DNA from: an uncultured Bacteroidia bacterium
Lineage (GTDB): Bacteria; Bacteroidota; Bacteroidia; Bacteroidales; F082
Reading direction: 5' to 3'
Assembly: GCA_902774295.1 (NCBI GenBank)
Contig: CACYHP010000005.1
Span: 1 to 64,000 of the forward strand
Length of the DNA stretch: 64,000 nt
The position numbers and the translations under genes are program-made. Shown in pieces: positions 1 to 64,000 of this stretch. The notes below the pieces were generated by a model. That model worked only from the letters and a program-made list of their open reading frames with translations. It searched no databases and was not told the DNA's origin. Each line of letters begins with the position of its first letter. The first letter of the stretch is position 1.

Positions 1-83
1 CAAAATTTTTACCGTCGTCCCATAAATGTTGTTCGTTAGTTTAAAAAAGTTTCCAAAAATCTCTTTTTATTCCAAAAACTTTG

Positions 84-91
84 TAATTTTG
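84..91 (+). promoter_or_regulatory. Candidate -7 promoter box upstream of the restriction-modification pair
   Basis: The octamer TAATTTTG fits the Bacteroidetes -7 consensus TAnnTTTG. I see no clear TTG at the -33 position. A transcript from here would carry a leader of more than 300 bases before the methyltransferase start at 416. That leader contains the inverted repeats annotated separately. Confidence 0.4.
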
Positions 92-186
92 CAAAGTTAT
101 TAGTGATTATTGTAAAAAAATAGAAAAGTAAAACAAATTTAACATATTAAAAACTAAGCATTAGCTATTATTTCGCGTTTGCCGAA

Positions 187-335
187 AACCCTGCAAGATT
201 TACGGAGATAAAACACGGAAATAATAAGTGAAGGTCTAGCTTTTAGCAAGCAGACTTTTGTCCAAGTATAATAAGCTATGCTCATACCACTATGGTGTGA
301 GTACTTATTTTGGGCAGAGGTCTCCTTGCAGGGTT
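187..335. repeat. Inverted-repeat leader region upstream of the methyltransferase
   Basis: This stretch without a gene contains an 11-base perfect inverted repeat, AACCCTGCAAG at 187-197 against CTTGCAGGGTT at 325-335. Inside it lies a smaller hairpin, CTCATACCA at about 280-288 against TGGTGTGAG at about 292-300, with one G-U pair. The arms could fold the intervening 127 bases into a branched RNA or bind a regulator. The minus-strand open frame across it has no recognisable product. Confidence 0.4.
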
Positions 336-415
336 GCCTTGGTAAGCGCAGTAAGGAAAGCACCTTTTTCTTTTGCGCTTGCGGATTGATAGCGTGCGAA
401 AACTATCAATCAACT

Positions 416-1459
416 ATGGCGGGAAATTCAAGTTTAAATGCTGCGATGAAAGCCAAAAATAACGAGTTTTATACTCGTTTGGAAGACATCGAAAATGAAT
501 TAAAGCACTACAAAAGTCATTTTAGAGATAAAACAGTGTTATGTAATTGTGATGATCCACGAATTAGTAATTTCTTTCATTACTTTAGCTATAATTTTGA
601 AAAACTTGGCTTAAAAAAACTAATTACAACCTGTTATAAAAATCAAAATCGCGATTTATTTTCACAAAATGACAGTGAAAAAGCAATATGGTTGGAGTAT
701 TTGGGGGATAAAAATGGGAATAGAATTCCTGATCCAGAAGAGATTGGTATTCATTATTTTAACGGAGATGGTGATTTTCGTTCCCCCGAATGTGTTGAAT
801 TATTAAAAGATGCCGACATAGTAGTTACGAATCCTCCGTTTTCTTATTTTCGAGAATATGTTGCTCAACTTATAAAATACAAAAAGAAATTTTTGATTAT
901 TGGAAACTTAAACGCGATACATTACAAGGAGATTTTCCCATTAATAAAGGAAAATAATTTGTGGATAGGCTATACCTCACCAAAATTATTCAAAATACCC
1001 GAGAATGCTGAAGGAAAATCCGTCAAAATAATTGATGGAATTAGATATCAACAATTTGGAAACATTGGTTGGTTCACAAATTTAGATATCGAGAAACGCC
1101 ATGAAGATATGGTGTTGTTTAAAACATACAATCCCGAAGAGCATCCAAAATATGATAATTTTGATGCGATAGAGTGTTGCCCTACAGCAATGATCCCAAT
1201 GGATTATGATGGTTTGATGGGAGTACCTGTAACGTTCTTGGATAAATATAATCCTGAGCAGTTTGAAATTATTGGTATTTTGAATCACGGATGCGATAGC
1301 GAATATGATTTGGCTAAACCCGTTTTAAATGGGAAAGAAAAGTTTTCACGAATACTAATTCGCAGAAAAAAGAATAATATCATTGATTTAAATTATCAAC
1401 AATCAGAATCGGAATTGCCTATGGCAGCCGAAGAACAAGCAAAATACAATAAACTATGA
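416..1459 (+). CDS. EcoRI-family adenine-specific DNA methyltransferase
   Basis: The 347-residue product resembles the EcoRI modification methylase family, which transfers a methyl group from S-adenosylmethionine to adenine in a short DNA target. The N-terminus has the family-like string AMKAKNNEFYTR, and the catalytic motif IV appears as TNPPF near residue 139, followed by SYFREY. I chose ATG at 416 (MAGNSSLN) because the open frame upstream to 278 encodes a cysteine-rich stretch unlike the family. The stop overlaps the next gene by four bases (ATGA), which implies translational coupling with the DUF262-HNH protein and a shared restriction-modification role. Target specificity cannot be read from the sequence. 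Confidence 0.85.
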   Translation: MAGNSSLNAAMKAKNNEFYTRLEDIENELKHYKSHFRDKTVLCNCDDPRISNFFHYFSYNFEKLGLKKLITTCYKNQNRDLFSQNDSEKAIWLEYLGDKNGNRIPDPEEIGIHYFNGDGDFRSPECVELLKDADIVVTNPPFSYFREYVAQLIKYKKKFLIIGNLNAIHYKEIFPLIKENNLWIGYTSPKLFKIPENAEGKSVKIIDGIRYQQFGNIGWFTNLDIEKRHEDMVLFKTYNPEEHPKYDNFDAIECCPTAMIPMDYDGLMGVPVTFLDKYNPEQFEIIGILNHGCDSEYDLAKPVLNGKEKFSRILIRRKKNNIIDLNYQQSESELPMAAEEQAKYNKL

Positions 1460-2547
1460 GGATAGAACTGCATCACATCATGGTCCGTGACCTTACTAAG
1501 GGCTATGTTGACAATAATGAAAACGGAGTGCGCGCTTATAGCGGAAATCTCGACGTGCGCCCGCCTTTTCAACGCGAATTTGTGTATAACGAGAAACAAC
1601 GCGATGCGGTAATCGACACTCTCACTCATGATTTTCCGCTCAACGTTATGTATTGGTCGGTGCGCGACGATGGAACTTATGAGATTATCGACGGACAGCA
1701 GCGAACTATCAGCATCTGTCAGTATGTGAACGGCGATTTCGCATACATGTTCCGCTATTTCCACAACCTTCAGCCCGATGAGCAGGAACAGATTCTAAAC
1801 TACAAACTACAGGTTTACATCTGTAGCGGTTCAGATAGCGAAAAACTAAAATGGTTCGAAACTATCAACATAGCTGGCGAGGAACTTACAAAACAGGAAC
1901 TTCGCAATGCGGTTTATGCTGGTTCTTGGGTGAGTGATGCAAAACGTTATTTCAGCAAAAACGGTTGTCCGGCATCTAAAATTGGTAGCGATTATCTTAA
2001 TGGTTCGGCTATTCGTCAGGATTATCTTGAGACAGCAATCTCGTGGATTTCGGACGGCAACATTGAGGTTTATATGTCGAACCATCAGCATGATGCGAGT
2101 GCAGCTCCATTGTGGCAGTTCTTCCAATCGGTGATAACATGGGTTGAGACTTCGTTCCGCCCGACAAAGGAGCGCAAAAAGATAATGAAAGGCGTCGACT
2201 GGGGCATTCTTTACAAACAATACAAAGACCAAGTATTTGATTATCAAAAGATTGACAATGAAGTAAGCCGTTTGATTCTTGATGACGATGTCACCAAGAA
2301 AACTGGCATTTATCCGTATATTCTCACTGGTAAAGAAAAATTCTTATCAATTAGAGCTTTTACAGATGCTCAGAAACTCTCTGCATACGAACGCCAGCTC
2401 GGCATCTGTCCCGACTGCGGTCATCATTTCGATTTGAATCAGATGGAGGCAGATCACATCACACCTTGGCATCTTGGCGGCAAAACCATCGCCGAAAACT
2501 GCCAGATGCTCTGTAAAGAATGCAATAGGAGAAAAAGCGGAAAATAA
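1456..2547 (+). CDS. DUF262 and HNH endonuclease domain protein, probable restriction partner
   Basis: The 363-residue protein has an N-terminal DUF262 (ParB/Srx-like) domain with the signature IIDGQQRT around residues 76-83, the motif tied to nucleotide-dependent activity in GmrSD-like enzymes. It ends in a compact HNH nuclease with CPDC near 317, ADHITPWHLGG near 332 and LCKECNRRKS near 351; the four cysteines probably hold a zinc. It is translationally coupled to an EcoRI-family methyltransferase, so a role as cognate restriction enzyme is a reasonable inference. The alternative is a modification-dependent nuclease that happens to share an operon with a methylase. G+C looks higher than in the methyltransferase, suggesting the two genes have different histories. 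Confidence 0.8.
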   Translation: MRIELHHIMVRDLTKGYVDNNENGVRAYSGNLDVRPPFQREFVYNEKQRDAVIDTLTHDFPLNVMYWSVRDDGTYEIIDGQQRTISICQYVNGDFAYMFRYFHNLQPDEQEQILNYKLQVYICSGSDSEKLKWFETINIAGEELTKQELRNAVYAGSWVSDAKRYFSKNGCPASKIGSDYLNGSAIRQDYLETAISWISDGNIEVYMSNHQHDASAAPLWQFFQSVITWVETSFRPTKERKKIMKGVDWGILYKQYKDQVFDYQKIDNEVSRLILDDDVTKKTGIYPYILTGKEKFLSIRAFTDAQKLSAYERQLGICPDCGHHFDLNQMEADHITPWHLGGKTIAENCQMLCKECNRRKSGK

Positions 2548-2578
2548 CAATCTTGATTAATAATACAATAATGTAATT

Positions 2579-2605
2579 GCAGAGACGATGTCACATCGTC
2601 TCTGC
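2579..2605 (+). terminator. Perfect 11-bp palindrome after the HNH gene
   Basis: GCAGAGACGAT at 2579-2589 pairs perfectly with ATCGTCTCTGC at 2595-2605 around a five-base loop, followed by GTGTTTTA. It can act as a transcription terminator for the restriction-modification pair. The weak T-run and the nearby transposase fragment also allow a REP-type palindrome. Confidence 0.5.
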
Positions 2606-2762
2606 GTGTTTTATATCCTGGCCTCATTCCACGAATTGTAAACATTTTTTAACATTTCTTTCATATTTCTGCAATTTATGTTAAAAATTGTTAAAAACCA
2701 AAAATCAATGTTTTTTTGCTATATTTTTGCAAAAAAATGGTTCCAATATGGCAATTTAAGAC

Positions 2763-2796
2763 ACAAAATTTCATAATAAATATCGTATTCAATCAA
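2763..2796 (+). repeat. 34-bp direct repeat, copy 1
   Basis: The 34 bases beginning ACAAAATTTCATAATAAATA are identical at 2763-2796 and 3580-3613. They encode the N-terminal start of the transposase fragments and bracket the putative nuclease gene. Confidence 0.9.
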
Positions 2797-2990
2797 CACG
2801 TGCAGAATGGCATGATTATAACGGCGGGTTGTATCATGTCACACTGTGTACAAAAAATAGAGAACATTATTTGGGGGGGATTCACTGCATGACATTAATC
2901 AACGGTATTGACAATGTAGAGACTGATGGGATGTGGGAGCTCGCAGTATTGCGAAAGGATAATTTATTGTGCAAAAATTAAAAGAATGAT
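2763..2990 (+). pseudogene. N-terminal remnant of a REP-associated (Y1) transposase
   Basis: Reading from about 2775 gives NKYRIQSTRAEWHDYNGG followed by LYHVTLCTKNREHY, which matches the start of REP-associated tyrosine transposases (IS200-like Y1 family). After about residue 45 the similarity stops (LGGIHCMTL) and the frame ends near 2980. The catalytic HxH motif and tyrosine region are absent, so it cannot be active. A -7-like box TATTTTTG lies at 2722-2729. The opening 34 bases recur at 3580-3613. Confidence 0.65.
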
Positions 2991-2999
2991 GCTACTATT

Positions 3000-3440
3000 A
3001 TGAAAAAAGTAAAGAACGTTATTGAAATCGGAAAATTCGGACCTGTTTATAGGCAATTTGTCAGAAAACCAAAAGAAGCAATAAAACATCTCCGTAAAAT
3101 GCAAAACGGAGAATGTACAGAGGCTCTTTATCGAGATGATATCGGATACATTGATATCGTTTGGGGAGAGATTACTGATCCTATTAAACAAAAAGGCTAT
3201 GGATTGGTGCACATAATAGACAAACATGAACAAGAAATAAACAGACTGGGGTTCAAAATAGAAGATTTTATTCCCATCGTGGTTCAGTTTGGAGATTTCA
3301 ATCTGAAAAAGTCTGACAGTCAGAAAAAAGTATTTGAAAGCAAAGGATTCCGCTTTGTTATCGCATTACAAAAAGAGCCGCAAGGAAAGACAAAAAAGTG
3401 GCTGCTTACAGCATTTGACATAATAAAAAGACCGAAGTAA
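3000..3440 (+). CDS. Putative PBECR-like nuclease (toxin-type) protein
   Basis: The 146-residue protein is small, without a signal peptide or membrane segment. GYGLVHIIDKH at residues 66-76 (H71 and H76) and the closing LTAFDIIKR resemble the phage/polyvalent-protein nuclease fold called PBECR (barnase-EndoU-ColicinE5/D-RelE-like), where such histidines are catalytic. This is recognition by motif only. It stands alone between two transposase fragments, with its own terminator and no obvious antitoxin or immunity gene beside it. Free-standing members are often remnants of larger prophage or mobile-element proteins. It could equally be an unrelated small RNase. Confidence 0.5.
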   Translation: MKKVKNVIEIGKFGPVYRQFVRKPKEAIKHLRKMQNGECTEALYRDDIGYIDIVWGEITDPIKQKGYGLVHIIDKHEQEINRLGFKIEDFIPIVVQFGDFNLKKSDSQKKVFESKGFRFVIALQKEPQGKTKKWLLTAFDIIKRPK

Positions 3441-3452
3441 CCCTCCGGTCTT
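3428..3452 (+). terminator. Hairpin overlapping the end of the PBECR-like gene
   Basis: AAGACCG at 3428-3434 pairs with CGGTCTT at 3446-3452; the 5' arm lies inside the last codons and the stop codon is in the loop. A T-rich stretch TGTATTTT follows, consistent with an intrinsic terminator. Confidence 0.55.
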
Positions 3453-3463
3453 GTATTTTCGTC

Positions 3464-3490
3464 ACTGTCAAAAACATCGACGCTGACAGT
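3464..3490 (+). repeat. Short inverted repeat downstream of the PBECR-like gene
   Basis: ACTGTCA at 3464-3470 and TGACAGT at 3484-3490 form a perfect seven-base inverted repeat with a 13-base spacer. No T-run follows, so this may be a protein-binding site or a second weak hairpin. Confidence 0.4.
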
Positions 3491-3579
3491 CTTCGTTACC
3501 TGCGCTGTATGGTAAAACGACACTGCAAAGATACAACAAATTTATTATTTGTCAAGTGTTTTTTTAATAAATTTTAAAT

Positions 3580-3702
3580 ACAAAATTTCATAATAAATAT
3601 CGTATTCAATCAAATTTTGGAGAAATCGAAGATGGTATTATGCATTTGTCTGAAATAGGGGAATATGTAATCAATTGGAAATCTGATAAATCCTGTTGTT
3701 GA
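3580..3702 (+). pseudogene. Second, internally deleted transposase remnant
   Basis: The frame reads TKFHNKYRIQS and then jumps directly to NFGEIEDGIMHLSEIGEYV, ending at TGA near 3700. FGEI..G.M.LSEIG is the segment that normally follows the CTKNREHY block in REP-associated transposases. This copy has therefore lost about 25 residues that copy 1 keeps, and it lacks all catalytic residues. The first 34 bases are the second copy of the direct repeat. Confidence 0.6.
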
Positions 3703-3730
3703 AAAAATATTTCAAAAAATTTTAAAATTT

Positions 3731-3763
3731 TTGTCGGGCGTATTAAAAAATGTAGTAATTTTG
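3731..3763 (+). promoter_or_regulatory. Promoter of the ribosomal super-operon
   Basis: TTG at 3731-3733 and TAATTTTG at 3756-3763, 22 bases apart, fit the Bacteroidetes -33 and -7 elements. Transcription would start near 3770, giving a leader of about 260 bases before rpsL. The same geometry recurs before rpmJ. Confidence 0.65.
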
Positions 3764-3801
3764 CAGCCCGAAAAAGGTAGTAAATGTTGCCTCATTTACC
3801 A

Positions 3802-3929
3802 ATAGTAAGGACCTGATAAAGAAAACGCTATAGGTTCTTACACCGTAAGTCACTCAAACTCAAACCCTTAGACTTCGGTGTGTTTTGATAAACAAAAGTC
3901 CGTATCGTGACTTGTCAAATCCTTACTAT
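3802..3929 (+). ncRNA. Structured leader RNA upstream of rpsL, possible ribosomal-protein autoregulatory element
   Basis: ATAGTAAGG at 3802-3810 pairs with CCTTACTAT at 3921-3929, closing a domain. Inside, AAGTCAC (3847-3853) pairs with GTGACTT (3907-3913), and CTTAC/GTAAG and CACCG...CGGTG pairings are also possible. An alternative hairpin AAGGACCT with AGGTTCTT (3807-3814 and about 3833-3840) competes for the 5' arm of the closing stem, as in a two-state switch. Ribosomal protein leaders commonly bind a product such as S7, S12 or S4. Which ligand acts here is unknown, and I cannot say whether it matches a described Rfam family. Confidence 0.55.
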
Positions 3930-4028
3930 GTAGTAAAATGCTTCAGGAATTACCGTTTTTTAGTGGTGATAAGAGAGAAATTTATCTATCAAACAAATAA
4001 AAAATAATAATTTAAACGCAATTAAAGA

Positions 4029-4418
4029 ATGCCAACGATTCAACAGTTAGTCCGCAAAGGACGTCAGAAATTGGAAGACAAGAGTAAATCTCCTGCCTTG
4101 GATTCTTGCCCACAGCGCCGCGGCGTTTGTGTTCGTGTTTATACGACCACACCTAAGAAGCCTAATTCGGCAATGCGTAAAGTAGCTAGAGTCCGTCTGA
4201 CAAATCAGAAGGAAGTCAACGCCTATATCCCAGGCGAAGGCCACAACTTACAGGAACACTCAATCGTCATGATTAGAGGAGGCCGTGTTAAGGATCTTCC
4301 AGGTGTACGTTATCACATCATCCGCGGTGCATTGGATACCGCCGGTGTCGACGGCCGCCGCCAGCGCAGATCAAAATACGGCGCAAAGCGTCCTAAAAAA
4401 GCAGCAGCAAAGAAGTAA
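4029..4418 (+). CDS. rpsL: 30S ribosomal protein S12
   Basis: The 129-residue protein sits at the decoding centre of the 30S subunit. TTPKKPNSA (residues 40-48) and [14 protein letters not shown] carry the lysines at the streptomycin-related positions K43 and K88, so the sequence is of the wild-type, sensitive form at those sites. The C-terminus is a lysine-alanine tail. It is the first gene of the operon, behind a long folded leader, and is followed 21 bases later by rpsG. Confidence 0.97.
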
Positions 4419-4439
4419 AAATCAGTAAATGCTTAAGAA

Positions 4440-4907
4440 ATGAGAAAAGCTAAACCAAAGAAAAGAATCATCCTTCCGGATCCAAAGTACGGCGATGTGA
4501 CAGTCACAAAGTTTGTGAACAACATCATGCTGAAGGGTAAGAAAAACCTCGCTTACGAGATTTTCTACCAGGCAATGGACATTGTACAGGAAAAACTTAA
4601 CGAAGATCCTGTCGAAGTGTGGAAGAAAGCATTGGCAAACGTTACCCCACAGGTCGAGGTCAGAAGCCGTCGTATCGGTGGTGCAACATTCCAGATCCCA
4701 TCAGAGATCCGTCCTTCACGTAAACAGAGCATGGGTATGAAGAACCTCATCGGTTACGCTCGCAAACGCCATGAGCGCTCAATGGGCGAAAAACTCGCAG
4801 GCGAAATCATGCAGGCTTACAAAGAAGAAGGCGCAGCTTTCAAGAAGAAGGAAGAAATCCACAGAATGGCCGACGCTAACAAGGCGTTCTCACATTTCAG
4901 ATTCTAA
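4440..4907 (+). CDS. rpsG: 30S ribosomal protein S7
   Basis: The 155-residue product nucleates assembly of the 30S head by binding the 3' domain of 16S rRNA. The N-terminal basic arm (MRKAKPKKR), [17 protein letters not shown]-like RNA-binding segment and the C-terminal AFSHFRF are typical. It lies between rpsL and fusA in normal str order. In other bacteria S7 represses its own operon, which makes it one candidate ligand for the leader upstream of rpsL. Confidence 0.97.
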
Positions 4908-4939
4908 ATTCTATTAATATTAATAAGGTATAAGAAACA

Positions 4940-7060
4940 ATGACTAACGACCTCCATAATACAAACCTCGCTCTGACGCGTAATATCGGCATCATGGCTC
5001 ACATCGACGCTGGTAAGACGACGACTACTGAGCGTATACTGTATTATACAGGCCGTAATCATCGTATCGGCGAGGTTCATGACGGCGCAGCCACTATGGA
5101 CTGGATGGTCCAGGAACAGGAACGCGGCATCACCATAACCTCAGCAGCCACAACAGTTTACTGGCATCTCAACGACAACCAATTCAAAATCAACATCATC
5201 GACACCCCAGGTCACGTCGACTTCACCGTTGAAGTGGAACGCTCACTCAGAGTGCTCGATGGCGCTATAGCAATATTCTGCGCAGTTGGCGGCGTTGAAC
5301 CTCAGTCAGAAACAGTGTGGCGCCAAGCCGACAGATATAACGTGCCACGCATCTGTTTTGTCAACAAAATGGACCGCAGTGGCGCTGACTTCTATAGAGT
5401 CCTCGGACAAATCAAAGAACGCCTCAATGCCAACCCTATAGCAATCCAAATCCCGATAGGTGAGGAGGATAACTTTGTTGGCGTGGTCGACCTTATCAAG
5501 AACAAAGCTCTGCTTTGGGACGAAGACGAACTCGGCACCCAATTCGATGTCGTCGATATCCCGGCAGAACTGGCTGATCTAGCAGCAGAATATCGCCTTA
5601 AACTCTTAGAAGGCGTTGCTGAAAATAATGAAGAGCTCCTTGAGAAATTCATGGAAGACCCTGAAACCATCACAGAGGAAGAGATTTACGCAGAAATAAG
5701 AAAGGCAACATTAGAATTGCGTATGTGCCCTGTGATGTGTGGAGCTTCGTTCAAAAACAAAGGAGTACAACCTCTCCTCGATGGTGTAGTCCGCTACCTT
5801 CCAAGCCCACTTGACGTCGATCACGTGACAGGCATCAACCCGAAGACTGAAAAAGAAGAAATCCGTAAAGCAGATCCGAAAGAACCATTCTGCGCACTCG
5901 CATTCAAGATCGCAACAGACCCATACGTAGGCAAACTCGCGTTCTTCCGTGTCTATTCAGGCACAATGAACGCCGGTCAGGTCGTTCTCAATGTCTCTAC
6001 AGGCAAACGCGAACGTATCCTCAAGATCGTGCAAATGAACGCCAACAAACAGACACCTCTCGACACTATCGAGGCAGGTGACATAGCAGCCGCAGTGGGA
6101 TTCCGCGAGATTAGAACGGGTGACACCCTCGCAGTTGAAAACAAACCGATAATCCTCGAGAATATCAAATTCCCGGAGCCTGTCGTGCAAATCGCCGTCG
6201 AACCTAAGACGCAGGCCGACATGGAGAAACTCACTATCGCTCTCCAGAAACTTCAGGAAGAAGACCCGACATTCAAAGTCACTACCGACGAGAACTCAGG
6301 TCAGACAATCATCTCAGGAATGGGCGAGCTTCATCTCGACATCATCGTCGACAGATTGAAACGCGAATTCGGTGTTGAGATCAACGAGGGTCAACCACAG
6401 GTGGCATATAAAGAATCGTTTACACAGACAGTCCGTTTCCGCGAGGTCTATAAGAAACAGGCCGGCGGCAAAGGCAAGTTCGCCGATATTGAGTTTGAGA
6501 TCGGTCCAGCCGATAACGGACAGTCAGGTTTCCAGTTTGTAAACGACGTGAAAGGTCAGAATTTACCAAAAGAATACTTCGCTCCAATCGAGAAAGGATT
6601 CAGAGGCTCGATGTCGAACGGCGTTTTGGCAGGTTTCCCGATGGATTCAGTCAAGGTGCGCCTCATCGACGGCAGCGCTCATCCGGTAGACAGCGACGAC
6701 CTCTCATTTGAGTCAGCAGCACGCATCGGCTTCAAGGAAGCTGGCGCACAGGCAGGCTCAGTCGTGATGGAACCTATCATGAAGGTCGAAGTTCAGGTAC
6801 CAGCCGACTATCTCGGTGATGTTACCGGCGACCTCAACAGACGTAGAGCCGTTCTGCATAACGTCGACATCGAGCACGGACTCCAAGTGGTCAAAGCCGA
6901 TGCCCCGCTTGCAGAAATGTTCGGATACATCACAACACTTCGCACCTTGACACAAGGCAGAGGCACATTCAATATGGAGTTCAGCCATTACGCTGAAGTA
7001 CCTCCGGCGCTCGCCGACATCGTAATCAAGAAGGCGAAAGGGATATACTTCGTTTTTTAA
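4940..7060 (+). CDS. fusA: Elongation factor G
   Basis: The 706-residue GTPase drives translocation of tRNA and mRNA on the ribosome. The G-domain motifs [13 protein letters not shown] (G1), DTPGHVDFT (G3) and NKMDRSG (G4) are intact, and domains II-V extend to the usual C-terminal KAKGIY. The start at 4940 places the P-loop about 20 residues in, as in the family. The gene follows rpsG as in a str operon, but instead of tuf the next gene is rpsJ, joining the str and S10 groups. Confidence 0.97.
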
Positions 7061-7126
7061 CTGAATAGGAGTCGAAACGTTAACGAAATAAATAATTAAA
7101 AAATAAATAAATTAAAAAAAGGTCTT

Positions 7127-7435
7127 ATGAGCCAAAGAATTAGAATCAAATTAAAGTCGCACGACCACAACTTGGTTGACAAGTCAGCCGAGAAGATCGT
7201 GAAAACCATCAAAATGACTGGTGCAGTCGTCAGCGGTCCTATTCCGCTTCCGACCGACAAGAAAATCTACACTGTTTTGCGCTCCACATTCGTTCACAAG
7301 AAATCACGTGAGCAGTTCGAGTTGTCATACTACAAGAGATTGTTGGATATCTACAACGCAACTTCTCAGCAGATTGATGCTTTGATGAAATTGGAGATGC
7401 CAAATGGCGTGGACGTAGAAATTAAATTATTGTAA
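7127..7435 (+). CDS. rpsJ: 30S ribosomal protein S10
   Basis: The 102-residue protein has the family start [14 protein letters not shown] and the conserved GPIPLPT and [13 protein letters not shown] segments. Besides its place in the 30S head, S10 (NusE) binds NusB in antitermination complexes. The 66-base A/T-rich gap before it, after fusA, is the join between str-type and S10-type gene groups. Confidence 0.96.
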
Positions 7436-7470
7436 AACTATCTAGTAATTAACAGCTTAAATTAGTAGCA

Positions 7471-8100
7471 ATGTCAGGAATACTAGGAAAAAAGATTGGG
7501 ATGACCAGCGTATATGACGCCAACGGCAAAAACGTGCCGGTGACAGTCATTGAGGCAGGTCCATGTGTAGTAACCCAAGTAAGATCAAAAGAGAAGGACG
7601 GTTACGACGCTATCCAATTGGCGTTTGACGAGAAGAAGGTGAAAAACACCTCAAAGGCTATGCAGAAGCATTTCGAGAAAGCCGGAACAACGCCTAAGAA
7701 GTTGGTTAGAGAGTTCACACGTTTCGAAGCAGGTCACAGAAAGAGCCTGGGTGAAACAATTACCGTCGATGTGTTCATGGAAGGCGAATTTGTTGATGTC
7801 AGTGGTATCAGCAAAGGTAAGGGCTTCCAAGGCGTAGTGAAACGTCATCATTTCAATGGCGTTGGACAAGCAACTCACGGTCAGCACAACCGTTTGAGAA
7901 AACCAGGTTCAATCGGAGCTTGCGCTTATCCTTCAAGAGTTTTCAAAGGATTGCGTATGGGTGGCCAGATGGGTAACCATAAAGTGAAGGCTATCAACCT
8001 CCAAATTGTGAAAATCGTTCCGGAAAAGAATTTGTTAGTAGTTAAAGGTTCAGTACCGGGAGCAAAGAACGGCTATTTAAAAATTGAGAGATGGAGTTAG
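7471..8100 (+). CDS. rplC: 50S ribosomal protein L3
   Basis: The 209-residue protein opens with [14 protein letters not shown] and contains [15 protein letters not shown] and the central loop [18 protein letters not shown] that reaches toward the peptidyl-transferase centre. The loop has alanine-cysteine where E. coli has the methylated glutamine, a variation I associate with Bacteroidetes. The stop lies ten bases inside rplD, so L3 and L4 are translationally coupled. Confidence 0.96.
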
Positions 8101-8717
8101 AAGTTTTAAAGATTACCGGTGAATCAACAGGACGTAAGGTTCAGTTGAACGAGAATATCTACGGCATCGAGCCAAATGATCACTGCATCTATTTGGATAC
8201 AAAGCAGTTTTTGGCAGATCAGCGTCAGGGCACACACAAGGCCAAGACACGTAGCGAGATATCAGGCAGCACACGCAAGCTGTTCCGTCAGAAGGGTACA
8301 GGCGGTGCACGTCGTGGTGACATCAACTCACCAGTGTTGAGAGGTGGTGGCCGCGTGTTCGGTCCACAGCCACGTGACTACAGTTTCAAATTGAACAAGA
8401 AGGTGAAACAGCTCGCACGCCGTTCAGCTCTTGCATACAAGGCTCAGGGCAACGAGATCGTGATCCTCGAAGATTTCGCATTTGATACAATCAAGACAAA
8501 GAAGATGATCGAAGTCTTGAACAACCTTAAAGTGAATGGTGGCAAGAACCTGTTCGTTCTCCCAGAGACAAACATGAATGTCGTGTTGTCAGCAAGAAAC
8601 ATCCAGCGCACAAAGATTGAACTTGCCCGTAACCTCAACACTTATGATATTCTGAATGCCAAGAAGCTCTTCATCACAGAAAGCTCACTTGCAGTTATTG
8701 ATGAAATTCTTGGATAA
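8091..8717 (+). CDS. rplD: 50S ribosomal protein L4
   Basis: The 208-residue protein has the extended RNA-binding loop [18 protein letters not shown] lining the exit tunnel. Its ATG at 8091 lies within the end of rplC. In enterobacteria L4 represses the S10 operon through an upstream leader. No separate leader is seen before rpsJ here. Confidence 0.95.
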
Positions 8718-8737
8718 CAATTAAAAAGATTAGAGAG

Positions 8738-9028
8738 ATGATTATCATTAAGAAACCTGTTATTACGGAAAAGATGACCGCTATCAGCGAGAAGCTGAAC
8801 CGGTACGCATTCATTGTTGACGTCCGCGCTAACAAGCTGCAGATCAAACAGGCTGTCCAGGAACTCTACGGCGTTCAGGTAGCTGCTGTCAACACTATGA
8901 GATATGATGGAAAGCTCAAGTCACGTTACACAAAGGCTGGCGTTATCTCCGGAAGAAGAGACGCTTTCAAGAAGGCTATCGTGACCTTGGCTAAAGGTGA
9001 AACAATTGACTTTTTTAGCAACATTTAA
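8738..9028 (+). CDS. rplW: 50S ribosomal protein L23
   Basis: The 96-residue protein begins [11 protein letters not shown], the conserved L23 start, and carries [17 protein letters not shown] in the middle. L23 forms the tunnel-exit docking site for trigger factor and the signal recognition particle. It lies 20 bases after rplD and three bases before rplB. Confidence 0.95.
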
Positions 9029-9030
9029 AG

Positions 9031-9855
9031 ATGGCTTTAAAGAAATATAAACCAACTACTCCAGGTCAGCGCTTCAAAGTTATCAGCGCGTTTGACGAGA
9101 TTACGACCAACAAGCCGGAGAGATCGTTGCTTGCTCCAAAGAAGAGCACCGGCGGCCGTAACAATACTGGTAAAGAGACTGTCCGCAACATTGGCGGTGG
9201 TCACAAGCAGAAGTACAGAATTATCGACTTCAAGCGCGATAAAGACGGTATCAAAGGTATCGTAAAGACTATCGAATACGATCCGAACCGTACAGCACGC
9301 ATCGCATTGGTGGTTTACGCCGACGGCGAAAAGCGTTATATCATCGCACCTCAGGGCTTGAAGGTCGGACAAGAGGTGATGTCAGGCAAGGATGCCACTC
9401 CGAACATCGGTAACACATTGTTCTTGAGCGATGTTCCGTTCGGTACAATCATCCACAACATCGAGTTGCGTCCAGGTCAGGGTGCCAAGATGGCGCGCAG
9501 CGCAGGCGCATACGCACAGCTGATGTCACGTGATGGTAAATACGCCATCTTGAAGATGCCTTCAGGTGAGACCCGTCTCATCCTCCAGGCTTGCAGAGCT
9601 ACAATTGGAACAGTGTCAAATGCTGACCACAACCTCGAGAAATCAGGTAAGGCAGGTCGCAGCCGCTGGTTAGGCCGTCGTCCACGCGTCCGTGGCGTCG
9701 TTATGAACCCAGTCGATCACCCGATGGGTGGTGGTGAAGGCCGTGCATCTGGTGGCCATCCAAGAAGCCGCAAGGGCTTACCGGCAAAGGGCTACAAGAC
9801 ACGTCATCCAAAGAACGCATCCAACAAGTATATCATTGAAAGACGTAAGAAGTAA
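9031..9855 (+). CDS. rplB: 50S ribosomal protein L2
   Basis: The 274-residue protein is near the peptidyl-transferase centre and helps subunit joining. The C-terminal signature [19 protein letters not shown] contains the conserved histidine studied for activity, followed by [14 protein letters not shown]. It is full length, ending in RRKK. Confidence 0.97.
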
Positions 9856-9880
9856 TTAACCAAGTAAAAAGAAAGAAATT

Positions 9881-10153
9881 ATGAGTCGTTCACTTAAAAA
9901 AGGACCATATATCCACTATAAACTCGAACAGAGAGTTTTGGATAATGTAGCAACAGGAAAGAAGACCGTGATCAAGACTTGGTCAAGAGCTTCAATGATT
10001 TCACCTGATTTCGTTGGACAAACCATCGCTGTTCACAACGGTAATAAATTCATCCCGGTTTACGTGACTGAAAACATGGTTGGACACAAACTCGGCGAGT
10101 TCGCACCAACACGTACCTTCAGAGGCCACGCCGGTAACAGAAAAGATAAATAA
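9881..10153 (+). CDS. rpsS: 30S ribosomal protein S19
   Basis: The 90-residue product starts [15 protein letters not shown] and has [22 protein letters not shown] and [15 protein letters not shown], the normal S19 blocks. It pairs with S13 in the head of the small subunit. It is nine bases from rplV. Confidence 0.96.
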
Positions 10154-10161
10154 TAAGTACT

Positions 10162-10599
10162 ATGGGAGCAAGAAAACATAATACAGCAGAAGCTAGAAAA
10201 GCAGCTAAGAAGCAGGTCGCCATTGCAAAATACAATGATATCCCTACTTCACCACGCAAAATGCGCTTGGTCGCTGACATGATCAGAGGAATGAAAGTGG
10301 AACTTGCACTGCATGCCTTATTATACTCACCAAAAGCAGCTGCAAAGCCGGTGTACAAATTACTCCGCTCTGCAATCGCCAACTGGGAAGCTAAGAACGA
10401 AGGTAAGCGCATCGAAGACGCTAACCTGTACGTAAAAGAGATCTTTGTTGATGAAGGCCGCACACTGAAACGTATTCAGCCAGCCCCACAGGGTCGTGCA
10501 CACCGCATCCGCAAACGTTCTAACCACGTCACTATCATCGTCGATAGCAGACTTGCAGAAATGAATGCAGCAGAAGCTAATGTTGAAGAAAAGAATTAA
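10162..10599 (+). CDS. rplV: 50S ribosomal protein L22
   Basis: The 145-residue protein has the conserved [14 protein letters not shown] and the hairpin [20 protein letters not shown] that lines the exit tunnel, the macrolide-resistance region; I see no deletion there. A short acidic tail AEANVEEKN extends the C-terminus. It precedes rpsC in standard order. Confidence 0.95.
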
Positions 10600-10610
10600 T
10601 TAAGATTACA

Positions 10611-11345
10611 ATGGGACAGAAAACTCATCCAATAGGTTTAAGACTCGGAGTCATCAAAGGTTGGGACTCAAACTGGTACTGTGGAAAAGAAACAGCCAAG
10701 AATATCGGAGAAGACGATAAGATCCGTAAGTATCTCACCGCTCGTCTCGGTAAGGCTAGTATCTCAAAAATCGGTATCGAACGCTCGATTAAGCTCGTCA
10801 CAGTCACTATCTTCACAGCTCGTCCAGGTGTCATCATCGGTAAAGGTGGTACAGAGGTCGATAAGTTGAAGGAAGAGATGAAGAAGCTCATCGGTAAGGA
10901 GATTCAGATCAACATCAGCGAGATCAAGAGACCAGAACTTGACGCATTCATCGTGGCAAGTTCAATCGCAAAACAAATTGAAGGACGTGTATCATTCCGC
11001 CGCGCCATCAAGAAGGCTGTGTCAGATACAATGAGAATTGGTGCCGAAGGTATCAAAGTCATCGCATCAGGCCGTGTCGGTGGTGCTGAAATGGCTCGTC
11101 AGGAAACTTACAAGGAAGGTCGTATTCCGCTGCATACATTGCGCGCTGACATCGACTACTCTCTCGTGGAAGCTCACACATCATACGGTCGCATCGGTAT
11201 TAAGGTGTGGATCTGCAAAGGTGAGATCTACGGTCGTCCAGAACTGGTGCCTACCACCACAGCAGCAGCTGCACCTAAGAAGGGTGGAAACGCTGGCAAA
11301 CCAAACGGTGGCGCCCCACGTCGTAATAAACGTACTACAAAGTAA
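10611..11345 (+). CDS. rpsC: 30S ribosomal protein S3
   Basis: The 244-residue protein carries the KH domain motif [17 protein letters not shown] that contacts mRNA at the entry channel. The C-terminal part [19 protein letters not shown] is a low-complexity basic tail, making it longer than the core family. S3 and S4 form the ribosomal helicase. Confidence 0.96.
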
Positions 11346-11366
11346 TAGAATTAAAAAAGATAAGAG

Positions 11367-11786
11367 ATGTTACAACCTAAAAGAACAAGATACAGAAGAC
11401 CTCAGAAGGGCAAGATGAAAGGCAACGCACACCGCGGCCATGAACTCGCCTTCGGTACTTTTGGTATTAAAACACTTGAGGAACACCTGATCACAGCACG
11501 CCAGATTGAGGCTGCACGTCAAGCTGTCACACGTCACATGAAACGTGAAGGACAGATTTGGATCAGAATATTCCCTGACAAACCTATCACCAAGAAGCCT
11601 CTCGAGGTTCGTATGGGTAAAGGTAAGGGAGACGTCGAGTACTTCGTAGCTCGCGTAACTCCAGGTCACATGCTTTTCGAAGCTGCGGGCGTGCCGCTTG
11701 AAGTAGCAAAAGAAGCACTCCGCTTAGCCGCTCAAAAGCTTCCTGTAGCAACTAAGTTTGTGGTTAGAAGAGATTATGTCGAATAA
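11367..11786 (+). CDS. rplP: 50S ribosomal protein L16
   Basis: The 139-residue protein starts [19 protein letters not shown] and includes [35 protein letters not shown] and the C-terminal [13 protein letters not shown]16 positions tRNA elbows in the A site. The start was taken at the first family-like methionine. Confidence 0.95.
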
Positions 11787-11802
11787 AAAACAGTAACGCA
11801 TC

Positions 11803-12009
11803 ATGAAGAAAGAAGCAATCAATGAATTAAGCACTGCTGATCTGATGGAACGTATTGAGGCCACACGCGCACAGTACATCAAGATGAAAATGCAACACGC
11901 AGTTTCTCCATTGGATAATCCGAACACAATCAGCGCAACCCGCAAACAGATCGCACGTATGCTGACAGAGCTTACAAAGCGTCAGAATGCAGAACAGAAC
12001 GTTAAATAA
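11803..12009 (+). CDS. rpmC: 50S ribosomal protein L29
   Basis: The 68-residue, mostly helical protein has NELSTADLMERIEATRAQYIKMKM and the closing segment TRKQIARMLTELTKR. It sits beside L23 at the tunnel exit. Its position between rplP and rpsQ is standard. Confidence 0.93.
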   Translation: MKKEAINELSTADLMERIEATRAQYIKMKMQHAVSPLDNPNTISATRKQIARMLTELTKRQNAEQNVK

Positions 12010-12030
12010 TAAACGACGAAAGGAATAAAC

Positions 12031-12285
12031 ATGGAAAGAAATCTTAGAAAAGAGAGAATCGGCGTTGTAGCCAGCAATAAGATGGATAAGACGATCGTCG
12101 TTGTGATTGAACGTCGTACTAAACACCCGATTTACGGTAAATTTGTTAAGAAATCAACAAGATTCTTCGCACACGACGAGAAAAATGAATGCAACATCGG
12201 TGACACCGTGCGCATCATGGAAACACGTCCTATGAGCAAGAACAAACGTTGGAGACTCGTTGAAATAATAGAAAGGGCCAAGTAA
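12031..12285 (+). CDS. rpsQ: 30S ribosomal protein S17
   Basis: The 84-residue OB-fold protein has [19 protein letters not shown], the block [11 protein letters not shown] and [24 protein letters not shown]. Its stop overlaps the rplN start by one base. It binds 16S rRNA early in assembly. Confidence 0.95.
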
Positions 12286-12653
12286 TGTTACAACAAGAAT
12301 CAAGACTTGCAGTAGCCGACAATAGCGGTGCAAAGGAAGTGCTCTGCATCAGAGTATTAGGCGGAACCAAGAAACGTTATGCCCGTATCGGCGACGTCAT
12401 CGTGGTTACAGTAAAAGACGCTCTTCCAAGCGGTAACGTGAAGAAGGGTTCAGTAGTAAAGGCAGTCGTAGTCCGCACAAAGAAGGAAACACGCCGTCCT
12501 GACGGATCATACATCCGCTTCGACGACAACGCATGCGTCCTCCTCAATGGACAAGGCGAAATGTTAGGAACTCGTATCTTTGGACCAGTAGCCAGAGAGT
12601 TGCGTGAGAAACAGTATATGAAAATCGTATCTCTTGCACCTGAGGTACTCTAA
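12285..12653 (+). CDS. rplN: 50S ribosomal protein L14
   Basis: The 122-residue protein opens [18 protein letters not shown] and contains [17 protein letters not shown] and the closing [20 protein letters not shown], both typical. L14 forms an intersubunit bridge and is the docking site of RsfS-type silencing factors. Confidence 0.96.
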
Positions 12654-12672
12654 TTAAGAAAGGAAAAAAGCT

Positions 12673-12990
12673 ATGAGTAAAATGTTCGTAAAGAAAGGCG
12701 ACAACGTAGTCGTTATCGCTGGAACCCAGAAGGGCAAGAAAGGTACAGTGCTCAGCGTCGATACAGAGAAGAACCGCGTCATCGTCGACGGCGTCAACCT
12801 CGTGTCGAAACATACGAGACCTAATACCGAGAACCCTAAAGGTGGTATCATAAAGAAAGAAGCTTCCATCCATGCCTCAAACGTCATGGTTTGTGACAAG
12901 GACGGTAAAGCCGGCCGCATCGGTCGTAAAAAAGATGAACAAGGAAAATCAATCCGTTATTCAAAAAAATCAGGGGAGGTTATTAAATAA
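12673..12990 (+). CDS. rplX: 50S ribosomal protein L24
   Basis: The 105-residue protein has the KOW motif [20 protein letters not shown] and the block [15 protein letters not shown]. It initiates 50S assembly. Its stop codon overlaps the rplE start by one base, so the two are likely coupled. Confidence 0.95.
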
Positions 12991-13547
12991 TGAACTATCA
13001 ACCCAAACTCAGAGAACAGTATAAGAGCGAAATCGTGCCTGCGTTGATGAAGGAATTCAACTACAAATCCGTGATGCAGGTTCCACGGCTTTTGAAAATT
13101 TCGCTCAATCAGGGTATCGGTGCAGCTCTTGCCGATAAGAAACTGATTGACTATGGTGTAGAGGAAATGACAGCTATCACCGGACAAAAAGCCGTTCCGA
13201 CAATTTCTAGACACGACGTTTCTAACTTCAAGCTTCGTCGTGGTAACCCGATCGGCGTGCGCGTGACGTTGCGCGGTGACAAGATGTACGAATTTCTCGA
13301 ACGCTTAGTCGCTGTCGCCCTTCCACGTGTTCGTGACTTCAGAGGTATTAACGACAAAGGTTTCGATGGCCGTGGCAACTACAGCTTCGGTGTCACCGAA
13401 CAGATCATCTTCCCAGAGATCGACATGGACAAAGTCAACAAGATCAACGGTATGGATATCACTTTCGTCACATCAGCGAACACCGACAAGGAAGCAATGG
13501 CCTTGTTGAAACAGTTTGGTCTTCCATTTAAAAACCAGAAAAAATAA
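12990..13547 (+). CDS. rplE: 50S ribosomal protein L5
   Basis: The 185-residue protein binds 5S rRNA. Recognisable blocks are [33 protein letters not shown] and [18 protein letters not shown]. It starts directly on the stop codon of rplX and ends eight bases before rpsN. Confidence 0.96.
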
Positions 13548-13554
13548 GTAAGAT

Positions 13555-13824
13555 ATGGCAAAAGAATCAATGAAAGCGCGTGAGCGCAAGAGAATGGCGA
13601 TGGTAGAGAAATACGCTGAGAAACGCGCAGCCCTCAAGGCAGCCGGCGACTACGTAGGTCTCCAGAAGCTCCCAAGAAACGCTTCACCAATCCGCGTACA
13701 CAATCGTTGTCAGCTTACAGGACGTCCAAAAGGTTATATGCGTCAGTTCGGCATCTCACGTATCAACTTCCGTGAAATGGCCCTCAAAGGCTTGATCCCA
13801 GGTGTTAAAAAAGCAAGTTGGTAA
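13555..13824 (+). CDS. rpsN: 30S ribosomal protein S14 (zinc-free form)
   Basis: The 89-residue product is the longer S14 form without the two CxxC pairs; it has a single cysteine in [17 protein letters not shown]. The C-terminal [17 protein letters not shown] is typical. The zinc-independent form is consistent with the zinc-ligand-poor L36 in the same operon. Confidence 0.95.
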
Positions 13825-13845
13825 TTAATTAAAAGGATTAAAACT

Positions 13846-14244
13846 ATGATTACAGACCCTATAGCAGATTTTTTGACACGCGTACGCAATGCCGTCAACG
13901 CTAAACATAGAATCGTGGAAGTCCCTGCTTCAAATGTGAAGAAGGCTATCACCAAGATCCTCTTCGAAAAAGGCTATATCCTTAACTATAAGTTCGAAGA
14001 AGAAGGCCCACAAGGTACTATTAAGATCGCTCTTAAATACCACCCTGTTACCAAACAGCCAGCTATCGTGACAATCGAGCGCGTTTCACGCCCAGGTCTT
14101 CGTCAGTATGCTGACTCAGAAAACCTCCCGAGAGTCATGAACGGTCTTGGCATCGCTATCATCTCGACTTCAAGAGGCATTATGACAGATAAAGAAGCCC
14201 GCAATCTCCATATCGGAGGCGAAGTGTTGTGCTATGTATCATAA
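13846..14244 (+). CDS. rpsH: 30S ribosomal protein S8
   Basis: The 132-residue protein begins MITDPIADFLTRVRNA and ends ISTSRGIMTDKEARN...GGEVLCYVS, the normal S8 ends. In E. coli S8 represses the spc operon by binding near rplE. Any such site here is not evident by eye. Confidence 0.96.
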   Translation: MITDPIADFLTRVRNAVNAKHRIVEVPASNVKKAITKILFEKGYILNYKFEEEGPQGTIKIALKYHPVTKQPAIVTIERVSRPGLRQYADSENLPRVMNGLGIAIISTSRGIMTDKEARNLHIGGEVLCYVS

Positions 14245-14261
14245 TATAGGAGGAAACAGAA

Positions 14262-14822
14262 ATGGCATTATCAAGAATCGGTAAATTACCTATTGCAATC
14301 CCAGCAGGTACTGAGGTTACAATTAAAGATAACGTTATCACAGTCAAGGGTAAACTTGGCACATTGAGCCAGGATTTCCACGGCGACGTCGACGTTAAAG
14401 TAGAAGACGGTCACATCCACGTAGCACCGGCTAACATCCCTAACGCTTCAGCCAAACACGGTCTCTACCGCGCATTGTTCTTCAATATGGTGAAAGGCGT
14501 ATCAGAAGGTTTCGAAACAGTTCAGGAATTTGTCGGCGTCGGCTACAAAGCTGAAGCAAAAGCTAACGGCAAACAGCTCGAACTCTCACTCGGTTTCTCA
14601 CACAACATGATTTTCGTCATGCCAGCAGAAATCACATGCGAGACCATCAACGAAAGAGGTAAGAACCCTATCCTCAAGATGCGTTCATACGATAAGCAGT
14701 TGCTCGGCCAGGTCGCAGCAAAGATCCGTTCATACCGTAAACCTGAACCTTACAAGGGCAAGGGTATCAAGTTTGAAGGTGAAGTGCTCCGTCGTAAGGC
14801 AGGTAAGGCAGCAGGTAAATAA
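14262..14822 (+). CDS. rplF: 50S ribosomal protein L6
   Basis: The 186-residue protein shows the two L6 repeats, with SRIGKLPIAIPAGTEVTI at the start and GQVAAKIRSYRKPEPYKGKG near the end. It lies near the factor-binding site of the large subunit. It is full length with a basic AGKAAGK tail. Confidence 0.96.
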   Translation: MALSRIGKLPIAIPAGTEVTIKDNVITVKGKLGTLSQDFHGDVDVKVEDGHIHVAPANIPNASAKHGLYRALFFNMVKGVSEGFETVQEFVGVGYKAEAKANGKQLELSLGFSHNMIFVMPAEITCETINERGKNPILKMRSYDKQLLGQVAAKIRSYRKPEPYKGKGIKFEGEVLRRKAGKAAGK

Positions 14823-14848
14823 TGTTTAATTTTTAAAACGCAAGAAAG

Positions 14849-15202
14849 ATGAATAAGAAGATTGAAAGAAGATTAAACATCAAGAGACGCGTTCGTAAGG
14901 TCGTTTTCGGCACTGCAGCACGCCCAAGAATGTCTGTCTTTAGAAGCAACAAGCAGATTTACGTTCAGCTTATCGACGATGAGGCTGGCAAGACATTAGT
15001 CGCTGCAAGCTCAACAGAGAACGGCATTGAACAGGAGAAGATTACAAAGATCGAGAAGGCAGCTAAAGTCGGCAACCTCGTAGCTGAAAAAGCAAAGGCA
15101 GCTGGCATCGAGACAGTCGTGTTCGATCGTAACGGTTATTTGTATCACGGAAGAGTTAAGTCTTTAGCAGACGGCGCTCGTAATGGAGGATTAAAATTCT
15201 AA
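14849..15202 (+). CDS. rplR: 50S ribosomal protein L18
   Basis: The 117-residue protein has [35 protein letters not shown] and the C-terminal [20 protein letters not shown]. It binds 5S rRNA together with L5 and L25. The next gene, rpsE, starts five bases later. Confidence 0.95.
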
Positions 15203-15207
15203 AAACT

Positions 15208-15726
15208 ATGGCAGAAGTCAACGTAAAAAAAGTGAAAACTTCGGAAATCGAGTTGAAAGAACGTTTGGTTCACGTCGGCCGTGTGACTAAGGTCACCAAG
15301 GGTGGACGCGCCTTTACCTTCGCAGCCCTCGTCGTCGTCGGCAATGAAAACGGCGTAGTAGGTTACGGCCTCGGTAAAGCCAAGGAAGTTCAAGCCGCTG
15401 TTCAGAAAGGCACTGAAGATGCAAAGAAGAACCTCATTAAGGTTCCGGTCATCAACGGTACTCTTCCACACGAACAATACGGAAAATATTGCGGTGCTTA
15501 CGTATACATCCAACCAGCTACCCCTGGTACCGGTGTCATCGCAGGCGGTGCAATGCGTGCTGTTCTCGAAAGCGTAGGCGTTAAGAACGTTCTCGCAAAG
15601 TCAAAAGGTTCATCAAACCCTCACTCAGTGGTGAAAGCTACATTCGCAGCATTGTCACAGATGCGCGACGCACGCACAGTAGCCCAGATGAGAGGCGTGG
15701 ATATGGATGTGGTGTTTAACGGATAA
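15208..15726 (+). CDS. rpsE: 30S ribosomal protein S5
   Basis: The 172-residue protein carries [20 protein letters not shown], the double-stranded RNA-binding fold, and [19 protein letters not shown] plus [16 protein letters not shown]5 affects decoding fidelity with S4 and S12. The spectinomycin-loop region near the N-terminus shows no deletion. Confidence 0.96.
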
Positions 15727-15745
15727 TCTAAAAAATTTGAACGAA

Positions 15746-15928
15746 ATGAAAAAAGTAAGAATAACTCAGATTAGAAGTGGCATCGGCAGACCACAGGATC
15801 AGAAGGACACTCTGAAAAGCTTGAACCTCAGAAAAATGCATCAGTCAGTTGAAGTGGACATGGAAAACCCTTCAGTGGCTGGCATGGTCGAGAAAGTGAA
15901 ACACCTTCTTAAAATTGAAGAAATCTAA
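15746..15928 (+). CDS. rpmD: 50S ribosomal protein L30
   Basis: The 60-residue protein starts at ATG 15746 (MKKVRITQIRSGIGRP); the open frame upstream to 15707 runs back into rpsE and is not family-like. The block QKDTLKSLNLRKMHQ is diagnostic. It has the standard short bacterial length. Confidence 0.95.
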   Translation: MKKVRITQIRSGIGRPQDQKDTLKSLNLRKMHQSVEVDMENPSVAGMVEKVKHLLKIEEI

Positions 15929-15956
15929 TTGTTAAACTAAGAAATTAAAAATAGTT

Positions 15957-16400
15957 ATGGATCTTAGTAATCTTAAACCGGCAGAAGGTTCTGTAAAGGA
16001 TCGCAAGAGAATCGGTCGCGGACAGGGCTCAGGCTACGGTGGAACATCCACACGCGGTCACAAAGGAGCTGGCTCACGCTCAGGAAACACTCATAAGATC
16101 GGTTTCGAAGGCGGCCAGATGCCTCTCGCACGTCTCGTGCCTAAGTACGGATTCAAGAACATCAACCGCGTGGAATACCGCGCCGTCAATATTGAGGTTC
16201 TCGAAGACTTCGCTAACAGCGGCATTACAGAAATCACCCCAGAACTGTTGAAAGACAACGGTTTCGTCGGAAGAAATGAACTTGTTAAAATTCTCGGAAA
16301 CGGTGAATTGACAAAAGCAGTCAACGTGAAAGCCAACGCATGGTCAAAAGGCGCTGAAGAGGCTATCACAAAGGCTGGCGGTACTATTGAGAAAATTTAA
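15957..16400 (+). CDS. rplO: 50S ribosomal protein L15
   Basis: The 147-residue protein starts MDLSNLKPAEGSVKDRKRIG and has the glycine-rich RNA-binding GRGQGSGYGGTSTRGHKG followed by GFEGGQMPLARLVPK. It directly precedes secY, as in other spc operons. Confidence 0.96.
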   Translation: MDLSNLKPAEGSVKDRKRIGRGQGSGYGGTSTRGHKGAGSRSGNTHKIGFEGGQMPLARLVPKYGFKNINRVEYRAVNIEVLEDFANSGITEITPELLKDNGFVGRNELVKILGNGELTKAVNVKANAWSKGAEEAITKAGGTIEKI

Positions 16401-16419
16401 TCAACTAAACTGAAGAGAT

Positions 16420-17826
16420 ATGAAGGAGTTATTAATAGTGTTTTTGGTGTGCCTCGTCATCGCTGCTATTCTTTGGAGTAACAGACGACTCAGAGAGAAC
16501 ATCCAGAATATCTTTAAAATCGAGGAACTTCGCAAGAGAATCCTCTTTACGCTGTTGATCATCCTGATCTACCGCTTCGGATCATACGTGGTTCTTCCAG
16601 GTGTCGACCCTAATGAGCTGGCAGCGTTGAAAAACCAAAGCAGTTCCGGTCTCCTTGGTTTGTTGAATATGTTCTCAGGCGGTGCTTTCGCAAATGCCTC
16701 AGTGTTCGCACTCGGTATCATGCCTTACATCACCGCAAGTATTATCATACAGTTGCTCGGCATGGCTATCCCTTACTTCCAGCGTTTGCAGAAAGAAGGC
16801 GAGAGCGGCCATCGCAAGATCAACCAGATCACTCGTTACCTTACAGTGCTTATCGTGGCAGTGCAGGCTCCAGGTTACATCGCTAACCTCAGAGCTCAGC
16901 TGCCTGCGACAGCAATCTACCCATTCAACGGAGCAGCCCCATCATTGTTCTTCTGGATTTCCTCAGTGATAATCCTCATCGCAGGAACATTGTTCATCAT
17001 GTGGCTCGGCGAACGTATCACCGATAAGGGTATTGGCAATGGTATCTCACTCATCATTATGATCGGTATCATCGCACGTCTCCCATTCGCATTGTTCGCT
17101 GAAATCGCTTCACGCTTCACACAGGGTACAGGCGGTCCGATCTTCTTCTTGCTTGAGATCGTGTTCCTCGTACTCGTTGTTATCATGACAATCCTTCTCG
17201 TACAAGGTACCCGCAAAATCCCGGTACAGTATGCAAAACGCGTTGTCGGTAACAAACAGTACGGCGGAGTGCGCCAGTACATCCCGTTGAAAGTGAACGC
17301 CGCTGGTGTTATGCCTATCATCTTCGCACAGGCAATCATGTTCATCCCTATCACTTTCTTCAGATATTCTGATCCTGAAAGCATGGGCGGATTCATGAGA
17401 GCTATGGTTAACATGAATGGCTTCTGGTACAACTTCGTGTTCTTTATCCTCATCGTCCTCTTCACATACTTCTATACAGCTGTGACCATCAACCCGGCTC
17501 AGATGGCAGAAGATATCAAGAAGAACGGTGGATTCATCCCTGGCGTGAAACCTGGAAAACAGACGAAAGACTATATCGATACCATTATGTCAAGAATAAC
17601 CTTCCCAGGATCGTTGTTCCTCGGCGTCGTGGCTATCATGCCTGCTCTCGTCTCTATCATGGGCGTCAACCAGCAGTTCAGCCAGTTCTACGGCGGAACA
17701 TCATTGCTGATTCTCGTCGGTGTGGTGCTGGATACATTGCAACAGATTGAAAGTCATCTCCTTATGCGTCATTATGACGGTCTCACAAAGTCAGGTCGTA
17801 TCAAAGGCCGCGTAGGTAGGATGTAA
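16420..17826 (+). CDS. secY: Protein translocase subunit SecY with an N-terminal hydrophobic extension
   Basis: The 468-residue protein is the channel subunit of the Sec translocon in the inner membrane. From FKIEELRKRILFTLLIILIY onward it matches SecY through GERITDKGIGNGISLII, the plug region and the C-terminal DTLQQIESHLLMRHYDG. Before that lie about 32 extra residues (MKELLIVFLVCLVIAAILWS) that look like an additional membrane segment or signal anchor. I see no later ATG that would remove it and keep TM1. This would give 11 rather than 10 membrane segments. It follows rplO by 19 bases and precedes map. Confidence 0.95.
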   Translation: MKELLIVFLVCLVIAAILWSNRRLRENIQNIFKIEELRKRILFTLLIILIYRFGSYVVLPGVDPNELAALKNQSSSGLLGLLNMFSGGAFANASVFALGIMPYITASIIIQLLGMAIPYFQRLQKEGESGHRKINQITRYLTVLIVAVQAPGYIANLRAQLPATAIYPFNGAAPSLFFWISSVIILIAGTLFIMWLGERITDKGIGNGISLIIMIGIIARLPFALFAEIASRFTQGTGGPIFFLLEIVFLVLVVIMTILLVQGTRKIPVQYAKRVVGNKQYGGVRQYIPLKVNAAGVMPIIFAQAIMFIPITFFRYSDPESMGGFMRAMVNMNGFWYNFVFFILIVLFTYFYTAVTINPAQMAEDIKKNGGFIPGVKPGKQTKDYIDTIMSRITFPGSLFLGVVAIMPALVSIMGVNQQFSQFYGGTSLLILVGVVLDTLQQIESHLLMRHYDGLTKSGRIKGRVGRM

Positions 17827-17838
17827 TTTCTAAATAAA

Positions 17839-18615
17839 ATGATTCATTTCAGAACAGATAACGAAATTGAATTGCTGAGACAAGCTGCTTTGCTCGTGGG
17901 TAAAACCCTCGGCGAGGTAGGAAAGCATATACGTCCGGGAGTCCGTACCATCGACCTCGACAAACTCGCAGAAGAGTTCATCAGAGATCACGGAGCGACT
18001 CCAGCCTTCAAAGGCTACGACGGATTTCCCGGAAGTCTATGCATCTCTGTCAACGAACAAGTGGTTCACGGCATTCCGGGCAACTACGAGCTCCGCGACG
18101 GTGATATAGTCTCAATCGACTGCGGCACAGTGCTGAACGGTTACGTCGGTGACTCAGCCTACACATTCTGCTGCGGCGAGGTGTCGGAAGAGGTGAAGCT
18201 CCTTCTCAAACGCACAAAGGAATCACTCTACAAAGGTATCGAGGCTGCAGTGGCAGGCAATCGCATCGGCGATATCGGTTACGCAGTGCAAAGCCACGTT
18301 GAGCAATTCGGTTACGGCGTCGTCCGCGAGCTCGTCGGACATGGCGTAGGACGCAAAATGCACGAAGACCCACAGGTGCCTAACTACGGAAAACGTGGAA
18401 CAGGCGTCAAGTTGAGCGAAGGCATGGTGCTCGCCATCGAACCGATGATAACTCTCGGAAAGAAAGAAATCGTGCAGGAACGTGACGGTTGGACTATCAC
18501 CACACGTGACAGAAAACCAGCCGCTCACTTCGAACACGATATCGCGGTACGCCACGGCAAAGCCGAAATATTATCAAGTTTTGAATGGGCTGAAGCAGTA
18601 GAAAACAACCAATAA
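17839..18615 (+). CDS. map: Type I methionine aminopeptidase
   Basis: The 258-residue cytosolic enzyme removes the initiator methionine from nascent proteins. Metal ligands are visible in order: DCGTVLNGYVGDSAYTF with its two aspartates, ELVGHGVGRKMHEDP with histidine, LAIEPMI with glutamate and HFEHDIAV with glutamate. It lies between secY and infA, a common arrangement that links targeting and N-terminal maturation to ribosome synthesis. Confidence 0.96.
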   Translation: MIHFRTDNEIELLRQAALLVGKTLGEVGKHIRPGVRTIDLDKLAEEFIRDHGATPAFKGYDGFPGSLCISVNEQVVHGIPGNYELRDGDIVSIDCGTVLNGYVGDSAYTFCCGEVSEEVKLLLKRTKESLYKGIEAAVAGNRIGDIGYAVQSHVEQFGYGVVRELVGHGVGRKMHEDPQVPNYGKRGTGVKLSEGMVLAIEPMITLGKKEIVQERDGWTITTRDRKPAAHFEHDIAVRHGKAEILSSFEWAEAVENNQ

Positions 18616-18627
18616 AAAGAAAGCAAT

Positions 18628-18846
18628 ATGGCAAAACAATTGTCGATAGAACAAGACGGTACAGTAACAGAATCACTCGGTAATGCAATGTTCCGGGTTG
18701 AATTGGAGAACGGACTGCAAATCATCGCACACATCTCCGGAAAGATGCGTATGCATTACATAAAAATTCTCCCTGGGGACAAGGTGAGACTCGAGATGTC
18801 GCCTTACGATTTGACAAAAGGTCGTATAACTTTCAGGTACAAATAA
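18628..18846 (+). CDS. infA: Translation initiation factor IF-1
   Basis: The 72-residue OB-fold protein occupies the A site during initiation. The sequence [18 protein letters not shown] and [19 protein letters not shown] are diagnostic, and it ends [13 protein letters not shown]. It is 12 bases after map. Confidence 0.97.
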
Positions 18847-18860
18847 AAATTTGCACCAAT

Positions 18861-18893
18861 TTGTAAAAGGTAACGCAAAAAATTGTAATTTTG
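18861..18893 (+). promoter_or_regulatory. Internal promoter before rpmJ and the alpha-type genes
   Basis: TTG at 18861-18863 and TAATTTTG at 18886-18893 are 22 bases apart, the same geometry as the promoter before rpsL. It lies in the 94-base gap between infA and rpmJ and would give rpmJ, rpsM, rpsK, rpsD, rpoA and rplQ their own transcription. Confidence 0.6.
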
Positions 18894-18940
18894 CGCGCTA
18901 AAAATAAATGCTTCGAAAAAAATAAAAAAAAGTATATAAA

Positions 18941-19057
18941 ATGAAAGTAAGAGCATCTATCAAGAAGAGATCAGACGATTGCAAAATAGTGCGTCGCAAA
19001 GGTAAATTGTATGTAATTAACAAAAAGAACCCTAAGGAAAAACAACGTCAGGGTTAA
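18941..19057 (+). CDS. rpmJ: 50S ribosomal protein L36 (zinc-free form)
   Basis: The gene encodes 38 residues, [20 protein letters not shown] through NPKEKQRQG. Of the four zinc ligands in classic L36 only one cysteine (C14) remains; serine, asparagine and glutamate stand at the others. This matches the zinc-independent form I know from Bacteroidetes and pairs with the zinc-free S14. Confidence 0.96.
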
Positions 19058-19080
19058 TTAAAATAAAAAACAGATAAACT

Positions 19081-19458
19081 ATGGCTAGAATTGCTGGTGT
19101 AGATATCCCGAACAACAAACAAGGTCAAATATCTTTAACCTACATTTACGGTATCGGCCGTTCAGCTGCTAAAGCTATCCTTGCACAGGCTAACGTCCCA
19201 GCTGATAAGAAAGTCCAGGACTGGACCGATGATGAACAGAACGCAATCCGTAACATCATCGCCGACAACTACAAGACAGAAGGTGAACTCCGCAGCGAGA
19301 TCCAGATCAACATCAAACGTTTGATGGATATCGGTTGCTACAGAGGAATCCGTCACCGTCTCGGATTACCACTTCGTGGTCAGAGCACAAAGAACAACGC
19401 TCGTACACGTAAAGGTCGTAAGAAGACCGTTGCTAACAAGAAGAAAGCCACGAAGTAA
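19081..19458 (+). CDS. rpsM: 30S ribosomal protein S13
   Basis: The 125-residue protein begins [20 protein letters not shown] and has the helix-hairpin [14 protein letters not shown] and the closing [21 protein letters not shown]. It contacts the P-site tRNA and S19. The gap of 101 bases before rpsK holds ATTAGC-type repeats. Confidence 0.96.
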
Positions 19459-19506
19459 GCCATTAGCTGTTAGCCATTAGCCATTAGCTAAGGGCAAATA
19501 GCCAAT
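19459..19506. repeat. GCCATTAGC-type short repeats between rpsM and rpsK
   Basis: The motif GCCATTAGC or close variants (TAGCCATTAGC, GTTAGCC, TAGCCAATAG) occurs about four times in fewer than 50 bases. The family is simple-sequence-like and lies in the only long gap of this part of the operon. No function is evident. Confidence 0.6.
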
Positions 19507-19559
19507 AGGCCGATTCGGGTTGGATCATATTTAATACCATTAAAAAATAAAGTCAAAAA

Positions 19560-19949
19560 ATGGCAAAAAACACAAAATCTGTTAAGAAACGTGTTGTGAA
19601 GATCGAAGCTACCGGTAAGGCTTTTATCAAAGCTTCTTTCAATAACATCATCATTTCATTAGCAAACAATGAAGGACAAGTCATTTCTTGGGCATCAGCC
19701 GGAAAGATGGGCTTCAAGGGTTCAAAGAAGAATACTCCTTATGCAGCTCAGATGGCAGCAGAAGAATGCTCAAAGACAGCATATGACTTGGGATTACGTA
19801 AAGTGAAAGTATTCGTTAAGGGACCAGGCGCAGGCCGTGAATCAGCTATCCGCGCTATCCACTCATCAGGCGTAGAAGTGACAGAAATCATCGACGTTAC
19901 TCCAATACCGCACAATGGTTGCCGTCCGCCAAAACGCAGAAGAGTGTAA
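19560..19949 (+). CDS. rpsK: 30S ribosomal protein S11
   Basis: The 129-residue protein contains [20 protein letters not shown], the block [17 protein letters not shown] and the typical C-terminal [16 protein letters not shown]. It forms part of the platform near the E site. Confidence 0.96.
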
Positions 19950-19976
19950 TTGTTTAACATTTAAAAAGTAAAAGTT

Positions 19977-20582
19977 ATGGCAAGATATACAGGTCCTAAG
20001 ACAAAGATCGCCCGTAAGTTTGGTGAACCAATCTACGGCTCAGACAAGTATTACGAAAAGAGAAATTTCCCTCCAGGACAACATGGTGCTGCAAAGAAAC
20101 GTAAGAAAGTTTCTGAATACGGTATCCAGTTGCAGGAAAAACAGAAGGCAAAATACACCTACGGTATCCTCGAGCGCCAGTTCCGCAACACATTTGAGAA
20201 GGCATCGAAGAAGAAGGGTATCACCGGTGAAATTCTTCTCCAGCTCATCGAATCACGTGTTGACAACACAGTTTACCGTCTTGGTATCGCTCCTACACGT
20301 GACGCTGCCCGCCAGCTCGTCAGCCACCGTCACATCACAGTGAACGGCAAAGTGATGAACATCCCTTCAGCAATGCTGAAACCAGGCGATATCGTAGCAG
20401 TGCGCGAGAAATCAAAGAGCTTGGAAGTTATTACAAATTCAGTGGCAGGCCATTCAAACAGCTTCCCATGGTTAGAATGGGATTCAAATACCCTCACAGG
20501 AAAGTTCATGAGCTATCCTAACCGCGAGGATATTCCTGAAACCATCAATGAACAGCTTATCGTTGAGTTGTATTCTAAATAA
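19977..20582 (+). CDS. rpsD: 30S ribosomal protein S4
   Basis: The 201-residue protein starts [20 protein letters not shown] and has the S4 RNA-binding domain [20 protein letters not shown]. No zinc-binding cysteines are present near the N-terminus. S4 is the classical repressor of the alpha operon in E. coli. Confidence 0.96.
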
Positions 20583-20601
20583 TCGAATATAAACTGATAT
20601 T

Positions 20602-21594
20602 ATGGCAATATTAGCATTTCAAAGACCTGATAAGGTCGTCATGGTAGAATCGACAGACAAACATGGTGTCTTCGAATTTCGCCCACTCGAACCTGGCTAC
20701 GGCATGACAATCGGTAATGCCTTGAGAAGAGTTCTCCTCTCATCGCTCGAAGGTTTCGCCATCACTTCAATCCGTATTGAAGGCGTGGAACACGAAATGG
20801 CTCCAATTCCTGGCGTCATTGAAGACCTCACCGACATCGTGCTCAAATTCAAGCAGGTTCGTTTCAAACAACAAATTCCGGGTGAGACATTCGAGAAGGT
20901 CACCGTGGTCATCGGCGGACAGGAAGAATTCGTCGCCGGCGACATCAACAAGTTCCTCTCAGTGTTCCAAGTACTGAATCCGGAACTCGTGATCTGCCAC
21001 ATGGACCCATCGGTGAAGTTGACTATCGATATGACTATCAACAAGGGTAGAGGTTATGTCAACGCAGACGAGAACAAGGTTCTCAACGCTCCAGTCAACA
21101 CCATCGCCATCGATTCAATCCATACACCTATCAGAAACGTCAGCTTTAAGGTTGATAACTACCGTGTCGAACAAAAAACCGACTACGAGAAGCTCATCCT
21201 TGACATCGAAACAGATGGCTCAATCAATCCGAAAGACGCTATGACGGAAGCTGCTAAGATCCTCATCTATCACCTCATGCTGTTCTCAGACGAACGCATC
21301 ACTCTGATGGATGAACAGAAGACAGTGTCTGAAGACTTTGACGAAGGCTCACTGCACATTCGCCAGCTCCTCAAGACCAAACTCGTCGACATGGATCTTT
21401 CAGTTCGCGCTCTGAACTGCCTCAAAGCAGCCGAAGTCGAGACAATCGGTGAACTCGTCGCCCTTAACAAAGCCGACCTGCTCAAGTTCCGTAACTTCGG
21501 TAAGAAGTCACTTACAGAGCTTGAAGAATTGGTCAGAAGCAAGGGACTCGAATTTGGAATGAATATCAGTAAATATAAATTAGATAAGGAATAA
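20602..21594 (+). CDS. rpoA: DNA-directed RNA polymerase subunit alpha
   Basis: The 330-residue protein has the dimerising N-terminal domain ([20 protein letters not shown]) and a C-terminal domain with the helix-hairpin motifs [20 protein letters not shown] and [19 protein letters not shown], which contacts activators and UP elements. It lies between rpsD and rplQ in the usual order and is full length. Confidence 0.97.
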
Positions 21595-21599
21595 TAGAG

Positions 21600-22091
21600 A
21601 TGAGACACAATAAGAAAATCAATCATTTAGGAAGAAAAGCTGCTCACCGTGAGTCGATGCTAGCCAACATGGCATCATCATTGATCCTTGAGAAACGCAT
21701 CATTACCACAACAGCTAAGGCAAAGGCTTTGCGCCTCTACGTCGAACCAATGATCACTCGTTCCAAAGACGACTCTACAAACTCACGCCGTGTTGTTTTC
21801 GCACAGTTGCAGAACAAATACGCAGTCACAGAGTTGTTCCGCGAAGTGAGCCAGAAAGTCGCTAACCGTCCAGGTGGTTACACACGTATCATTAAGCTCG
21901 GTCTCCGTGCAGGCGATAACGCAGATATGTGCATGATGGAACTCGTTGACTACAACGATGTCTACACCAACGGTAAGAAAGCTGCTAAAGCAACCAAGAC
22001 AACACGTCGTGGTGGCAAGAAGAAAGCAGAAGCTGCAAAGGCCGAAGAGGCTCCAGTAGCAGAAGCTCCAGCAGCAGAAAAAGCTGAATAA
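21600..22091 (+). CDS. rplQ: 50S ribosomal protein L17 with an alanine-rich tail
   Basis: The core of about 120 residues has [20 protein letters not shown] and the block [20 protein letters not shown]. The last 40 or so residues ([20 protein letters not shown]) form a low-complexity Ala/Glu/Lys extension, making 163 residues in all. It is the last gene of the operon, followed by a terminator 32 bases downstream. Confidence 0.95.
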
Positions 22092-22122
22092 TGTAGCTTA
22101 ATAGCTTAGTAGCTTATAGTTT

Positions 22123-22155
22123 AGAGGCGTCATGATATGGCGTCTCTATTTTTTT
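22123..22155 (+). terminator. Terminator of the ribosomal operon
   Basis: AGAGGCGTC at 22123-22131 pairs with GGCGTCTCT at 22139-22147 (two G-U pairs), followed by ATTTTTTT. Short TAGCTTA repeats lie between it and the rplQ stop. Confidence 0.75.
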
Positions 22156-22280
22156 GTCGTATACATTCTTTCCAGAAACAACTATAACCGATACTCAAGG
22201 TGCGGAGCCATTATGCCACAAACCTTATGACGTAACCATGAGCAAATGTGAAAACATTATACCTGCACATTATTTTATTC

Positions 22281-22330
22281 TCCGTGTACAATTTTTTATT
22301 TTCCGTGTAATTCGTTTTAGTCTCCGTGTA
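22281..22330 (+). promoter_or_regulatory. Three TCCGTGTA direct repeats at exact 21-bp spacing
   Basis: TCCGTGTA begins at 22281, 22302 and 22323, so each copy is on the same face of the helix two turns apart. The last copy ends 17 bases before the -33 TTG of the next promoter. This layout suits a dimeric or oligomeric activator. Response regulators with LytTR domains bind such 21-22 bp spaced direct repeats, but the base match to their consensus is weak. Confidence 0.6.
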
Positions 22331-22347
22331 TTTTGTGAAAAATTAAT

Positions 22348-22376
22348 TTGCGCATTAAAAAATTAATGTACTTTTG
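22348..22376 (+). promoter_or_regulatory. Promoter of the sorted small protein and lipoprotein pair
   Basis: TTG at 22348-22350 and TACTTTTG at 22369-22376 are separated by 18 bases, a good fit to the Bacteroidetes consensus. It is followed by a leader of about 160 bases that contains a terminator-like hairpin. Confidence 0.65.
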
Positions 22377-22381
22377 CCGCC

Positions 22382-22430
22382 GTTTTAGACGGTATTTTTT
22401 TGTCAAGTAGTCTAAAACCTACTTTTTTTT
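22382..22430 (+). promoter_or_regulatory. Possible transcription attenuator in the leader
   Basis: AAGTAG at 22405-22410 pairs with CTACTT at 22419-22424 and runs into a T-tract to 22430, a terminator-like hairpin 50 bases after the promoter. The loop and last stem base, GTCTAAAAC (22410-22418), are a perfect complement of GTTTTAGAC at 22382-22390 just upstream. The two pairings exclude one another, as in an attenuator. No ligand is suggested. Confidence 0.45.
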
Positions 22431-22543
22431 ACTTTTTAAACGTTCTTTTACGTTATTATATATCACCTTTTTTATTTATTCATTTTTACTTTTTTGTAAT
22501 TGTTTAATCGTTAAAACGATTTGCTAATTTAAATTTGATTGAA

Positions 22544-22816
22544 ATGAAAAAGTTCACAGAAAAAGCAAAAGTCTTTGTATTGGCTCAGGCAATGGCGTTA
22601 ATGATGCTGTTGCCGATGACAACCAATGCCCAAGCCAAAATTGATGGATTCTTTAATTCCTATGAAATTTATGACTTTGAGGAACGCACCTCATGGGAAT
22701 ACCTGGTGATTAATCAACAGTTCGGTAACACAGATACTCCTCTCGGAAGCGGATTGATAATTATGGCATTCGCTAGCGCAGGCTATGCAGTATTAAAAAG
22801 GAAAAAGGAGGACTGA
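22544..22816 (+). CDS. Small secreted protein with PID/PEP-CTERM-like C-terminal sorting tail
   Basis: The 90-residue product has a signal peptide (cleavage after TTNAQA), a short acidic middle with DGFFNSYEIYDFEER, and a C-terminal tail PLGSGLIIMAFASAGYAVLK followed by RKKED. That tail of a Pro-x-Gly-Ser-Gly motif, hydrophobic stretch and basic end resembles the sorting tails of Bacteroidetes. ATG 22544 is chosen over an upstream TTG because it gives a normal n-region. The next gene starts two bases after the stop. The same segment is fused to the lipoprotein partner at 59712-61622, so the two products probably act together at the cell envelope. Confidence 0.7.
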   Translation: MKKFTEKAKVFVLAQAMALMMLLPMTTNAQAKIDGFFNSYEIYDFEERTSWEYLVINQQFGNTDTPLGSGLIIMAFASAGYAVLKRKKED

Positions 22817-22818
22817 TT

Positions 22819-24375
22819 ATGAAAAAAATAAGCATTATTTTCTTCGTTTTGTCAATTCTCATGACAATGACACAATGCAAGAAAACACAGGTGATTCCTA
22901 CAGAAATCAGTGACTCGGTGTATATAAACCTTGATGTAAACGATGGCTCAAAAGCCGACGTTAATGTAACCAACGGTATTGTGACATTCGAGAGATATGA
23001 TGTTTTGTATGTTGTTAGCGAAGGAAAATATGTGGGAACGCTTAGTCATAATGGAACAAACTTCGCAGGTGAAATCAATGGCGCTGTAGTTGACAAGCCA
23101 TTGTATTTCTATTTCTTTGGAAATCAACGTGTTGATAATCTGAAACCAGGTGAGTCTGAATCATGTGTTGTGTCTATCGAAGATCAGACGAAAGATCTTC
23201 CGGTGATATCATGTGGTATATCGGAACAGGTGTATGACGGTGAAGGAAATTATTCAACATTCCTATATAATAAATGTGCATTGGTGAAATTCAACGTGAT
23301 ATCCACAATGTCTGACGAATATGTTTGTATCAATGGAATGAATAACGTCGCTACAATCGACTTCAAAACCGGTTCATTCGTATATGGTCAGGATGATGGT
23401 GGAATCATTAAGATGTCGGCTGGCTCAGGCGAAAAATGGGCTATACTCTTCCCAAATAATGAAATTATTGCGGAAGGCGCCGATGGCTCAGCATTTTCTG
23501 CAGACTACCGCTACATTGGAAAACGTCCAAGCATTAAGCAAATCAATGTTAATGATTTTATCACAGAAGCCTATACAATAACGATAGAAAAGACTAATGT
23601 TGCCGATGGTATGTACGCATTGGGCAATGAAAAGAGAGTGATTTTCGCTAAAGGTAATGTTCAATATATAGGCAGCGCTAAAAATCCATATTGGAAATTC
23701 GCTGATAATCAATATGATTTGTTTACAAACACTGCTGAACAATTAGGCGATGACCCTAGTGTCAACCGCGACCGTTTCGGATGGGGTACAGGTAATGAAC
23801 CTTATAGAATATCTACAAGTAATATTGATTACAAAAATTATTATGATTGGGGAAAGAATTTCCCATTGGTTGACGGCAAAGAATGGCATGCACCAAAATG
23901 CATTGAATGGGAATATGTGATGTATACCCGCAATGCGACAAAGCTTAACGGTGTTTACAACGCTCGTTTTGCCAGAGCGACAATCACCACTCCTGAGAAT
24001 GTGGTTGTTAATGGAGTGATATTATTCCCTGATGTTTACAACCATCCGGCAGGTGTTAAGCTTCCTGAGAAATCGAGCATTAATTACACGAATAACAACC
24101 ATGGCGCTACATATTCTGACAACGACTATACAGCAGAAGATTGGCAAAAGATGGAAGAGGCAGGTTGTGTGTTTTTGCCTGCAGGAGGTCAACGTATTGT
24201 GAAAGGCGGTGTACTTGGCTTTTATGATATTAATGAGGAAGGCCATTACTGGTCACAATGCGACCTTGGCGATCCGGAACATGCATGTAATATTTACTAT
24301 ACCGATTATCGTCCTTATATTTATGATACAAACGATAAGTATAAAGGTTTTTCGGTACGTCTGGTACACGAATAA
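22819..24375 (+). CDS. Lipoprotein with fimbrillin-like N-half and FISUMP/DUF1566-like C-half
   Basis: The 518-residue protein has a lipoprotein signal peptide ending MTMTQCKK (lipobox cysteine at about residue 20). Residues 30-180 (VLYVVSEGKYVGTL, NKCALVKFNV) are reminiscent of fimbrillin-type surface proteins. The C-terminal part has FLPAGGQR, GHYWSQC and a final GFSVRLVHE, like the Fibrobacter major paralogous/DUF1566 domain. A clear paralogue is at 59712-61622. It lies in a two-gene operon with the small sorted protein. Function is unknown; surface exposure is inferred from the lipobox. Confidence 0.7.
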   Translation: MKKISIIFFVLSILMTMTQCKKTQVIPTEISDSVYINLDVNDGSKADVNVTNGIVTFERYDVLYVVSEGKYVGTLSHNGTNFAGEINGAVVDKPLYFYFFGNQRVDNLKPGESESCVVSIEDQTKDLPVISCGISEQVYDGEGNYSTFLYNKCALVKFNVISTMSDEYVCINGMNNVATIDFKTGSFVYGQDDGGIIKMSAGSGEKWAILFPNNEIIAEGADGSAFSADYRYIGKRPSIKQINVNDFITEAYTITIEKTNVADGMYALGNEKRVIFAKGNVQYIGSAKNPYWKFADNQYDLFTNTAEQLGDDPSVNRDRFGWGTGNEPYRISTSNIDYKNYYDWGKNFPLVDGKEWHAPKCIEWEYVMYTRNATKLNGVYNARFARATITTPENVVVNGVILFPDVYNHPAGVKLPEKSSINYTNNNHGATYSDNDYTAEDWQKMEEAGCVFLPAGGQRIVKGGVLGFYDINEEGHYWSQCDLGDPEHACNIYYTDYRPYIYDTNDKYKGFSVRLVHE

Positions 24376-24385
24376 AAAAAATTAG

Positions 24386-24393
24386 TATCTTTG
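24386..24393 (+). promoter_or_regulatory. -7 box of the enolase promoter
   Basis: TATCTTTG is an excellent match to TAnnTTTG and lies 28 bases before the enolase ATG, just after the preceding stop codon. I see no intrinsic terminator between the two genes, so read-through is possible. Confidence 0.65.
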
Positions 24394-24417
24394 CAGCTTG
24401 AAATTTAAAAAGTTTGA

Positions 24418-25710
<1,293 letters not shown>

Positions 25711-25715
25711 CCACA

Positions 25716-25839
25716 CGTCATTTCGAGCGAAACGAAGTGGAGTCGAGAAATCCTTGTTTAACGTAATTATTCGATTGATCGCGTTAAATAAGGATTTCTC
25801 CATTTCGTTCCATTTCATTTCACTTCAGTCGAAATGACG
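25716..25839. repeat. Long REP-like inverted repeat between eno and the helicase
   Basis: CGTCATTTCGA (25716-25726) and TCGAAATGACG (25829-25839) are perfect inverted arms. Nested inside are GAGAAATCCTT (25745-25755) with AAGGATTTCTC (25790-25800), and TTTAACG with CGTTAAA. The whole can fold into one long hairpin in either strand's RNA and may end both convergent transcripts. Related half-units lie at 51645-51685 and 55835-55874. Confidence 0.8.
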
Positions 25840-25840
25840 A

Positions 25841-27259
25841 TTACATGAAATAATTGTCGTCGAAGTTAACGAAGTACAATTGTTTTTGAGCACGAGTCAC
25901 TGCAGTATAAAACCAGCGTAAGTCGCTGATCTGCAATGACTCGTCTTCTTTTATATAAGGCGCGTCGAGAAACACTGTAGGCCACTGTCCGCCCTGTGTC
26001 TTATGGCAGGTGAGGGCATAGCCGAACTTCACTTGTAATGCGTTGAAATAAGGATTTTGGCGCATCGCCTTGTATCTGTCGCGTTTGTTCGGGATGTCCA
26101 TGTAGTCTTCCTCGACAGCGCGATATAGTTTATCCGATTCTTCCTGTGTGAGGGCAGGGGAGTCGCTGGTTAAAGTCTCGAGTAGAATCTTAACCGAAAG
26201 ATTTGGCACATCTTGATAGTCAATGAGTTGAATGTCTACATCGGCGAAGTGGAAGCCGTACATCTCTTCGGTGTTGTTGATGCGCATCAGCTCAATCATG
26301 TCGCCGTTGGCTATGAAGCTGATTTTCTGGTCTTCATCGGTCCAGAAATAGTTGTTTTTAACCACCATGAGCTTGTCGCCTGTCGCAATCTCGCCTTCTT
26401 CCTGCAGAATTCGTGCCCTAATGGCTTGGTTGAACATGTTGGCGCGTTTATTGCTTCTGCAAATTACTACAGCCTCATTGGTGTTTTTGCCGTTGAAACT
26501 CTGCCATAACAATTCCTCAAACTCTTGAGGTTCAATGCGATGTACATCGGAGAAGCCATTAACATTAAACAAGGGCATTAATGGCGTTAAAGGCGTTAAC
26601 GCCATTAATGCCTTTCTCAGTTCTGTTGCATTCCACAGAATCCCCGATTCCTCTTCCTGTCGCATCACCTCGGTGAGTTCATACGCTGCCACGGTGAGCC
26701 CGAACTCATGTTTAAGCACGTTGCTATCGTTGGCTGGGCTGTTTTCCAGTCCTACAGGAGGGAGCTGAGCGTTGTCGCCAATCAAAAGAAGACGGCAGTT
26801 TTCGCCGCTGAATACATAATTTATTAAGTCGTCGAGAAGAGAACGTCCATTTGACATCTCTTCTGAAATCATAGAGCACTCGTCGACGATGAAAACGGTG
26901 TTTTTTGCTTTGTTTTCAGCTCTCGTCATCCTGAACGAGCCGTCGGCATATTGCTGGAAACGGTATATTTTCCTATGTATTGTGGAAGCTGTCTTCCCCG
27001 TGTAGCCGCTCAGTACCTTCGCGGCTCGTCCCGTCGGCGCCATCAATTGGTATCGCATCCCGATCTGCGGCAGAGTCTTCACTAAAGTCGTGACAAGCGT
27101 TGTCTTGCCAGTGCCGGCATATCCTTGTAAAAGGTAGGCTGGATTGGGTTTTTCAGATAATAAAAATGCTGCGATATGGTACAAAACAGTCCTCTGACCA
27201 TCGGTCGGCGTAAAGCCAAACGACTTCATCAATATCTGGTACAAATCCTGTCTTGTCAT
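25841..27259 (-). CDS. RecD-like ATP-dependent DNA helicase (AAA_30/UvrD_C_2 type)
   Basis: The 472-residue superfamily 1 helicase has Walker A GYAGTGKTTLV, the block APTGRAAKVLSGYTGK, Walker B VFIVDECSMISE, LLIGDNAQLPPVG and the C-terminal UvrD_C_2 signature ALTCHKTQGGQWP. The start at 27259 (MTRQDLYQILMKSFG) is used because the longer frame runs back through the upstream tamL gene. It follows tamL by one base. Part of the central region (ALMALTPLTPLMPLFN) is encoded by a 17-bp palindrome that looks inserted. Role in repair or recombination is inferred from the family. Confidence 0.85.
   Translation of the reverse strand: MTRQDLYQILMKSFGFTPTDGQRTVLYHIAAFLLSEKPNPAYLLQGYAGTGKTTLVTTLVKTLPQIGMRYQLMAPTGRAAKVLSGYTGKTASTIHRKIYRFQQYADGSFRMTRAENKAKNTVFIVDECSMISEEMSNGRSLLDDLINYVFSGENCRLLLIGDNAQLPPVGLENSPANDSNVLKHEFGLTVAAYELTEVMRQEEESGILWNATELRKALMALTPLTPLMPLFNVNGFSDVHRIEPQEFEELLWQSFNGKNTNEAVVICRSNKRANMFNQAIRARILQEEGEIATGDKLMVVKNNYFWTDEDQKISFIANGDMIELMRINNTEEMYGFHFADVDIQLIDYQDVPNLSVKILLETLTSDSPALTQEESDKLYRAVEEDYMDIPNKRDRYKAMRQNPYFNALQVKFGYALTCHKTQGGQWPTVFLDAPYIKEDESLQISDLRWFYTAVTRAQKQLYFVNFDDNYFM
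26571..26615. repeat. Perfect 17-bp palindrome inside the helicase gene
   Basis: GGCATTAATGGCGTTAA at 26574-26590 and TTAACGCCATTAATGCC at 26596-26612 are perfect complements with a five-base loop. Three flanking pairs extend the stem (one G-U). The segment is in frame and encodes a Leu/Thr/Pro/Met-rich stretch that I do not recognise from related helicases. Confidence 0.75.
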
Positions 27260-27260
27260 A

Positions 27261-29552
27261 TTAAAATGGGTAACCGATACCGAAATTCCATACCACGTCC
27301 TTCCATTGGAGCTTGCTAATTCTCCAACGTTTGCCTTCATCGTAAGCCGGGTCGCATAATGGGGCTGCCACATCAAAACGGATAAGGAAGAACGAGAAGT
27401 CTAAACGAAGTCCCAAACCGGCATCCAAAGCCAATTGCTTGTAGAATTTGTCAAATTTGAACTGACCGCCGGGGAATGACTCGTTGTCGGTTAAAGTCCA
27501 GATGTTTCCAACATCCATGAACATCGCCCCTTTAAAGAAACTATATATCGGGAATCGGTATTCAATATTTGACTCTAACTGCATATCACCAATATGTTCC
27601 AAATTGAGGCCATATTCATTTTTAAACTCACCAGGACCAAGGTTTCTAAACTGCCAACCACGCATTCCGTTTGCGCCACCGGCATAAAAACTTCGTTCAA
27701 ACGGAAGGTCGATGGAATTGCCATAAGCAACACCTTGACCATACATGAAACGCAACACCAGCATGTTTCTATTTCTGAAATAATGATAAAATCTTAAATC
27801 AAAAATATATTTTATATACTGTGCATAGCGTATTCCTAAGATTTCGTGGTAGTTGTCAGATGATGTTGTGATAATTGGCGTTTCATTGAAAAGCGACAAA
27901 ACGTTTCCTGAAGTCTCAAAATCAAATTTAAAGTAAAAGAAGTCGTTATTCTTCCTAACTATCTGATTATTAAAGATAAACGAATAGTTTAAACCGAGAA
28001 TCAAGTGGTCGGTATATTGGTCTTTAATACGCTGGTTCGTTTCATAATTCAGAACATAAGCGAACAGTTCAGTAGGTAAGACCTTGACTGTGTTTAAGTT
28101 GATAGGAGTGAGGAAGTGCTCTACGGTATTTGAAGATCTCCAGTTATAACCGAACGAAGCCGTCATGATATATCTTGAGTATAACGGTCTAATTTGCATG
28201 TTATAACTGGTGAGGAGCATTGTTCTCGGCTGATACTCAATGACAAAGCGGTGTAATGGAATAGGACTGAGGAATCGCGGGAATATGATACTCGCCTCAA
28301 CACCAAACTCTTTGGTGTTGAACATACCTTCTTGTATAAAATATTCATCTACACGCTGAGCCTGAAAACCTCCTTTAAGAGTGATTCTCAATGCTTCCGA
28401 ACCTCTGAAAATATTGTTGTTTCTATAGGATAAACTTCCCAATGCACCGAGATCGCCGCCGGAATTGGTACCCTCAAGCTGTATGTTGTAATGGTGAATC
28501 TTGTCTTTCTGCAACGTGATGATGCAGTTCAAAAGCTTCACGGAATCATTGTCGCTTGGCACTGTGTCGAAGCTTATGTTGCTGAGTCTGTATAACTTAA
28601 GGCTTCCTAACGCTCCATAAGTCTGACTAACTTTTTTCTGACTGAATTCCTCACCAGGATGGATTTGAATCACCTGATTGAAGGTCTTGAGATGTACCTT
28701 GGGATTATTGCCGTATATGAAATCAAAGCGATATTCTGGGTCTTTCTTACGTAAACTGAAAGTGTATGGAACAGTGTCATTTACGATGGTATTCGCTGTC
28801 TTGATGTTGTAGTCCGGATAAATGAAGACTTTGTTAATAAAGTACTTATCGTGTTTTTTGCCATCAATGAGAAGCGTCACGTCGGCTTTGTTTTGCCGGA
28901 GATTGGTGTCAACCTCATAAAGAATGTAATCTTTCGTGAAGAAGAAATAACCATTGTCCCTTAAATGCGTCGTGATGAGGTCACGCTCCTTGTCCATGGT
29001 GAAAACATTGTAATTGTCACCGCTTTTTACTACCAAATCGTTATCAATCTTGCTTATTTCCTTGGATACAGCGCTGTCATAAATCTTTTTATCGACTTCT
29101 CTGATAGTGTATGGCTTGGCGGGAATAATCCTGTAAACCACTGTGGCTCTGTTGTTTTTGTCGATTTTTGTAGCCATCACTCTCGACTTGAAAAAGCCCG
29201 TATTGTTGAGATAATTCTCAATCTGACGTTTTGAGTCGGCGGTTAATACGCTGTTGTAGTAAACTGGCTCTACACCGAAGTTTTTATTTATCCATCTATA
29301 GAAACTTTTGTCGGTTTTGTCGAGTGTTTTATAGTAAACCCAGACACGTGGCAGCCATCCGAAAATGTTTTTGTTCGGTTTTTGGATGACATAATTTGAG
29401 ACTTCTGATTTGGAAATGTTATAATGCGTTGAGTCGTTGATTATTTCATAATCAGTCAATATCGCTTTGCCTTCAGGCACATATTTCCTGATGGCACAAC
29501 TCGCTAATCCCAAGACTACGAGCATCAGCAATATAAACTTAACAACTTTCAA
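27261..29552 (-). CDS. tamL: TamL-like outer-membrane lipoprotein (BamA superfamily)
   Basis: The 763-residue protein has a lipoprotein signal peptide (LGLASCAIRKYVPEG), POTRA-like N-terminal repeats and a C-terminal surface-antigen barrel (FYAGGANGMRGWQFRNLGPG, then ending DVVWNFGIGYPF). This combination of lipobox and BamA-type barrel is typical of Bacteroidetes TamL, thought to work with TamB in outer-membrane biogenesis. No tamB is in the window. It is followed directly by the helicase and preceded by folC with a 73-base gap of short repeats. Confidence 0.85.
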   Translation of the reverse strand: MKVVKFILLMLVVLGLASCAIRKYVPEGKAILTDYEIINDSTHYNISKSEVSNYVIQKPNKNIFGWLPRVWVYYKTLDKTDKSFYRWINKNFGVEPVYYNSVLTADSKRQIENYLNNTGFFKSRVMATKIDKNNRATVVYRIIPAKPYTIREVDKKIYDSAVSKEISKIDNDLVVKSGDNYNVFTMDKERDLITTHLRDNGYFFFTKDYILYEVDTNLRQNKADVTLLIDGKKHDKYFINKVFIYPDYNIKTANTIVNDTVPYTFSLRKKDPEYRFDFIYGNNPKVHLKTFNQVIQIHPGEEFSQKKVSQTYGALGSLKLYRLSNISFDTVPSDNDSVKLLNCIITLQKDKIHHYNIQLEGTNSGGDLGALGSLSYRNNNIFRGSEALRITLKGGFQAQRVDEYFIQEGMFNTKEFGVEASIIFPRFLSPIPLHRFVIEYQPRTMLLTSYNMQIRPLYSRYIMTASFGYNWRSSNTVEHFLTPINLNTVKVLPTELFAYVLNYETNQRIKDQYTDHLILGLNYSFIFNNQIVRKNNDFFYFKFDFETSGNVLSLFNETPIITTSSDNYHEILGIRYAQYIKYIFDLRFYHYFRNRNMLVLRFMYGQGVAYGNSIDLPFERSFYAGGANGMRGWQFRNLGPGEFKNEYGLNLEHIGDMQLESNIEYRFPIYSFFKGAMFMDVGNIWTLTDNESFPGGQFKFDKFYKQLALDAGLGLRLDFSFFLIRFDVAAPLCDPAYDEGKRWRISKLQWKDVVWNFGIGYPF

Positions 29553-29590
29553 CTAATATAAACTATTCAACTCTCAACTTAAAACTTTAA

Positions 29591-29627
29591 AACTACTCTA
29601 AACTCTACACTCTAAACCCTACACTTT
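29591..29627. repeat. CTCTAAACTCTACA-type repeat
   Basis: The 37 bases beginning AACTACTCTAAACTCTACAC are nearly identical to 55796-55830. Simple variants (TTTTAACTCTTAACT) occur at 57199-57281 and 59230-59600. These seem to be a dispersed intergenic repeat. Confidence 0.65.
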
Positions 29628-30912
29628 AAATAACTTCAGCAACTGTAAAATTGCTTCCGCCAATGAAAACTACATCGTCGAAATGAGCATTATTCAGTGC
29701 TGAGTTGTATGCCTGCTGCACCGATTCATAAACATTTCCGTGTAATCCAGCTTCTAAAGCCTTGGACGCCAATATGTTAGCATCGAGACCACGAGGGATG
29801 TCTGCTTTGCAGAAATAGTAATCTGCATATTGTGGCAGCAGATGTAAAATTCCGTTTATATCCTTATCGTTGACGCAGCCTAAAACGAAGTGTAACTTCC
29901 TGAAACTCATGTCACTAAGCTGCATCACAATCTCTTTGATTCCGCCTACGTTATGTCCGGTGTCGGCTATCACCAGAGGCTGACGGCTTAAGATTTGCCA
30001 TCTGCCCATCAGGTTGGTGTTTTTCACCACAAATTCAAGGCCGTTAACGATATCTTTCTGCTCGATATTGAACTTGTCCTTGAGGATATCGATGGCGCAA
30101 AGCACTGTTGCGAGGTTCTTTTTCTGATAATAACCAAGAAGCGGGAACTCAACTGCTTCCATGTATAATTCACTGTTTTTCCAGATGTCAAACTTCTGAT
30201 AATCAAGCGATTCGATATGTATTTTATCGCAATCGAAGATCTGGTCGGCGAAGTAAATAGGAGCATTGCATTCCTGTGCTTTCTTGATGAACACGTCTTG
30301 GGTTTCAGCCTGCGTCTCGCCAATCACCACAGGGGTATGCGGCTTGATGATACCGGCTTTTTCAACAGCTATTTCCGCCAAGGTGTTGCCGAGCATCGCC
30401 ACGTGATCCAAGGAAATATTGGTAATCACGCTCAGTTCTGGCTTTATCACATTGGTTGAGTCAAGACGTCCGCCGAGACCTACTTCGATGATGGCTATAT
30501 CGACTTTTTCCTTTGCAAAATAGTCGAAAGCCATGCCTGTCGCCATCTCGAAAAACGACAGCTGCATCTCTTCGAATTTCTCTTTGTTTTCCTCGATAAA
30601 GTCGATGACGTTCTGCTCTGGAATCATCTGTCCGTTGATGCGGATGCGTTCGCGATAGTCGAGCAGGTGAGGGGATGTGTAAAGTCCGGTCTTGTATCCA
30701 CATTCCTGAAATATGGATGCCAAGGTATGCGACACTGTGCCTTTGCCGTTGGTGCCGGCGACGTGTATTGTCTTAAAACTATTCTGTGGATTGCCAAGAA
30801 AATCAAGCAATTCCACTATGTTGCCGAGGTCTGGTTTGTATGCTGCTGCCCCGATCTTTTGATACATTGGAAATTTGTTAAACATCCAATTTGTCGTATC
30901 AGCGTAGTTCAT
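29626..30912 (-). CDS. folC: Bifunctional folylpolyglutamate synthase/dihydrofolate synthase
   Basis: The 428-residue Mur-ligase-family enzyme joins glutamate to dihydropteroate and folates in the cytosol. The P-loop HVAGTNGKGTVSHTLASIF is near residue 50, followed by GLYTSPHLLDYRERI and the central VITNISLDHVAMLGNTL, and the C-terminal domain has ADTGHNVGG. Its start overlaps the tonB stop by four bases, so it is cotranscribed with exbB, exbD and tonB. Confidence 0.93.
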   Translation of the reverse strand: MNYADTTNWMFNKFPMYQKIGAAAYKPDLGNIVELLDFLGNPQNSFKTIHVAGTNGKGTVSHTLASIFQECGYKTGLYTSPHLLDYRERIRINGQMIPEQNVIDFIEENKEKFEEMQLSFFEMATGMAFDYFAKEKVDIAIIEVGLGGRLDSTNVIKPELSVITNISLDHVAMLGNTLAEIAVEKAGIIKPHTPVVIGETQAETQDVFIKKAQECNAPIYFADQIFDCDKIHIESLDYQKFDIWKNSELYMEAVEFPLLGYYQKKNLATVLCAIDILKDKFNIEQKDIVNGLEFVVKNTNLMGRWQILSRQPLVIADTGHNVGGIKEIVMQLSDMSFRKLHFVLGCVNDKDINGILHLLPQYADYYFCKADIPRGLDANILASKALEAGLHGNVYESVQQAYNSALNNAHFDDVVFIGGSNFTVAEVI

Positions 30913-31631
30913 TGTCTTATGATAAATTTATAAGTTATCGTTCCTCTTTGTAATTCCACGGCGTTTTTATCAGGTGCGAACACCGATTGTAATGCCGCTT
31001 GCTTTGCTGTTTCACGCATTCTTGCGTTGGAGATGTTTGTGCCTTTGCCCACTTCGGCTCTTTGCACGCGACCGTCGCGGTCGACCCAGATATCTACAAC
31101 TATTGTGCCTTCTTCGTTGAAGTCGGAGCTTGGACGTGGCAGGCTCTTTGCGTTACGTCCGCCGAGGTCGTATGATGGACCTCCTCCTGCGCCGCCTTGA
31201 CCTTCATAGTTTGCTATATTCTGACCGCCGTTAGGATTGCCTTGGTCGCCGGGAGTCTCAGTATTTCCTTCCGATGACTGCTGTTCCACCGGCTGGTTTA
31301 CTGGCTTGAACAGTGCTCTCTCGTTGACCTTAGGCTCCTCTTTAGGCTTTGGCTCTTCTATGGCAGGCGCCTCCTCGGTGTCTTGTGTCACCGTCTCTTC
31401 TTTCACCTGCTCTGGCTTGGGTTTCGGAGCTTCAACCACCTTCGTCGGCTTCGGTTGTTGCTGTACGCCCATACCTTCGTTATACATGCCGAGGTTTACT
31501 TCAACGCCAGCTTCTCCTGGCAACGGCAGCGGTGTGGTCAGCGCCAGAATGAACAAAACAGCAATAACGGCGGCATGCACTGCAACAGTGATGCCTATCG
31601 CTATCGTCTTATTTTTGTTTTCTCTTTTCAT
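30909..31631 (-). CDS. tonB: TonB family energy transducer
   Basis: The 240-residue protein has one N-terminal membrane segment (AIGITVAVHAAVIAVLFILA), a Pro/Lys/Glu-rich periplasmic spacer (PKPKPEQVKEETVTQ), a glycine-rich part and a C-terminal TonB domain (VDRDGRVQRAEVGKG, then TITYKFIIRQ). It couples proton motive force to outer-membrane receptors through ExbBD. Its start overlaps exbD and its stop overlaps folC. Confidence 0.88.
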   Translation of the reverse strand: MKRENKNKTIAIGITVAVHAAVIAVLFILALTTPLPLPGEAGVEVNLGMYNEGMGVQQQPKPTKVVEAPKPKPEQVKEETVTQDTEEAPAIEEPKPKEEPKVNERALFKPVNQPVEQQSSEGNTETPGDQGNPNGGQNIANYEGQGGAGGGPSYDLGGRNAKSLPRPSSDFNEEGTIVVDIWVDRDGRVQRAEVGKGTNISNARMRETAKQAALQSVFAPDKNAVELQRGTITYKFIIRQ

Positions 31632-32041
31632 TTCTTTGCCGATGTTGCCAGTAAAACCTTATGGTTTTGATGTGTCTCGTTGTTGATGTTGTTCACCGCG
31701 TCAATCACGTTGACGACATATTGAACCGGAACGTTCTTGTCGGAACGAACCACCACAGTGCCATCGACAGTGCCTCCAAGTGCCAAAACAATCTCCGATT
31801 GTAATTGATTTTCAGCTACTTGACGCTCTCCGACATAATAATCGTTCTTCTCGTTGATATAGACGGTGACGGTTTGCTTTGCCATGGTGCGGCTGTTACT
31901 CTGAGGAAGCAGCAGCTTTATGGCGTTAGGAGCCACCAGCGTCGATGTCAGCATGAAAAAAATAAGCAGAAGGAACACGAGGTCGGACATCGACGACGAG
32001 TTGAATTCCACTCTTCTCTGATTTCTTCGTTTTAGTGCCAT
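31628..32041 (-). CDS. exbD: ExbD/TolR family biopolymer transport protein
   Basis: The 137-residue protein has a single N-terminal membrane helix (SDLVFLLLIFFMLTSTLV) with the proton-related aspartate in SMSDLVFLL, and a periplasmic domain with VVVRSDKNVPVQYVVNVIDA. It lies between exbB and tonB with short gaps or overlaps and forms the stator complex with ExbB. Confidence 0.9.
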   Translation of the reverse strand: MALKRRNQRRVEFNSSSMSDLVFLLLIFFMLTSTLVAPNAIKLLLPQSNSRTMAKQTVTVYINEKNDYYVGERQVAENQLQSEIVLALGGTVDGTVVVRSDKNVPVQYVVNVIDAVNNINNETHQNHKVLLATSAKK

Positions 32042-32044
32042 AAC

Positions 32045-32731
32045 TTATTTTGCTGGTTCATTCAAAACATCCATAAATTCTATACTTTTCGACTCGAGGA
32101 GGTTCACCACCTTATCTATTTGAGATACAAGGATATTGTAGAAAATAAAGGCGATGATACCCACGATAAGACCGCCAACGGTTGTCACCATGGCTTGGTA
32201 GATACCTGTCGAGAGCAGCTCGATGTCGATGTTGTTGCCCGCCATTGACATGTCGTAGAATGCGCGAATCATACCGATGACAGTGCCAAGGAATCCGAGC
32301 ATAGGACCTGCACCTGATATCATGGCGAGAAGGGCGACGCCTTTCTCAAGATTGCTAACTTCAAGATTACCAACGTTTTCGATGGCTGTCTGTATGTCAT
32401 TTAATGGCTTGCCGATACGTGAGATACCCTTTTCTATCATTCGCGAAAGCGGGGTAGAGGTCTTCTGGCACAACACCTTGGCATCGTCCAACTTGCCGTC
32501 AACCATGTAGTTGCGGATGGTTTCCATAAACATGTTGTCGTTTTTCGCCGCCCTGTTGATGGTGATGAATCTCTCGATGAAGATATACATCGCGATTACT
32601 GAGAAAACTGCTAAAATTAACATAATCCAGCCACCCTGGAGAGCCATGTCCCATAACGACATTCTAATTTCTGTGGCTTCTGTAACTGCTTCAGCTACAG
32701 GTACTTGCAATAAAAAACTTGTTAAATTCAT
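32045..32731 (-). CDS. exbB: MotA/TolQ/ExbB family proton channel protein
   Basis: The 228-residue protein has three membrane segments (about residues 30-52, 130-155 and 175-200) and the family block LEKGVALLAMISGAGPMLGF followed by LGTVIGMIRAF and TTVGGLIVGIIAFIFYN. It powers TonB together with ExbD. It is the first gene of the minus-strand operon; a -7-like TATTTTTG lies at 32752-32759 on that strand. Confidence 0.9.
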   Translation of the reverse strand: MNLTSFLLQVPVAEAVTEATEIRMSLWDMALQGGWIMLILAVFSVIAMYIFIERFITINRAAKNDNMFMETIRNYMVDGKLDDAKVLCQKTSTPLSRMIEKGISRIGKPLNDIQTAIENVGNLEVSNLEKGVALLAMISGAGPMLGFLGTVIGMIRAFYDMSMAGNNIDIELLSTGIYQAMVTTVGGLIVGIIAFIFYNILVSQIDKVVNLLESKSIEFMDVLNEPAK

Positions 32732-32801
32732 ATACTAATATTTGTCATTTACAAAAATAAACAATTAATTGACAAATTTAGTACAAAAATTTTGAAAAAA
32801 A

Positions 32802-33704
32802 TTAGATTTCTGTGAATCTTTTTACAATTTTTTCACGATAAGTGTTAGAAACCGGCACCGACTCAAGTCCTGTCTGGTTGAAATCGATGTAATATCCGTC
32901 GGATTCATTGCGTATAAGCTTGATATTGTTGGAGTTAACAATATATGTACGATGGCAGCGCATAAGTGGTGTGCCTGCCAAGGAGTCTTCAATAGCTTGA
33001 ATCTTGTTGCGGAGCACAAACGAGCTGATGCCACCTTTATTATTATAAAAGACATTGACGTAGTTGCCTTCCGCCTTGATATAATAGATATTCTCAAGTT
33101 TTACAGTGAATTTCAGCGCGCCTGTATAGTCGTGGAAATTGATGATATCAGGATTGTCAGTCACAATCTGCTCGCCGGTATTGTTTTTTTGCGTGTTCTG
33201 ATTGTTATTGTCATTGAATTTTATAACGCTTCGGGCAATTTTCAAGACTCTTTGAGCGTCGAGAAGGGCGAAACTCAAGTCAGTTACGATAAACGGGAAT
33301 CCCAATGCGATAAATGTGATAAGGATACTCTTACCGATGATAAGAGCATGTGTGTATTCCTGAACATTCATGATTCTCAATGAGATATAAGCATGGAACA
33401 GACCGATTAGCACTATCTCCACCAAACACCATATTATAAATATAGGTAAAGTGAATCTGATCAGTCGTTTTGACGAGTAATACATCATCACTCTACTGAA
33501 AATCAAAAAGATAGTGGAGAAAATGACAAAGAATGCCGTATAAATAAACTTATCCTGTTCTTCTAATGAAAACCATGCTGTTGTAGTGTCAGATAAAGGT
33601 ATATATATGGCCAAAAATGCAATAGCAAAGAGCACTGAAATAGTCACCTGGACTATTAGGTTGTTCTTCTCTATCAGATAATGTGGCAGCTTTTTCGTTG
33701 TCAT
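32802..33704 (-). CDS. Membrane-bound LytTR-domain transcriptional regulator
   Basis: The 300-residue protein has four predicted membrane segments in its first half (about 16-37, 52-74, 84-108 and 125-147) and a C-terminal LytTR DNA-binding domain (about 195-297: IYYIKAEGNYVNVFYNN, LMRCHRTYIVNSNNIKLI). It has no receiver domain and no kinase gene beside it, so it may sense a membrane signal directly. The start at 33704 (MTTKKLPHYLIEK) was preferred because the -7 box TATCTTTG lies just upstream at 33725-33732. It is divergent from the fatty-acid operon, with seven direct repeats between them. Confidence 0.85.
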   Translation of the reverse strand: MTTKKLPHYLIEKNNLIVQVTISVLFAIAFLAIYIPLSDTTTAWFSLEEQDKFIYTAFFVIFSTIFLIFSRVMMYYSSKRLIRFTLPIFIIWCLVEIVLIGLFHAYISLRIMNVQEYTHALIIGKSILITFIALGFPFIVTDLSFALLDAQRVLKIARSVIKFNDNNNQNTQKNNTGEQIVTDNPDIINFHDYTGALKFTVKLENIYYIKAEGNYVNVFYNNKGGISSFVLRNKIQAIEDSLAGTPLMRCHRTYIVNSNNIKLIRNESDGYYIDFNQTGLESVPVSNTYREKIVKRFTEI

Positions 33705-33724
33705 ATGGCGTAATTTTTTCGCTG

Positions 33725-33732
33725 CAAAGATA
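33725..33732 (-). promoter_or_regulatory. -7 box of the LytTR gene promoter
   Basis: On the minus strand the sequence reads TATCTTTG, a full match to TAnnTTTG, 20 bases before the start codon. The nearest CGTCACAAA repeat begins 27 bases upstream of it, where an activator or repressor could touch the polymerase. No clear -33 TTG is seen. Confidence 0.65.
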
Positions 33733-33758
33733 CAAATAATATTAATACGAGCGAATTT

Positions 33759-33890
33759 CGTCACAAAATTTTTAAAATTTCGTCACAAAATAAAATTTTC
33801 GTCACAAAATTTGAAAATTTCGTCACAAAATGGCTGAATTCGTCACAAAAAGCCGAATTTCGTCACAAAGAACCGTGATTTGGTCACAAA
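33759..33890. promoter_or_regulatory. Array of seven CGTCACAAA direct repeats at 19-22 bp spacing
   Basis: CGTCACAAA begins at 33759, 33781, 33800, 33821, 33841 and 33861, and a variant GGTCACAAA at 33882. The spacing averages two helical turns, so all copies are on about the same face of the DNA. The array fills the gap between the divergent -7 boxes of the LytTR gene and fabH. LytTR proteins bind direct repeats with this spacing, so autoregulation and control of fabH are likely. This is inferred from position. Confidence 0.8.
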
Positions 33891-33915
33891 AATTCATCAA
33901 GTGGTTTTTAGGGGG

Positions 33916-33923
33916 TATTTTTG
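33916..33923 (+). promoter_or_regulatory. -7 box of the fabH operon promoter
   Basis: TATTTTTG lies 43 bases before the fabH ATG. No TTG is at the proper -33 distance, which fits a promoter that depends on the repeat array upstream. Confidence 0.55.
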
Positions 33924-33965
33924 CGTCGATTGAAAACGAATATTAACAATTAAACTTAAATATAA

Positions 33966-34913
33966 ATGAAAATTTCAGGAACAGGAAGTTCTCTTCCATC
34001 AAAAGTTGTTACGAATCAGATGCTCGCAGAGATTCTTGACACATCTGACGAATGGATCACAACGCGTACCGGTATCAAGGAGCGCCGTGTCCTTTCAAAT
34101 GAATATGTGCTTGACCTTGCTGTCGATGCGTCGTTAAAGGCATTGGAAGATGCCAAGATGGATGTGAAAGATCTTGATTTCATCATTTGCGCCAACGTTG
34201 TGAATGAGTATGTGACACCAGCTTTGAGCTGTATAGTGAAAGATAAGATCGGAGCGCACTGTCCATGTGTTGACCTCAACGGAGCTTGCGTGGGATTTAT
34301 TTATGCCTGCGACATTGCGGAAGCATATTATAAAATAGGTAAGGTTAAAAACGTCCTCGTGGTTTGTGCAGAGGCACCGGCTCACATGCTTGACTGGCAT
34401 GACCGTACATGCGCCGTGCTGTTCGGAGCAGGAGCAGGAGCAGTGGTTCTCACACCTGGTGACAATATCATAGCTACACGCCTCAACGCCTCTGAAGGCT
34501 GGGATCGTCTCTATGAGATGCACGACCTCCAATGGTGCCCTTACGACATGAAAGGCAAGACCAACCTCCCTCTCGTGATGCACGGACAGGATGTGTTCAG
34601 ATTCGCAACATCGACATGCGTCAGCGATTTGGAGCACGTGCTTAAAGAAGCAAATATGAATGCCGACGAGATCGACACATATTTTATCCATCAGGCTAAC
34701 TTGAGAATTATTAAATATATTGAACAGATGCTGAAACAGCCGAGCGATAAGTTCCCGACAAACATCGAGAAATACGGTAACACCTCATCGGCAAGCCTCC
34801 CGATTTTGCTTGATGAAGTGAAACACGCCGGCGGCCTCAAGAAAGGTGCAAAACTCGCATTCAGCGCATTCGGCGCAGGCCTCGTATCTGGTGCAATGAT
34901 TATGAAATGGTAA
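33966..34913 (+). CDS. fabH: 3-oxoacyl-[ACP] synthase III
   Basis: The 315-residue thiolase-fold enzyme condenses an acyl-CoA primer with malonyl-ACP. The catalytic triad is visible: C108 in LNGACVGFIYA, H242 in FIHQANLR and N272 in YGNTSSASLP. It is the first gene of an eight-gene operon that also encodes FabF, FabZ, ACP, FabG and an ETF/acyl-CoA dehydrogenase pair. Primer specificity cannot be read here. The gene could serve housekeeping or specialised acyl-chain synthesis. Confidence 0.88.
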   Translation: MKISGTGSSLPSKVVTNQMLAEILDTSDEWITTRTGIKERRVLSNEYVLDLAVDASLKALEDAKMDVKDLDFIICANVVNEYVTPALSCIVKDKIGAHCPCVDLNGACVGFIYACDIAEAYYKIGKVKNVLVVCAEAPAHMLDWHDRTCAVLFGAGAGAVVLTPGDNIIATRLNASEGWDRLYEMHDLQWCPYDMKGKTNLPLVMHGQDVFRFATSTCVSDLEHVLKEANMNADEIDTYFIHQANLRIIKYIEQMLKQPSDKFPTNIEKYGNTSSASLPILLDEVKHAGGLKKGAKLAFSAFGAGLVSGAMIMKW

Positions 34914-34925
34914 AAAAGAAAATTA

Positions 34926-36170
34926 ATGGAAATGAATAAAAGAAGAGTAGTTATAACAGGAATGGGTGTTGTCTCACCAGTGGGCAACAATATTGAGACA
35001 TTCCGTAAGAATATTATGAACGGTGTTTGCGGCATCACCCCAATCACCAAATTTGATACAAGTGACCTTCCATCAAAGGTGGCAGGCGAGGTGAAAGATT
35101 TCGACCCGGCTGAATATAATCTTGAGACGCCATTTGTGCGCCGCAACGACTTGTTCTCGGTTTATGCCATGGCAGCTGCAGTGCAGGCTATGCAAGGCAA
35201 CGAGGAAGGCTGGGACGAGAATCGTCTCGGTGTCTATATCGGATCAGGTATCGGCGGTTTTGACACCATGATGCGTGAGATGCACAAACTCGAGGCTGAA
35301 GGTCCACGTTGGGTCTCTCCATTGATGATTCCTACCATGATTGCAAATATGGCATCAGGTAACGTGGCAATCAGATTCAACGCTCATGGCGTTTGCATCC
35401 CTGTTGTGACAGCTTGCGCTACCAGCACCAACGCCATCGGCGAGGCTTACCGTGCCATCAAGGACGGCTATGCAGACGGTATCATCGCTGGCGGTACAGA
35501 AGCACCTATTAATAGATTGTCGATCGCTGGTTTCGCCAACGCAAAGGCTTTGTCAAAGTCAGAAGACCCGATGGCAGCATCATTGCCATTCGACGCACGT
35601 CGCGCAGGTTTCGTCATCGCAGAAGGCGCTGGCGTAGTGCTGATGGAAGAATATGAGCACGCTAAGAAACGCGGTGCTACAATCTATGCTGAGGTTTGCG
35701 GATACGGCAACACCTGCGACGCACATCATGTGACAGCTCCACATCCGGAAGGCACATACGCTGCAAACGCCATTAAGATGGCATTGGATGAGGCTGGCTA
35801 TCAGGCAGGCAAAGATGTACTTTACGTCAACGCTCATGGTACGGGCACAGCTCTCAACGACTCATCGGAGACAGCAGCTTTGAAGAAGGCGTTGGGCGAG
35901 ACAGAGGCACGCAGAGCCATGATAAGCTCTACAAAATCAATGATGGGACACCTTCTCGGTGCAGCAGGCGCAGTGGAAATCATCGCATCAGTGCTCGCAC
36001 TTCGCGACGGCATGGTACCTCCGACAATCAACCTCAACGAGCCAGACCCGGCTTGTGACCTGAATTACACGCCAAACAAGGCTGTCAAGGCTGACCTGAC
36101 AATAGCAGTGTCAGAATCATTAGGATTCGGCGGACACAACGGTGCCGTGGCATTAAGACCTATTAAGTAA
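34926..36170 (+). CDS. fabF: 3-oxoacyl-[ACP] synthase II
   Basis: The 414-residue condensing enzyme elongates acyl-ACP with malonyl-ACP. C164 in VVTACATSTNA, H304 in VNAHGTGTAL, K337 and H342 in STKSMMGHLLGAAG are the full catalytic set. A second ATG two codons in is an equally good start. It follows fabH by 12 bases. Confidence 0.93.
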   Translation: MEMNKRRVVITGMGVVSPVGNNIETFRKNIMNGVCGITPITKFDTSDLPSKVAGEVKDFDPAEYNLETPFVRRNDLFSVYAMAAAVQAMQGNEEGWDENRLGVYIGSGIGGFDTMMREMHKLEAEGPRWVSPLMIPTMIANMASGNVAIRFNAHGVCIPVVTACATSTNAIGEAYRAIKDGYADGIIAGGTEAPINRLSIAGFANAKALSKSEDPMAASLPFDARRAGFVIAEGAGVVLMEEYEHAKKRGATIYAEVCGYGNTCDAHHVTAPHPEGTYAANAIKMALDEAGYQAGKDVLYVNAHGTGTALNDSSETAALKKALGETEARRAMISSTKSMMGHLLGAAGAVEIIASVLALRDGMVPPTINLNEPDPACDLNYTPNKAVKADLTIAVSESLGFGGHNGAVALRPIK

Positions 36171-36191
36171 ATTATTGAAAATCATACAGCT

Positions 36192-36617
36192 ATGACAAAA
36201 GAAGAATTAAAAAACTACTTACCTCACCGCGAGCCTATGTTGCTCATCGACGAGATTGACATTGACGACCAGCATGTCGCTCATGCAAAATATCACGTCA
36301 ATGGTGATGAGTTTTTCCTCCAGGGACACTTCCCGGGCAACCCAGTGGTGCCGGGTGTCATCCTCTGCGAGATTATGGCCCAGAGCTGCGCTCTTCTTAT
36401 GAAGGAAGACCTCCCGGGCAAATTGACATTCTATACAGGCATCAACAACGTGCGTTTCAAGAATCAGGTGCTTCCTGGTGATACCGTGGAAGTGGACGCT
36501 GTCTTGACAGCACACCGCGCCAACATCTATTTCTGCGACGCCAAATTGAGCGTTGGAGGAAAACAATGCGTCAGCGGAAGCCTGTCATTCGCCCTCGTTC
36601 CAAGAACAGAAAAATAA
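36192..36617 (+). CDS. fabZ: 3-hydroxyacyl-[ACP] dehydratase
   Basis: The 141-residue hot-dog-fold enzyme makes trans-2-enoyl-ACP. The helix motif GHFPGNPVVPGVILCEIMAQ carries H46 and E60, the FabZ-type catalytic pair (FabA has aspartate). It gives the substrate that the following ETF/acyl-CoA dehydrogenase genes could reduce. Confidence 0.92.
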   Translation: MTKEELKNYLPHREPMLLIDEIDIDDQHVAHAKYHVNGDEFFLQGHFPGNPVVPGVILCEIMAQSCALLMKEDLPGKLTFYTGINNVRFKNQVLPGDTVEVDAVLTAHRANIYFCDAKLSVGGKQCVSGSLSFALVPRTEK

Positions 36618-36627
36618 ATTTTATATA

Positions 36628-37446
36628 ATGAAGAAAGATTTTCAAATCGTTGTTTTGGCAAAACAGGTGCCTGATACCAAGAATGTGGGTAAGGACGCCA
36701 TGAATGCCGACGGTACCATCAACCGTGCAGCTCTTCCAGCCATCTTCAACCCAGATGACATGAAGGCTCTCGAAATGGCTCTGATGTGCCGTGATATTTT
36801 GAAGAAAGAAAACATCGACGTCAAAGTGACTGTTATCACCATGGGACCTCCACGCGCTAACGAGATTATCCGCGAGGCTTTGTACCGTGGTGCAGACAAC
36901 GGCTTCGTGGTCAGCGACAAACGTTTTGCAGGTTCTGATACACTTGCAACATCTTACGCTTTGTCGATGGCAATCAAGAAGTTAGGTCATTATGACATCG
37001 TCTTTACAGGACGCCAGGCTATCGATGGTGACACCGCACAGGTGGGACCTCAGACAGCAGAGAAACTCGGCGTGCCACAAATCACTTACGCCGACGAGAT
37101 TATCGCTGCAGCAACCGACAAGATTCGTCTCAAGAGAGTGCTCCAGCATGGTACAGAAGTCGTCGAGGCACAGCTTCCGGCTCTCGTGACAGTACACGGC
37201 AACGCACATGACTGCCGCTCACGTCACGCTCATCTCGTTATCAAGAAGAAAAACACCGAAATCCCAATGTGGACAGCCGATGACCTCAATCCTGACTTTG
37301 AAAGATTAGGCTTGAAAGGCTCTCCTACAAAGGTAAAAAACATTGAGAACGTTGTTCTCGCAAAGAAAGAAAGTATAGCAGTCAGCAGTGACGACGCAGG
37401 TATCAAAGGATTGATCGAAGACCTCACCGCAGCTCACATTTTCTAA
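36628..37446 (+). CDS. etfB: Electron transfer flavoprotein beta subunit, bifurcating-like
   Basis: The 272-residue protein has QVVLAKQVPDTKN near the start, then VTVITMGPPRANEI, SDKRFAGSDTLATSYAL and FTGRQAIDGDTAQVGPQTAE. These blocks are those I associate with the EtfB of NADH-using, flavin-bifurcating complexes in fermenters such as Acidaminococcus and Clostridium. That is from memory, without alignment. The start at 36628 (MKKDFQIVV) is chosen because the longer frame overlaps fabZ. It is separated from etfA by the ACP gene. Confidence 0.88.
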   Translation: MKKDFQIVVLAKQVPDTKNVGKDAMNADGTINRAALPAIFNPDDMKALEMALMCRDILKKENIDVKVTVITMGPPRANEIIREALYRGADNGFVVSDKRFAGSDTLATSYALSMAIKKLGHYDIVFTGRQAIDGDTAQVGPQTAEKLGVPQITYADEIIAAATDKIRLKRVLQHGTEVVEAQLPALVTVHGNAHDCRSRHAHLVIKKKNTEIPMWTADDLNPDFERLGLKGSPTKVKNIENVVLAKKESIAVSSDDAGIKGLIEDLTAAHIF

Positions 37447-37495
37447 AATTAAAAGATTAAAAAATTTAAAATTAACAAGATTAAAAATTATAGTT

Positions 37496-37732
37496 ATGAA
37501 TACAAAAGAAAAAATCACTGAAATCATCGTTAACAAACTGAATTGCGATCCATCACAGGTTACAGAAGACGCCGGCTTCGTCACAACATTAGGCGCTGAC
37601 TCATTGGACATCGTCGAGCTCATCATGGACATCGAGCGCGAGTTCGAAATCACCATCCCGGATAACATGACAGAAAAAATCGTCACAGTGGGCGATGCAA
37701 TCAAAGTTGTTGAAGAAATCAAGGCAAAATAA
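37496..37732 (+). CDS. acpP: Acyl carrier protein
   Basis: The 78-residue acidic protein carries the phosphopantetheine site GADSLDIVELIM with S36. It begins TKEKITEIIVNKLNCDPSQV, like normal type II ACP. It sits between the two ETF subunit genes and its stop overlaps the etfA start (TAATG), so ACP and EtfA are translationally coupled. This arrangement suggests that the ETF partner enzyme works on ACP-bound substrates. The 49-base gap before it is A-rich with repeated AAAATTAA. Confidence 0.93.
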   Translation: MNTKEKITEIIVNKLNCDPSQVTEDAGFVTTLGADSLDIVELIMDIEREFEITIPDNMTEKIVTVGDAIKVVEEIKAK

Positions 37733-38727
37733 TGAATAACATTATTGTTTATTGTGAAGTAAAAGACGACGGCAAGATCGCTGATGTGAGCTTGGAACTC
37801 TGTTCAAAGGCTCGTCATCTCGCCGACCGACTCAACGTTAACGTTGATGCCGCTGTCATCGGCAACAATCTCAAAGGTATTGAGAACGAGTTGTTTACAC
37901 ACGGTGTTAACACTGTTTTCTGCCTTGAAGATTCACGTCTGTCGTTTTATCAGACGTTGCCACATTTCAGTGTGATGACTAAGCTCATCGAGCGCGAGAG
38001 ACCGTATTCAGTGCTTTTCGGAGCGACTCCTGTCGGTCGTGACCTCGGTCCAAGAGTGGCGTCATATCTTCGTTGCGGTCTCACAGCAGACTGTACAGCC
38101 CTCGACATCGACGAGAACGGCAATCTGATGCAGATTCGTCCTGCTTTCGGCGGTAACATCATCGCTACTATCATCTGCCCGGACGTGCGTCCACAGATGG
38201 CTACAGTGCGTGAAGGCGTTATGAAGGTGGAAGTGTTTGAGAAACAGAAGAACACATCTGTTGTGAAGCTAAACGCATCTGAATTTTTGAATGAGGCTGA
38301 TTTTGTAGTGAAAATCATTGAGCGTAAGCTTGAGGAGAAGAAAATCGACATCAAAGGTGCTCCAATCATCGTTTCAGGCGGTTATGGCATGGGTTGCAAA
38401 GAGAATTTCAAGCTTTTGCATGAGCTTGCTGACCTTCTCGGAGGCGAGGTAGGTGCCACACGTGCTGCTGTCGACGCTGGTTTCGCAGAGCCGGAACGTC
38501 AGGTCGGTCAGACAGGCGTCACAGTGCGTCCGAAAGTTTATATCGCTTGCGGTATCTCGGGCGCGGTGCAGCACCGTTCAGGTATGGAGCAGTCAGCGTT
38601 GATAATCTCTATCAACACCGACCCGCATGCACCAATCAACTCTATCGCAGACTACGTCATCACAGGTGATGCCGCAGATGTTGTGTCGAAGATGATAAAA
38701 TATTGTAAATCAAATAGTAAGAAATAA
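37732..38727 (+). CDS. etfA: Electron transfer flavoprotein alpha subunit
   Basis: The 331-residue protein has the C-terminal FAD-binding signature: VDAGFAEPERQVGQTGVTV, then KVYIACGISGAVQHRSGM and INTDPHAPINSIADYVITGD. It forms the ETF heterodimer with EtfB and passes electrons to or from an acyl-CoA dehydrogenase. The stop overlaps the next start by one base. Confidence 0.92.
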   Translation: MNNIIVYCEVKDDGKIADVSLELCSKARHLADRLNVNVDAAVIGNNLKGIENELFTHGVNTVFCLEDSRLSFYQTLPHFSVMTKLIERERPYSVLFGATPVGRDLGPRVASYLRCGLTADCTALDIDENGNLMQIRPAFGGNIIATIICPDVRPQMATVREGVMKVEVFEKQKNTSVVKLNASEFLNEADFVVKIIERKLEEKKIDIKGAPIIVSGGYGMGCKENFKLLHELADLLGGEVGATRAAVDAGFAEPERQVGQTGVTVRPKVYIACGISGAVQHRSGMEQSALIISINTDPHAPINSIADYVITGDAADVVSKMIKYCKSNSKK

Positions 38728-40307
38728 TGAACTTTTATCAAGATAATAAAAGCCTCGCTTTCTATCTGAACCATCCTAAGATGGAAGAGATCGTCCGTAT
38801 GAAGGAAAATGACTTCGTGGATGCAGAGAACGACGAACTGGCACCAAAGAACGTGGAAGACGCTATCGACAACTATGACAAGGTTTTGGATATCGTCGGT
38901 GAGCTTTGCGGTGACGTTCTTGATCCGAATGCAGAGGCAGTTGATATTGAAGGTCCGAAAATCGTTGACAACGCTATCGTTTACGCAAAGGGCACACAGC
39001 AGAACCACGAGGCTATGCGTGATGCAGGTCTTTACGGAATGGCATTGCCACGTAAATACAACGGACTTAACTTTTCATACGTGCCTTACGTGATGGCAGC
39101 TGAGATGGTTTCTCGTGCTGATGCTGGCTTCGCCAATATCTGGGGCTTGCAGGACTGCGCTGAGACAATCTTGAAATTTGCTGATGACGCTATCAAAGAC
39201 GAGTATCTGCCACGTATCTACAAAGGCGACACATGCTCAATGGACCTCACCGAGCCTGACGCAGGTTCAGACCTTCAGTCAGTGCAGCTGAAAGCCACTT
39301 TCGATGAGAAGGCTAACTGCTGGAGACTCAACGGTGTGAAGCGTTTCATCACCAATGGTGACGCTGACATCAAGTTAGTGCTCGCTCGTTCAGAAGAAGG
39401 CAGCACCGACGGTCGTGGTCTTTCACTTTTCGTTTACGACAGAAAAGAGAAGGCTGTGACAGTGAGAAGAATTGAGAATAAGATGGGTATCCATGGCTCA
39501 CCGACAGCAGAGTTGGTGTTTAACAACGCTCCTGCAAAACTCGTCGGCGACCGTAAGATGGGTCTTATCAAATACGTCATGTCGTTGATGAACGGCGCAC
39601 GTTTAGGCGTTGGCGCTCAGTCAGTCGGACTTGCTGAGGCAGCAGTTCGCGATGCTGAGGAATACGCTGACCAGCGTGAACAGTTCGGCAAGAAGATCAA
39701 AGAGTTTGTCGCTGTTCAGGACATCCTCGACCTGATGCGTGCCAAGACTGACGCAGCTCGCTCATTGCTTTATGAGACAGCACGTTACGTCGAGACAAAC
39801 AAGAAGATTGCTGACATGCTGACACCAGTGTTGAAGATGTTCGCCAGCGAATGGGCTAACCAGATCGCTTACGATGACATCCAGATCCACGGCGGTTCAG
39901 GCTTCATGAAGGAATACAAATGCGAACGTTTGTATCGTGACGCACGTATTTTGACCATCTATGAAGGTACATCACAGCTTCAGGTTGTGGCAGCTGCACG
40001 TTTCTTGGGTAACGGCGCTTATCTCAAGTACATCGCTGACCTCGATAACTTCGAATATGCTGAGGAATTACAGCCATTACGCGACAAGCTTCGTGCCATG
40101 ACAGAAAAATATAAAGAAATTTTTGACCTTTCGGGCAATAAAGAGACCCACCACAGACGTTTAGTAGAAGCGGTTGGTTTCATTATCATGGGTTACCTCA
40201 TGCTTCAGGATACCACCCGTTGCGCTGATTTCAGAAAATCATGCGAAAACATCATTAAATTAGGTCAAGGAGAAATTGCAAAAACTTACGAATATGTTAA
40301 AGAATAG
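38727..40307 (+). CDS. Acyl-CoA dehydrogenase family protein, long form
   Basis: The 526-residue flavoprotein is longer than the usual 380, with an N-terminal extension of about 90 residues and a C-terminal helical extension. TEPDAGSDLQSVQLKA, ITNGDADIKLVLARSEEG, QREQFGKKIKEFVAVQ and HGGSGFMKEYKCERLYRDAR are family blocks; the catalytic glutamate is E413 in LTIYEGTSQLQ. In this operon it could either oxidise acyl thioesters or, driven by ETF, reduce the enoyl product of FabZ. The second is favoured because no FabI, FabK or FabV is present. Confidence 0.88.
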   Translation: MNFYQDNKSLAFYLNHPKMEEIVRMKENDFVDAENDELAPKNVEDAIDNYDKVLDIVGELCGDVLDPNAEAVDIEGPKIVDNAIVYAKGTQQNHEAMRDAGLYGMALPRKYNGLNFSYVPYVMAAEMVSRADAGFANIWGLQDCAETILKFADDAIKDEYLPRIYKGDTCSMDLTEPDAGSDLQSVQLKATFDEKANCWRLNGVKRFITNGDADIKLVLARSEEGSTDGRGLSLFVYDRKEKAVTVRRIENKMGIHGSPTAELVFNNAPAKLVGDRKMGLIKYVMSLMNGARLGVGAQSVGLAEAAVRDAEEYADQREQFGKKIKEFVAVQDILDLMRAKTDAARSLLYETARYVETNKKIADMLTPVLKMFASEWANQIAYDDIQIHGGSGFMKEYKCERLYRDARILTIYEGTSQLQVVAAARFLGNGAYLKYIADLDNFEYAEELQPLRDKLRAMTEKYKEIFDLSGNKETHHRRLVEAVGFIIMGYLMLQDTTRCADFRKSCENIIKLGQGEIAKTYEYVKE

Positions 40308-41031
40308 AGTAGCTATCATCACCGGTGCCGCTCGCGGTATCGGCAAGGCAATCGCAAAACGTTACGCTATGGAAGGCTGCAACATCGCGATTACTGATAT
40401 CAATGAAGATAATATTAACGCCACTGTCGCTGAACTCAGCGAACTTGGCACAACAGTGAAGGGTTATGTGTCAAACGCAGCAGATTTCGCTGATGTTGAA
40501 AAGACAGTCAACCAGATTGTGGCAGATTTCGGTCGCGTCGACATCCTCGTCAACAACGCCGGTATTACCAAGGACGGCTTGATGCTTCGTATGACAGAGG
40601 CTCAGTGGGATGCAGTTCTCACAGTGAACCTGAAGTCAGCATTCAACTACATCCACGCTGTGTTGCCTACAATGGCACGTCAGAAGGGTGGTAGCATCAT
40701 CAACATGGCAAGCGTCGTCGGCGTGAGCGGCAACGCAGGTCAGGCTAACTACTCAGCATCAAAGGCTGGTTTGATCGGTCTCGCCAAGTCAGTGGCTAAA
40801 GAGATGGGCAGCCGTGGCATCCGTGCCAACTGCATCGCTCCAGGTTACATCGAGAGCGACATGACCAAGGCTCTTCCTGAAGAAGTAAGAAAAGAATGGG
40901 CAGCAAAGATTCCGTTGAGAAGAGGCGGTACACCGGAAGACGTCGCCAACGTGGCGTTGTTCCTCGCATCAGACCTCTCCAGCTATGTCACCGGCCAGGT
41001 GATTAACTGCTGTGGCGGAATGCAGTGCTAA
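40294..41031 (+). CDS. fabG: 3-oxoacyl-[ACP] reductase
   Basis: The 245-residue short-chain dehydrogenase has the cofactor motif TGAARGIGKAIA, LVNNAG, and the catalytic S140, Y153 and K157 in NYSASKAGL. It uses NAD(P)H to reduce beta-ketoacyl-ACP. ATG 40294 lies 14 bases inside the dehydrogenase gene. A strong terminator follows. Confidence 0.93.
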   Translation: MLKNRVAIITGAARGIGKAIAKRYAMEGCNIAITDINEDNINATVAELSELGTTVKGYVSNAADFADVEKTVNQIVADFGRVDILVNNAGITKDGLMLRMTEAQWDAVLTVNLKSAFNYIHAVLPTMARQKGGSIINMASVVGVSGNAGQANYSASKAGLIGLAKSVAKEMGSRGIRANCIAPGYIESDMTKALPEEVRKEWAAKIPLRRGGTPEDVANVALFLASDLSSYVTGQVINCCGGMQC

Positions 41032-41061
41032 TAGTTAATGATAGTGTTAATAGTAAAGTGG

Positions 41062-41090
41062 GCGGTTCGCGTAAGCGAACCGCTTTTTTT
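41062..41090 (+). terminator. Terminator of the fabH-fabG operon
   Basis: GCGGTTCGC (41062-41070) pairs with GCGAACCGC (41075-41083) around GTAA, followed by seven T. It ends the plus-strand operon and touches the stop codon of the convergent anmK gene. Confidence 0.92.
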
Positions 41091-42153
41091 ATTTGTTTGG
41101 ATGGAAAATCTTGCCAGATGATGAATCGGATTCCGCACCTGTGACAGATTTCAAGACATTGATCTCGTTGCGGCTGCGTAATAAGCCGAGAAAAGCGAAA
41201 ACCAAAGCTTCTTTGTAGTCGATGATATCATCTGAAGGCACGACGACATGGTGTTTTGTATGGGCCTGAATACGTTCTACAAGGAATTTGTTTTTAGCAC
41301 CGCCACCAGTTATCAATAATTGAGACGTTTCGGGAAATGTCATTACAGATTCACCAATTTGCATTGCGATATGTTCCACAAAAGTCGCCATCAAATTGGC
41401 GATATCATAGCGGTTTTCCAATAAAGGTTTTATGTTATCCTCAAAGAATTCGCGTCCTAATGATTTCGGATACTTTTGCGAATAGAAAGGATGTGAATTC
41501 AATGTGGTTAATAATTTATTGTCAATGAGTCCGGAATGTGCGATTAAGCCATCTTTGTCGTATGGCATTGATAATCTATTTGCCAAATAATTCAATGCCT
41601 GGTTTGCGATGCAGATATCATACGCAATGCGCTGACTGTCAATGTCGTAGGAAACGTTGGCGATGCCTCCGATATTGAGGCATATAGGGTAGTCGGAGAA
41701 CAATAATTTGTCACCTATTGGCACCAATGGGGCACCTTGACCGCCTTTCAAGACGTCCTCGGTGCGGAAGTCGTTGATTACAGTGATGCTGCATTCGTTT
41801 GCAAGTGCCTGACCGTCACCGATTTGCAAGGTATAATGCTCCTGAGGCTTATGAAATATGGTGTGCCCATGTGAGGCAACAAATTCTGGTTTTAAATTGA
41901 ATTTATCAATGAATTGTTTCGTGACCTGACCGAGGAGTTTACCGTATTGATAATCAATGTTTTGTAATTGATTTTTATCATAGTAAAACGCATCGGATAA
42001 TTTTTTACGCCAATCATCATCGTAATCGTAATTGTCTTTTGCGACGATTTCGATATGCCATTTGCCGTCGTTCCAGAAATCGACGTCGACGAGGTCGATG
42101 CCGTCGAGCGATGAGCCTGACATCAGTCCGATTATGTTGGTTTTCTTGGTCAT
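41089..42153 (-). CDS. anmK: Anhydro-N-acetylmuramic acid kinase
   Basis: The 354-residue enzyme phosphorylates anhydro-MurNAc during peptidoglycan recycling. The ATP-binding GLMSGSSLDGIDLVDVDF, ASHGHTIFHKP, LNIGGIANVSYD and LLITGGGAKNKFLVERI fit the family. It overlaps the end of murF by one base, pairing recycling with cell-wall synthesis. Confidence 0.92.
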   Translation of the reverse strand: MTKKTNIIGLMSGSSLDGIDLVDVDFWNDGKWHIEIVAKDNYDYDDDWRKKLSDAFYYDKNQLQNIDYQYGKLLGQVTKQFIDKFNLKPEFVASHGHTIFHKPQEHYTLQIGDGQALANECSITVINDFRTEDVLKGGQGAPLVPIGDKLLFSDYPICLNIGGIANVSYDIDSQRIAYDICIANQALNYLANRLSMPYDKDGLIAHSGLIDNKLLTTLNSHPFYSQKYPKSLGREFFEDNIKPLLENRYDIANLMATFVEHIAMQIGESVMTFPETSQLLITGGGAKNKFLVERIQAHTKHHVVVPSDDIIDYKEALVFAFLGLLRSRNEINVLKSVTGAESDSSSGKIFHPNK

Positions 42154-43436
42154 TACAACGAATCGATGGTTTTGTTTAGATGCACGCTGTTGGAGCCTTT
42201 TACAAGGATGTCTTTGCCTGATACAGGATGAGAGGCGAGATGCTGGATGAGTGCTTCAACATCGTTGAATGTTGAGAACCCTGAGTTTTCTGATACTCGT
42301 GAAAACTCTTCTCCAACAAGATAAACGTTCTCAAATCTGAGTTCTTTGAGAAGCTCCAAAATATTCTTGTGTTCCTGTTCCGACTCTTCACCGAGTTCCC
42401 GCATATCGCCGAGAATAAGCATATTATCGTTTTTGCAGATGTTTCTGAAATTTTTGATGGCGTGGCTCATGCTGGTCGGGTTGGCGTTGTACGCGTCCAT
42501 AATCACGCGATTCTTGCCGGATTCAACCACTTGTGAGCGGTTGTTGGTAGGGCAGTAGTTTGACAAAGCCTCGACGATGTCATTTGCAGCGACTTTAAAA
42601 TAAGTTCCGATGCATATTGCTGCCATCACATTCTCAAAGTTATAGTCGCCCACCAATTGTGTGTCGATCTTATGTCCGTTCCATTCTACCGAGAGATATG
42701 GATTTGCCGAGAGCATCTTGCCTTGGGTGTCGGCGTCTGAACATGTGCCGTATGTCACCTTATTTGTATTATTGGCGAGTCCCATCAAAAGCTCGTTGTC
42801 TTTGTTCACGAAGAGCAATCCTTTATGAGCAGCAATATATTGATACATCTCGTTTTTGGTCTTGATGACGCCTTCGTAGCCGCCGAAGTCTCTGAGGTGA
42901 GCGCGTCCGATGTTGGTGATGATGCCGAAGTTTGGCTCGCCGAGATTTGTTAATTCGTCGATGTCGCCTGGATGGCTGGCACCCATTTCAACCACTGCCA
43001 ATTCAGTGACGGGCTTGATTCTGACCAGCGTAAGAGGCACTCCGAGTTGGTTGTTGAAGTTGCCTTGTGTGAAAACGATGTTGTATTTCTTTGCCAAGAC
43101 AGCAGATACGAGTTCTTTTGTGGTTGTCTTTCCGTTGGTTCCGGTGATCCCGATGACAGGCAATCCCAGCTTCTCTCTGTGAAGCTTTGCCAGTTCCTGC
43201 AACGCCTTCAGACTATCCTCAACGACAAATAACCCGTCACGCTTCGGGAGGTCCTGTCTGTCGGCTATCACGCATGCTGCGATGCCTTCTTCTGCGACCT
43301 TCAAAGCGAAGTCGTTGCCGTCGAAATGTTCGCCTTTCAATGCCACGAAGACGCAACCTGGAGTGATGGTGCGGCTGTCGGTGGTGACGGTGTAAGCTTT
43401 TTTATACAGCTCGTAAATCTTTTCGATGGTGCTCAT
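42153..43436 (-). CDS. murF: UDP-N-acetylmuramoyl-tripeptide--D-alanyl-D-alanine ligase
   Basis: The 427-residue ligase has the Mur N-terminal domain (TVTTDSRTITPGCVFVALKG), the P-loop VIGITGTNGKTTTKELVSA near residue 97 and the C-terminal MDAYNANPTSMSHAI. It adds D-Ala-D-Ala to the muramyl tripeptide. It lies downstream of gldJ behind a terminator; linkage of gldJ and murF is also known in Flavobacterium. Confidence 0.93.
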   Translation of the reverse strand: MSTIEKIYELYKKAYTVTTDSRTITPGCVFVALKGEHFDGNDFALKVAEEGIAACVIADRQDLPKRDGLFVVEDSLKALQELAKLHREKLGLPVIGITGTNGKTTTKELVSAVLAKKYNIVFTQGNFNNQLGVPLTLVRIKPVTELAVVEMGASHPGDIDELTNLGEPNFGIITNIGRAHLRDFGGYEGVIKTKNEMYQYIAAHKGLLFVNKDNELLMGLANNTNKVTYGTCSDADTQGKMLSANPYLSVEWNGHKIDTQLVGDYNFENVMAAICIGTYFKVAANDIVEALSNYCPTNNRSQVVESGKNRVIMDAYNANPTSMSHAIKNFRNICKNDNMLILGDMRELGEESEQEHKNILELLKELRFENVYLVGEEFSRVSENSGFSTFNDVEALIQHLASHPVSGKDILVKGSNSVHLNKTIDSL

Positions 43437-43449
43437 ATCTGTATTTTTA

Positions 43450-43477
43450 TAAAAAAAGCCGTCATTTGCGACGGCTT
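43450..43477 (-). terminator. Terminator after gldJ on the minus strand
   Basis: AAGCCGTC (43456-43463) and GACGGCTT (43470-43477) pair perfectly. On the minus strand the stem is followed by a run of T corresponding to the A-tract at 43450-43457. It separates gldJ from murF. Confidence 0.88.
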
Positions 43478-43498
43478 AATTATTTGATATTCAATCTT

Positions 43499-44842
43499 TT
43501 ATTTCTTTACCGCTGCTCCAATCATGTTCATGGCGCATCTGAAACCGACTGTTGCCGAACCCTCGTTCTCATCCATGTAGCGGCGTACTGAAGGGCTGAG
43601 GTAGTAAGGACCGTCTGCCCATGAACCGCCTTTGATAACGCGTGAATGGTCAGAGATCAAAGTGGTCTTGCCATAGTCGTACATCTGGCTTGTGTAGTCG
43701 ATGTCTTCCTTGTTGTTCCAGTCGTTCTGGATTGTCGACATATAGTCGCCGTCTCTGTAGTTGAGGTTCTCGGCGTTGCCACGATATGGATTCTGGTCGC
43801 TGAAGTCCTCGAATGAGAGTGGACGATAGACGTCGAGCACCCATTCTGAGACGTTGCCTGCCATGTTATAGAGACCGAAGTCGTTTGGCCAGTATGAAAT
43901 CACTGGTGCCGGGAATGCTGCGCCGTCGTTGAGGCTGCCTGCAACGCCCATATAGTCGCCGTTGCCTCTCTTGAAGTTAGCCATGAAGCTTCCCATGTAG
44001 TTCTTGTCTTGTGAACGCAAGCCGTCAGAGTTCCAAGGATAAACCTTGCGGTCTTTAATGCTCTCGCCAGTGCTGTTGCCGATGAGTGCGAGTGCTGCAT
44101 ATTCCCATTCAGCCTCGGTGGGGAGACGATATTTAGGAAGGATGATGCCGTCTTCCATCTTAACGTTCTTCTTGCCTTCTGCGACAACACCTGTATATGT
44201 ACCTGCAAGGTAACCGTCTGTTGTGAAGAAGTTCTCGCTATTCTGACCGTCATCGAATTTCAGCACGCCAGCCTCGATGAGAAGCATCTCGTTGACGCGG
44301 TCTGAACGCCACAAAGCGTAGTCGTTAGCCTGCAGCCATGACACGCCGACGACAGGGTAGTCGCGGTAAGCCGGGTGACGGAAATAAATCTCCACCATAG
44401 GCTCGTTGTATGACATAGAGTTACGCCATACCATTGTGTCTGGCAATGCCTTGGTGATCATCTCAGGATAATCGCTTCCGTAGATGCGGTTCAACCAAAA
44501 GATGTATTCAAGATAATCGAGGTTGCTGACCTCTGTCTGATCCATATAAAATGATGAAACAGTGACCTGACGTGGTGTGTTGTCCCATTCATAATAAACG
44601 TTTTCCTGTGTTGCGCCCATTGTGAAAGTGCCGCCTTCGATAGGTACCAGACCAGGACCTGTCTTCTGGGTAGTTGCCTTAGTGACGTTAAATCCACCGT
44701 AATTAGGGTCGTTGTAGTTCCAACCGGTTGTGCTTGATTTGCCGGCTTTGTTGTTATTCTTGCCGAAGCTTCCACATGAAACTAACATAATACCGCAACA
44801 AAAAATTGCCAAAATAGCGCTTAATCTTAACTTTCTATGCAT
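43499..44842 (-). CDS. gldJ: GldJ-like lipoprotein (SUMF1/formylglycine-type domain)
   Basis: The 447-residue protein has a lipoprotein signal (LVSCGSFGKNNNK) and one SUMF1-type domain from about residue 70 (IEGGTFTMGATQENVYYEWD, YRLPTEAEWEYAALA, MAGNVSEWVLDVYRP, HSRVIKGGSWADGPYY, VGFRCAMNM). GldJ is a periplasmic-side lipoprotein of the gliding/type IX secretion machinery in Bacteroidetes. PorK/GldK has a similar fold but is followed by porL; here the neighbours are murF on one side and divergent porU/porV on the other, which supports GldJ. Confidence 0.82.
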   Translation of the reverse strand: MHRKLRLSAILAIFCCGIMLVSCGSFGKNNNKAGKSSTTGWNYNDPNYGGFNVTKATTQKTGPGLVPIEGGTFTMGATQENVYYEWDNTPRQVTVSSFYMDQTEVSNLDYLEYIFWLNRIYGSDYPEMITKALPDTMVWRNSMSYNEPMVEIYFRHPAYRDYPVVGVSWLQANDYALWRSDRVNEMLLIEAGVLKFDDGQNSENFFTTDGYLAGTYTGVVAEGKKNVKMEDGIILPKYRLPTEAEWEYAALALIGNSTGESIKDRKVYPWNSDGLRSQDKNYMGSFMANFKRGNGDYMGVAGSLNDGAAFPAPVISYWPNDFGLYNMAGNVSEWVLDVYRPLSFEDFSDQNPYRGNAENLNYRDGDYMSTIQNDWNNKEDIDYTSQMYDYGKTTLISDHSRVIKGGSWADGPYYLSPSVRRYMDENEGSATVGFRCAMNMIGAAVKK

Positions 44843-45041
44843 TTTCGTTTGTGTTTTATTTTCTATTCATTAACTGAAAATCATTATATTTATTGCATAC
44901 GCCGATAAAAAAATGACTTTTTTTGCTCTTAAATTTTCAAACTGCAATTATACGACTTTTTTCCTTTTGAAATGAAGGTTTTTTTAAATTTTTTTTAACA
45001 ATATTATCACCCATTAAACGTTATAATTCCGAAAAATTGTG

Positions 45042-45049
45042 TATTTTTG
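45042..45049 (+). promoter_or_regulatory. -7 box of the porU promoter
   Basis: TATTTTTG lies only 17 bases before the ATG at 45066, so the mRNA would have a very short leader. This position argues against a start at the earlier ATG 45054. Confidence 0.55.
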
Positions 45050-45065
45050 CAAGATGTATATAAAA

Positions 45066-48000
45066 ATGACATATTTGAAAAGGTTTTTGAGAGTTTTTTT
45101 GTCGCTGATTGTGATGATTTTCGCGGCAAATGAGCATGCTTCGGCTGAGAATTCGGTGCTCAGCAGCGGCGTGTGGTATAAGATGGCGATTTCGTCGACG
45201 GGAATTTATAAGCTTACCTATGCCGACTTGGCAACTATGGGTGTAGATGTCGCTAATATCAATCCGAGAAATATCCGTATTTATCATAATGGAGGCGGTA
45301 CATTGCCTAAGATTAACAAGGATTATTATCCCGATGACCTTTACGAAATCCCGATTTTTGTGTCGGGCGAAGACGACGGTGTTTTCAATGCCAACGATTA
45401 TATTTTGTTTTATGCGAGAGGTCCTGTCGTGTGGAAATATTACGTATCTACGAGGTATTATGGACATGTAAAAAATCCTTACACCGATTATACTTATGCG
45501 TTTTTGACCGTTGGCGATGAGCCTGGACGACGTATACAGACAGAGGAAACTCCACAAGGCGCAACCACATCTACAGTTACAGAATTTATTGATTATCAGG
45601 TAATTGATGTTGATGAAGTGAATATCAACAACATGGGTTGTACTTGGTTTTTCGATAAATTTGACATCACATTACAGAGAGATTATGAGTTTGCTTTCAG
45701 TAATTTGATTACAACTAGGAACGCAAAACTTTCTGTTTCAATGGCGTCTAAAAACGCTACGACTGCCGCTATGTCGTTGAGACACAATAACTATGTGATT
45801 TATAACAAAAACTTTGAATTGTCAAATACGACGAATTTTGCACGTTGGGATACTGCATGCAAACGTGAATTTGCAATCACAGGAAATCCTATTAGGATAA
45901 CAGCTAAATATACAAGAGCTGCGGCGTCTTCAGTCGCATGGATGGACTATATGTCTATTAATGTATGGAGAAATCTTAGCATGACTGGCAATTTTATGGC
46001 ATTCAGAAATCCGGAATGTTACGTGGTGAATGCCATTTATGAGTACAGGCTGCAGAATGCTACAAACGCGTTGAAGGTTTGGAATGTCACCGACCCGATA
46101 AACCCTACAATTATGAATACGTCAGTCGCTTCTTCGGTGCTGACATTCAAGGTGTTTGGTGATGTAAACAATCAGTTTGTGGCGTTTGACGGAAACAGTT
46201 TCTATACTCCTTCATTTGTCGGTGTGGTCCAAAATCAGAATCTTCATGCATTGCAAAATGTTGATTATCTGATTATTACCCATCCGAATTTCCAGTCGCA
46301 GGCCGAACGTCTTAGGAATATCCATGCAAATATTGATGATCTGAATATAGAGATCGTTCAGCCGCAATACATATATAATGAGTTTTCGTGTGGTGCAATG
46401 GACGTGGCAGGTATCCGTAATTTCGTCAGGATGCTGTATAATAGAGGTCTGAAATATGTCTTGCTTATTGGCGATGCATCCTACGACTACAAGAACTCTG
46501 ACGTGTGTTTCATACCTTCATGGGAGTCGTTAAACGCCTGCTATTTGGGCTCTGTTGTAACGGACGATTTCTATGTATGTATGGGTGACACGGAAGGAGA
46601 TATGGATGCGGATGGAAGCTCGTCGAGACCTTCTATGATAGATCTTCCGATAGGTAGAATGCCAGTCGCGACGCAGGATATGGCAACAGAAGTCATCGAT
46701 AAAATTGAGGCATATCTGGCTAAAAACTCCTCGACGATGAACAACTGGCGTAATGTCGTCACCTTGATGTGTGATGATGAATCGACAGAGTTTATCAACA
46801 ATTGTGAGGCTCTCGCAAGAGAGATACCTGGGTGGGGCGGTGATGTCATCATTGATAAGATTTATCTTGACGCATACAACCAGGTGGCGACGGCGAGCGG
46901 ACAGAGATGCCCTGAAATCAACGAGGCAATCACAAACAGGATTGAGAAAGGCACGCTGGTGGTGGGTTATAACGGCCACGGCGGTGAGATTGGACTTGGC
47001 GACGAGCGTATCCTGACTATTGACGATGTGGTGTCATGGCAAAATATGCCTATGTTTCCGCTTTTCGTGACAGCAACATGTGAGTTCAGCCGTTTTGACG
47101 ACCATACGAGGACATCGGCTGGTGAGTTGACGTTTACCAACCCAAGGGGAGGGGCGATAGCGATGATAACCACAGCGAGAACCACTGGCGGTAGTGGTCA
47201 GTTGCTTAGAAGGACGTTCCGAAGGATGTTTACAATGCAAGGTGGCGAATATCCTACTATGGGAGATATTTTCTTTGCAACAAAGCAAGATGCAAGTAAA
47301 TATACAAGGGTGTTCACGCTATTTGGTGACCCTGCATTGCGTCTCGCATATCCTAAAAACAACGTCGTTTTGACAAAAATCAACGGGAAACCTGTCACTC
47401 CACCGGCTGATACCGTTTGCTATAATGATACACTTAAAGCGTTGAGTGCAATAGAGTTGCGCGGAGAGTTGCAAGATAATTTCGGTGAGCTGATGACTGA
47501 TTTCAACGGAGTGGTGCGAGTGTCTGTTTACGACAAGGAAAACACTTACCGTACCAAGGGTGACAAAGGTTTTGCACAAATGAATTTCAAATTGAGAAAC
47601 AGCTTGTTGTTTGATGGAGTGGCGACAGTTGAGTCAGGGGAGTTTGCGATAGAATTTACCGTTCCGAAAGATATCAATTATGCATACGGAAAAGGTCTGA
47701 TTAGCTTCTATGCCACTGATTATCAGACTGATGCAAATGGAATGTATGGGAATGTCATCGTCGGTGGCTATAACGATGCTGCGCTGCCTGATGTCGATGG
47801 CCCAGAGGCTCGTATCTTCATTGACGACACTTTGTTTGTGAGTGGCGGCATCACCAACGAGAATCCGCTGTTCTATGCTATCATAAGAGATGAGCATGGT
47901 ATCAACACCACGGGAGCGGGCATTGGACATGATATTACCGCGACATTGAGCGGAGCAACCAACAAAATCTATAATCTGAACTCATATTATGAGAATCCTA

Positions 48001-48449
48001 CCGATGCAAATGATTATGGCATAATAGCTTATCGTTTGTACGGTTTGAATGAGGGTAAACATCAGCTGAGTTTCAGAGTGTGGGATATCTACAATAATTC
48101 CACGAATGTCTCAATAGAGTTTACTGTTGTAAGAAGCGGCAATTTGACCGTTGAAAATCTTTATAATACGCCTAATCCGATGACAAGCTACACGAGTTTC
48201 TGCTTCGAGCACAATCAGAAAGGGGATATGGATATTGCTATCAATATCTACAATCTCAACGGACAGCTTGTGAAGACGATAAAAGACAGCAGATACGGCA
48301 CTTCGACGCGTATCGACCCTATCGTGTGGGATGGCACTTCGAACAATGGAGCTGCATTGCCTTCAGGCGTTTATATCTATAATGTTACAGTGACAAACAG
48401 CGATAATGAGAAGCAAACGGGCTATTCGAAACTGGTCATTGCAAGATGA
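45066..48449 (+). CDS. porU: Type IX secretion sortase PorU (C25 peptidase)
   Basis: The roughly 1127-residue protein has a signal peptide (FLRVFLSLIVMIFAANEHAS), a long N-terminal beta-rich part, the gingipain-like catalytic domain with VLLIGDASYDYKN, H638 in YNGHGGEIGLGDERIL and C672 in VTATCEFSRFDD, and a C-terminal type IX-like domain (NTPNPMTSYTSF, PSGVYIYNVTVTN). PorU removes sorting tails of secreted cargo and attaches them to the surface. It precedes porV by 102 bases, as in other Bacteroidetes. ATG 45054 is an alternative start. Confidence 0.9.
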   Translation: MTYLKRFLRVFLSLIVMIFAANEHASAENSVLSSGVWYKMAISSTGIYKLTYADLATMGVDVANINPRNIRIYHNGGGTLPKINKDYYPDDLYEIPIFVSGEDDGVFNANDYILFYARGPVVWKYYVSTRYYGHVKNPYTDYTYAFLTVGDEPGRRIQTEETPQGATTSTVTEFIDYQVIDVDEVNINNMGCTWFFDKFDITLQRDYEFAFSNLITTRNAKLSVSMASKNATTAAMSLRHNNYVIYNKNFELSNTTNFARWDTACKREFAITGNPIRITAKYTRAAASSVAWMDYMSINVWRNLSMTGNFMAFRNPECYVVNAIYEYRLQNATNALKVWNVTDPINPTIMNTSVASSVLTFKVFGDVNNQFVAFDGNSFYTPSFVGVVQNQNLHALQNVDYLIITHPNFQSQAERLRNIHANIDDLNIEIVQPQYIYNEFSCGAMDVAGIRNFVRMLYNRGLKYVLLIGDASYDYKNSDVCFIPSWESLNACYLGSVVTDDFYVCMGDTEGDMDADGSSSRPSMIDLPIGRMPVATQDMATEVIDKIEAYLAKNSSTMNNWRNVVTLMCDDESTEFINNCEALAREIPGWGGDVIIDKIYLDAYNQVATASGQRCPEINEAITNRIEKGTLVVGYNGHGGEIGLGDERILTIDDVVSWQNMPMFPLFVTATCEFSRFDDHTRTSAGELTFTNPRGGAIAMITTARTTGGSGQLLRRTFRRMFTMQGGEYPTMGDIFFATKQDASKYTRVFTLFGDPALRLAYPKNNVVLTKINGKPVTPPADTVCYNDTLKALSAIELRGELQDNFGELMTDFNGVVRVSVYDKENTYRTKGDKGFAQMNFKLRNSLLFDGVATVESGEFAIEFTVPKDINYAYGKGLISFYATDYQTDANGMYGNVIVGGYNDAALPDVDGPEARIFIDDTLFVSGGITNENPLFYAIIRDEHGINTTGAGIGHDITATLSGATNKIYNLNSYYENPTDANDYGIIAYRLYGLNEGKHQLSFRVWDIYNNSTNVSIEFTVVRSGNLTVENLYNTPNPMTSYTSFCFEHNQKGDMDIAINIYNLNGQLVKTIKDSRYGTSTRIDPIVWDGTSNNGAALPSGVYIYNVTVTNSDNEKQTGYSKLVIAR

Positions 48450-48523
48450 CAATATTAATAAGGTAAAAAAAGAAAATTTTATACAATATATTAAGTTAAT
48501 GCTCGTTTGATTGAATAAATGCT

Positions 48524-48531
48524 TATTTTTG
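48524..48531 (+). promoter_or_regulatory. -7 box before porV
   Basis: TATTTTTG lies 20 bases before the porV ATG, in the gap after porU, so porV may have its own promoter besides any read-through. Confidence 0.5.
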
Positions 48532-48551
48532 CAAAATAATTTTGAAAGTAT

Positions 48552-49763
48552 ATGTTTAAAAAATCTTTAGTCGTTTTAGTATGTCTTTTGATGACTGGTG
48601 TCATAGCAAAAGCACAAGACAGTGAGTATAACGTGATACCAACAGCAGTGCCGGCATTGATGATTGCTCCTGATGCACGTTCAGCTGGTATGGGTGATTT
48701 GGGTGTGGCAACATCTCCTGATGTTTATTCAATGCACTGGAATCCGGCCAAATATGCTTTTATTGAAGATGATTTGAGCATCGGTTTGGCATATACTCCA
48801 TGGTTGAGAAAGCTCGTTCCTGATATGAATATTGCATATCTTGCAGTTTCAAAACGTGTTAGCAGCAAGTCAACAATTGCAGGAACTTTGCGTTACTTCA
48901 ATTTAGGTGACATCAATTTCAGAGGTGATAATAATGAGGATCTTGGAACATACAGACCTAACGAATTTGCAATAGACCTCTGCTATTCAAGAAAACTTGG
49001 TGATTATTTGTCAGCAGCAGTTGCCGGTCGTTTCATCTACTCAAACCTCACACAGGGTGTTAAGAACTATTCGACCCCAGCATGGTCAATAGCTGCAGAT
49101 ATCGGTGTTTACTATCAAAGACCAGTGTATCTCGGTTCTGTCGATGCAGAATTCTCATGGGGTGTTGCTATCACCAACATGGGTAGCAAGATGAACTATA
49201 GCGACGCCAATTCGAAATCGGATTTCATCCCGACCAATTTGCGTTTGGGTCCATCATTGAAGATCAATATCGACGAGTTCAACTCAATCGCTTTGTCGAT
49301 CGATATCAACAAGTTGCTCGTTCCAACACCACCTATTTATGCAAGAGACAGTGTCGGAAATCCTATTCCTGATGGTCACGGAGGATTTATTATTGATAAA
49401 GGTATGAATCCTAACGTGTCAGTGCTTCAGGGTATGATTCAGTCATTCTACGATGCTCCAGGCGGATTCAGTGAGGAGATGAAAGAGTTTACCTTCAGCG
49501 TTGGTGCTGAGTATTGGTATAACAAGGTGTTCGCTGCGCGTGCCGGTTTCTTCCATGAGTCAAAGATGAAAGGTAACCGTCGTTATCTCACATTCGGTGC
49601 AGGTCTTCGTTACAACGTGTTTGCACTCGACGTGTCATACCTCGTGCCAGTCAATGGAAAATCAACATCAGGTACCAATCCATTGGAAGGAACTTTGCGT
49701 TTCGACCTCACTTTCAACATCAACAAATGGGGTGGAAATACAAAATTGGAAAAAGTTAATTAA
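48552..49763 (+). CDS. porV: Type IX secretion outer-membrane protein PorV (LptO)
   Basis: The 403-residue protein has a signal peptide (ending VIAKAQ) and a FadL-like barrel with the PorV start ALMIAPDARSAGMGDLGVAT followed by SMHWNPAKYAF. It ends TLRFDLTFNINKWGGNTK. PorV shuttles cargo from the SprA/Sov translocon to PorU. It is next to porU and ends at a terminator. Confidence 0.93.
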   Translation: MFKKSLVVLVCLLMTGVIAKAQDSEYNVIPTAVPALMIAPDARSAGMGDLGVATSPDVYSMHWNPAKYAFIEDDLSIGLAYTPWLRKLVPDMNIAYLAVSKRVSSKSTIAGTLRYFNLGDINFRGDNNEDLGTYRPNEFAIDLCYSRKLGDYLSAAVAGRFIYSNLTQGVKNYSTPAWSIAADIGVYYQRPVYLGSVDAEFSWGVAITNMGSKMNYSDANSKSDFIPTNLRLGPSLKINIDEFNSIALSIDINKLLVPTPPIYARDSVGNPIPDGHGGFIIDKGMNPNVSVLQGMIQSFYDAPGGFSEEMKEFTFSVGAEYWYNKVFAARAGFFHESKMKGNRRYLTFGAGLRYNVFALDVSYLVPVNGKSTSGTNPLEGTLRFDLTFNINKWGGNTKLEKVN

Positions 49764-49783
49764 ATCGTAAGTTAATCGAAATA

Positions 49784-49818
49784 AATGAGACGGGCAGTTT
49801 TGTTCGTCTCATTTTTTT
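49784..49818 (+). terminator. Terminator of porV
   Basis: AATGAGACG (49784-49792) pairs with CGTCTCATT (49805-49813), followed by a T-run. It lies between the convergent ends of porV and the C25 peptidase gene. Confidence 0.9.
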
Positions 49819-49828
49819 ATACTTGGAA

Positions 49829-51640
49829 TTATCGTTTTATGAAGCGTTTTGTGACGGCTTTATCACCTGAGATGATGATATAATAGACTCCGCTGCTGAA
49901 AGTGCTGCAATCAATGTCAATGACATCATCGGAGATATTGGTTGAGGTTGGGATTTCTTGTCCTAAAACGTTGAAAATCCTGATGCTTTTGATATTGTTG
50001 CCTCTGATGTGGAGAATGTTGTCAGTTGGGTTTGGATATATCGAGAAGCTTTCGACATAGCTCTCGTCGGTGCTTAAGAAGTCGCTGACGATGATGTGGC
50101 TTTCATGACGATAATGGTTCTGTTTTGTCGCCACCACTTTGACGATGTCGCCGTCTTTGAGGATTGTGCTGAAATGCATGTTTACACTGCCTCCGTACGA
50201 TTTGCCTCGAGCAATCAGCTCATTGTCAACAGACAATGCCACGTGGGCGCCATCGTCGGCATGGACAGATAACGACATCGTGCCTGACGCGATGGCATCG
50301 GGATGTGTTATTGTGAGATGTTGCGGCACTTCGGAATAAAGCTGCAGGTAGGCGTCGCCGAAATAATGGAAGAGGTTGTATGTTATAGGTTTCATGCTTG
50401 TATTGTAAGGCAATGACGACTGCTGCAGGAAGTATTTGCCGTAGGCGTTGGCGAATGCCGGGTACTGGAAGTCGAAGTCCTGAGGGCCGTAGTCGGGCAT
50501 GAAGTCAGGGTAGAGGTAGTCGAAGAATCCCCAGACGTAGGTGTCGTTGACGTAGGAATACGACAGCTGTGAGGCTGCTATGATGCCTACTGCTCCGTTG
50601 TGGACGCGCAGGAAACGTTCGGCGAGGCAGTCGGTGGTGTCGGCGCCGTAGCTGAAGTCGCCGGTCTGACAGTTTGCCGACATGATGAAAGTGAGCTTGT
50701 CGTTGTGGAGGCTGTTGATGTTCCAGTTGAAATATTCCGGCTCGCCCCATGTCTGGTAGGTGCCGTGGTCGCGGTGAATGAACAGGTATGTGCCGTTTTC
50801 GATAGCTTGGGATATCTTGCTGGCGTTTCCGTTCCAGTCGGTGAGGTGAGACATGGTGGCAGGGATGTAATCTAGCCCGTCAGGACCGAAGTAGTTAAGG
50901 ACTTGTTCGGTTCTTTGGCCTGTAGACCACACTGAATCCGGTGTGCCTTGGTGTATGCCGTTGATATGTGTGACGTATTTGCCGTTGTCTTCGAGATAGC
51001 CTGCTATTATCTCGGTGCACAGCTGAAACCACCGTGAACGTTGGTATCCCATGGCTGTTGTGGCGTGAGAATAGTAATATTCGTCTTCGTATGGATGACG
51101 TTCGTATTCGAGTGTTTTCTGCACCATAAGTTGTGCTTCGTCGCCGTTGGCGGCAGGCATGCGTGCTATCACTATGTCGGGGAGGCCGTCGTTGTTGAAG
51201 TCGACTAATTTGTTGTCGGCCATATATGGCTCATAGGCGCTGCCGTCTGGGTGGTCGGTGAGGGCGTATGATACGATGCCCTGGGTGGAGTCGAGGGCAT
51301 AGTCGCCGAGCAGGAGCACGGCGGCAGGGACGGGGTTCCACACTTCGTAGGCGTGACGCAGGAATGTTTTTAGAGTATCGGGATTGTTGGCTCCGACTTC
51401 GTTCATTGGCATTACTTTGGTGATGATGCCTTGAACCTCACGAAAGTCGCGGAGCGTGTCAGCCCATTCTTTTATCGCCGCGTTATCCGGTGTTATGATG
51501 AGATAGTCGCAGCCGTCACGCCGCTCGCCGATTTCATCGGCTCGCGGCATATTGAAGAAGTCGGGAATCTGGGCAAAAATAGATTGATTGGTCAGAAAAA
51601 CCAATATTATAAAGAGTGATATGTTGAAAAACTTCTTCAT
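49829..51640 (-). CDS. C25 (gingipain-like) peptidase with type IX sorting domain
   Basis: The 603-residue protein begins MKKFFNISLFIILVFLTNQS with a signal peptide ending at IFAQ. The catalytic domain starts almost at once (DYLIITPDN near 45) and has VLLLGDYALD, H292 in FIHRDHGTYQ and C324 in MSANCQTGDF. It ends with a type A sorting domain (SIYPNPTDNILHIRGN, FSSGVYYIIISGDKAVTKRF). The long prodomain of gingipains is missing. The start at 51640 is used because the longer frame would translate a REP-like repeat. It is convergent with porV, whose machinery would export it. Confidence 0.87.
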   Translation of the reverse strand: MKKFFNISLFIILVFLTNQSIFAQIPDFFNMPRADEIGERRDGCDYLIITPDNAAIKEWADTLRDFREVQGIITKVMPMNEVGANNPDTLKTFLRHAYEVWNPVPAAVLLLGDYALDSTQGIVSYALTDHPDGSAYEPYMADNKLVDFNNDGLPDIVIARMPAANGDEAQLMVQKTLEYERHPYEDEYYYSHATTAMGYQRSRWFQLCTEIIAGYLEDNGKYVTHINGIHQGTPDSVWSTGQRTEQVLNYFGPDGLDYIPATMSHLTDWNGNASKISQAIENGTYLFIHRDHGTYQTWGEPEYFNWNINSLHNDKLTFIMSANCQTGDFSYGADTTDCLAERFLRVHNGAVGIIAASQLSYSYVNDTYVWGFFDYLYPDFMPDYGPQDFDFQYPAFANAYGKYFLQQSSLPYNTSMKPITYNLFHYFGDAYLQLYSEVPQHLTITHPDAIASGTMSLSVHADDGAHVALSVDNELIARGKSYGGSVNMHFSTILKDGDIVKVVATKQNHYRHESHIIVSDFLSTDESYVESFSIYPNPTDNILHIRGNNIKSIRIFNVLGQEIPTSTNISDDVIDIDCSTFSSGVYYIIISGDKAVTKRFIKR

Positions 51641-51644
51641 AGTT

Positions 51645-51685
51645 GGAGATTTCTCCACTCGCTGTGCTCGGTCGAAATGACGGGC
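51645..51685. repeat. REP-like half-unit in the 5' leader of the C25 peptidase gene
   Basis: The sequence GATTTCTCCACTC, a variable middle, then TCGGTCGAAATGACGGG matches 55835-55874 and half of the inverted repeat at 25716-25839. It lies between the -7 box and start codon of the C25 gene, so it is transcribed as part of its leader. Confidence 0.75.
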
Positions 51686-51698
51686 GGTCAGCAACTGC

Positions 51699-51706
51699 AA
51701 AAATAC
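51699..51706 (-). promoter_or_regulatory. -7 box of the C25 peptidase gene
   Basis: The minus strand reads TATTTTTG, 58 bases before the ATG at 51640. The REP-like half-unit lies in the intervening leader. Confidence 0.5.
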
Positions 51707-51708
51707 AA

Positions 51709-51742
51709 AAAAAAGAGACAGCGTTAAGTTGTCTCTTTTTTA
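51709..51742 (-). terminator. Terminator of rpmH
   Basis: A-run plus AGAGAC (ending at 51720) pairs with GTCTCT and a T-run (starting at 51732). The stem is flanked by A on one side and T on the other, so it can stop transcription from either strand; the natural client is rpmH. Confidence 0.82.
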
Positions 51743-51780
51743 ACCTTAAATAATTAATTATTAGGTACGGCTTCGCCGAA

Positions 51781-51927
51781 TCAATACTCGTCAGATACTG
51801 TGAGCTTCTTTCTGCCTTTTGCGCGACGGGCTTTCAAAACCTTGCGACCGTTGGCAGTTGCCATTCTTTCTCTGAAACCGTGTTTGTTCTTGCGTCTTCT
51901 GTTCGATGGTTGAAATGTACGTTTCAT
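51781..51927 (-). CDS. rpmH: 50S ribosomal protein L34
   Basis: This short gene encodes 48 residues, beginning [20 protein letters not shown] and with the family [19 protein letters not shown]; the end is LTVSDEY. It is transcribed alone from a -7 box at 51976-51983. It is not linked to dnaA or rnpA in this window. Confidence 0.96.
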
Positions 51928-51975
51928 TGTCTTATGTATTTATTTTTTCTTTTTTCTGACCTAAAATTCGGACTG

Positions 51976-51983
51976 CAAAAGTA
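51976..51983 (-). promoter_or_regulatory. -7 box of rpmH
   Basis: The minus strand reads TACTTTTG, with a TTG 15 bases further upstream. It lies 49 bases before the rpmH start. Confidence 0.55.
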
Positions 51984-52032
51984 CAAATTATTTAAATACA
52001 AAAAACATTTTTTTGAAAAAATTTTTTCAACG

Positions 52033-53487
52033 TTATTTCACCGGTGCATTTTTCAATGTTTCGACCAGGAATTCCCAGAACGGAGCCACTGATTCGATGA
52101 GCAAAGCCTCGTCAGGTGAGTGCGGGTGAACGAGGGTAGGACCGAACGAAATCATATCCCAGTTAGGATATTTTGCGCCGAGGATACCGCATTCGAGACC
52201 AGCGTGGATGACCATCACCTTTGGCTCTTTGCCGAATTTCTCGCTGTAGACCTTCTTCATCGTTGCCAAAATAGGGCTGTCGATGTTCGGTTTCCAGCCG
52301 TGGTATGAACCGCTTGACTCAGCTGTTGCGCCGTGTTCTGTCAACACCTTGCGGATGTCGTCAGCGAGCTTGTCTTTGAGCTCATCGACGAGACCGCGCT
52401 GCAGTGAACATGTGATGATCTTGCCGTTTTCAAACTTCACGAGAGCGAGGTTCGATGATGTCTCGACAGTGCCTTCGAAGTCTTTTGACATTCCGATGAC
52501 GCCGTTAGGATATTTGGCGATGGCTTCGAGCATGTTCTTGAAGGTCTTGTTGTCGATGACTTCTTTAGGCATCTCAGCTGTTTCCATGTAGATGTTGAGG
52601 TCTGGTTCAGTCTCTGCGAACTGCTCTTTGACGCTTGTGTTGTATTCTTCGACGAATTTCTTCATCTTATCGGCTTTGTCAGCAGGAACAACTACTGTTG
52701 CGAACGACTCTCTTGGAATAGCGTTACGCAAGCTGCCGCCGTTGATTGTTGCGAGGCGCACGCCGAATTTCTGTGCTGTCATGATCAACAAGGTGTTCAT
52801 GATCTTGTTGGCATTGCCTCTGCCGAGGTTGATGTCCATGCCTGAGTGACCGCCTTTCAAGCCTTTGACTACCAGTTGGAAAGCTTCCATTCCGTCGGCC
52901 ACTTTTTCCATCTTAGGAGTCCAGTAGGCGTTGGTGTCGATACCGCCGGCGCAACCCACGTAGAGCTCGCCTTCAGTCTCTGAGTCCATGTTAAGCAGGA
53001 TGTCGCCTTTGAGGACGCCTGGTGCAAGTTGGTTAGCGCCTGTCATACCTGTCTCTTCGTCGATGGTGAAGAGGCCTTCGATAGGACCGTGTTCGAGGTT
53101 CTTTGCTGCGAGGACGCCCATTGCTGCTGCTGCTCCGAGGCCGTCGTCAGCGCCGAGAGTGGTGCCTTTAGCGCGTACCCAGCCGTTGTCGACGTAAGTC
53201 TCGATAGGGTCTTTCTCAAAATCATGAACGGTGTCGGCATTCTTCTGAGGCACCATGTCAAGGTGAGCCTGAAGGATGATACCTTTACGGTTCTCGTAGC
53301 CCGGTGTTGCAGGCTTGCGGATGATGACGTTGCCGGCTTTGTCGACGATGGTCTCGAGACCAAGGTCTTCACCGAATTTCTTCATAAAAGCGATAACCTG
53401 AGCTTCTTTCTTTGAAGGACGCGGGATGCGTGTCAGGCTGTAGAAGTTTTCAAATACTTCTTTTGGTTGTAATTCGTTAATAGCCAT
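52033..53487 (-). CDS. pepD: Aminoacyl-histidine dipeptidase (PepD-like)
   Basis: The 484-residue M20-family metallopeptidase cleaves dipeptides in the cytosol. Zinc-ligand and catalytic regions are LQAHLDMVPQ, TTLGADDGLGAAAAMGVL, TIDEETGMTGANQL and LNMDSETEGE, with the C-terminal MVIHAGLECGILG. No signal peptide is present. It lies 36 bases after the hydrogenase-like gene on the same strand and could be read through from that operon. Confidence 0.93.
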   Translation of the reverse strand: MAINELQPKEVFENFYSLTRIPRPSKKEAQVIAFMKKFGEDLGLETIVDKAGNVIIRKPATPGYENRKGIILQAHLDMVPQKNADTVHDFEKDPIETYVDNGWVRAKGTTLGADDGLGAAAAMGVLAAKNLEHGPIEGLFTIDEETGMTGANQLAPGVLKGDILLNMDSETEGELYVGCAGGIDTNAYWTPKMEKVADGMEAFQLVVKGLKGGHSGMDINLGRGNANKIMNTLLIMTAQKFGVRLATINGGSLRNAIPRESFATVVVPADKADKMKKFVEEYNTSVKEQFAETEPDLNIYMETAEMPKEVIDNKTFKNMLEAIAKYPNGVIGMSKDFEGTVETSSNLALVKFENGKIITCSLQRGLVDELKDKLADDIRKVLTEHGATAESSGSYHGWKPNIDSPILATMKKVYSEKFGKEPKVMVIHAGLECGILGAKYPNWDMISFGPTLVHPHSPDEALLIESVAPFWEFLVETLKNAPVK

Positions 53488-53523
53488 TGTGTTATTATTT
53501 TTTTATTTTTGATTTATTTTTAT

Positions 53524-54876
53524 TTAACGGAATTTTTCAATTTTTTCGTAGCCCCAGATGTCTTCCATGATTTTCAGCGATTCTTCCACCTTCATATCTT
53601 TACGAGCCTCCATATTACGTTGGACGAAGATACAGTCGGATAGTTTGCAGCCGTTACATACGATGTCTTCGGCGAGTGCGTCGCATGAAGGGGCGCCGCA
53701 GATGCCGCAGTCGATCTGTGGCAGCATACGTTCTATCTCTTTGATTTTGTTCATCTTCTCCAATGCCTTTGTGAAATCCGGGTCGAGGCTTATGGAACGA
53801 GGTTCGACTTCTTCGACGCTGATGTTTTCATACAGATAGTCGTGTTCGTCTTCCACTTCTTTGGCGCGTGTGAGTTCGCCGCGGCGTTCTTTGCCTGCCA
53901 CGTAACGGGCGCGGTTAAACAGGCGTTCGCAGGTGAGGAATCGGTTGTTATATGTTAAGATTCCACCCGGGCAGCTCTGGTCGCAGGCGCGCAGCTCGAG
54001 GAAGTCGACGCCTTCAACCTCATCGTTCTCCACTTTCTCCAAGAATTCCATACAGTTGTCCATACCATCGATTGATAGTGAGTGTTCGGATATTGAGAGA
54101 CGACGTTCGCCATTTGTCAATGAGGTCAGGATGCTGTCGGAGGTGAGTTGTGCGATAGGCAGTTTCACCTCTTTGTAGTCGTGGCCTTGTTCTTTTATCT
54201 TTTTGTAAACGCGGTTATATAGCGAGTCCATGTTGATGACGCCGTCGACGCTGGATTTATCTTCGCCGACAGGGCTTTTTACTGCTGCTATCTTAGCTGC
54301 GCATGGGGTGACGTAGAACACGCCGATCTGGTCTTCCGGCCAGCCTTCTTTCACGAGCTTACGTCTGATAAACATTGCTGTGATGTCGAGTGGTGCTTTG
54401 ATAGGCATGATGTTATCCACCAAACCTGGGAATTTGACTTGGATGAGACGCACGATAGCAGGGCAGAAGGATGAGATGAGCGGTTTGTTGTTGTTAGTGC
54501 GTTCCATCTCATTCTTTTTCTCTGTGTACAGAGGTGTTGAGATCTCTGTCTCGATGACGTGCTGGAATCCTATTTCGTTGAGTATGGCATAGATTCGCGA
54601 TACGCTGATGTCGTCTTTAAATTGGCCGAGGAACACGGCAGGGACAAGTGCGACGCGGCAAGGGAATTTAAATATCTCGTCGAAGTCGTCTTGTTTTACA
54701 AATATCGCTTTATGCGGACATGCGATGAAGCAGTTGCCACAGTCTACGCAGCGGTTTTCGTTGATATGTGCTTTGCCGTCGCGGACGCGTATAGCTTCTG
54801 TGGGGCATACCCTCATGCAGTGGGAGCAGCCTTCGCAAACGTTTTCGTTGATCTGTAGAGCGTGAAAAAATGCCAT
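53524..54876 (-). CDS. Sensor-type [FeFe]-hydrogenase-like iron-sulfur protein
   Basis: The 450-residue protein has two 4Fe-4S motifs (CEGCSHCMRVCP at 14-25, CVDCGNCFIACP at 43-54), a hydrogenase large-subunit domain and a C-terminal Fe-S domain (DCGICGAPSCDALAED near 389). H-cluster ligands appear as C138 (SFCPAI), C192 (TPCAAK) and C298/C302 (RACDQSC). The proton-transfer cysteine of TSCCP is phenylalanine, and the glutamate of MPCxxKxxE is alanine (198). This suggests a redox- or hydrogen-sensing role rather than catalysis. It is the last gene of a six-gene set with DRTGG, HATPase and PHP proteins. Confidence 0.82.
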   Translation of the reverse strand: MAFFHALQINENVCEGCSHCMRVCPTEAIRVRDGKAHINENRCVDCGNCFIACPHKAIFVKQDDFDEIFKFPCRVALVPAVFLGQFKDDISVSRIYAILNEIGFQHVIETEISTPLYTEKKNEMERTNNNKPLISSFCPAIVRLIQVKFPGLVDNIMPIKAPLDITAMFIRRKLVKEGWPEDQIGVFYVTPCAAKIAAVKSPVGEDKSSVDGVINMDSLYNRVYKKIKEQGHDYKEVKLPIAQLTSDSILTSLTNGERRLSISEHSLSIDGMDNCMEFLEKVENDEVEGVDFLELRACDQSCPGGILTYNNRFLTCERLFNRARYVAGKERRGELTRAKEVEDEHDYLYENISVEEVEPRSISLDPDFTKALEKMNKIKEIERMLPQIDCGICGAPSCDALAEDIVCNGCKLSDCIFVQRNMEARKDMKVEESLKIMEDIWGYEKIEKFR

Positions 54877-54896
54877 AATCCTAATTTTTAATTTTG

Positions 54897-55310
54897 TTAA
54901 CCGAGGTTGACCTCCATTTCAACGGTTGTCCCTACGCCGACTGTCGATTGCACGTTGAGGCGGTCGACGTTTTTCTTGATGTTAGGGAGTCCCATGCCGG
55001 CGCCGAATCCCATGTTGCGGACTTCAGGCGAGGCGGTGCTGTGGCCTTCCTGCATTGCCCAGTCGATGTCTGGGATGCCGGGGCCTTTATCGATGACACG
55101 AAGGAGGATCTTACCAGCGTCGATGTCGGCGGTGACCACGCCGCCGTAGGCATGCGCGATAGCGTTGACTTCGGCCTCGTAGAGGGCGACAACGACGCGT
55201 TTGACTATCGACGGGTTCACGTTGAGCTGCTTCAGGGTCTTCTTTATCGAACTTGAAGCCGAGCCGGCGTTGACGAAATCTCCTTCAATGACTGTGTATT
55301 CCAAATGCAT
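54897..55310 (-). CDS. RsbW/RsbT-like ATP-binding protein (HATPase)
   Basis: The 137-residue protein has the anti-sigma-factor kinase fold: VVVALYEAEVNAIAHAYGG (N box), RVIDKGPGIPDIDWAMQEGH (G1) and GAGMGLPNIKKNVDRLNV (G2). ATG 55310 (MHLEYTVIEGD) is chosen; the longer frame runs into the upstream gene. It lies between a DRTGG gene and the hydrogenase-like gene and may pass its signal by phosphorylation or partner switching. Confidence 0.83.
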   Translation of the reverse strand: MHLEYTVIEGDFVNAGSASSSIKKTLKQLNVNPSIVKRVVVALYEAEVNAIAHAYGGVVTADIDAGKILLRVIDKGPGIPDIDWAMQEGHSTASPEVRNMGFGAGMGLPNIKKNVDRLNVQSTVGVGTTVEMEVNLG

Positions 55311-55336
55311 AATAGAGAATAGTTGATTAAAAAGCG

Positions 55337-55681
55337 TTAATAAATAGGTTTGAGTCCGGCATCCCAGAGGAGACCGCAGGCTTTGAACATCGAGTAGTCG
55401 CATTCCATGAGGACCATACCCTCGTCTTCTGCGAGCTCGATCATCTCTTCCGTCGGTTTCTTCTTTCTGACGAACACGACGATGTCGAGGTTGCCCATCT
55501 CACATGTGCGGATGGTCTGCATTGTGCACAACCCCGTGACAATCATCGGGAAGTTGTCGCCTAAGGTCAGGATGTCGGACATCAGGTCGCTGGCGAAAGC
55601 TTTGTCCTGTTCCTCGTCGAGACGGTCCTGACCGCAAACCACCTTGGCGTTCAATACTTTAGCTATTTCAGATAATTTCAT
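55337..55681 (-). CDS. DRTGG domain protein (first of two)
   Basis: The 114-residue product (MKLSEIAKVLNAKVVCGQDR) is a single DRTGG-type domain with SDLMSDILT and DIVVFVRKKKPTEEMIELA. Such small proteins occur next to regulatory hydrogenase genes in Clostridia and Thermotogales; their ligand is unknown. The start at 55681 replaces a longer lysine-rich frame. A paralogue is at 57282-57620. Confidence 0.8.
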   Translation of the reverse strand: MKLSEIAKVLNAKVVCGQDRLDEEQDKAFASDLMSDILTLGDNFPMIVTGLCTMQTIRTCEMGNLDIVVFVRKKKPTEEMIELAEDEGMVLMECDYSMFKACGLLWDAGLKPIY

Positions 55682-55699
55682 TTTATGTTTATTTTTTTT

Positions 55700-55834
55700 T
55701 GTCGCCTTACGGCTCAAAATCTTAAAAAAATCTATTTAAAAATCTTAAAAAAAAATCTTCCAAAAAACTTTTAACTCTTAACTTTAAACTTTTTAAACTA
55801 CTCTAAACTCTACACTCTAAACTCTACACTAAAA
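55700..55834. repeat. Intergenic repeat block inside the hydrogenase-like operon
   Basis: This gap holds a diverged copy of the GTCGCCTTNCGGCTCAAAATCTT unit of 59271-59607 (at about 55699-55721), then CTCTAAACTCTACA repeats to 55830 like those at 29591-29627. A REP-like half-unit follows at 55835. Several dispersed families are stacked here. Confidence 0.65.
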
Positions 55835-55874
55835 AGATTTCTCCACTCCGCTTCGCTTCGGTCGAAATGACGGG
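55835..55874. repeat. REP-like half-unit between DRTGG and HATPase genes
   Basis: AGATTTCTCCACTC, a variable middle and TCGGTCGAAATGACGGG match the copy at 51645-51685. It ends two bases before the stop codon of the HATPase gene. Confidence 0.75.
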
Positions 55875-55876
55875 GG

Positions 55877-56425
55877 TTACTCGTTATAATGAATTTCTTC
55901 CAAGTTTTCCTGAATCATTTCCTTCAGGTATTTCATGATGTTGATGTCGTTCATTGACATTCCGTCGAGGGCTTCCTTGATCTCATCGGTGTCGAACACG
56001 AACTCGCCGTCGTCGGTGATGTGTTTATAGATGAAATGGATGTCTTCGTGGGCGGCGAACAGCATCACGAGGGTGCCTGAGAGGTCTCCCATTGGCGGGC
56101 GGTCGATGTTATCATGCTGGAACCAGAAATTGAGCACGGTGCCTTTGCCGACCTCGCTCTCAATCTTCATGCCGCCGCCGCAGTTCTCGGTGTTCATTTT
56201 AATAAGAGGTAAGCCGAGGCCGACTTTTCGTGTGGTGCGCGATGTGGTCCATGGGTCGGTGACCTTTGCCAGAAACTCCGGTGACATTCCTTTGCCGTTG
56301 TCTTTGATGGTGAAGGCGTAGATGTTGTCCTTCAGGCTGTCTTTTATGGTCAGCTCGACAAGGGTGGAGTTGGCTGCGGTAGAGTTCTCCATCAGGTCAT
56401 ATACATGTAATGCTAGTTCTTTCAT
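55877..56425 (-). CDS. HATPase-domain protein
   Basis: The 182-residue protein has a histidine-kinase-type ATP-binding domain: DLMENSTAANSTLVEL (N box), FTIKDNGKGMSPEFLAKVTD (G1), TRKVGLGLPLIKM (G2) and SEVGKGTVLNF. It lacks a dimerisation/phosphoacceptor domain and any sensor. Its start overlaps the PHP gene end by four bases (ATGA). It is probably part of the signalling relay around the hydrogenase-like protein. Confidence 0.83.
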   Translation of the reverse strand: MKELALHVYDLMENSTAANSTLVELTIKDSLKDNIYAFTIKDNGKGMSPEFLAKVTDPWTTSRTTRKVGLGLPLIKMNTENCGGGMKIESEVGKGTVLNFWFQHDNIDRPPMGDLSGTLVMLFAAHEDIHFIYKHITDDGEFVFDTDEIKEALDGMSMNDINIMKYLKEMIQENLEEIHYNE

Positions 56426-57198
56426 CCGAATAAAAGTTGTAGTTTTTCCTGAGGTTCAGTGTCGATGTACCTGCCGTCCTCGCCATGAATGGTTTTGCGG
56501 AACTCGTCGAAGGTGAGGTCGTACATGTGAAGCACGCAGTGCACCTCGCCGATGATATGCAGGAAGTGCGCATCGCTGCTCTTGGTGAACATGAACTTCT
56601 TCAAATATGCGAATTTCTTCAAAAAATCCTCTTTTTTGACGTGCTTCGAAATCTCGAGTGCGTCAGCCTTGAGGTCAGGCGGGATGAAACCGAGTTGTGA
56701 CATCAGTGACGATGCTGGCTTGTTGACGTGCGCCGGCACGAAGAGACCTCCGATCTCATGCACTTTGTCATAAAGCGTGTCGAGGTCGCAGTCGAGTGCC
56801 GACCACAGCAGCCAAGGCTCGTCGCCGATGATTTCCTCGTCTTTGTCGACGATGAGCTGATAGCCGAACTTCTCCTCATCGAGAGGGATGTGCGGCAGAT
56901 GCTCGTCGAGGAACTCCTGGAACTTGTCGAGCTGCTCGTCAGTCTCGAAGTAGGCGAGGGCATGAGCCTCTTCCTGCGTCGTTATCTCCACGCCTCCGAT
57001 GACGAACACGCCCATCTCGCGGCCGATCTGCTGCGTCACCTTCACCTGTCGTGTGGTGTTGTGGTCGCATATTGCGATGACGTCGAGATGCAGCTTCTTG
57101 GCCTGTTCCACGATGGCAGCGGGCGACATGTAGATGTCACCGCACGGCGAAAGCACCGTGTGAATATGCAAGTCAGCTCTGTACTTTTTGAGTTCCAT
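56422..57198 (-). CDS. PHP domain phosphoesterase-like protein
   Basis: The 258-residue protein shows the PHP metal motifs RADLHIHTVLSPCGD, IAICDHNT, the glutamate in GGVEITT, VPAHVNKPASS and TKSSDAHFLHIIGE. Members hydrolyse phosphate esters or act as nucleases; the substrate here is unknown. It is in a conserved-looking gene set with two HATPase and two DRTGG proteins. Confidence 0.85.
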   Translation of the reverse strand: MELKKYRADLHIHTVLSPCGDIYMSPAAIVEQAKKLHLDVIAICDHNTTRQVKVTQQIGREMGVFVIGGVEITTQEEAHALAYFETDEQLDKFQEFLDEHLPHIPLDEEKFGYQLIVDKDEEIIGDEPWLLWSALDCDLDTLYDKVHEIGGLFVPAHVNKPASSLMSQLGFIPPDLKADALEISKHVKKEDFLKKFAYLKKFMFTKSSDAHFLHIIGEVHCVLHMYDLTFDEFRKTIHGEDGRYIDTEPQEKLQLLFG

Positions 57199-57281
57199 GA
57201 TTATTTTGTTAAAAGTTAAAAGATAAAAGATAAAGGAGAGGTCGCGTCGCGCTCTTTTAACTTTTAACTGCTTACTGTTAA

Positions 57282-57620
57282 CTATTTGTTGTTTAACAAA
57301 TTATAAACAAGTCCTGCGATTTCGAATGTCGGCAGTGATGTCTGGAGAATCGGCAATTCCTCTTCGTTGGCCTGGTTGATGGTGTCTTCGTTAGCACCGA
57401 GGTCTTTGACGAGGATGATGCATGACATCTCTTTGAGCGATGCCACAGCCATCACGTTTTTATGAGTCTGGAGAGTGATCCAGATGTTGCCTTCCTGTGC
57501 GTTACCCATCACGTCGCTGAGGAGGTCTGAAATATAGCAGCCGTCGATTTCGCGATCGAGGCCGTTTTTGCCTGCGAGGACCTTAAGTCCCAGTTTATCA
57601 ACTAATTCTTGTACTTTCAT
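57282..57620 (-). CDS. DRTGG domain protein (second), first gene of the operon
   Basis: The 112-residue protein begins MKVQELVDKLGLKVLAGKNG and contains CYISDLLSDVMGNAQEGNI and CIILVKDLGANEDTINQANE, the DRTGG fold. It starts the minus-strand set and is preceded by a near-perfect promoter. The 83-base gap to the PHP gene contains TTTTAAC/TAAAAGT repeats. Confidence 0.8.
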   Translation of the reverse strand: MKVQELVDKLGLKVLAGKNGLDREIDGCYISDLLSDVMGNAQEGNIWITLQTHKNVMAVASLKEMSCIILVKDLGANEDTINQANEEELPILQTSLPTFEIAGLVYNLLNNK

Positions 57621-57656
57621 ATCAATTTTAAAATTAAATTTTCACAATTAGGACTG

Positions 57657-57686
57657 CAAATTTATGAAATAATAATGAGATTGCAA
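57657..57686 (-). promoter_or_regulatory. Promoter of the hydrogenase-related regulatory operon
   Basis: On the minus strand TTG (57686-57684), 19 bases and TAAATTTG (57664-57657) match the ideal Bacteroidetes promoter TTG-N19-TAnnTTTG. It is divergent from the EamA transporter promoter. Confidence 0.75.
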
Positions 57687-57727
57687 AGGAATTTTTTAAA
57701 ATTTTCATACGGAATTGATTTTCTGTG

Positions 57728-57735
57728 TATTTTTG
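57728..57735 (+). promoter_or_regulatory. -7 box of the EamA-queH pair
   Basis: TATTTTTG lies only seven bases before the ATG at 57743, so the mRNA would be nearly leaderless. Confidence 0.5.
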
Positions 57736-57742
57736 CAACGTT

Positions 57743-58618
57743 ATGATATTTCTGATACTCGCCATACTTTTTTCGACAGGTGTTTTTGTCGCGATGCGTC
57801 TTTTCAAGCGTTTCGGGCTTGACAACCATCAGGCGCTGATGTGGAATTATGTGTTCGCGACGGGGACTGGTTTTGTGGTTTGCGAGAGCTATGAGACCAT
57901 ACCGCAGCTGGTGGCTGAGCCATGGTTTGGGCTGTCCCTTTTGACTGGATTCTGGTTTATTTTCACCTACTTATTAATGACTGCATCGACGCAGCGTTCG
58001 GGTGTGACCGTGACCTCGCTGTCGAGCAAGTTGTCGGTGGTTTTGCCGATTTTGGCGGGCGTTATTTTTCTGCATGAAAAGCTGAATTTCGTGGCATCGT
58101 TGGGAATAGTGCTGGCGTTGGTGGCGCTGGTGCTCGTCGTCGGCTGGAAACTACCCAATAGTAAACGTGAACACACAGATAATTCAGGGATTGTCGCATT
58201 GTTGCCGGTTTTCATATTTTTCGGCACAGGCACAGGCGATATCCTGATGAAAATAACCGAGCAGCAGAACACTGCGGGCAACCTCGGTTTTATGATTGCA
58301 TTTATCTATTTCATTGCCTTGATTTTCGGCATCATCATTGTGGTTTGGGACATAGCAAAAGGCAAGTCGAAATGGCAGTGGAAAAGTGCCGTCGGTGGCA
58401 TCGGATTAGGCGTAATCAATTATTTCTCAACGTATTGCGTATATTATGCCATGCGTTATTTCGACAACGTTGTCTTATTCCCGATTTACAACATCGGAGT
58501 GGTCAGCTTAACGGCTGTCACCGGCTGTCTGTTATTTAAGGAAAAGCTTACTTTAAAAAACTATATTGGGCTTGTAATCGCAGTGCTTGCTGTCATTTTA
58601 ATCACTTTCAGACCGTGA
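57743..58618 (+). CDS. EamA-family membrane transporter
   Basis: The 291-residue protein has about ten hydrophobic segments in two halves, as in drug/metabolite transporters (MIFLILAILFSTGVFVAMRL; the internal repeat begins near VALLPVFIFFGTGTGDILM). TSLSSKLSVVLPILAGVIFL is EamA-like. ATG 57743 is chosen over an upstream GTG that would precede the -7 box. The substrate is unknown. Its stop overlaps the GTG start of queH. Confidence 0.82.
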   Translation: MIFLILAILFSTGVFVAMRLFKRFGLDNHQALMWNYVFATGTGFVVCESYETIPQLVAEPWFGLSLLTGFWFIFTYLLMTASTQRSGVTVTSLSSKLSVVLPILAGVIFLHEKLNFVASLGIVLALVALVLVVGWKLPNSKREHTDNSGIVALLPVFIFFGTGTGDILMKITEQQNTAGNLGFMIAFIYFIALIFGIIIVVWDIAKGKSKWQWKSAVGGIGLGVINYFSTYCVYYAMRYFDNVVLFPIYNIGVVSLTAVTGCLLFKEKLTLKNYIGLVIAVLAVILITFRP

Positions 58619-59193
58619 AAAAGAAATTCGAGATATCGGTTCCGGGAGGGGAGACCAAGGTGCTCCTTCACACCTGTTGTGCGCCGTGCTCGTCGGCGAT
58701 TATCGAGTGCATGATGCAGCACGGCATTACACCTACTATATATTATAGCAATCCGAACATCTTCCCTTTGGAAGAATATGAGATCCGGAAGAACGAATGC
58801 ACGCGCTATGCCACATCACTCGGCCTGGACATCATCGACGACGACTACGACCACGAAAAATGGCGTTTGGAGATGACAGGACTGGAAGGCGAGCCTGAGA
58901 GGGGAGGGCGTTGCCTCAAATGCTTCAAATACAGGCTGTTGCGTACTGCGAAATATGCTCACGAGCATGGTTTTAAGGTGATGACCACAACCCTTGCATC
59001 GAGCCGTTGGAAAAGTCTCGAACAGATAGAAGAAGCGGGAAAATTCGCCGAATCGATTTATCCTGATGTGACGTTTTGGGCTCAGAACTGGAGAAAAGGC
59101 GGACTGAGTGAGCGAAGGATTCAGATTATCAAGGAATATGGATTTTACAACCAGAGATATTGCGGCTGCGAGTTTTCTTTCAGACAGGATTAA
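58615..59193 (+). CDS. queH: Epoxyqueuosine reductase QueH
   Basis: The 192-residue protein belongs to the DUF208/QueH family that completes queuosine synthesis in tRNA. Conserved cysteines are visible as HTCCAPCSSA (C21, C22, C25), GGRCLKCFKYR and NQRYCGCEFS, ligands for an iron-sulfur cluster and metal. It starts with GTG inside the stop of the transporter gene, so the pair is coupled. A link between the transporter and queuine or a precursor is possible but only inferred. Confidence 0.9.
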   Translation: MKKKFEISVPGGETKVLLHTCCAPCSSAIIECMMQHGITPTIYYSNPNIFPLEEYEIRKNECTRYATSLGLDIIDDDYDHEKWRLEMTGLEGEPERGGRCLKCFKYRLLRTAKYAHEHGFKVMTTTLASSRWKSLEQIEEAGKFAESIYPDVTFWAQNWRKGGLSERRIQIIKEYGFYNQRYCGCEFSFRQD

Positions 59194-59270
59194 CAAGATT
59201 AACAGGATGTTTTAAGTTCTTCAATCTTTTATCTTTTAACTTTTAACTCTTAACTCTAAACTCTTAACTT

Positions 59271-59607
59271 AATCGGTCGCCTTCGGCTCAAAATCTTTCA
59301 AAATCTAATCAAAAATCATTCAAAATATTCTTCCCAGATAATTCTAAAATCTCTCTCTTAACTTTTAACTCTTAACTCTTAACTTAATCGGTCGCCTTCG
59401 GCTCAAAATCTTTCAAAATCTAATCAAAAATCATTCAAAATGTTCTTCCCAGATAATTCTAAAATCTCTCTTTTAACTTTTAACTCTTAACTTAATCGGT
59501 CGCCTTCGGCTCAAAATCTTTCAAAATCTAATCAAAAATCATTCAAAATGTTCTTCCGAAACAATCCCAAAATCTCTCTCTTAACTTTTAACTTTTAACT
59601 TGATTGA
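59271..59607. repeat. Three tandem copies of a roughly 100-125 bp unit
   Basis: Units begin AATCGGTCGCCTTCGGCTCA at 59271, 59396 and 59494 and continue through AAAATCTTTCAAAATCTAAT to TTCTTCC...AAAATCTCTC and TTTTAACTCTTAAC runs. Copies differ by a few bases, and the TTAACT spacer varies in length, giving periods of 125 and 98. A diverged fourth copy is near 55699. The block lies upstream of the fused surface protein gene. The rest of the gap (59194-59711) holds TTAACT simple repeats and a promoter. Confidence 0.85.
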
Positions 59608-59637
59608 AAAAAATGTTAAATCAAAAGAAAAAAGTTG

Positions 59638-59645
59638 TATTTTTG
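59638..59645 (+). promoter_or_regulatory. -7 box upstream of the fused surface lipoprotein gene
   Basis: TATTTTTG lies 67 bases before the ATG at 59712 and just after the tandem repeats. No well-placed -33 element is visible. Confidence 0.5.
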
Positions 59646-59711
59646 CCGCTCGATTTAGCTATGCATTTGTAACTATTAACACTTTGTCTATAACAGTTTA
59701 AATTTATTAGT

Positions 59712-61622
59712 ATGAAAAACATGAATTGTAAAGCATTGACAATGTCTTTATTGGTGGCGATTATTATGTTGCTGCCATTTGCGGCGAGTGCTCAGAGGAG
59801 CGACAGATTTTTTAGTGGTTTTGAGGATGACGATTATGAAAACCGCATTGCATTTATAGGACTGGGGAACCAGCCATTTGGTACTGAGCCGGCTCCTGTT
59901 GGCTCGGGATTGCTGGTTTTGACCGTTGCCGGCGCTGGCTATGCGGCTTTGAGGCGCAAACGTTCCAATAGGGCCTCTAAATCGCATAAGACACATATGT
60001 CTTATATGCTTGCTTTGGCAATGGTTTTGGCCTTTACAGGTTGCAAAAAGAAAATTGAGCCGGTGGTTCATGACAACGGAAATTCGGTTAATATCACCCT
60101 TAATGTGAACGGTGGCGGGAAACATGGTATTGTCCTTGATCAAGAATCTGGTTATTCACCTGTCGCTTACAGTGAAGGTGATGTTATCTATGTCGGTGAT
60201 GGAGGTTCGTATGTGGGTTATCTGACATGCCAAAGCGACGGAACAACGTTCACGGGTACTATCACGCCAAGTCCAACCGCTGATAATTTGTATTTTTATT
60301 ATGTCGGCGGACTTACTCCTCAAAACTGGGGTGGTGAAGTGGGTGAAAAAAGTTTCACCGTGGATATCCACGACCAATCCAATACGAACACAGGAATGGA
60401 TAATACTAATAAGCTTCCTGTTTTATCTGTTGGTACTGAAGACTATTATCTGGGGAAGGTCGAGTTTGATTGTATTCTTGAAAACAAATGCGCATTGGTG
60501 AAGTTCAGACTTAATACTAATGTCGGTGATGCTAAAGTAAGGATAAGCAATATGTTGTCGGAAGCTAAAATTGATTTCGCCAATCATTGTATCACGCCAA
60601 CAGGGACTTTGGATGCCATAACATTGTATTGCGGTCCTAGCAATAATGGTGAGCAAACAGTGACTAATATGTATTTGAGATGGGCAATTCTTTTGCCATC
60701 CGATGCAGAAAGGTCGGGATATGTTATTGTGGAAGATGGAGCTCAAATGGCTAATAATAAATATTATAACAAAGTAACTATTCCGGAAATCGATCCTGCA
60801 AGTGTCAATTATCTATATAGTCCTATCCAAATCAACAATCAGCCAGAGAATTTGACATCGGCTAATTTGTATATGGTTAGTAACAATTTCAATGTTGTCG
60901 AGTTTTCTCCTGGCAATCTGCAATATCATCCTAATTCAGGTAAATGGTATTTTGCAAAAAACACATGGAGTTATATTGGTAACGATAATTACGGCAATGT
61001 TTATTGGAAAACAGGCACGAATGACAGTATTAAATGTTCTAATACCAAAATAAGCACTAATGGTTATCAGGGTTTGATAGATTTGTTCGGATGGGGCGCT
61101 TGGGGCTATAATACTAAAGATGATATTTGCAATGCAAGTACAGACAATTCTGATTATACATGGACTTCTGATTTTCAGGGAACCATTGAAAATGACAGCC
61201 ATAATGATTGGAGAACGCTGACTAGAACCGAGTGGGACAAATTAAATACTATTCATAATAGTAATAAAAAGATTGGTAAAGGCACGGTGTTTGGAGTGCG
61301 TAGTGAGATTATTCTTCCTATAAACAACACAGCTACTATAGAAAATTATCAATGGACCACATTAGAGATAAATTCAGAAAACTGGGCTACATGGCGTGAT
61401 TATGGAGCAGTCGTATTACCTGCTACCGGTATGCGTTCGGGTATTAATGTGACAAAAGCTAAACCTGATGGCAATGATAAAAACACCGAGGGTTATTATT
61501 GGTCTTCATCTGAAATTAATCAAGATCAGGCATGTGGTGCTAGAAATTCTTCATCCAAACCTGCAATGACTGTTGATAATCTTTCCAAGTTTTACGGTTT
61601 TTCCGTCCGTCTTGTCCGATAA
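59712..61622 (+). CDS. Fused sorted-protein plus lipoprotein paralogue, surface protein
   Basis: The 636-residue protein begins with a signal peptide (MLLPFAASAQ), an acidic linker and a tail-like segment PVGSGLLVLTVAGAGYAALR followed by RKRSN. Right after comes a second lipoprotein-like signal (LALAMVLAFTGCKKK), then a fimbrillin-like half (VIYVGDGGSYVGYL, NKCALVKFRL) and a C-terminal FISUMP/DUF1566-like half (LPATGMRSG, GYYWSSSE, GFSVRLVR). It corresponds to the two genes at 22544-24375 joined in frame. An internal start at one of the Met codons before LALAMV could still make a separate lipoprotein. A terminator follows. Confidence 0.72.
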   Translation: MKNMNCKALTMSLLVAIIMLLPFAASAQRSDRFFSGFEDDDYENRIAFIGLGNQPFGTEPAPVGSGLLVLTVAGAGYAALRRKRSNRASKSHKTHMSYMLALAMVLAFTGCKKKIEPVVHDNGNSVNITLNVNGGGKHGIVLDQESGYSPVAYSEGDVIYVGDGGSYVGYLTCQSDGTTFTGTITPSPTADNLYFYYVGGLTPQNWGGEVGEKSFTVDIHDQSNTNTGMDNTNKLPVLSVGTEDYYLGKVEFDCILENKCALVKFRLNTNVGDAKVRISNMLSEAKIDFANHCITPTGTLDAITLYCGPSNNGEQTVTNMYLRWAILLPSDAERSGYVIVEDGAQMANNKYYNKVTIPEIDPASVNYLYSPIQINNQPENLTSANLYMVSNNFNVVEFSPGNLQYHPNSGKWYFAKNTWSYIGNDNYGNVYWKTGTNDSIKCSNTKISTNGYQGLIDLFGWGAWGYNTKDDICNASTDNSDYTWTSDFQGTIENDSHNDWRTLTRTEWDKLNTIHNSNKKIGKGTVFGVRSEIILPINNTATIENYQWTTLEINSENWATWRDYGAVVLPATGMRSGINVTKAKPDGNDKNTEGYYWSSSEINQDQACGARNSSSKPAMTVDNLSKFYGFSVRLVR

Positions 61623-61649
61623 TAATTGTGTTAATATATAATAAAAATT

Positions 61650-61683
61650 CCGGTGTGGTTGTAGTGCTGCACCGGTTTTTTTT
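61650..61683 (+). terminator. Terminator of the fused surface protein gene
   Basis: CCGGTG (61650-61655) pairs with CACCGG (61670-61675), followed by eight T. Together with the new -7 box at 61734 it isolates the next gene from read-through. Confidence 0.85.
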
Positions 61684-61733
61684 AATTTAAAAATAAATGT
61701 CTTATTTTTTACGTGACGAATAAGAAAAAGGTG

Positions 61734-61741
61734 TAATTTTG
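61734..61741 (+). promoter_or_regulatory. -7 box before the cobalamin riboswitch
   Basis: TAATTTTG ends six bases before the first riboswitch stem, so transcription would begin at about the aptamer's 5' edge. Confidence 0.6.
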
Positions 61742-61746
61742 CAGCC

Positions 61747-61911
61747 GATTTAGGGTGTCCCTTCGCGGACTCAATAGGGAACCGGGTGTGAATCCCGGAC
61801 AGTTCCCGCTGCTGTGATGGCCAATCGCCTGCCACTGTGCCACTGTCGCGACGCTCCGTCGGACGGGAAGGCGGCAAAGCGAGGCCTCAGTCAGAAGACC
61901 TGCCTCAAATC
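61747..61911 (+). ncRNA. Cobalamin (B12) riboswitch
   Basis: The core shows GGGAACCGGGTGTGAATCCC (from 61778), then GGACAGTTCCCGCTGCTGTGA, GCCACTG at 61831-61837, GACGGGAAGGCGG and the B12 box AGTCAGAAGACCTGCC at 61889-61904. GATTT and AAATC close the outer stem. All these are hallmarks of the class. It lies about 150 bases ahead of a large secreted Fn3 protein. The expression platform is unclear: a weak CCCTTTAAGGG hairpin with a T-rich tail lies at 61966-61980. Confidence 0.95.
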
Positions 61912-62064
61912 ACGAAACGACGCTTCCGGGAATTGGAGCTGGGATTCTAATTTTAATAAGGTATGCCCTTTAAGGGTTTTATCTTTGTTTTTTACTATTC
62001 CAACATTTTTTCCAGAAGTTTTAAGGTGATGAAATTATTATCAAATCTTAAAAACTTTTGTATT

Positions 62065-64000
62065 ATGTATTTTAAAAAATTTATCAAAAAAACTCATTTG
62101 TTGATCCTGCTGTTGGCGATATTTATGCCCTGGCAGGCGAAAGCACAGGAAACACTTACGGTGTATAACGGTAATGAAACAAGCCAATACATCCCAATGT
62201 ATGGCAATTATTTCGACGATTATACAAAAAGTGAATGCATCATTCCTGCAAGTATATTAAACGACATGGAAGGCGGAACAATCACCGCTATTACTTTCTA
62301 TGCCGAAACGGTCGGTACCCGTACATGGGAAAATACAAACCAGAAAGTGTTTCTCAAAGAAGTTGCCAACACTACTCTTGGTGGTAGCTACAGCGGCATG
62401 ACAGGTGCCACTATCGTCTTTGATGGCCGTTTAGAAATGCCGACAACATCCACAGACGGTTACACCATTACATTTTCCGAAGAATACGTCTACAATGGAG
62501 GTAATCTTTTAATCGGAGTTTACAATGACGATGATGGTAGCTATAACAATGTGAAGTGGTATGGCGTTAACAACCTTACGTCAGGCGTGTCGGCATACGG
62601 ATATAATAGCAGTAGCCTTGCTAATGTTAGCTATACTGCCCAAGGATTCCTCCCTAAGACAACTTTCACCTACGAGCCTGCAGGAGGCGTGAGTTGCGCA
62701 AAACCTAAGAATTTCAATGCATCAGGCATCACCGCCCATGAAGCCTCTCTGACATGGACCGCAGGCGACGAAGAAAGCAATTGGGACGTCTTCGTGACTA
62801 CAGACTCTGAAGTCGTGCCGGATGATAACACTACTCCGACTTATCAAGTCACGACATGCAGCAAAGAACTGACTGGACTGACCGCTCAAACCACTTATTA
62901 TGCATACGTTCGCGCCAACTGTGGCGGTGACTTTAGCAAATGGGTGAAAAAGGTCTTCAGCACCACACGCGTGGCATTGACAGTTGACGCGACACACCCT
63001 TATTCACAAGACTTTGAGACCAGCAACGACTGGGGATTTGAAAACGGCTCCCTAACCAACAACTGGTGCTGGGGTAGCGCTGTCAACAATGGCGGCGAAA
63101 AATCCATGTATGTCTCCAAAGATGGCTGCACAACCTATGAATATGCGCATGGCAACACAGTAATTTACGCTTCAAAACTGTTCAACTTTGCCCAAGGTAC
63201 TTATACTTTCGTTTTCGACTGGAAGGCCAATGGAGAAAGTACTTATGATTATTTAAGAGTTGCATTGGTTCCTGGCGATGTAGAGTTTACGGCAGGTACA
63301 AACCTCCCATCAGGCGTTTCGGCTTCAGGTCTGCCAAACACATGGATAGCCCTTGATGGAGGAAGCAAACTTAACTTGGTAAGCAGTTGGCAAAACAAAA
63401 CATCGGAAGCAGCTGTTAATGGCACATACACTATGGTGTTTCTATGGCGTAATGACGGCAGTGGAGGAGAGCAGCCACCAGCGGCAATCGACAATATCAG
63501 CATCAGCTACATGACATGCCCGAGACCGACTTTGAGTTATGTCTCAAATTCCAACACTGCGTATACTGGCAGCGTCTCATGGACTGGAAGCACCGCCGAC
63601 GCTTTTGAAATTGCATATAGGCCGACAAGCGATTTCGACCCGTCAGACTATACTTTGTCGGATGTCGTTCGCATCCAGCTTGAAAACGTGACCGAATACA
63701 ACTACACCTTGCAAAACCTCACTCCAGAGACAAAATATTACATCTATATCCAGGCTAATTGCGGCTCGGAAGACGGAGTGAGTTCATGGAGCAACCGTGT
63801 GATTTTCACTACGTTGGCAACATGTTTGGTACCTTCCTATTTGACAGACGAGTCGGTAACCTCAACATCGGTGAACCTCAGCTGGACAAAAGGCGCTGAT
63901 GACCAGGATGCTTGGCAGTTCCGCTATAAAAAGACAAACGACACTGATTATAACTATGTTTTAGTTGAAAACCATCCGGAAAACACCTACACCTTACAGG
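62065..64000 (+). CDS. Large secreted Fn3 and choice-of-anchor-J protein, incomplete at the window end
   Basis: At least 645 residues are visible and the frame is open at the end. A signal peptide (LLILLLAIFMPWQAKAQ) is followed by a beta-rich domain (about 30-205), an Fn3 domain (CAKPKNFNASGITAHEASLT, to about 295), a choice-of-anchor-J/MAM-like domain (PYSQDFETSNDWGF to AAIDNISISYMTC, about 312-490), and further Fn3 domains (SVSWTGSTADAFEIAYRP and NLSWTKGADDQDAWQFRY). Such proteins are usually cell-surface, often with a type IX sorting tail. An in-frame ATG at 62029 with AAGG before it is an alternative start. It lies behind a cobalamin riboswitch. Confidence 0.85.
   Translation, partial: MYFKKFIKKTHLLILLLAIFMPWQAKAQETLTVYNGNETSQYIPMYGNYFDDYTKSECIIPASILNDMEGGTITAITFYAETVGTRTWENTNQKVFLKEVANTTLGGSYSGMTGATIVFDGRLEMPTTSTDGYTITFSEEYVYNGGNLLIGVYNDDDGSYNNVKWYGVNNLTSGVSAYGYNSSSLANVSYTAQGFLPKTTFTYEPAGGVSCAKPKNFNASGITAHEASLTWTAGDEESNWDVFVTTDSEVVPDDNTTPTYQVTTCSKELTGLTAQTTYYAYVRANCGGDFSKWVKKVFSTTRVALTVDATHPYSQDFETSNDWGFENGSLTNNWCWGSAVNNGGEKSMYVSKDGCTTYEYAHGNTVIYASKLFNFAQGTYTFVFDWKANGESTYDYLRVALVPGDVEFTAGTNLPSGVSASGLPNTWIALDGGSKLNLVSSWQNKTSEAAVNGTYTMVFLWRNDGSGGEQPPAAIDNISISYMTCPRPTLSYVSNSNTAYTGSVSWTGSTADAFEIAYRPTSDFDPSDYTLSDVVRIQLENVTEYNYTLQNLTPETKYYIYIQANCGSEDGVSSWSNRVIFTTLATCLVPSYLTDESVTSTSVNLSWTKGADDQDAWQFRYKKTNDTDYNYVLVENHPENTYTLQ

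Follow-up and report, generated by a model that had tools for sequence, protein, structure and literature searches.

Why would a rumen bacterium place the gene for a large, adhesin-like surface protein behind a cobalamin riboswitch? The question arises at the end of a 64,000-nucleotide stretch of DNA (the window; C5:1-64000 of a 2.38-Mb genome), for which the original prediction had described a complete B12 aptamer with its own -7 box, preceded by a terminator and followed by a big secreted multidomain protein. All of these elements were recovered, and the B12 box lies exactly where it had been placed; the start of the aptamer had to be corrected, from 61747 to 61736. The aptamer is the sole Rfam match returned by cmscan in the whole window, and it is complete (103.6 bits; gathering threshold, 31.5 bits). 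The riboswitch and its leader comprise the following elements.

61650..61675, plus strand: intrinsic-terminator-like hairpin ending the upstream unit, a 10-pair stem followed by T8
61734..61741, plus strand: Bacteroidetes-type -7 box TAATTTTG of the riboswitch promoter, overlapping the first bases of the Rfam match
61736..61921, plus strand: cobalamin riboswitch aptamer, RF00174, E 7.8e-25, full model 1-189
61889..61904, plus strand: B12 box AGTCAGAAGACCTGCC, exact string
61922..61939, plus strand: hairpin GCTTCCGGGAATTGGAGC just 3' of the aptamer, kept with G-U/A-U variation in 23 orthologous leaders
61965..61977, plus strand: weak terminator-like hairpin within the leader, with TTTATC after it (sites of this kind are about as numerous as chance would give)
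62014..62059, plus strand: 13-pair hairpin directly before the start codon, with 96% of cells paired in 23 sequences

Because TAnnTTTG has 31 matches on the plus strand of the window, the assignment of TAATTTTG as the promoter takes its weight from position and not from the motif. The aptamer is nearly invariant across 23 orthologs. The hairpin just 3' of it is a candidate P13/L13 kissing partner of L5, and the weak hairpin at 61965-61977 is a candidate expression platform. A variable region separates the candidate P13 hairpin from the 13-pair hairpin before the ATG, in which 7 cells are changed on both sides; none of 500 shuffles reached as high a value, and slid versions were 27 to 70% paired. 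We searched the genome for the 3' leader with a sequence-only model; the mixed alignment yielded no pairs for a structure-bearing covariance model. Two strong copies of the hairpin were found, both at cobalamin units (that of the Fn3/CAJ gene, named below, and a DUF4430 unit, at C1:258972-259045), which suggests that unrelated genes came to share the regulatory cassette by copying. The 13-pair hairpin may itself be an expression platform, an mRNA stabilizer, or a protein site.

The gene behind this leader runs past the end of the window. The long open reading frame opens at 61963, and the true start is almost surely the ATG at 62065 (MYFKKFIKKTHLLILLLAIF, signal peptide), which is conserved in orthologs. 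Extending the sequence beyond 64000 brought the gene to its end at C5:66501 and gave the full protein, with Fn3 domains (four stretches; PF00041, 6.8e-33, 113.2 bits) and choice-of-anchor-J (CAJ; NF038128, 3.9e-20, 72.7 bits), both above the curated cut-offs. The domain order is an N-terminal domain, Fn3, the jelly roll CAJ1, two Fn3 domains, the jelly roll CAJ2, the last Fn3, the choice-of-anchor-J jelly roll CAJ3, a two-part C-terminal region, and a sorting tail.

62065..64000, running on to C5:66501, plus strand: Fn3/choice-of-anchor-J (Fn3/CAJ) surface protein, 1478 aa (open reading frame, start, PF00041, NF038128)
62149..62685, plus strand: N-terminal domain, an exchangeable module
62692..63519, plus strand: Fn3-1 and first jelly roll (CAJ1), the most conserved family core (domain identities; AlphaFold2, fold match)

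The type IX secretion system (T9SS) tail (TIGR04183/PF18962) is subthreshold in this protein (15.9 bits, cut-off 23) and above the cut-off in four of the five orthologs scanned. The genome encodes the T9SS translocon SprA, and the protein is probably exported by this route and displayed.

The pairing of riboswitch and gene is conserved. We searched 99 genomes of the genus with the Fn3-1/CAJ1 core and fetched 27 loci at or above 66% identity, each from a different genome. A local profile search found a riboswitch directly upstream in 25 of them; of 20 loci also run through cmscan, 18 were confirmed. In one exception (L188) only 331 bases separate the match from the upstream end of the contig, and in the other (L191) the Fn3/CAJ gene is the third of an operon that itself starts with a riboswitch. 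Among named records with enough upstream sequence, all 15 with at least 64% identity have the riboswitch, and only 3 do below 64%. Other, more distant proteins of the same architecture are also riboswitch-linked; Fn3-1/CAJ1 domains at 42 to 53% identity occur mostly in proteins with no riboswitch. Owing to phylogenetic dependence, the 25 loci cannot be counted as independent events. In a maximum-likelihood tree of 53 Fn3-1/CAJ1 sequences, one clade (SH-aLRT 85) holds riboswitch-linked proteins in 31 of its 32 members, and the riboswitch label changes twice on the tree, versus 17 times when shuffled. This pattern fits one recruitment of the riboswitch and one loss, with long retention. The only clade member without a switch is L212 (G148), with about 790 bases upstream examined, an apparent loss.

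The pairing is thus kept in about 30 related species, and the family is missing from about two thirds of the genus; outside the genus, 149 sampled genomes of the family contained one weak relative only. The relatives with named records are uncultured Bacteroidales, mostly from the rumen; one is bacterium F082, now Candidatus Alcium sp. F082. Most relatives are metagenome-assembled genomes, and the whole analysis is sequence-based. In the literature, we found no report of a cobalamin riboswitch with an Fn3 or T9SS adhesin.

The genome carries four cobalamin riboswitches, including that of the Fn3/CAJ gene. The other three lead the following units.

C5:85531, 23.8 kb from the Fn3/CAJ switch: BtuB-like receptor and BtuG homolog
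C1:258760: DUF4430 protein and a second protein with a T9SS tail
C1:311346: 1066-aa protein with a weak beta-helix match, DUF4465 (6.7e-52), and a T9SS tail

The best match of the BtuB-like receptor is the TonB-B12 model (1.4e-29, below the equivalog cut-off), and its partner is a DUF5074 protein that matches the surface-layer protein of PDB 8p97 at 8.8e-61. The genes of the DUF4430 unit (L011:9045-10226 and 10223-11221, equal to C1:259045-261221) both encode T9SS tails; the second product has 332 aa and a domain that was not recognized. The DUF4465 domain at C1:311346 matches the crystal structure PDB 9FCT at 1.4e-24, which is BtuJ1 with bound cobalamin (PMC12751083). Since CbiC is absent from the genome and B12-binding-domain proteins are present, the bacterium most likely depends on imported corrinoid.

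Across the genus, the Fn3/CAJ gene keeps similar company. In 14 species no more than about 5 kb separates it from a beta-helix gene, a DUF4465 gene, or both, these neighbors mostly having a riboswitch of their own; often a CoA-transferase gene and a MarC membrane-protein gene, paired behind a riboswitch, are also adjacent. In the genome studied here, the DUF4465, CoA-transferase, and MarC genes are together at the C1 unit, and the Fn3/CAJ gene stands apart on C5, not adjoining DUF4465. The CoA-transferase (PF13336, 6e-58; TIGR03948, butyryl-CoA:acetate CoA-transferase, 1.7e-90, below cut-off) lies at C1:306626-307939 (minus strand) in this genome, and elsewhere at L148:15468-16784 (minus), L142:511-1827 (plus), L144:11483-12796 (minus), and L324:5284-6600 (minus); its pairing with MarC in many species of the genus would put a metabolic enzyme under B12 control. 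Three loci (L319:236-650, L321:1139-1552, and L322:1801-2215) have a pair of divergent cobalamin riboswitches separated by about 105 bases, with Fn3/CAJ on one side and, in the two with enough contig, DUF4465 or beta-helix on the other.

The first gene after 93 riboswitches of the genus, sampled from the best-scoring ones listed and so not at random, was most commonly DUF4430 (28), followed by BtuB (18), Fn3/CAJ (17), DUF4465 or the related T9SS group (7), CoA-transferase (7), and others (8), with 8 unreadable at contig ends or through gene calling. At L128:322-475 and L157:316-473, the genes behind the riboswitch resemble those for anaerobic ribonucleotide reductase and its activase, a classical B12-sparing client. 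From the conserved riboswitch pairing, the single clade, and the DUF4465 neighborhood, we conclude that, on comparative genomic evidence, the Fn3/CAJ protein is a genuine member of the corrinoid regulon.

What would such a protein do? Because of the company that its gene keeps, we favor a role in corrinoid capture: a surface scaffold or adhesin that would be made under B12 shortage and work with other riboswitch-controlled surface proteins (probability, roughly 0.6), so that the protein probably belongs to the B12-scavenging kit of the cell. From the elements computed here (riboswitch, gene, conserved pairing, regulon, neighborhood, fold class, and export machinery), we infer a course of events in which an ordinary corrinoid-sensing riboswitch would repress the unit when intracellular corrinoid is sufficient. 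That low corrinoid relieves such repression is established for the class in Bacteroides thetaiotaomicron (PMC8941943, PMC12751083). Scarcity of B12 would then lead to production of a large Sec- and type-IX-secreted surface protein, whose Fn3 spacers and MAM/cleaved-adhesin-like jelly rolls may keep at the cell surface either material that carries corrinoid or a partner protein that binds it. Its partners would be the DUF4465/BtuJ-type protein, the DUF4430 protein, and BtuG-BtuB, all riboswitch-controlled. Against this reading, the same domains appear in many surface proteins of the genus with no riboswitch, the family is absent from much of the genus, the T9SS tail of this member is subthreshold, its gene does not adjoin DUF4465 here, and, as set out below, no known corrinoid-binding domain was found in it. 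More tentatively, and as a possibility only, it may be a T9SS-exported Fn3/MAM protein, unlike known corrinoid binders, that is switched on by the B12 riboswitch and fastens the cell to corrinoid sources, such as producer cells, debris, or a partner with a DUF4465 domain, with vitamin sensing directly controlling attachment.

The main rival to the scaffold or adhesin reading is that the protein binds cobalamin or other corrinoids directly via a jelly roll, as a new capture class beside BtuG, BtuH, BtuJ, and BtuK; we consider this unlikely. The site would most likely be the conserved Fn3-1/CAJ1 core. Among riboswitch-linked members, Fn3-1 and CAJ1 have a median identity of about 70% to the window protein; the next Fn3 reaches 65%, CAJ2 and CAJ3 stay near 50%, and the N-terminal domain falls to 26%, which makes it an exchangeable module. 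This domain, which had been put forward for a binding test, is also common among surface proteins with no riboswitch upstream, and we rejected it as the probable ligand site. Direct binding is favored by the conservation of the core, by the fact that the other cobalamin-riboswitch units of the genome all encode a known or plausible corrinoid-handling surface protein, and by BtuJ, which is also an augmented jelly roll (PMC12751083).

However, CAJ1 relatives of 42 to 53% identity are found in proteins with no riboswitch, and fold comparisons argue against direct binding. The AlphaFold2 models of CAJ1 and CAJ2 are good (pLDDT, 95.8 and 90.3), and Foldseek against the PDB relates the predicted folds to the meprin MAM domain, CBM22, CBM4, and the K1-K3 cleaved-adhesin domains of Kgp. 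The 50 matches listed for each of CAJ1 and CAJ2 include no corrinoid binder, and neither BtuJ nor BtuH is among those for CAJ1. A Pfam scan found no DUF4465 in the protein, and comparison of CAJ1 and CAJ2 with the DUF4465 profile was negative; the idea that either jelly roll is a hidden DUF4465 was rejected. There is likewise no DUF5074 (the BtuG beta-propeller), and a PDB-sequence search returned only Fn3 proteins. Residues special to riboswitch-linked CAJ1 were also rejected as a lead, as the changes are few and conservative. The original prediction of surface capture of cobalamin or corrinoid-bound partners is upheld as to regulon membership, with BtuJ-type DUF4465 neighbors. Direct binding by the protein would be a candidate function; Pfam, NCBIfam, PDB-sequence, and profile comparisons found no known corrinoid-binding domain in it.

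Three known systems come closest to the Fn3/CAJ protein. BtuJ (DUF4465, IPR027828) and BtuH are riboswitch-controlled corrinoid-binding surface lipoproteins of B. thetaiotaomicron (PMC12751083, PMC8941943, PMC13398666). The Fn3/CAJ protein resembles them in cobalamin riboswitch control, in being a predicted surface or secreted protein of B12-dependent Bacteroidota often with several such proteins per genome, and in its link to DUF4465, whose gene it adjoins in the 14 relatives. Unlike them, it has no DUF4465 or BtuH-like domain and no lipobox, is much larger, and has an Fn3/MAM-type architecture with a T9SS tail in relatives; corrinoid binding is only a candidate function. It shares the regulon logic of the BtuG-BtuB uptake complexes (PMC10404256), which have a riboswitch-led counterpart in this genome, but is neither a TonB receptor nor a beta-propeller. 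In the predicted fold of CAJ1 and CAJ2, the Fn3-like spacers, and probable T9SS export, it is like Kgp of Porphyromonas gingivalis, with its cleaved-adhesin domains K1-K3, and other choice-of-anchor-J/MAM proteins, but it has no protease, shows 11 to 16% sequence identity in structural alignments, and is under B12 control.

Domains of the Fn3 and MAM/CBM types typically serve adhesion and glycan binding, and this, together with the paralogous domains in riboswitch-free surface proteins and the freely exchanged N-terminal module, would suit a further explanation, in which B12 shortage is an environmental cue that switches on an adhesin for microbes, plant, or host surfaces with no corrinoid handling. 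The riboswitch has long been retained (by 31 of 32 tree members); this and the tight DUF4465 linkage in 14 species point instead to the corrinoid pathway, and we regard the cue explanation as improbable.

The original prediction had also allowed that genes beyond the window might be the real B12 clients. The Fn3/CAJ gene is followed by one small gene (an 81-aa exported protein, C5:66522-66767), a 13-pair terminator 3' of it, a TATCTTTG promoter-like box, and a separate operon of genes resembling an NAD-linked hydrogenase. Because the terminator and separate promoter-like box precede the hydrogenase-like genes, we take the riboswitch unit to consist of the Fn3/CAJ gene and the small gene; reading past 64000 through the terminator to the hydrogenase-like genes found no classical btu gene in it. 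That the real clients lie further downstream, or that the riboswitch is an unused relic, can be dismissed as very improbable: hydrogenase-like genes do follow the unit here and in two or three relatives, but the terminator and promoter-like box intervene, the Fn3/CAJ gene stays in most relatives while downstream genes differ, and the aptamer is nearly invariant.

Several species have, behind the Fn3/CAJ gene, a gene for a small exported protein of 81 to 94 aa that ends in PLGSG, a hydrophobic stretch, and RKKE or KRRK; besides the genome studied here, it is the second or third gene in L140, L150, L155, and L161. These proteins are possibly an anchor or partner peptide. The gene upstream of the riboswitch (window positions 59712-61622) appears to join a small protein of this kind (GSG-hydrophobic-RRKR) to a lipoprotein-like second signal (LAFTGCKKK).

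Riboswitch-controlled surface proteins of Bacteroidota have yielded the new B12-binding families BtuG, BtuH, BtuJ, and BtuK. The Fn3/CAJ proteins of uncultured rumen Bacteroidales add another conserved family to these clients; they are built like adhesins and have no recognized corrinoid site. If they bind corrinoids, they would represent a new binding fold; if they are adhesins, they would link vitamin sensing to attachment. Either way, they provide testable genes from a habitat where B12 supply affects propionate production.
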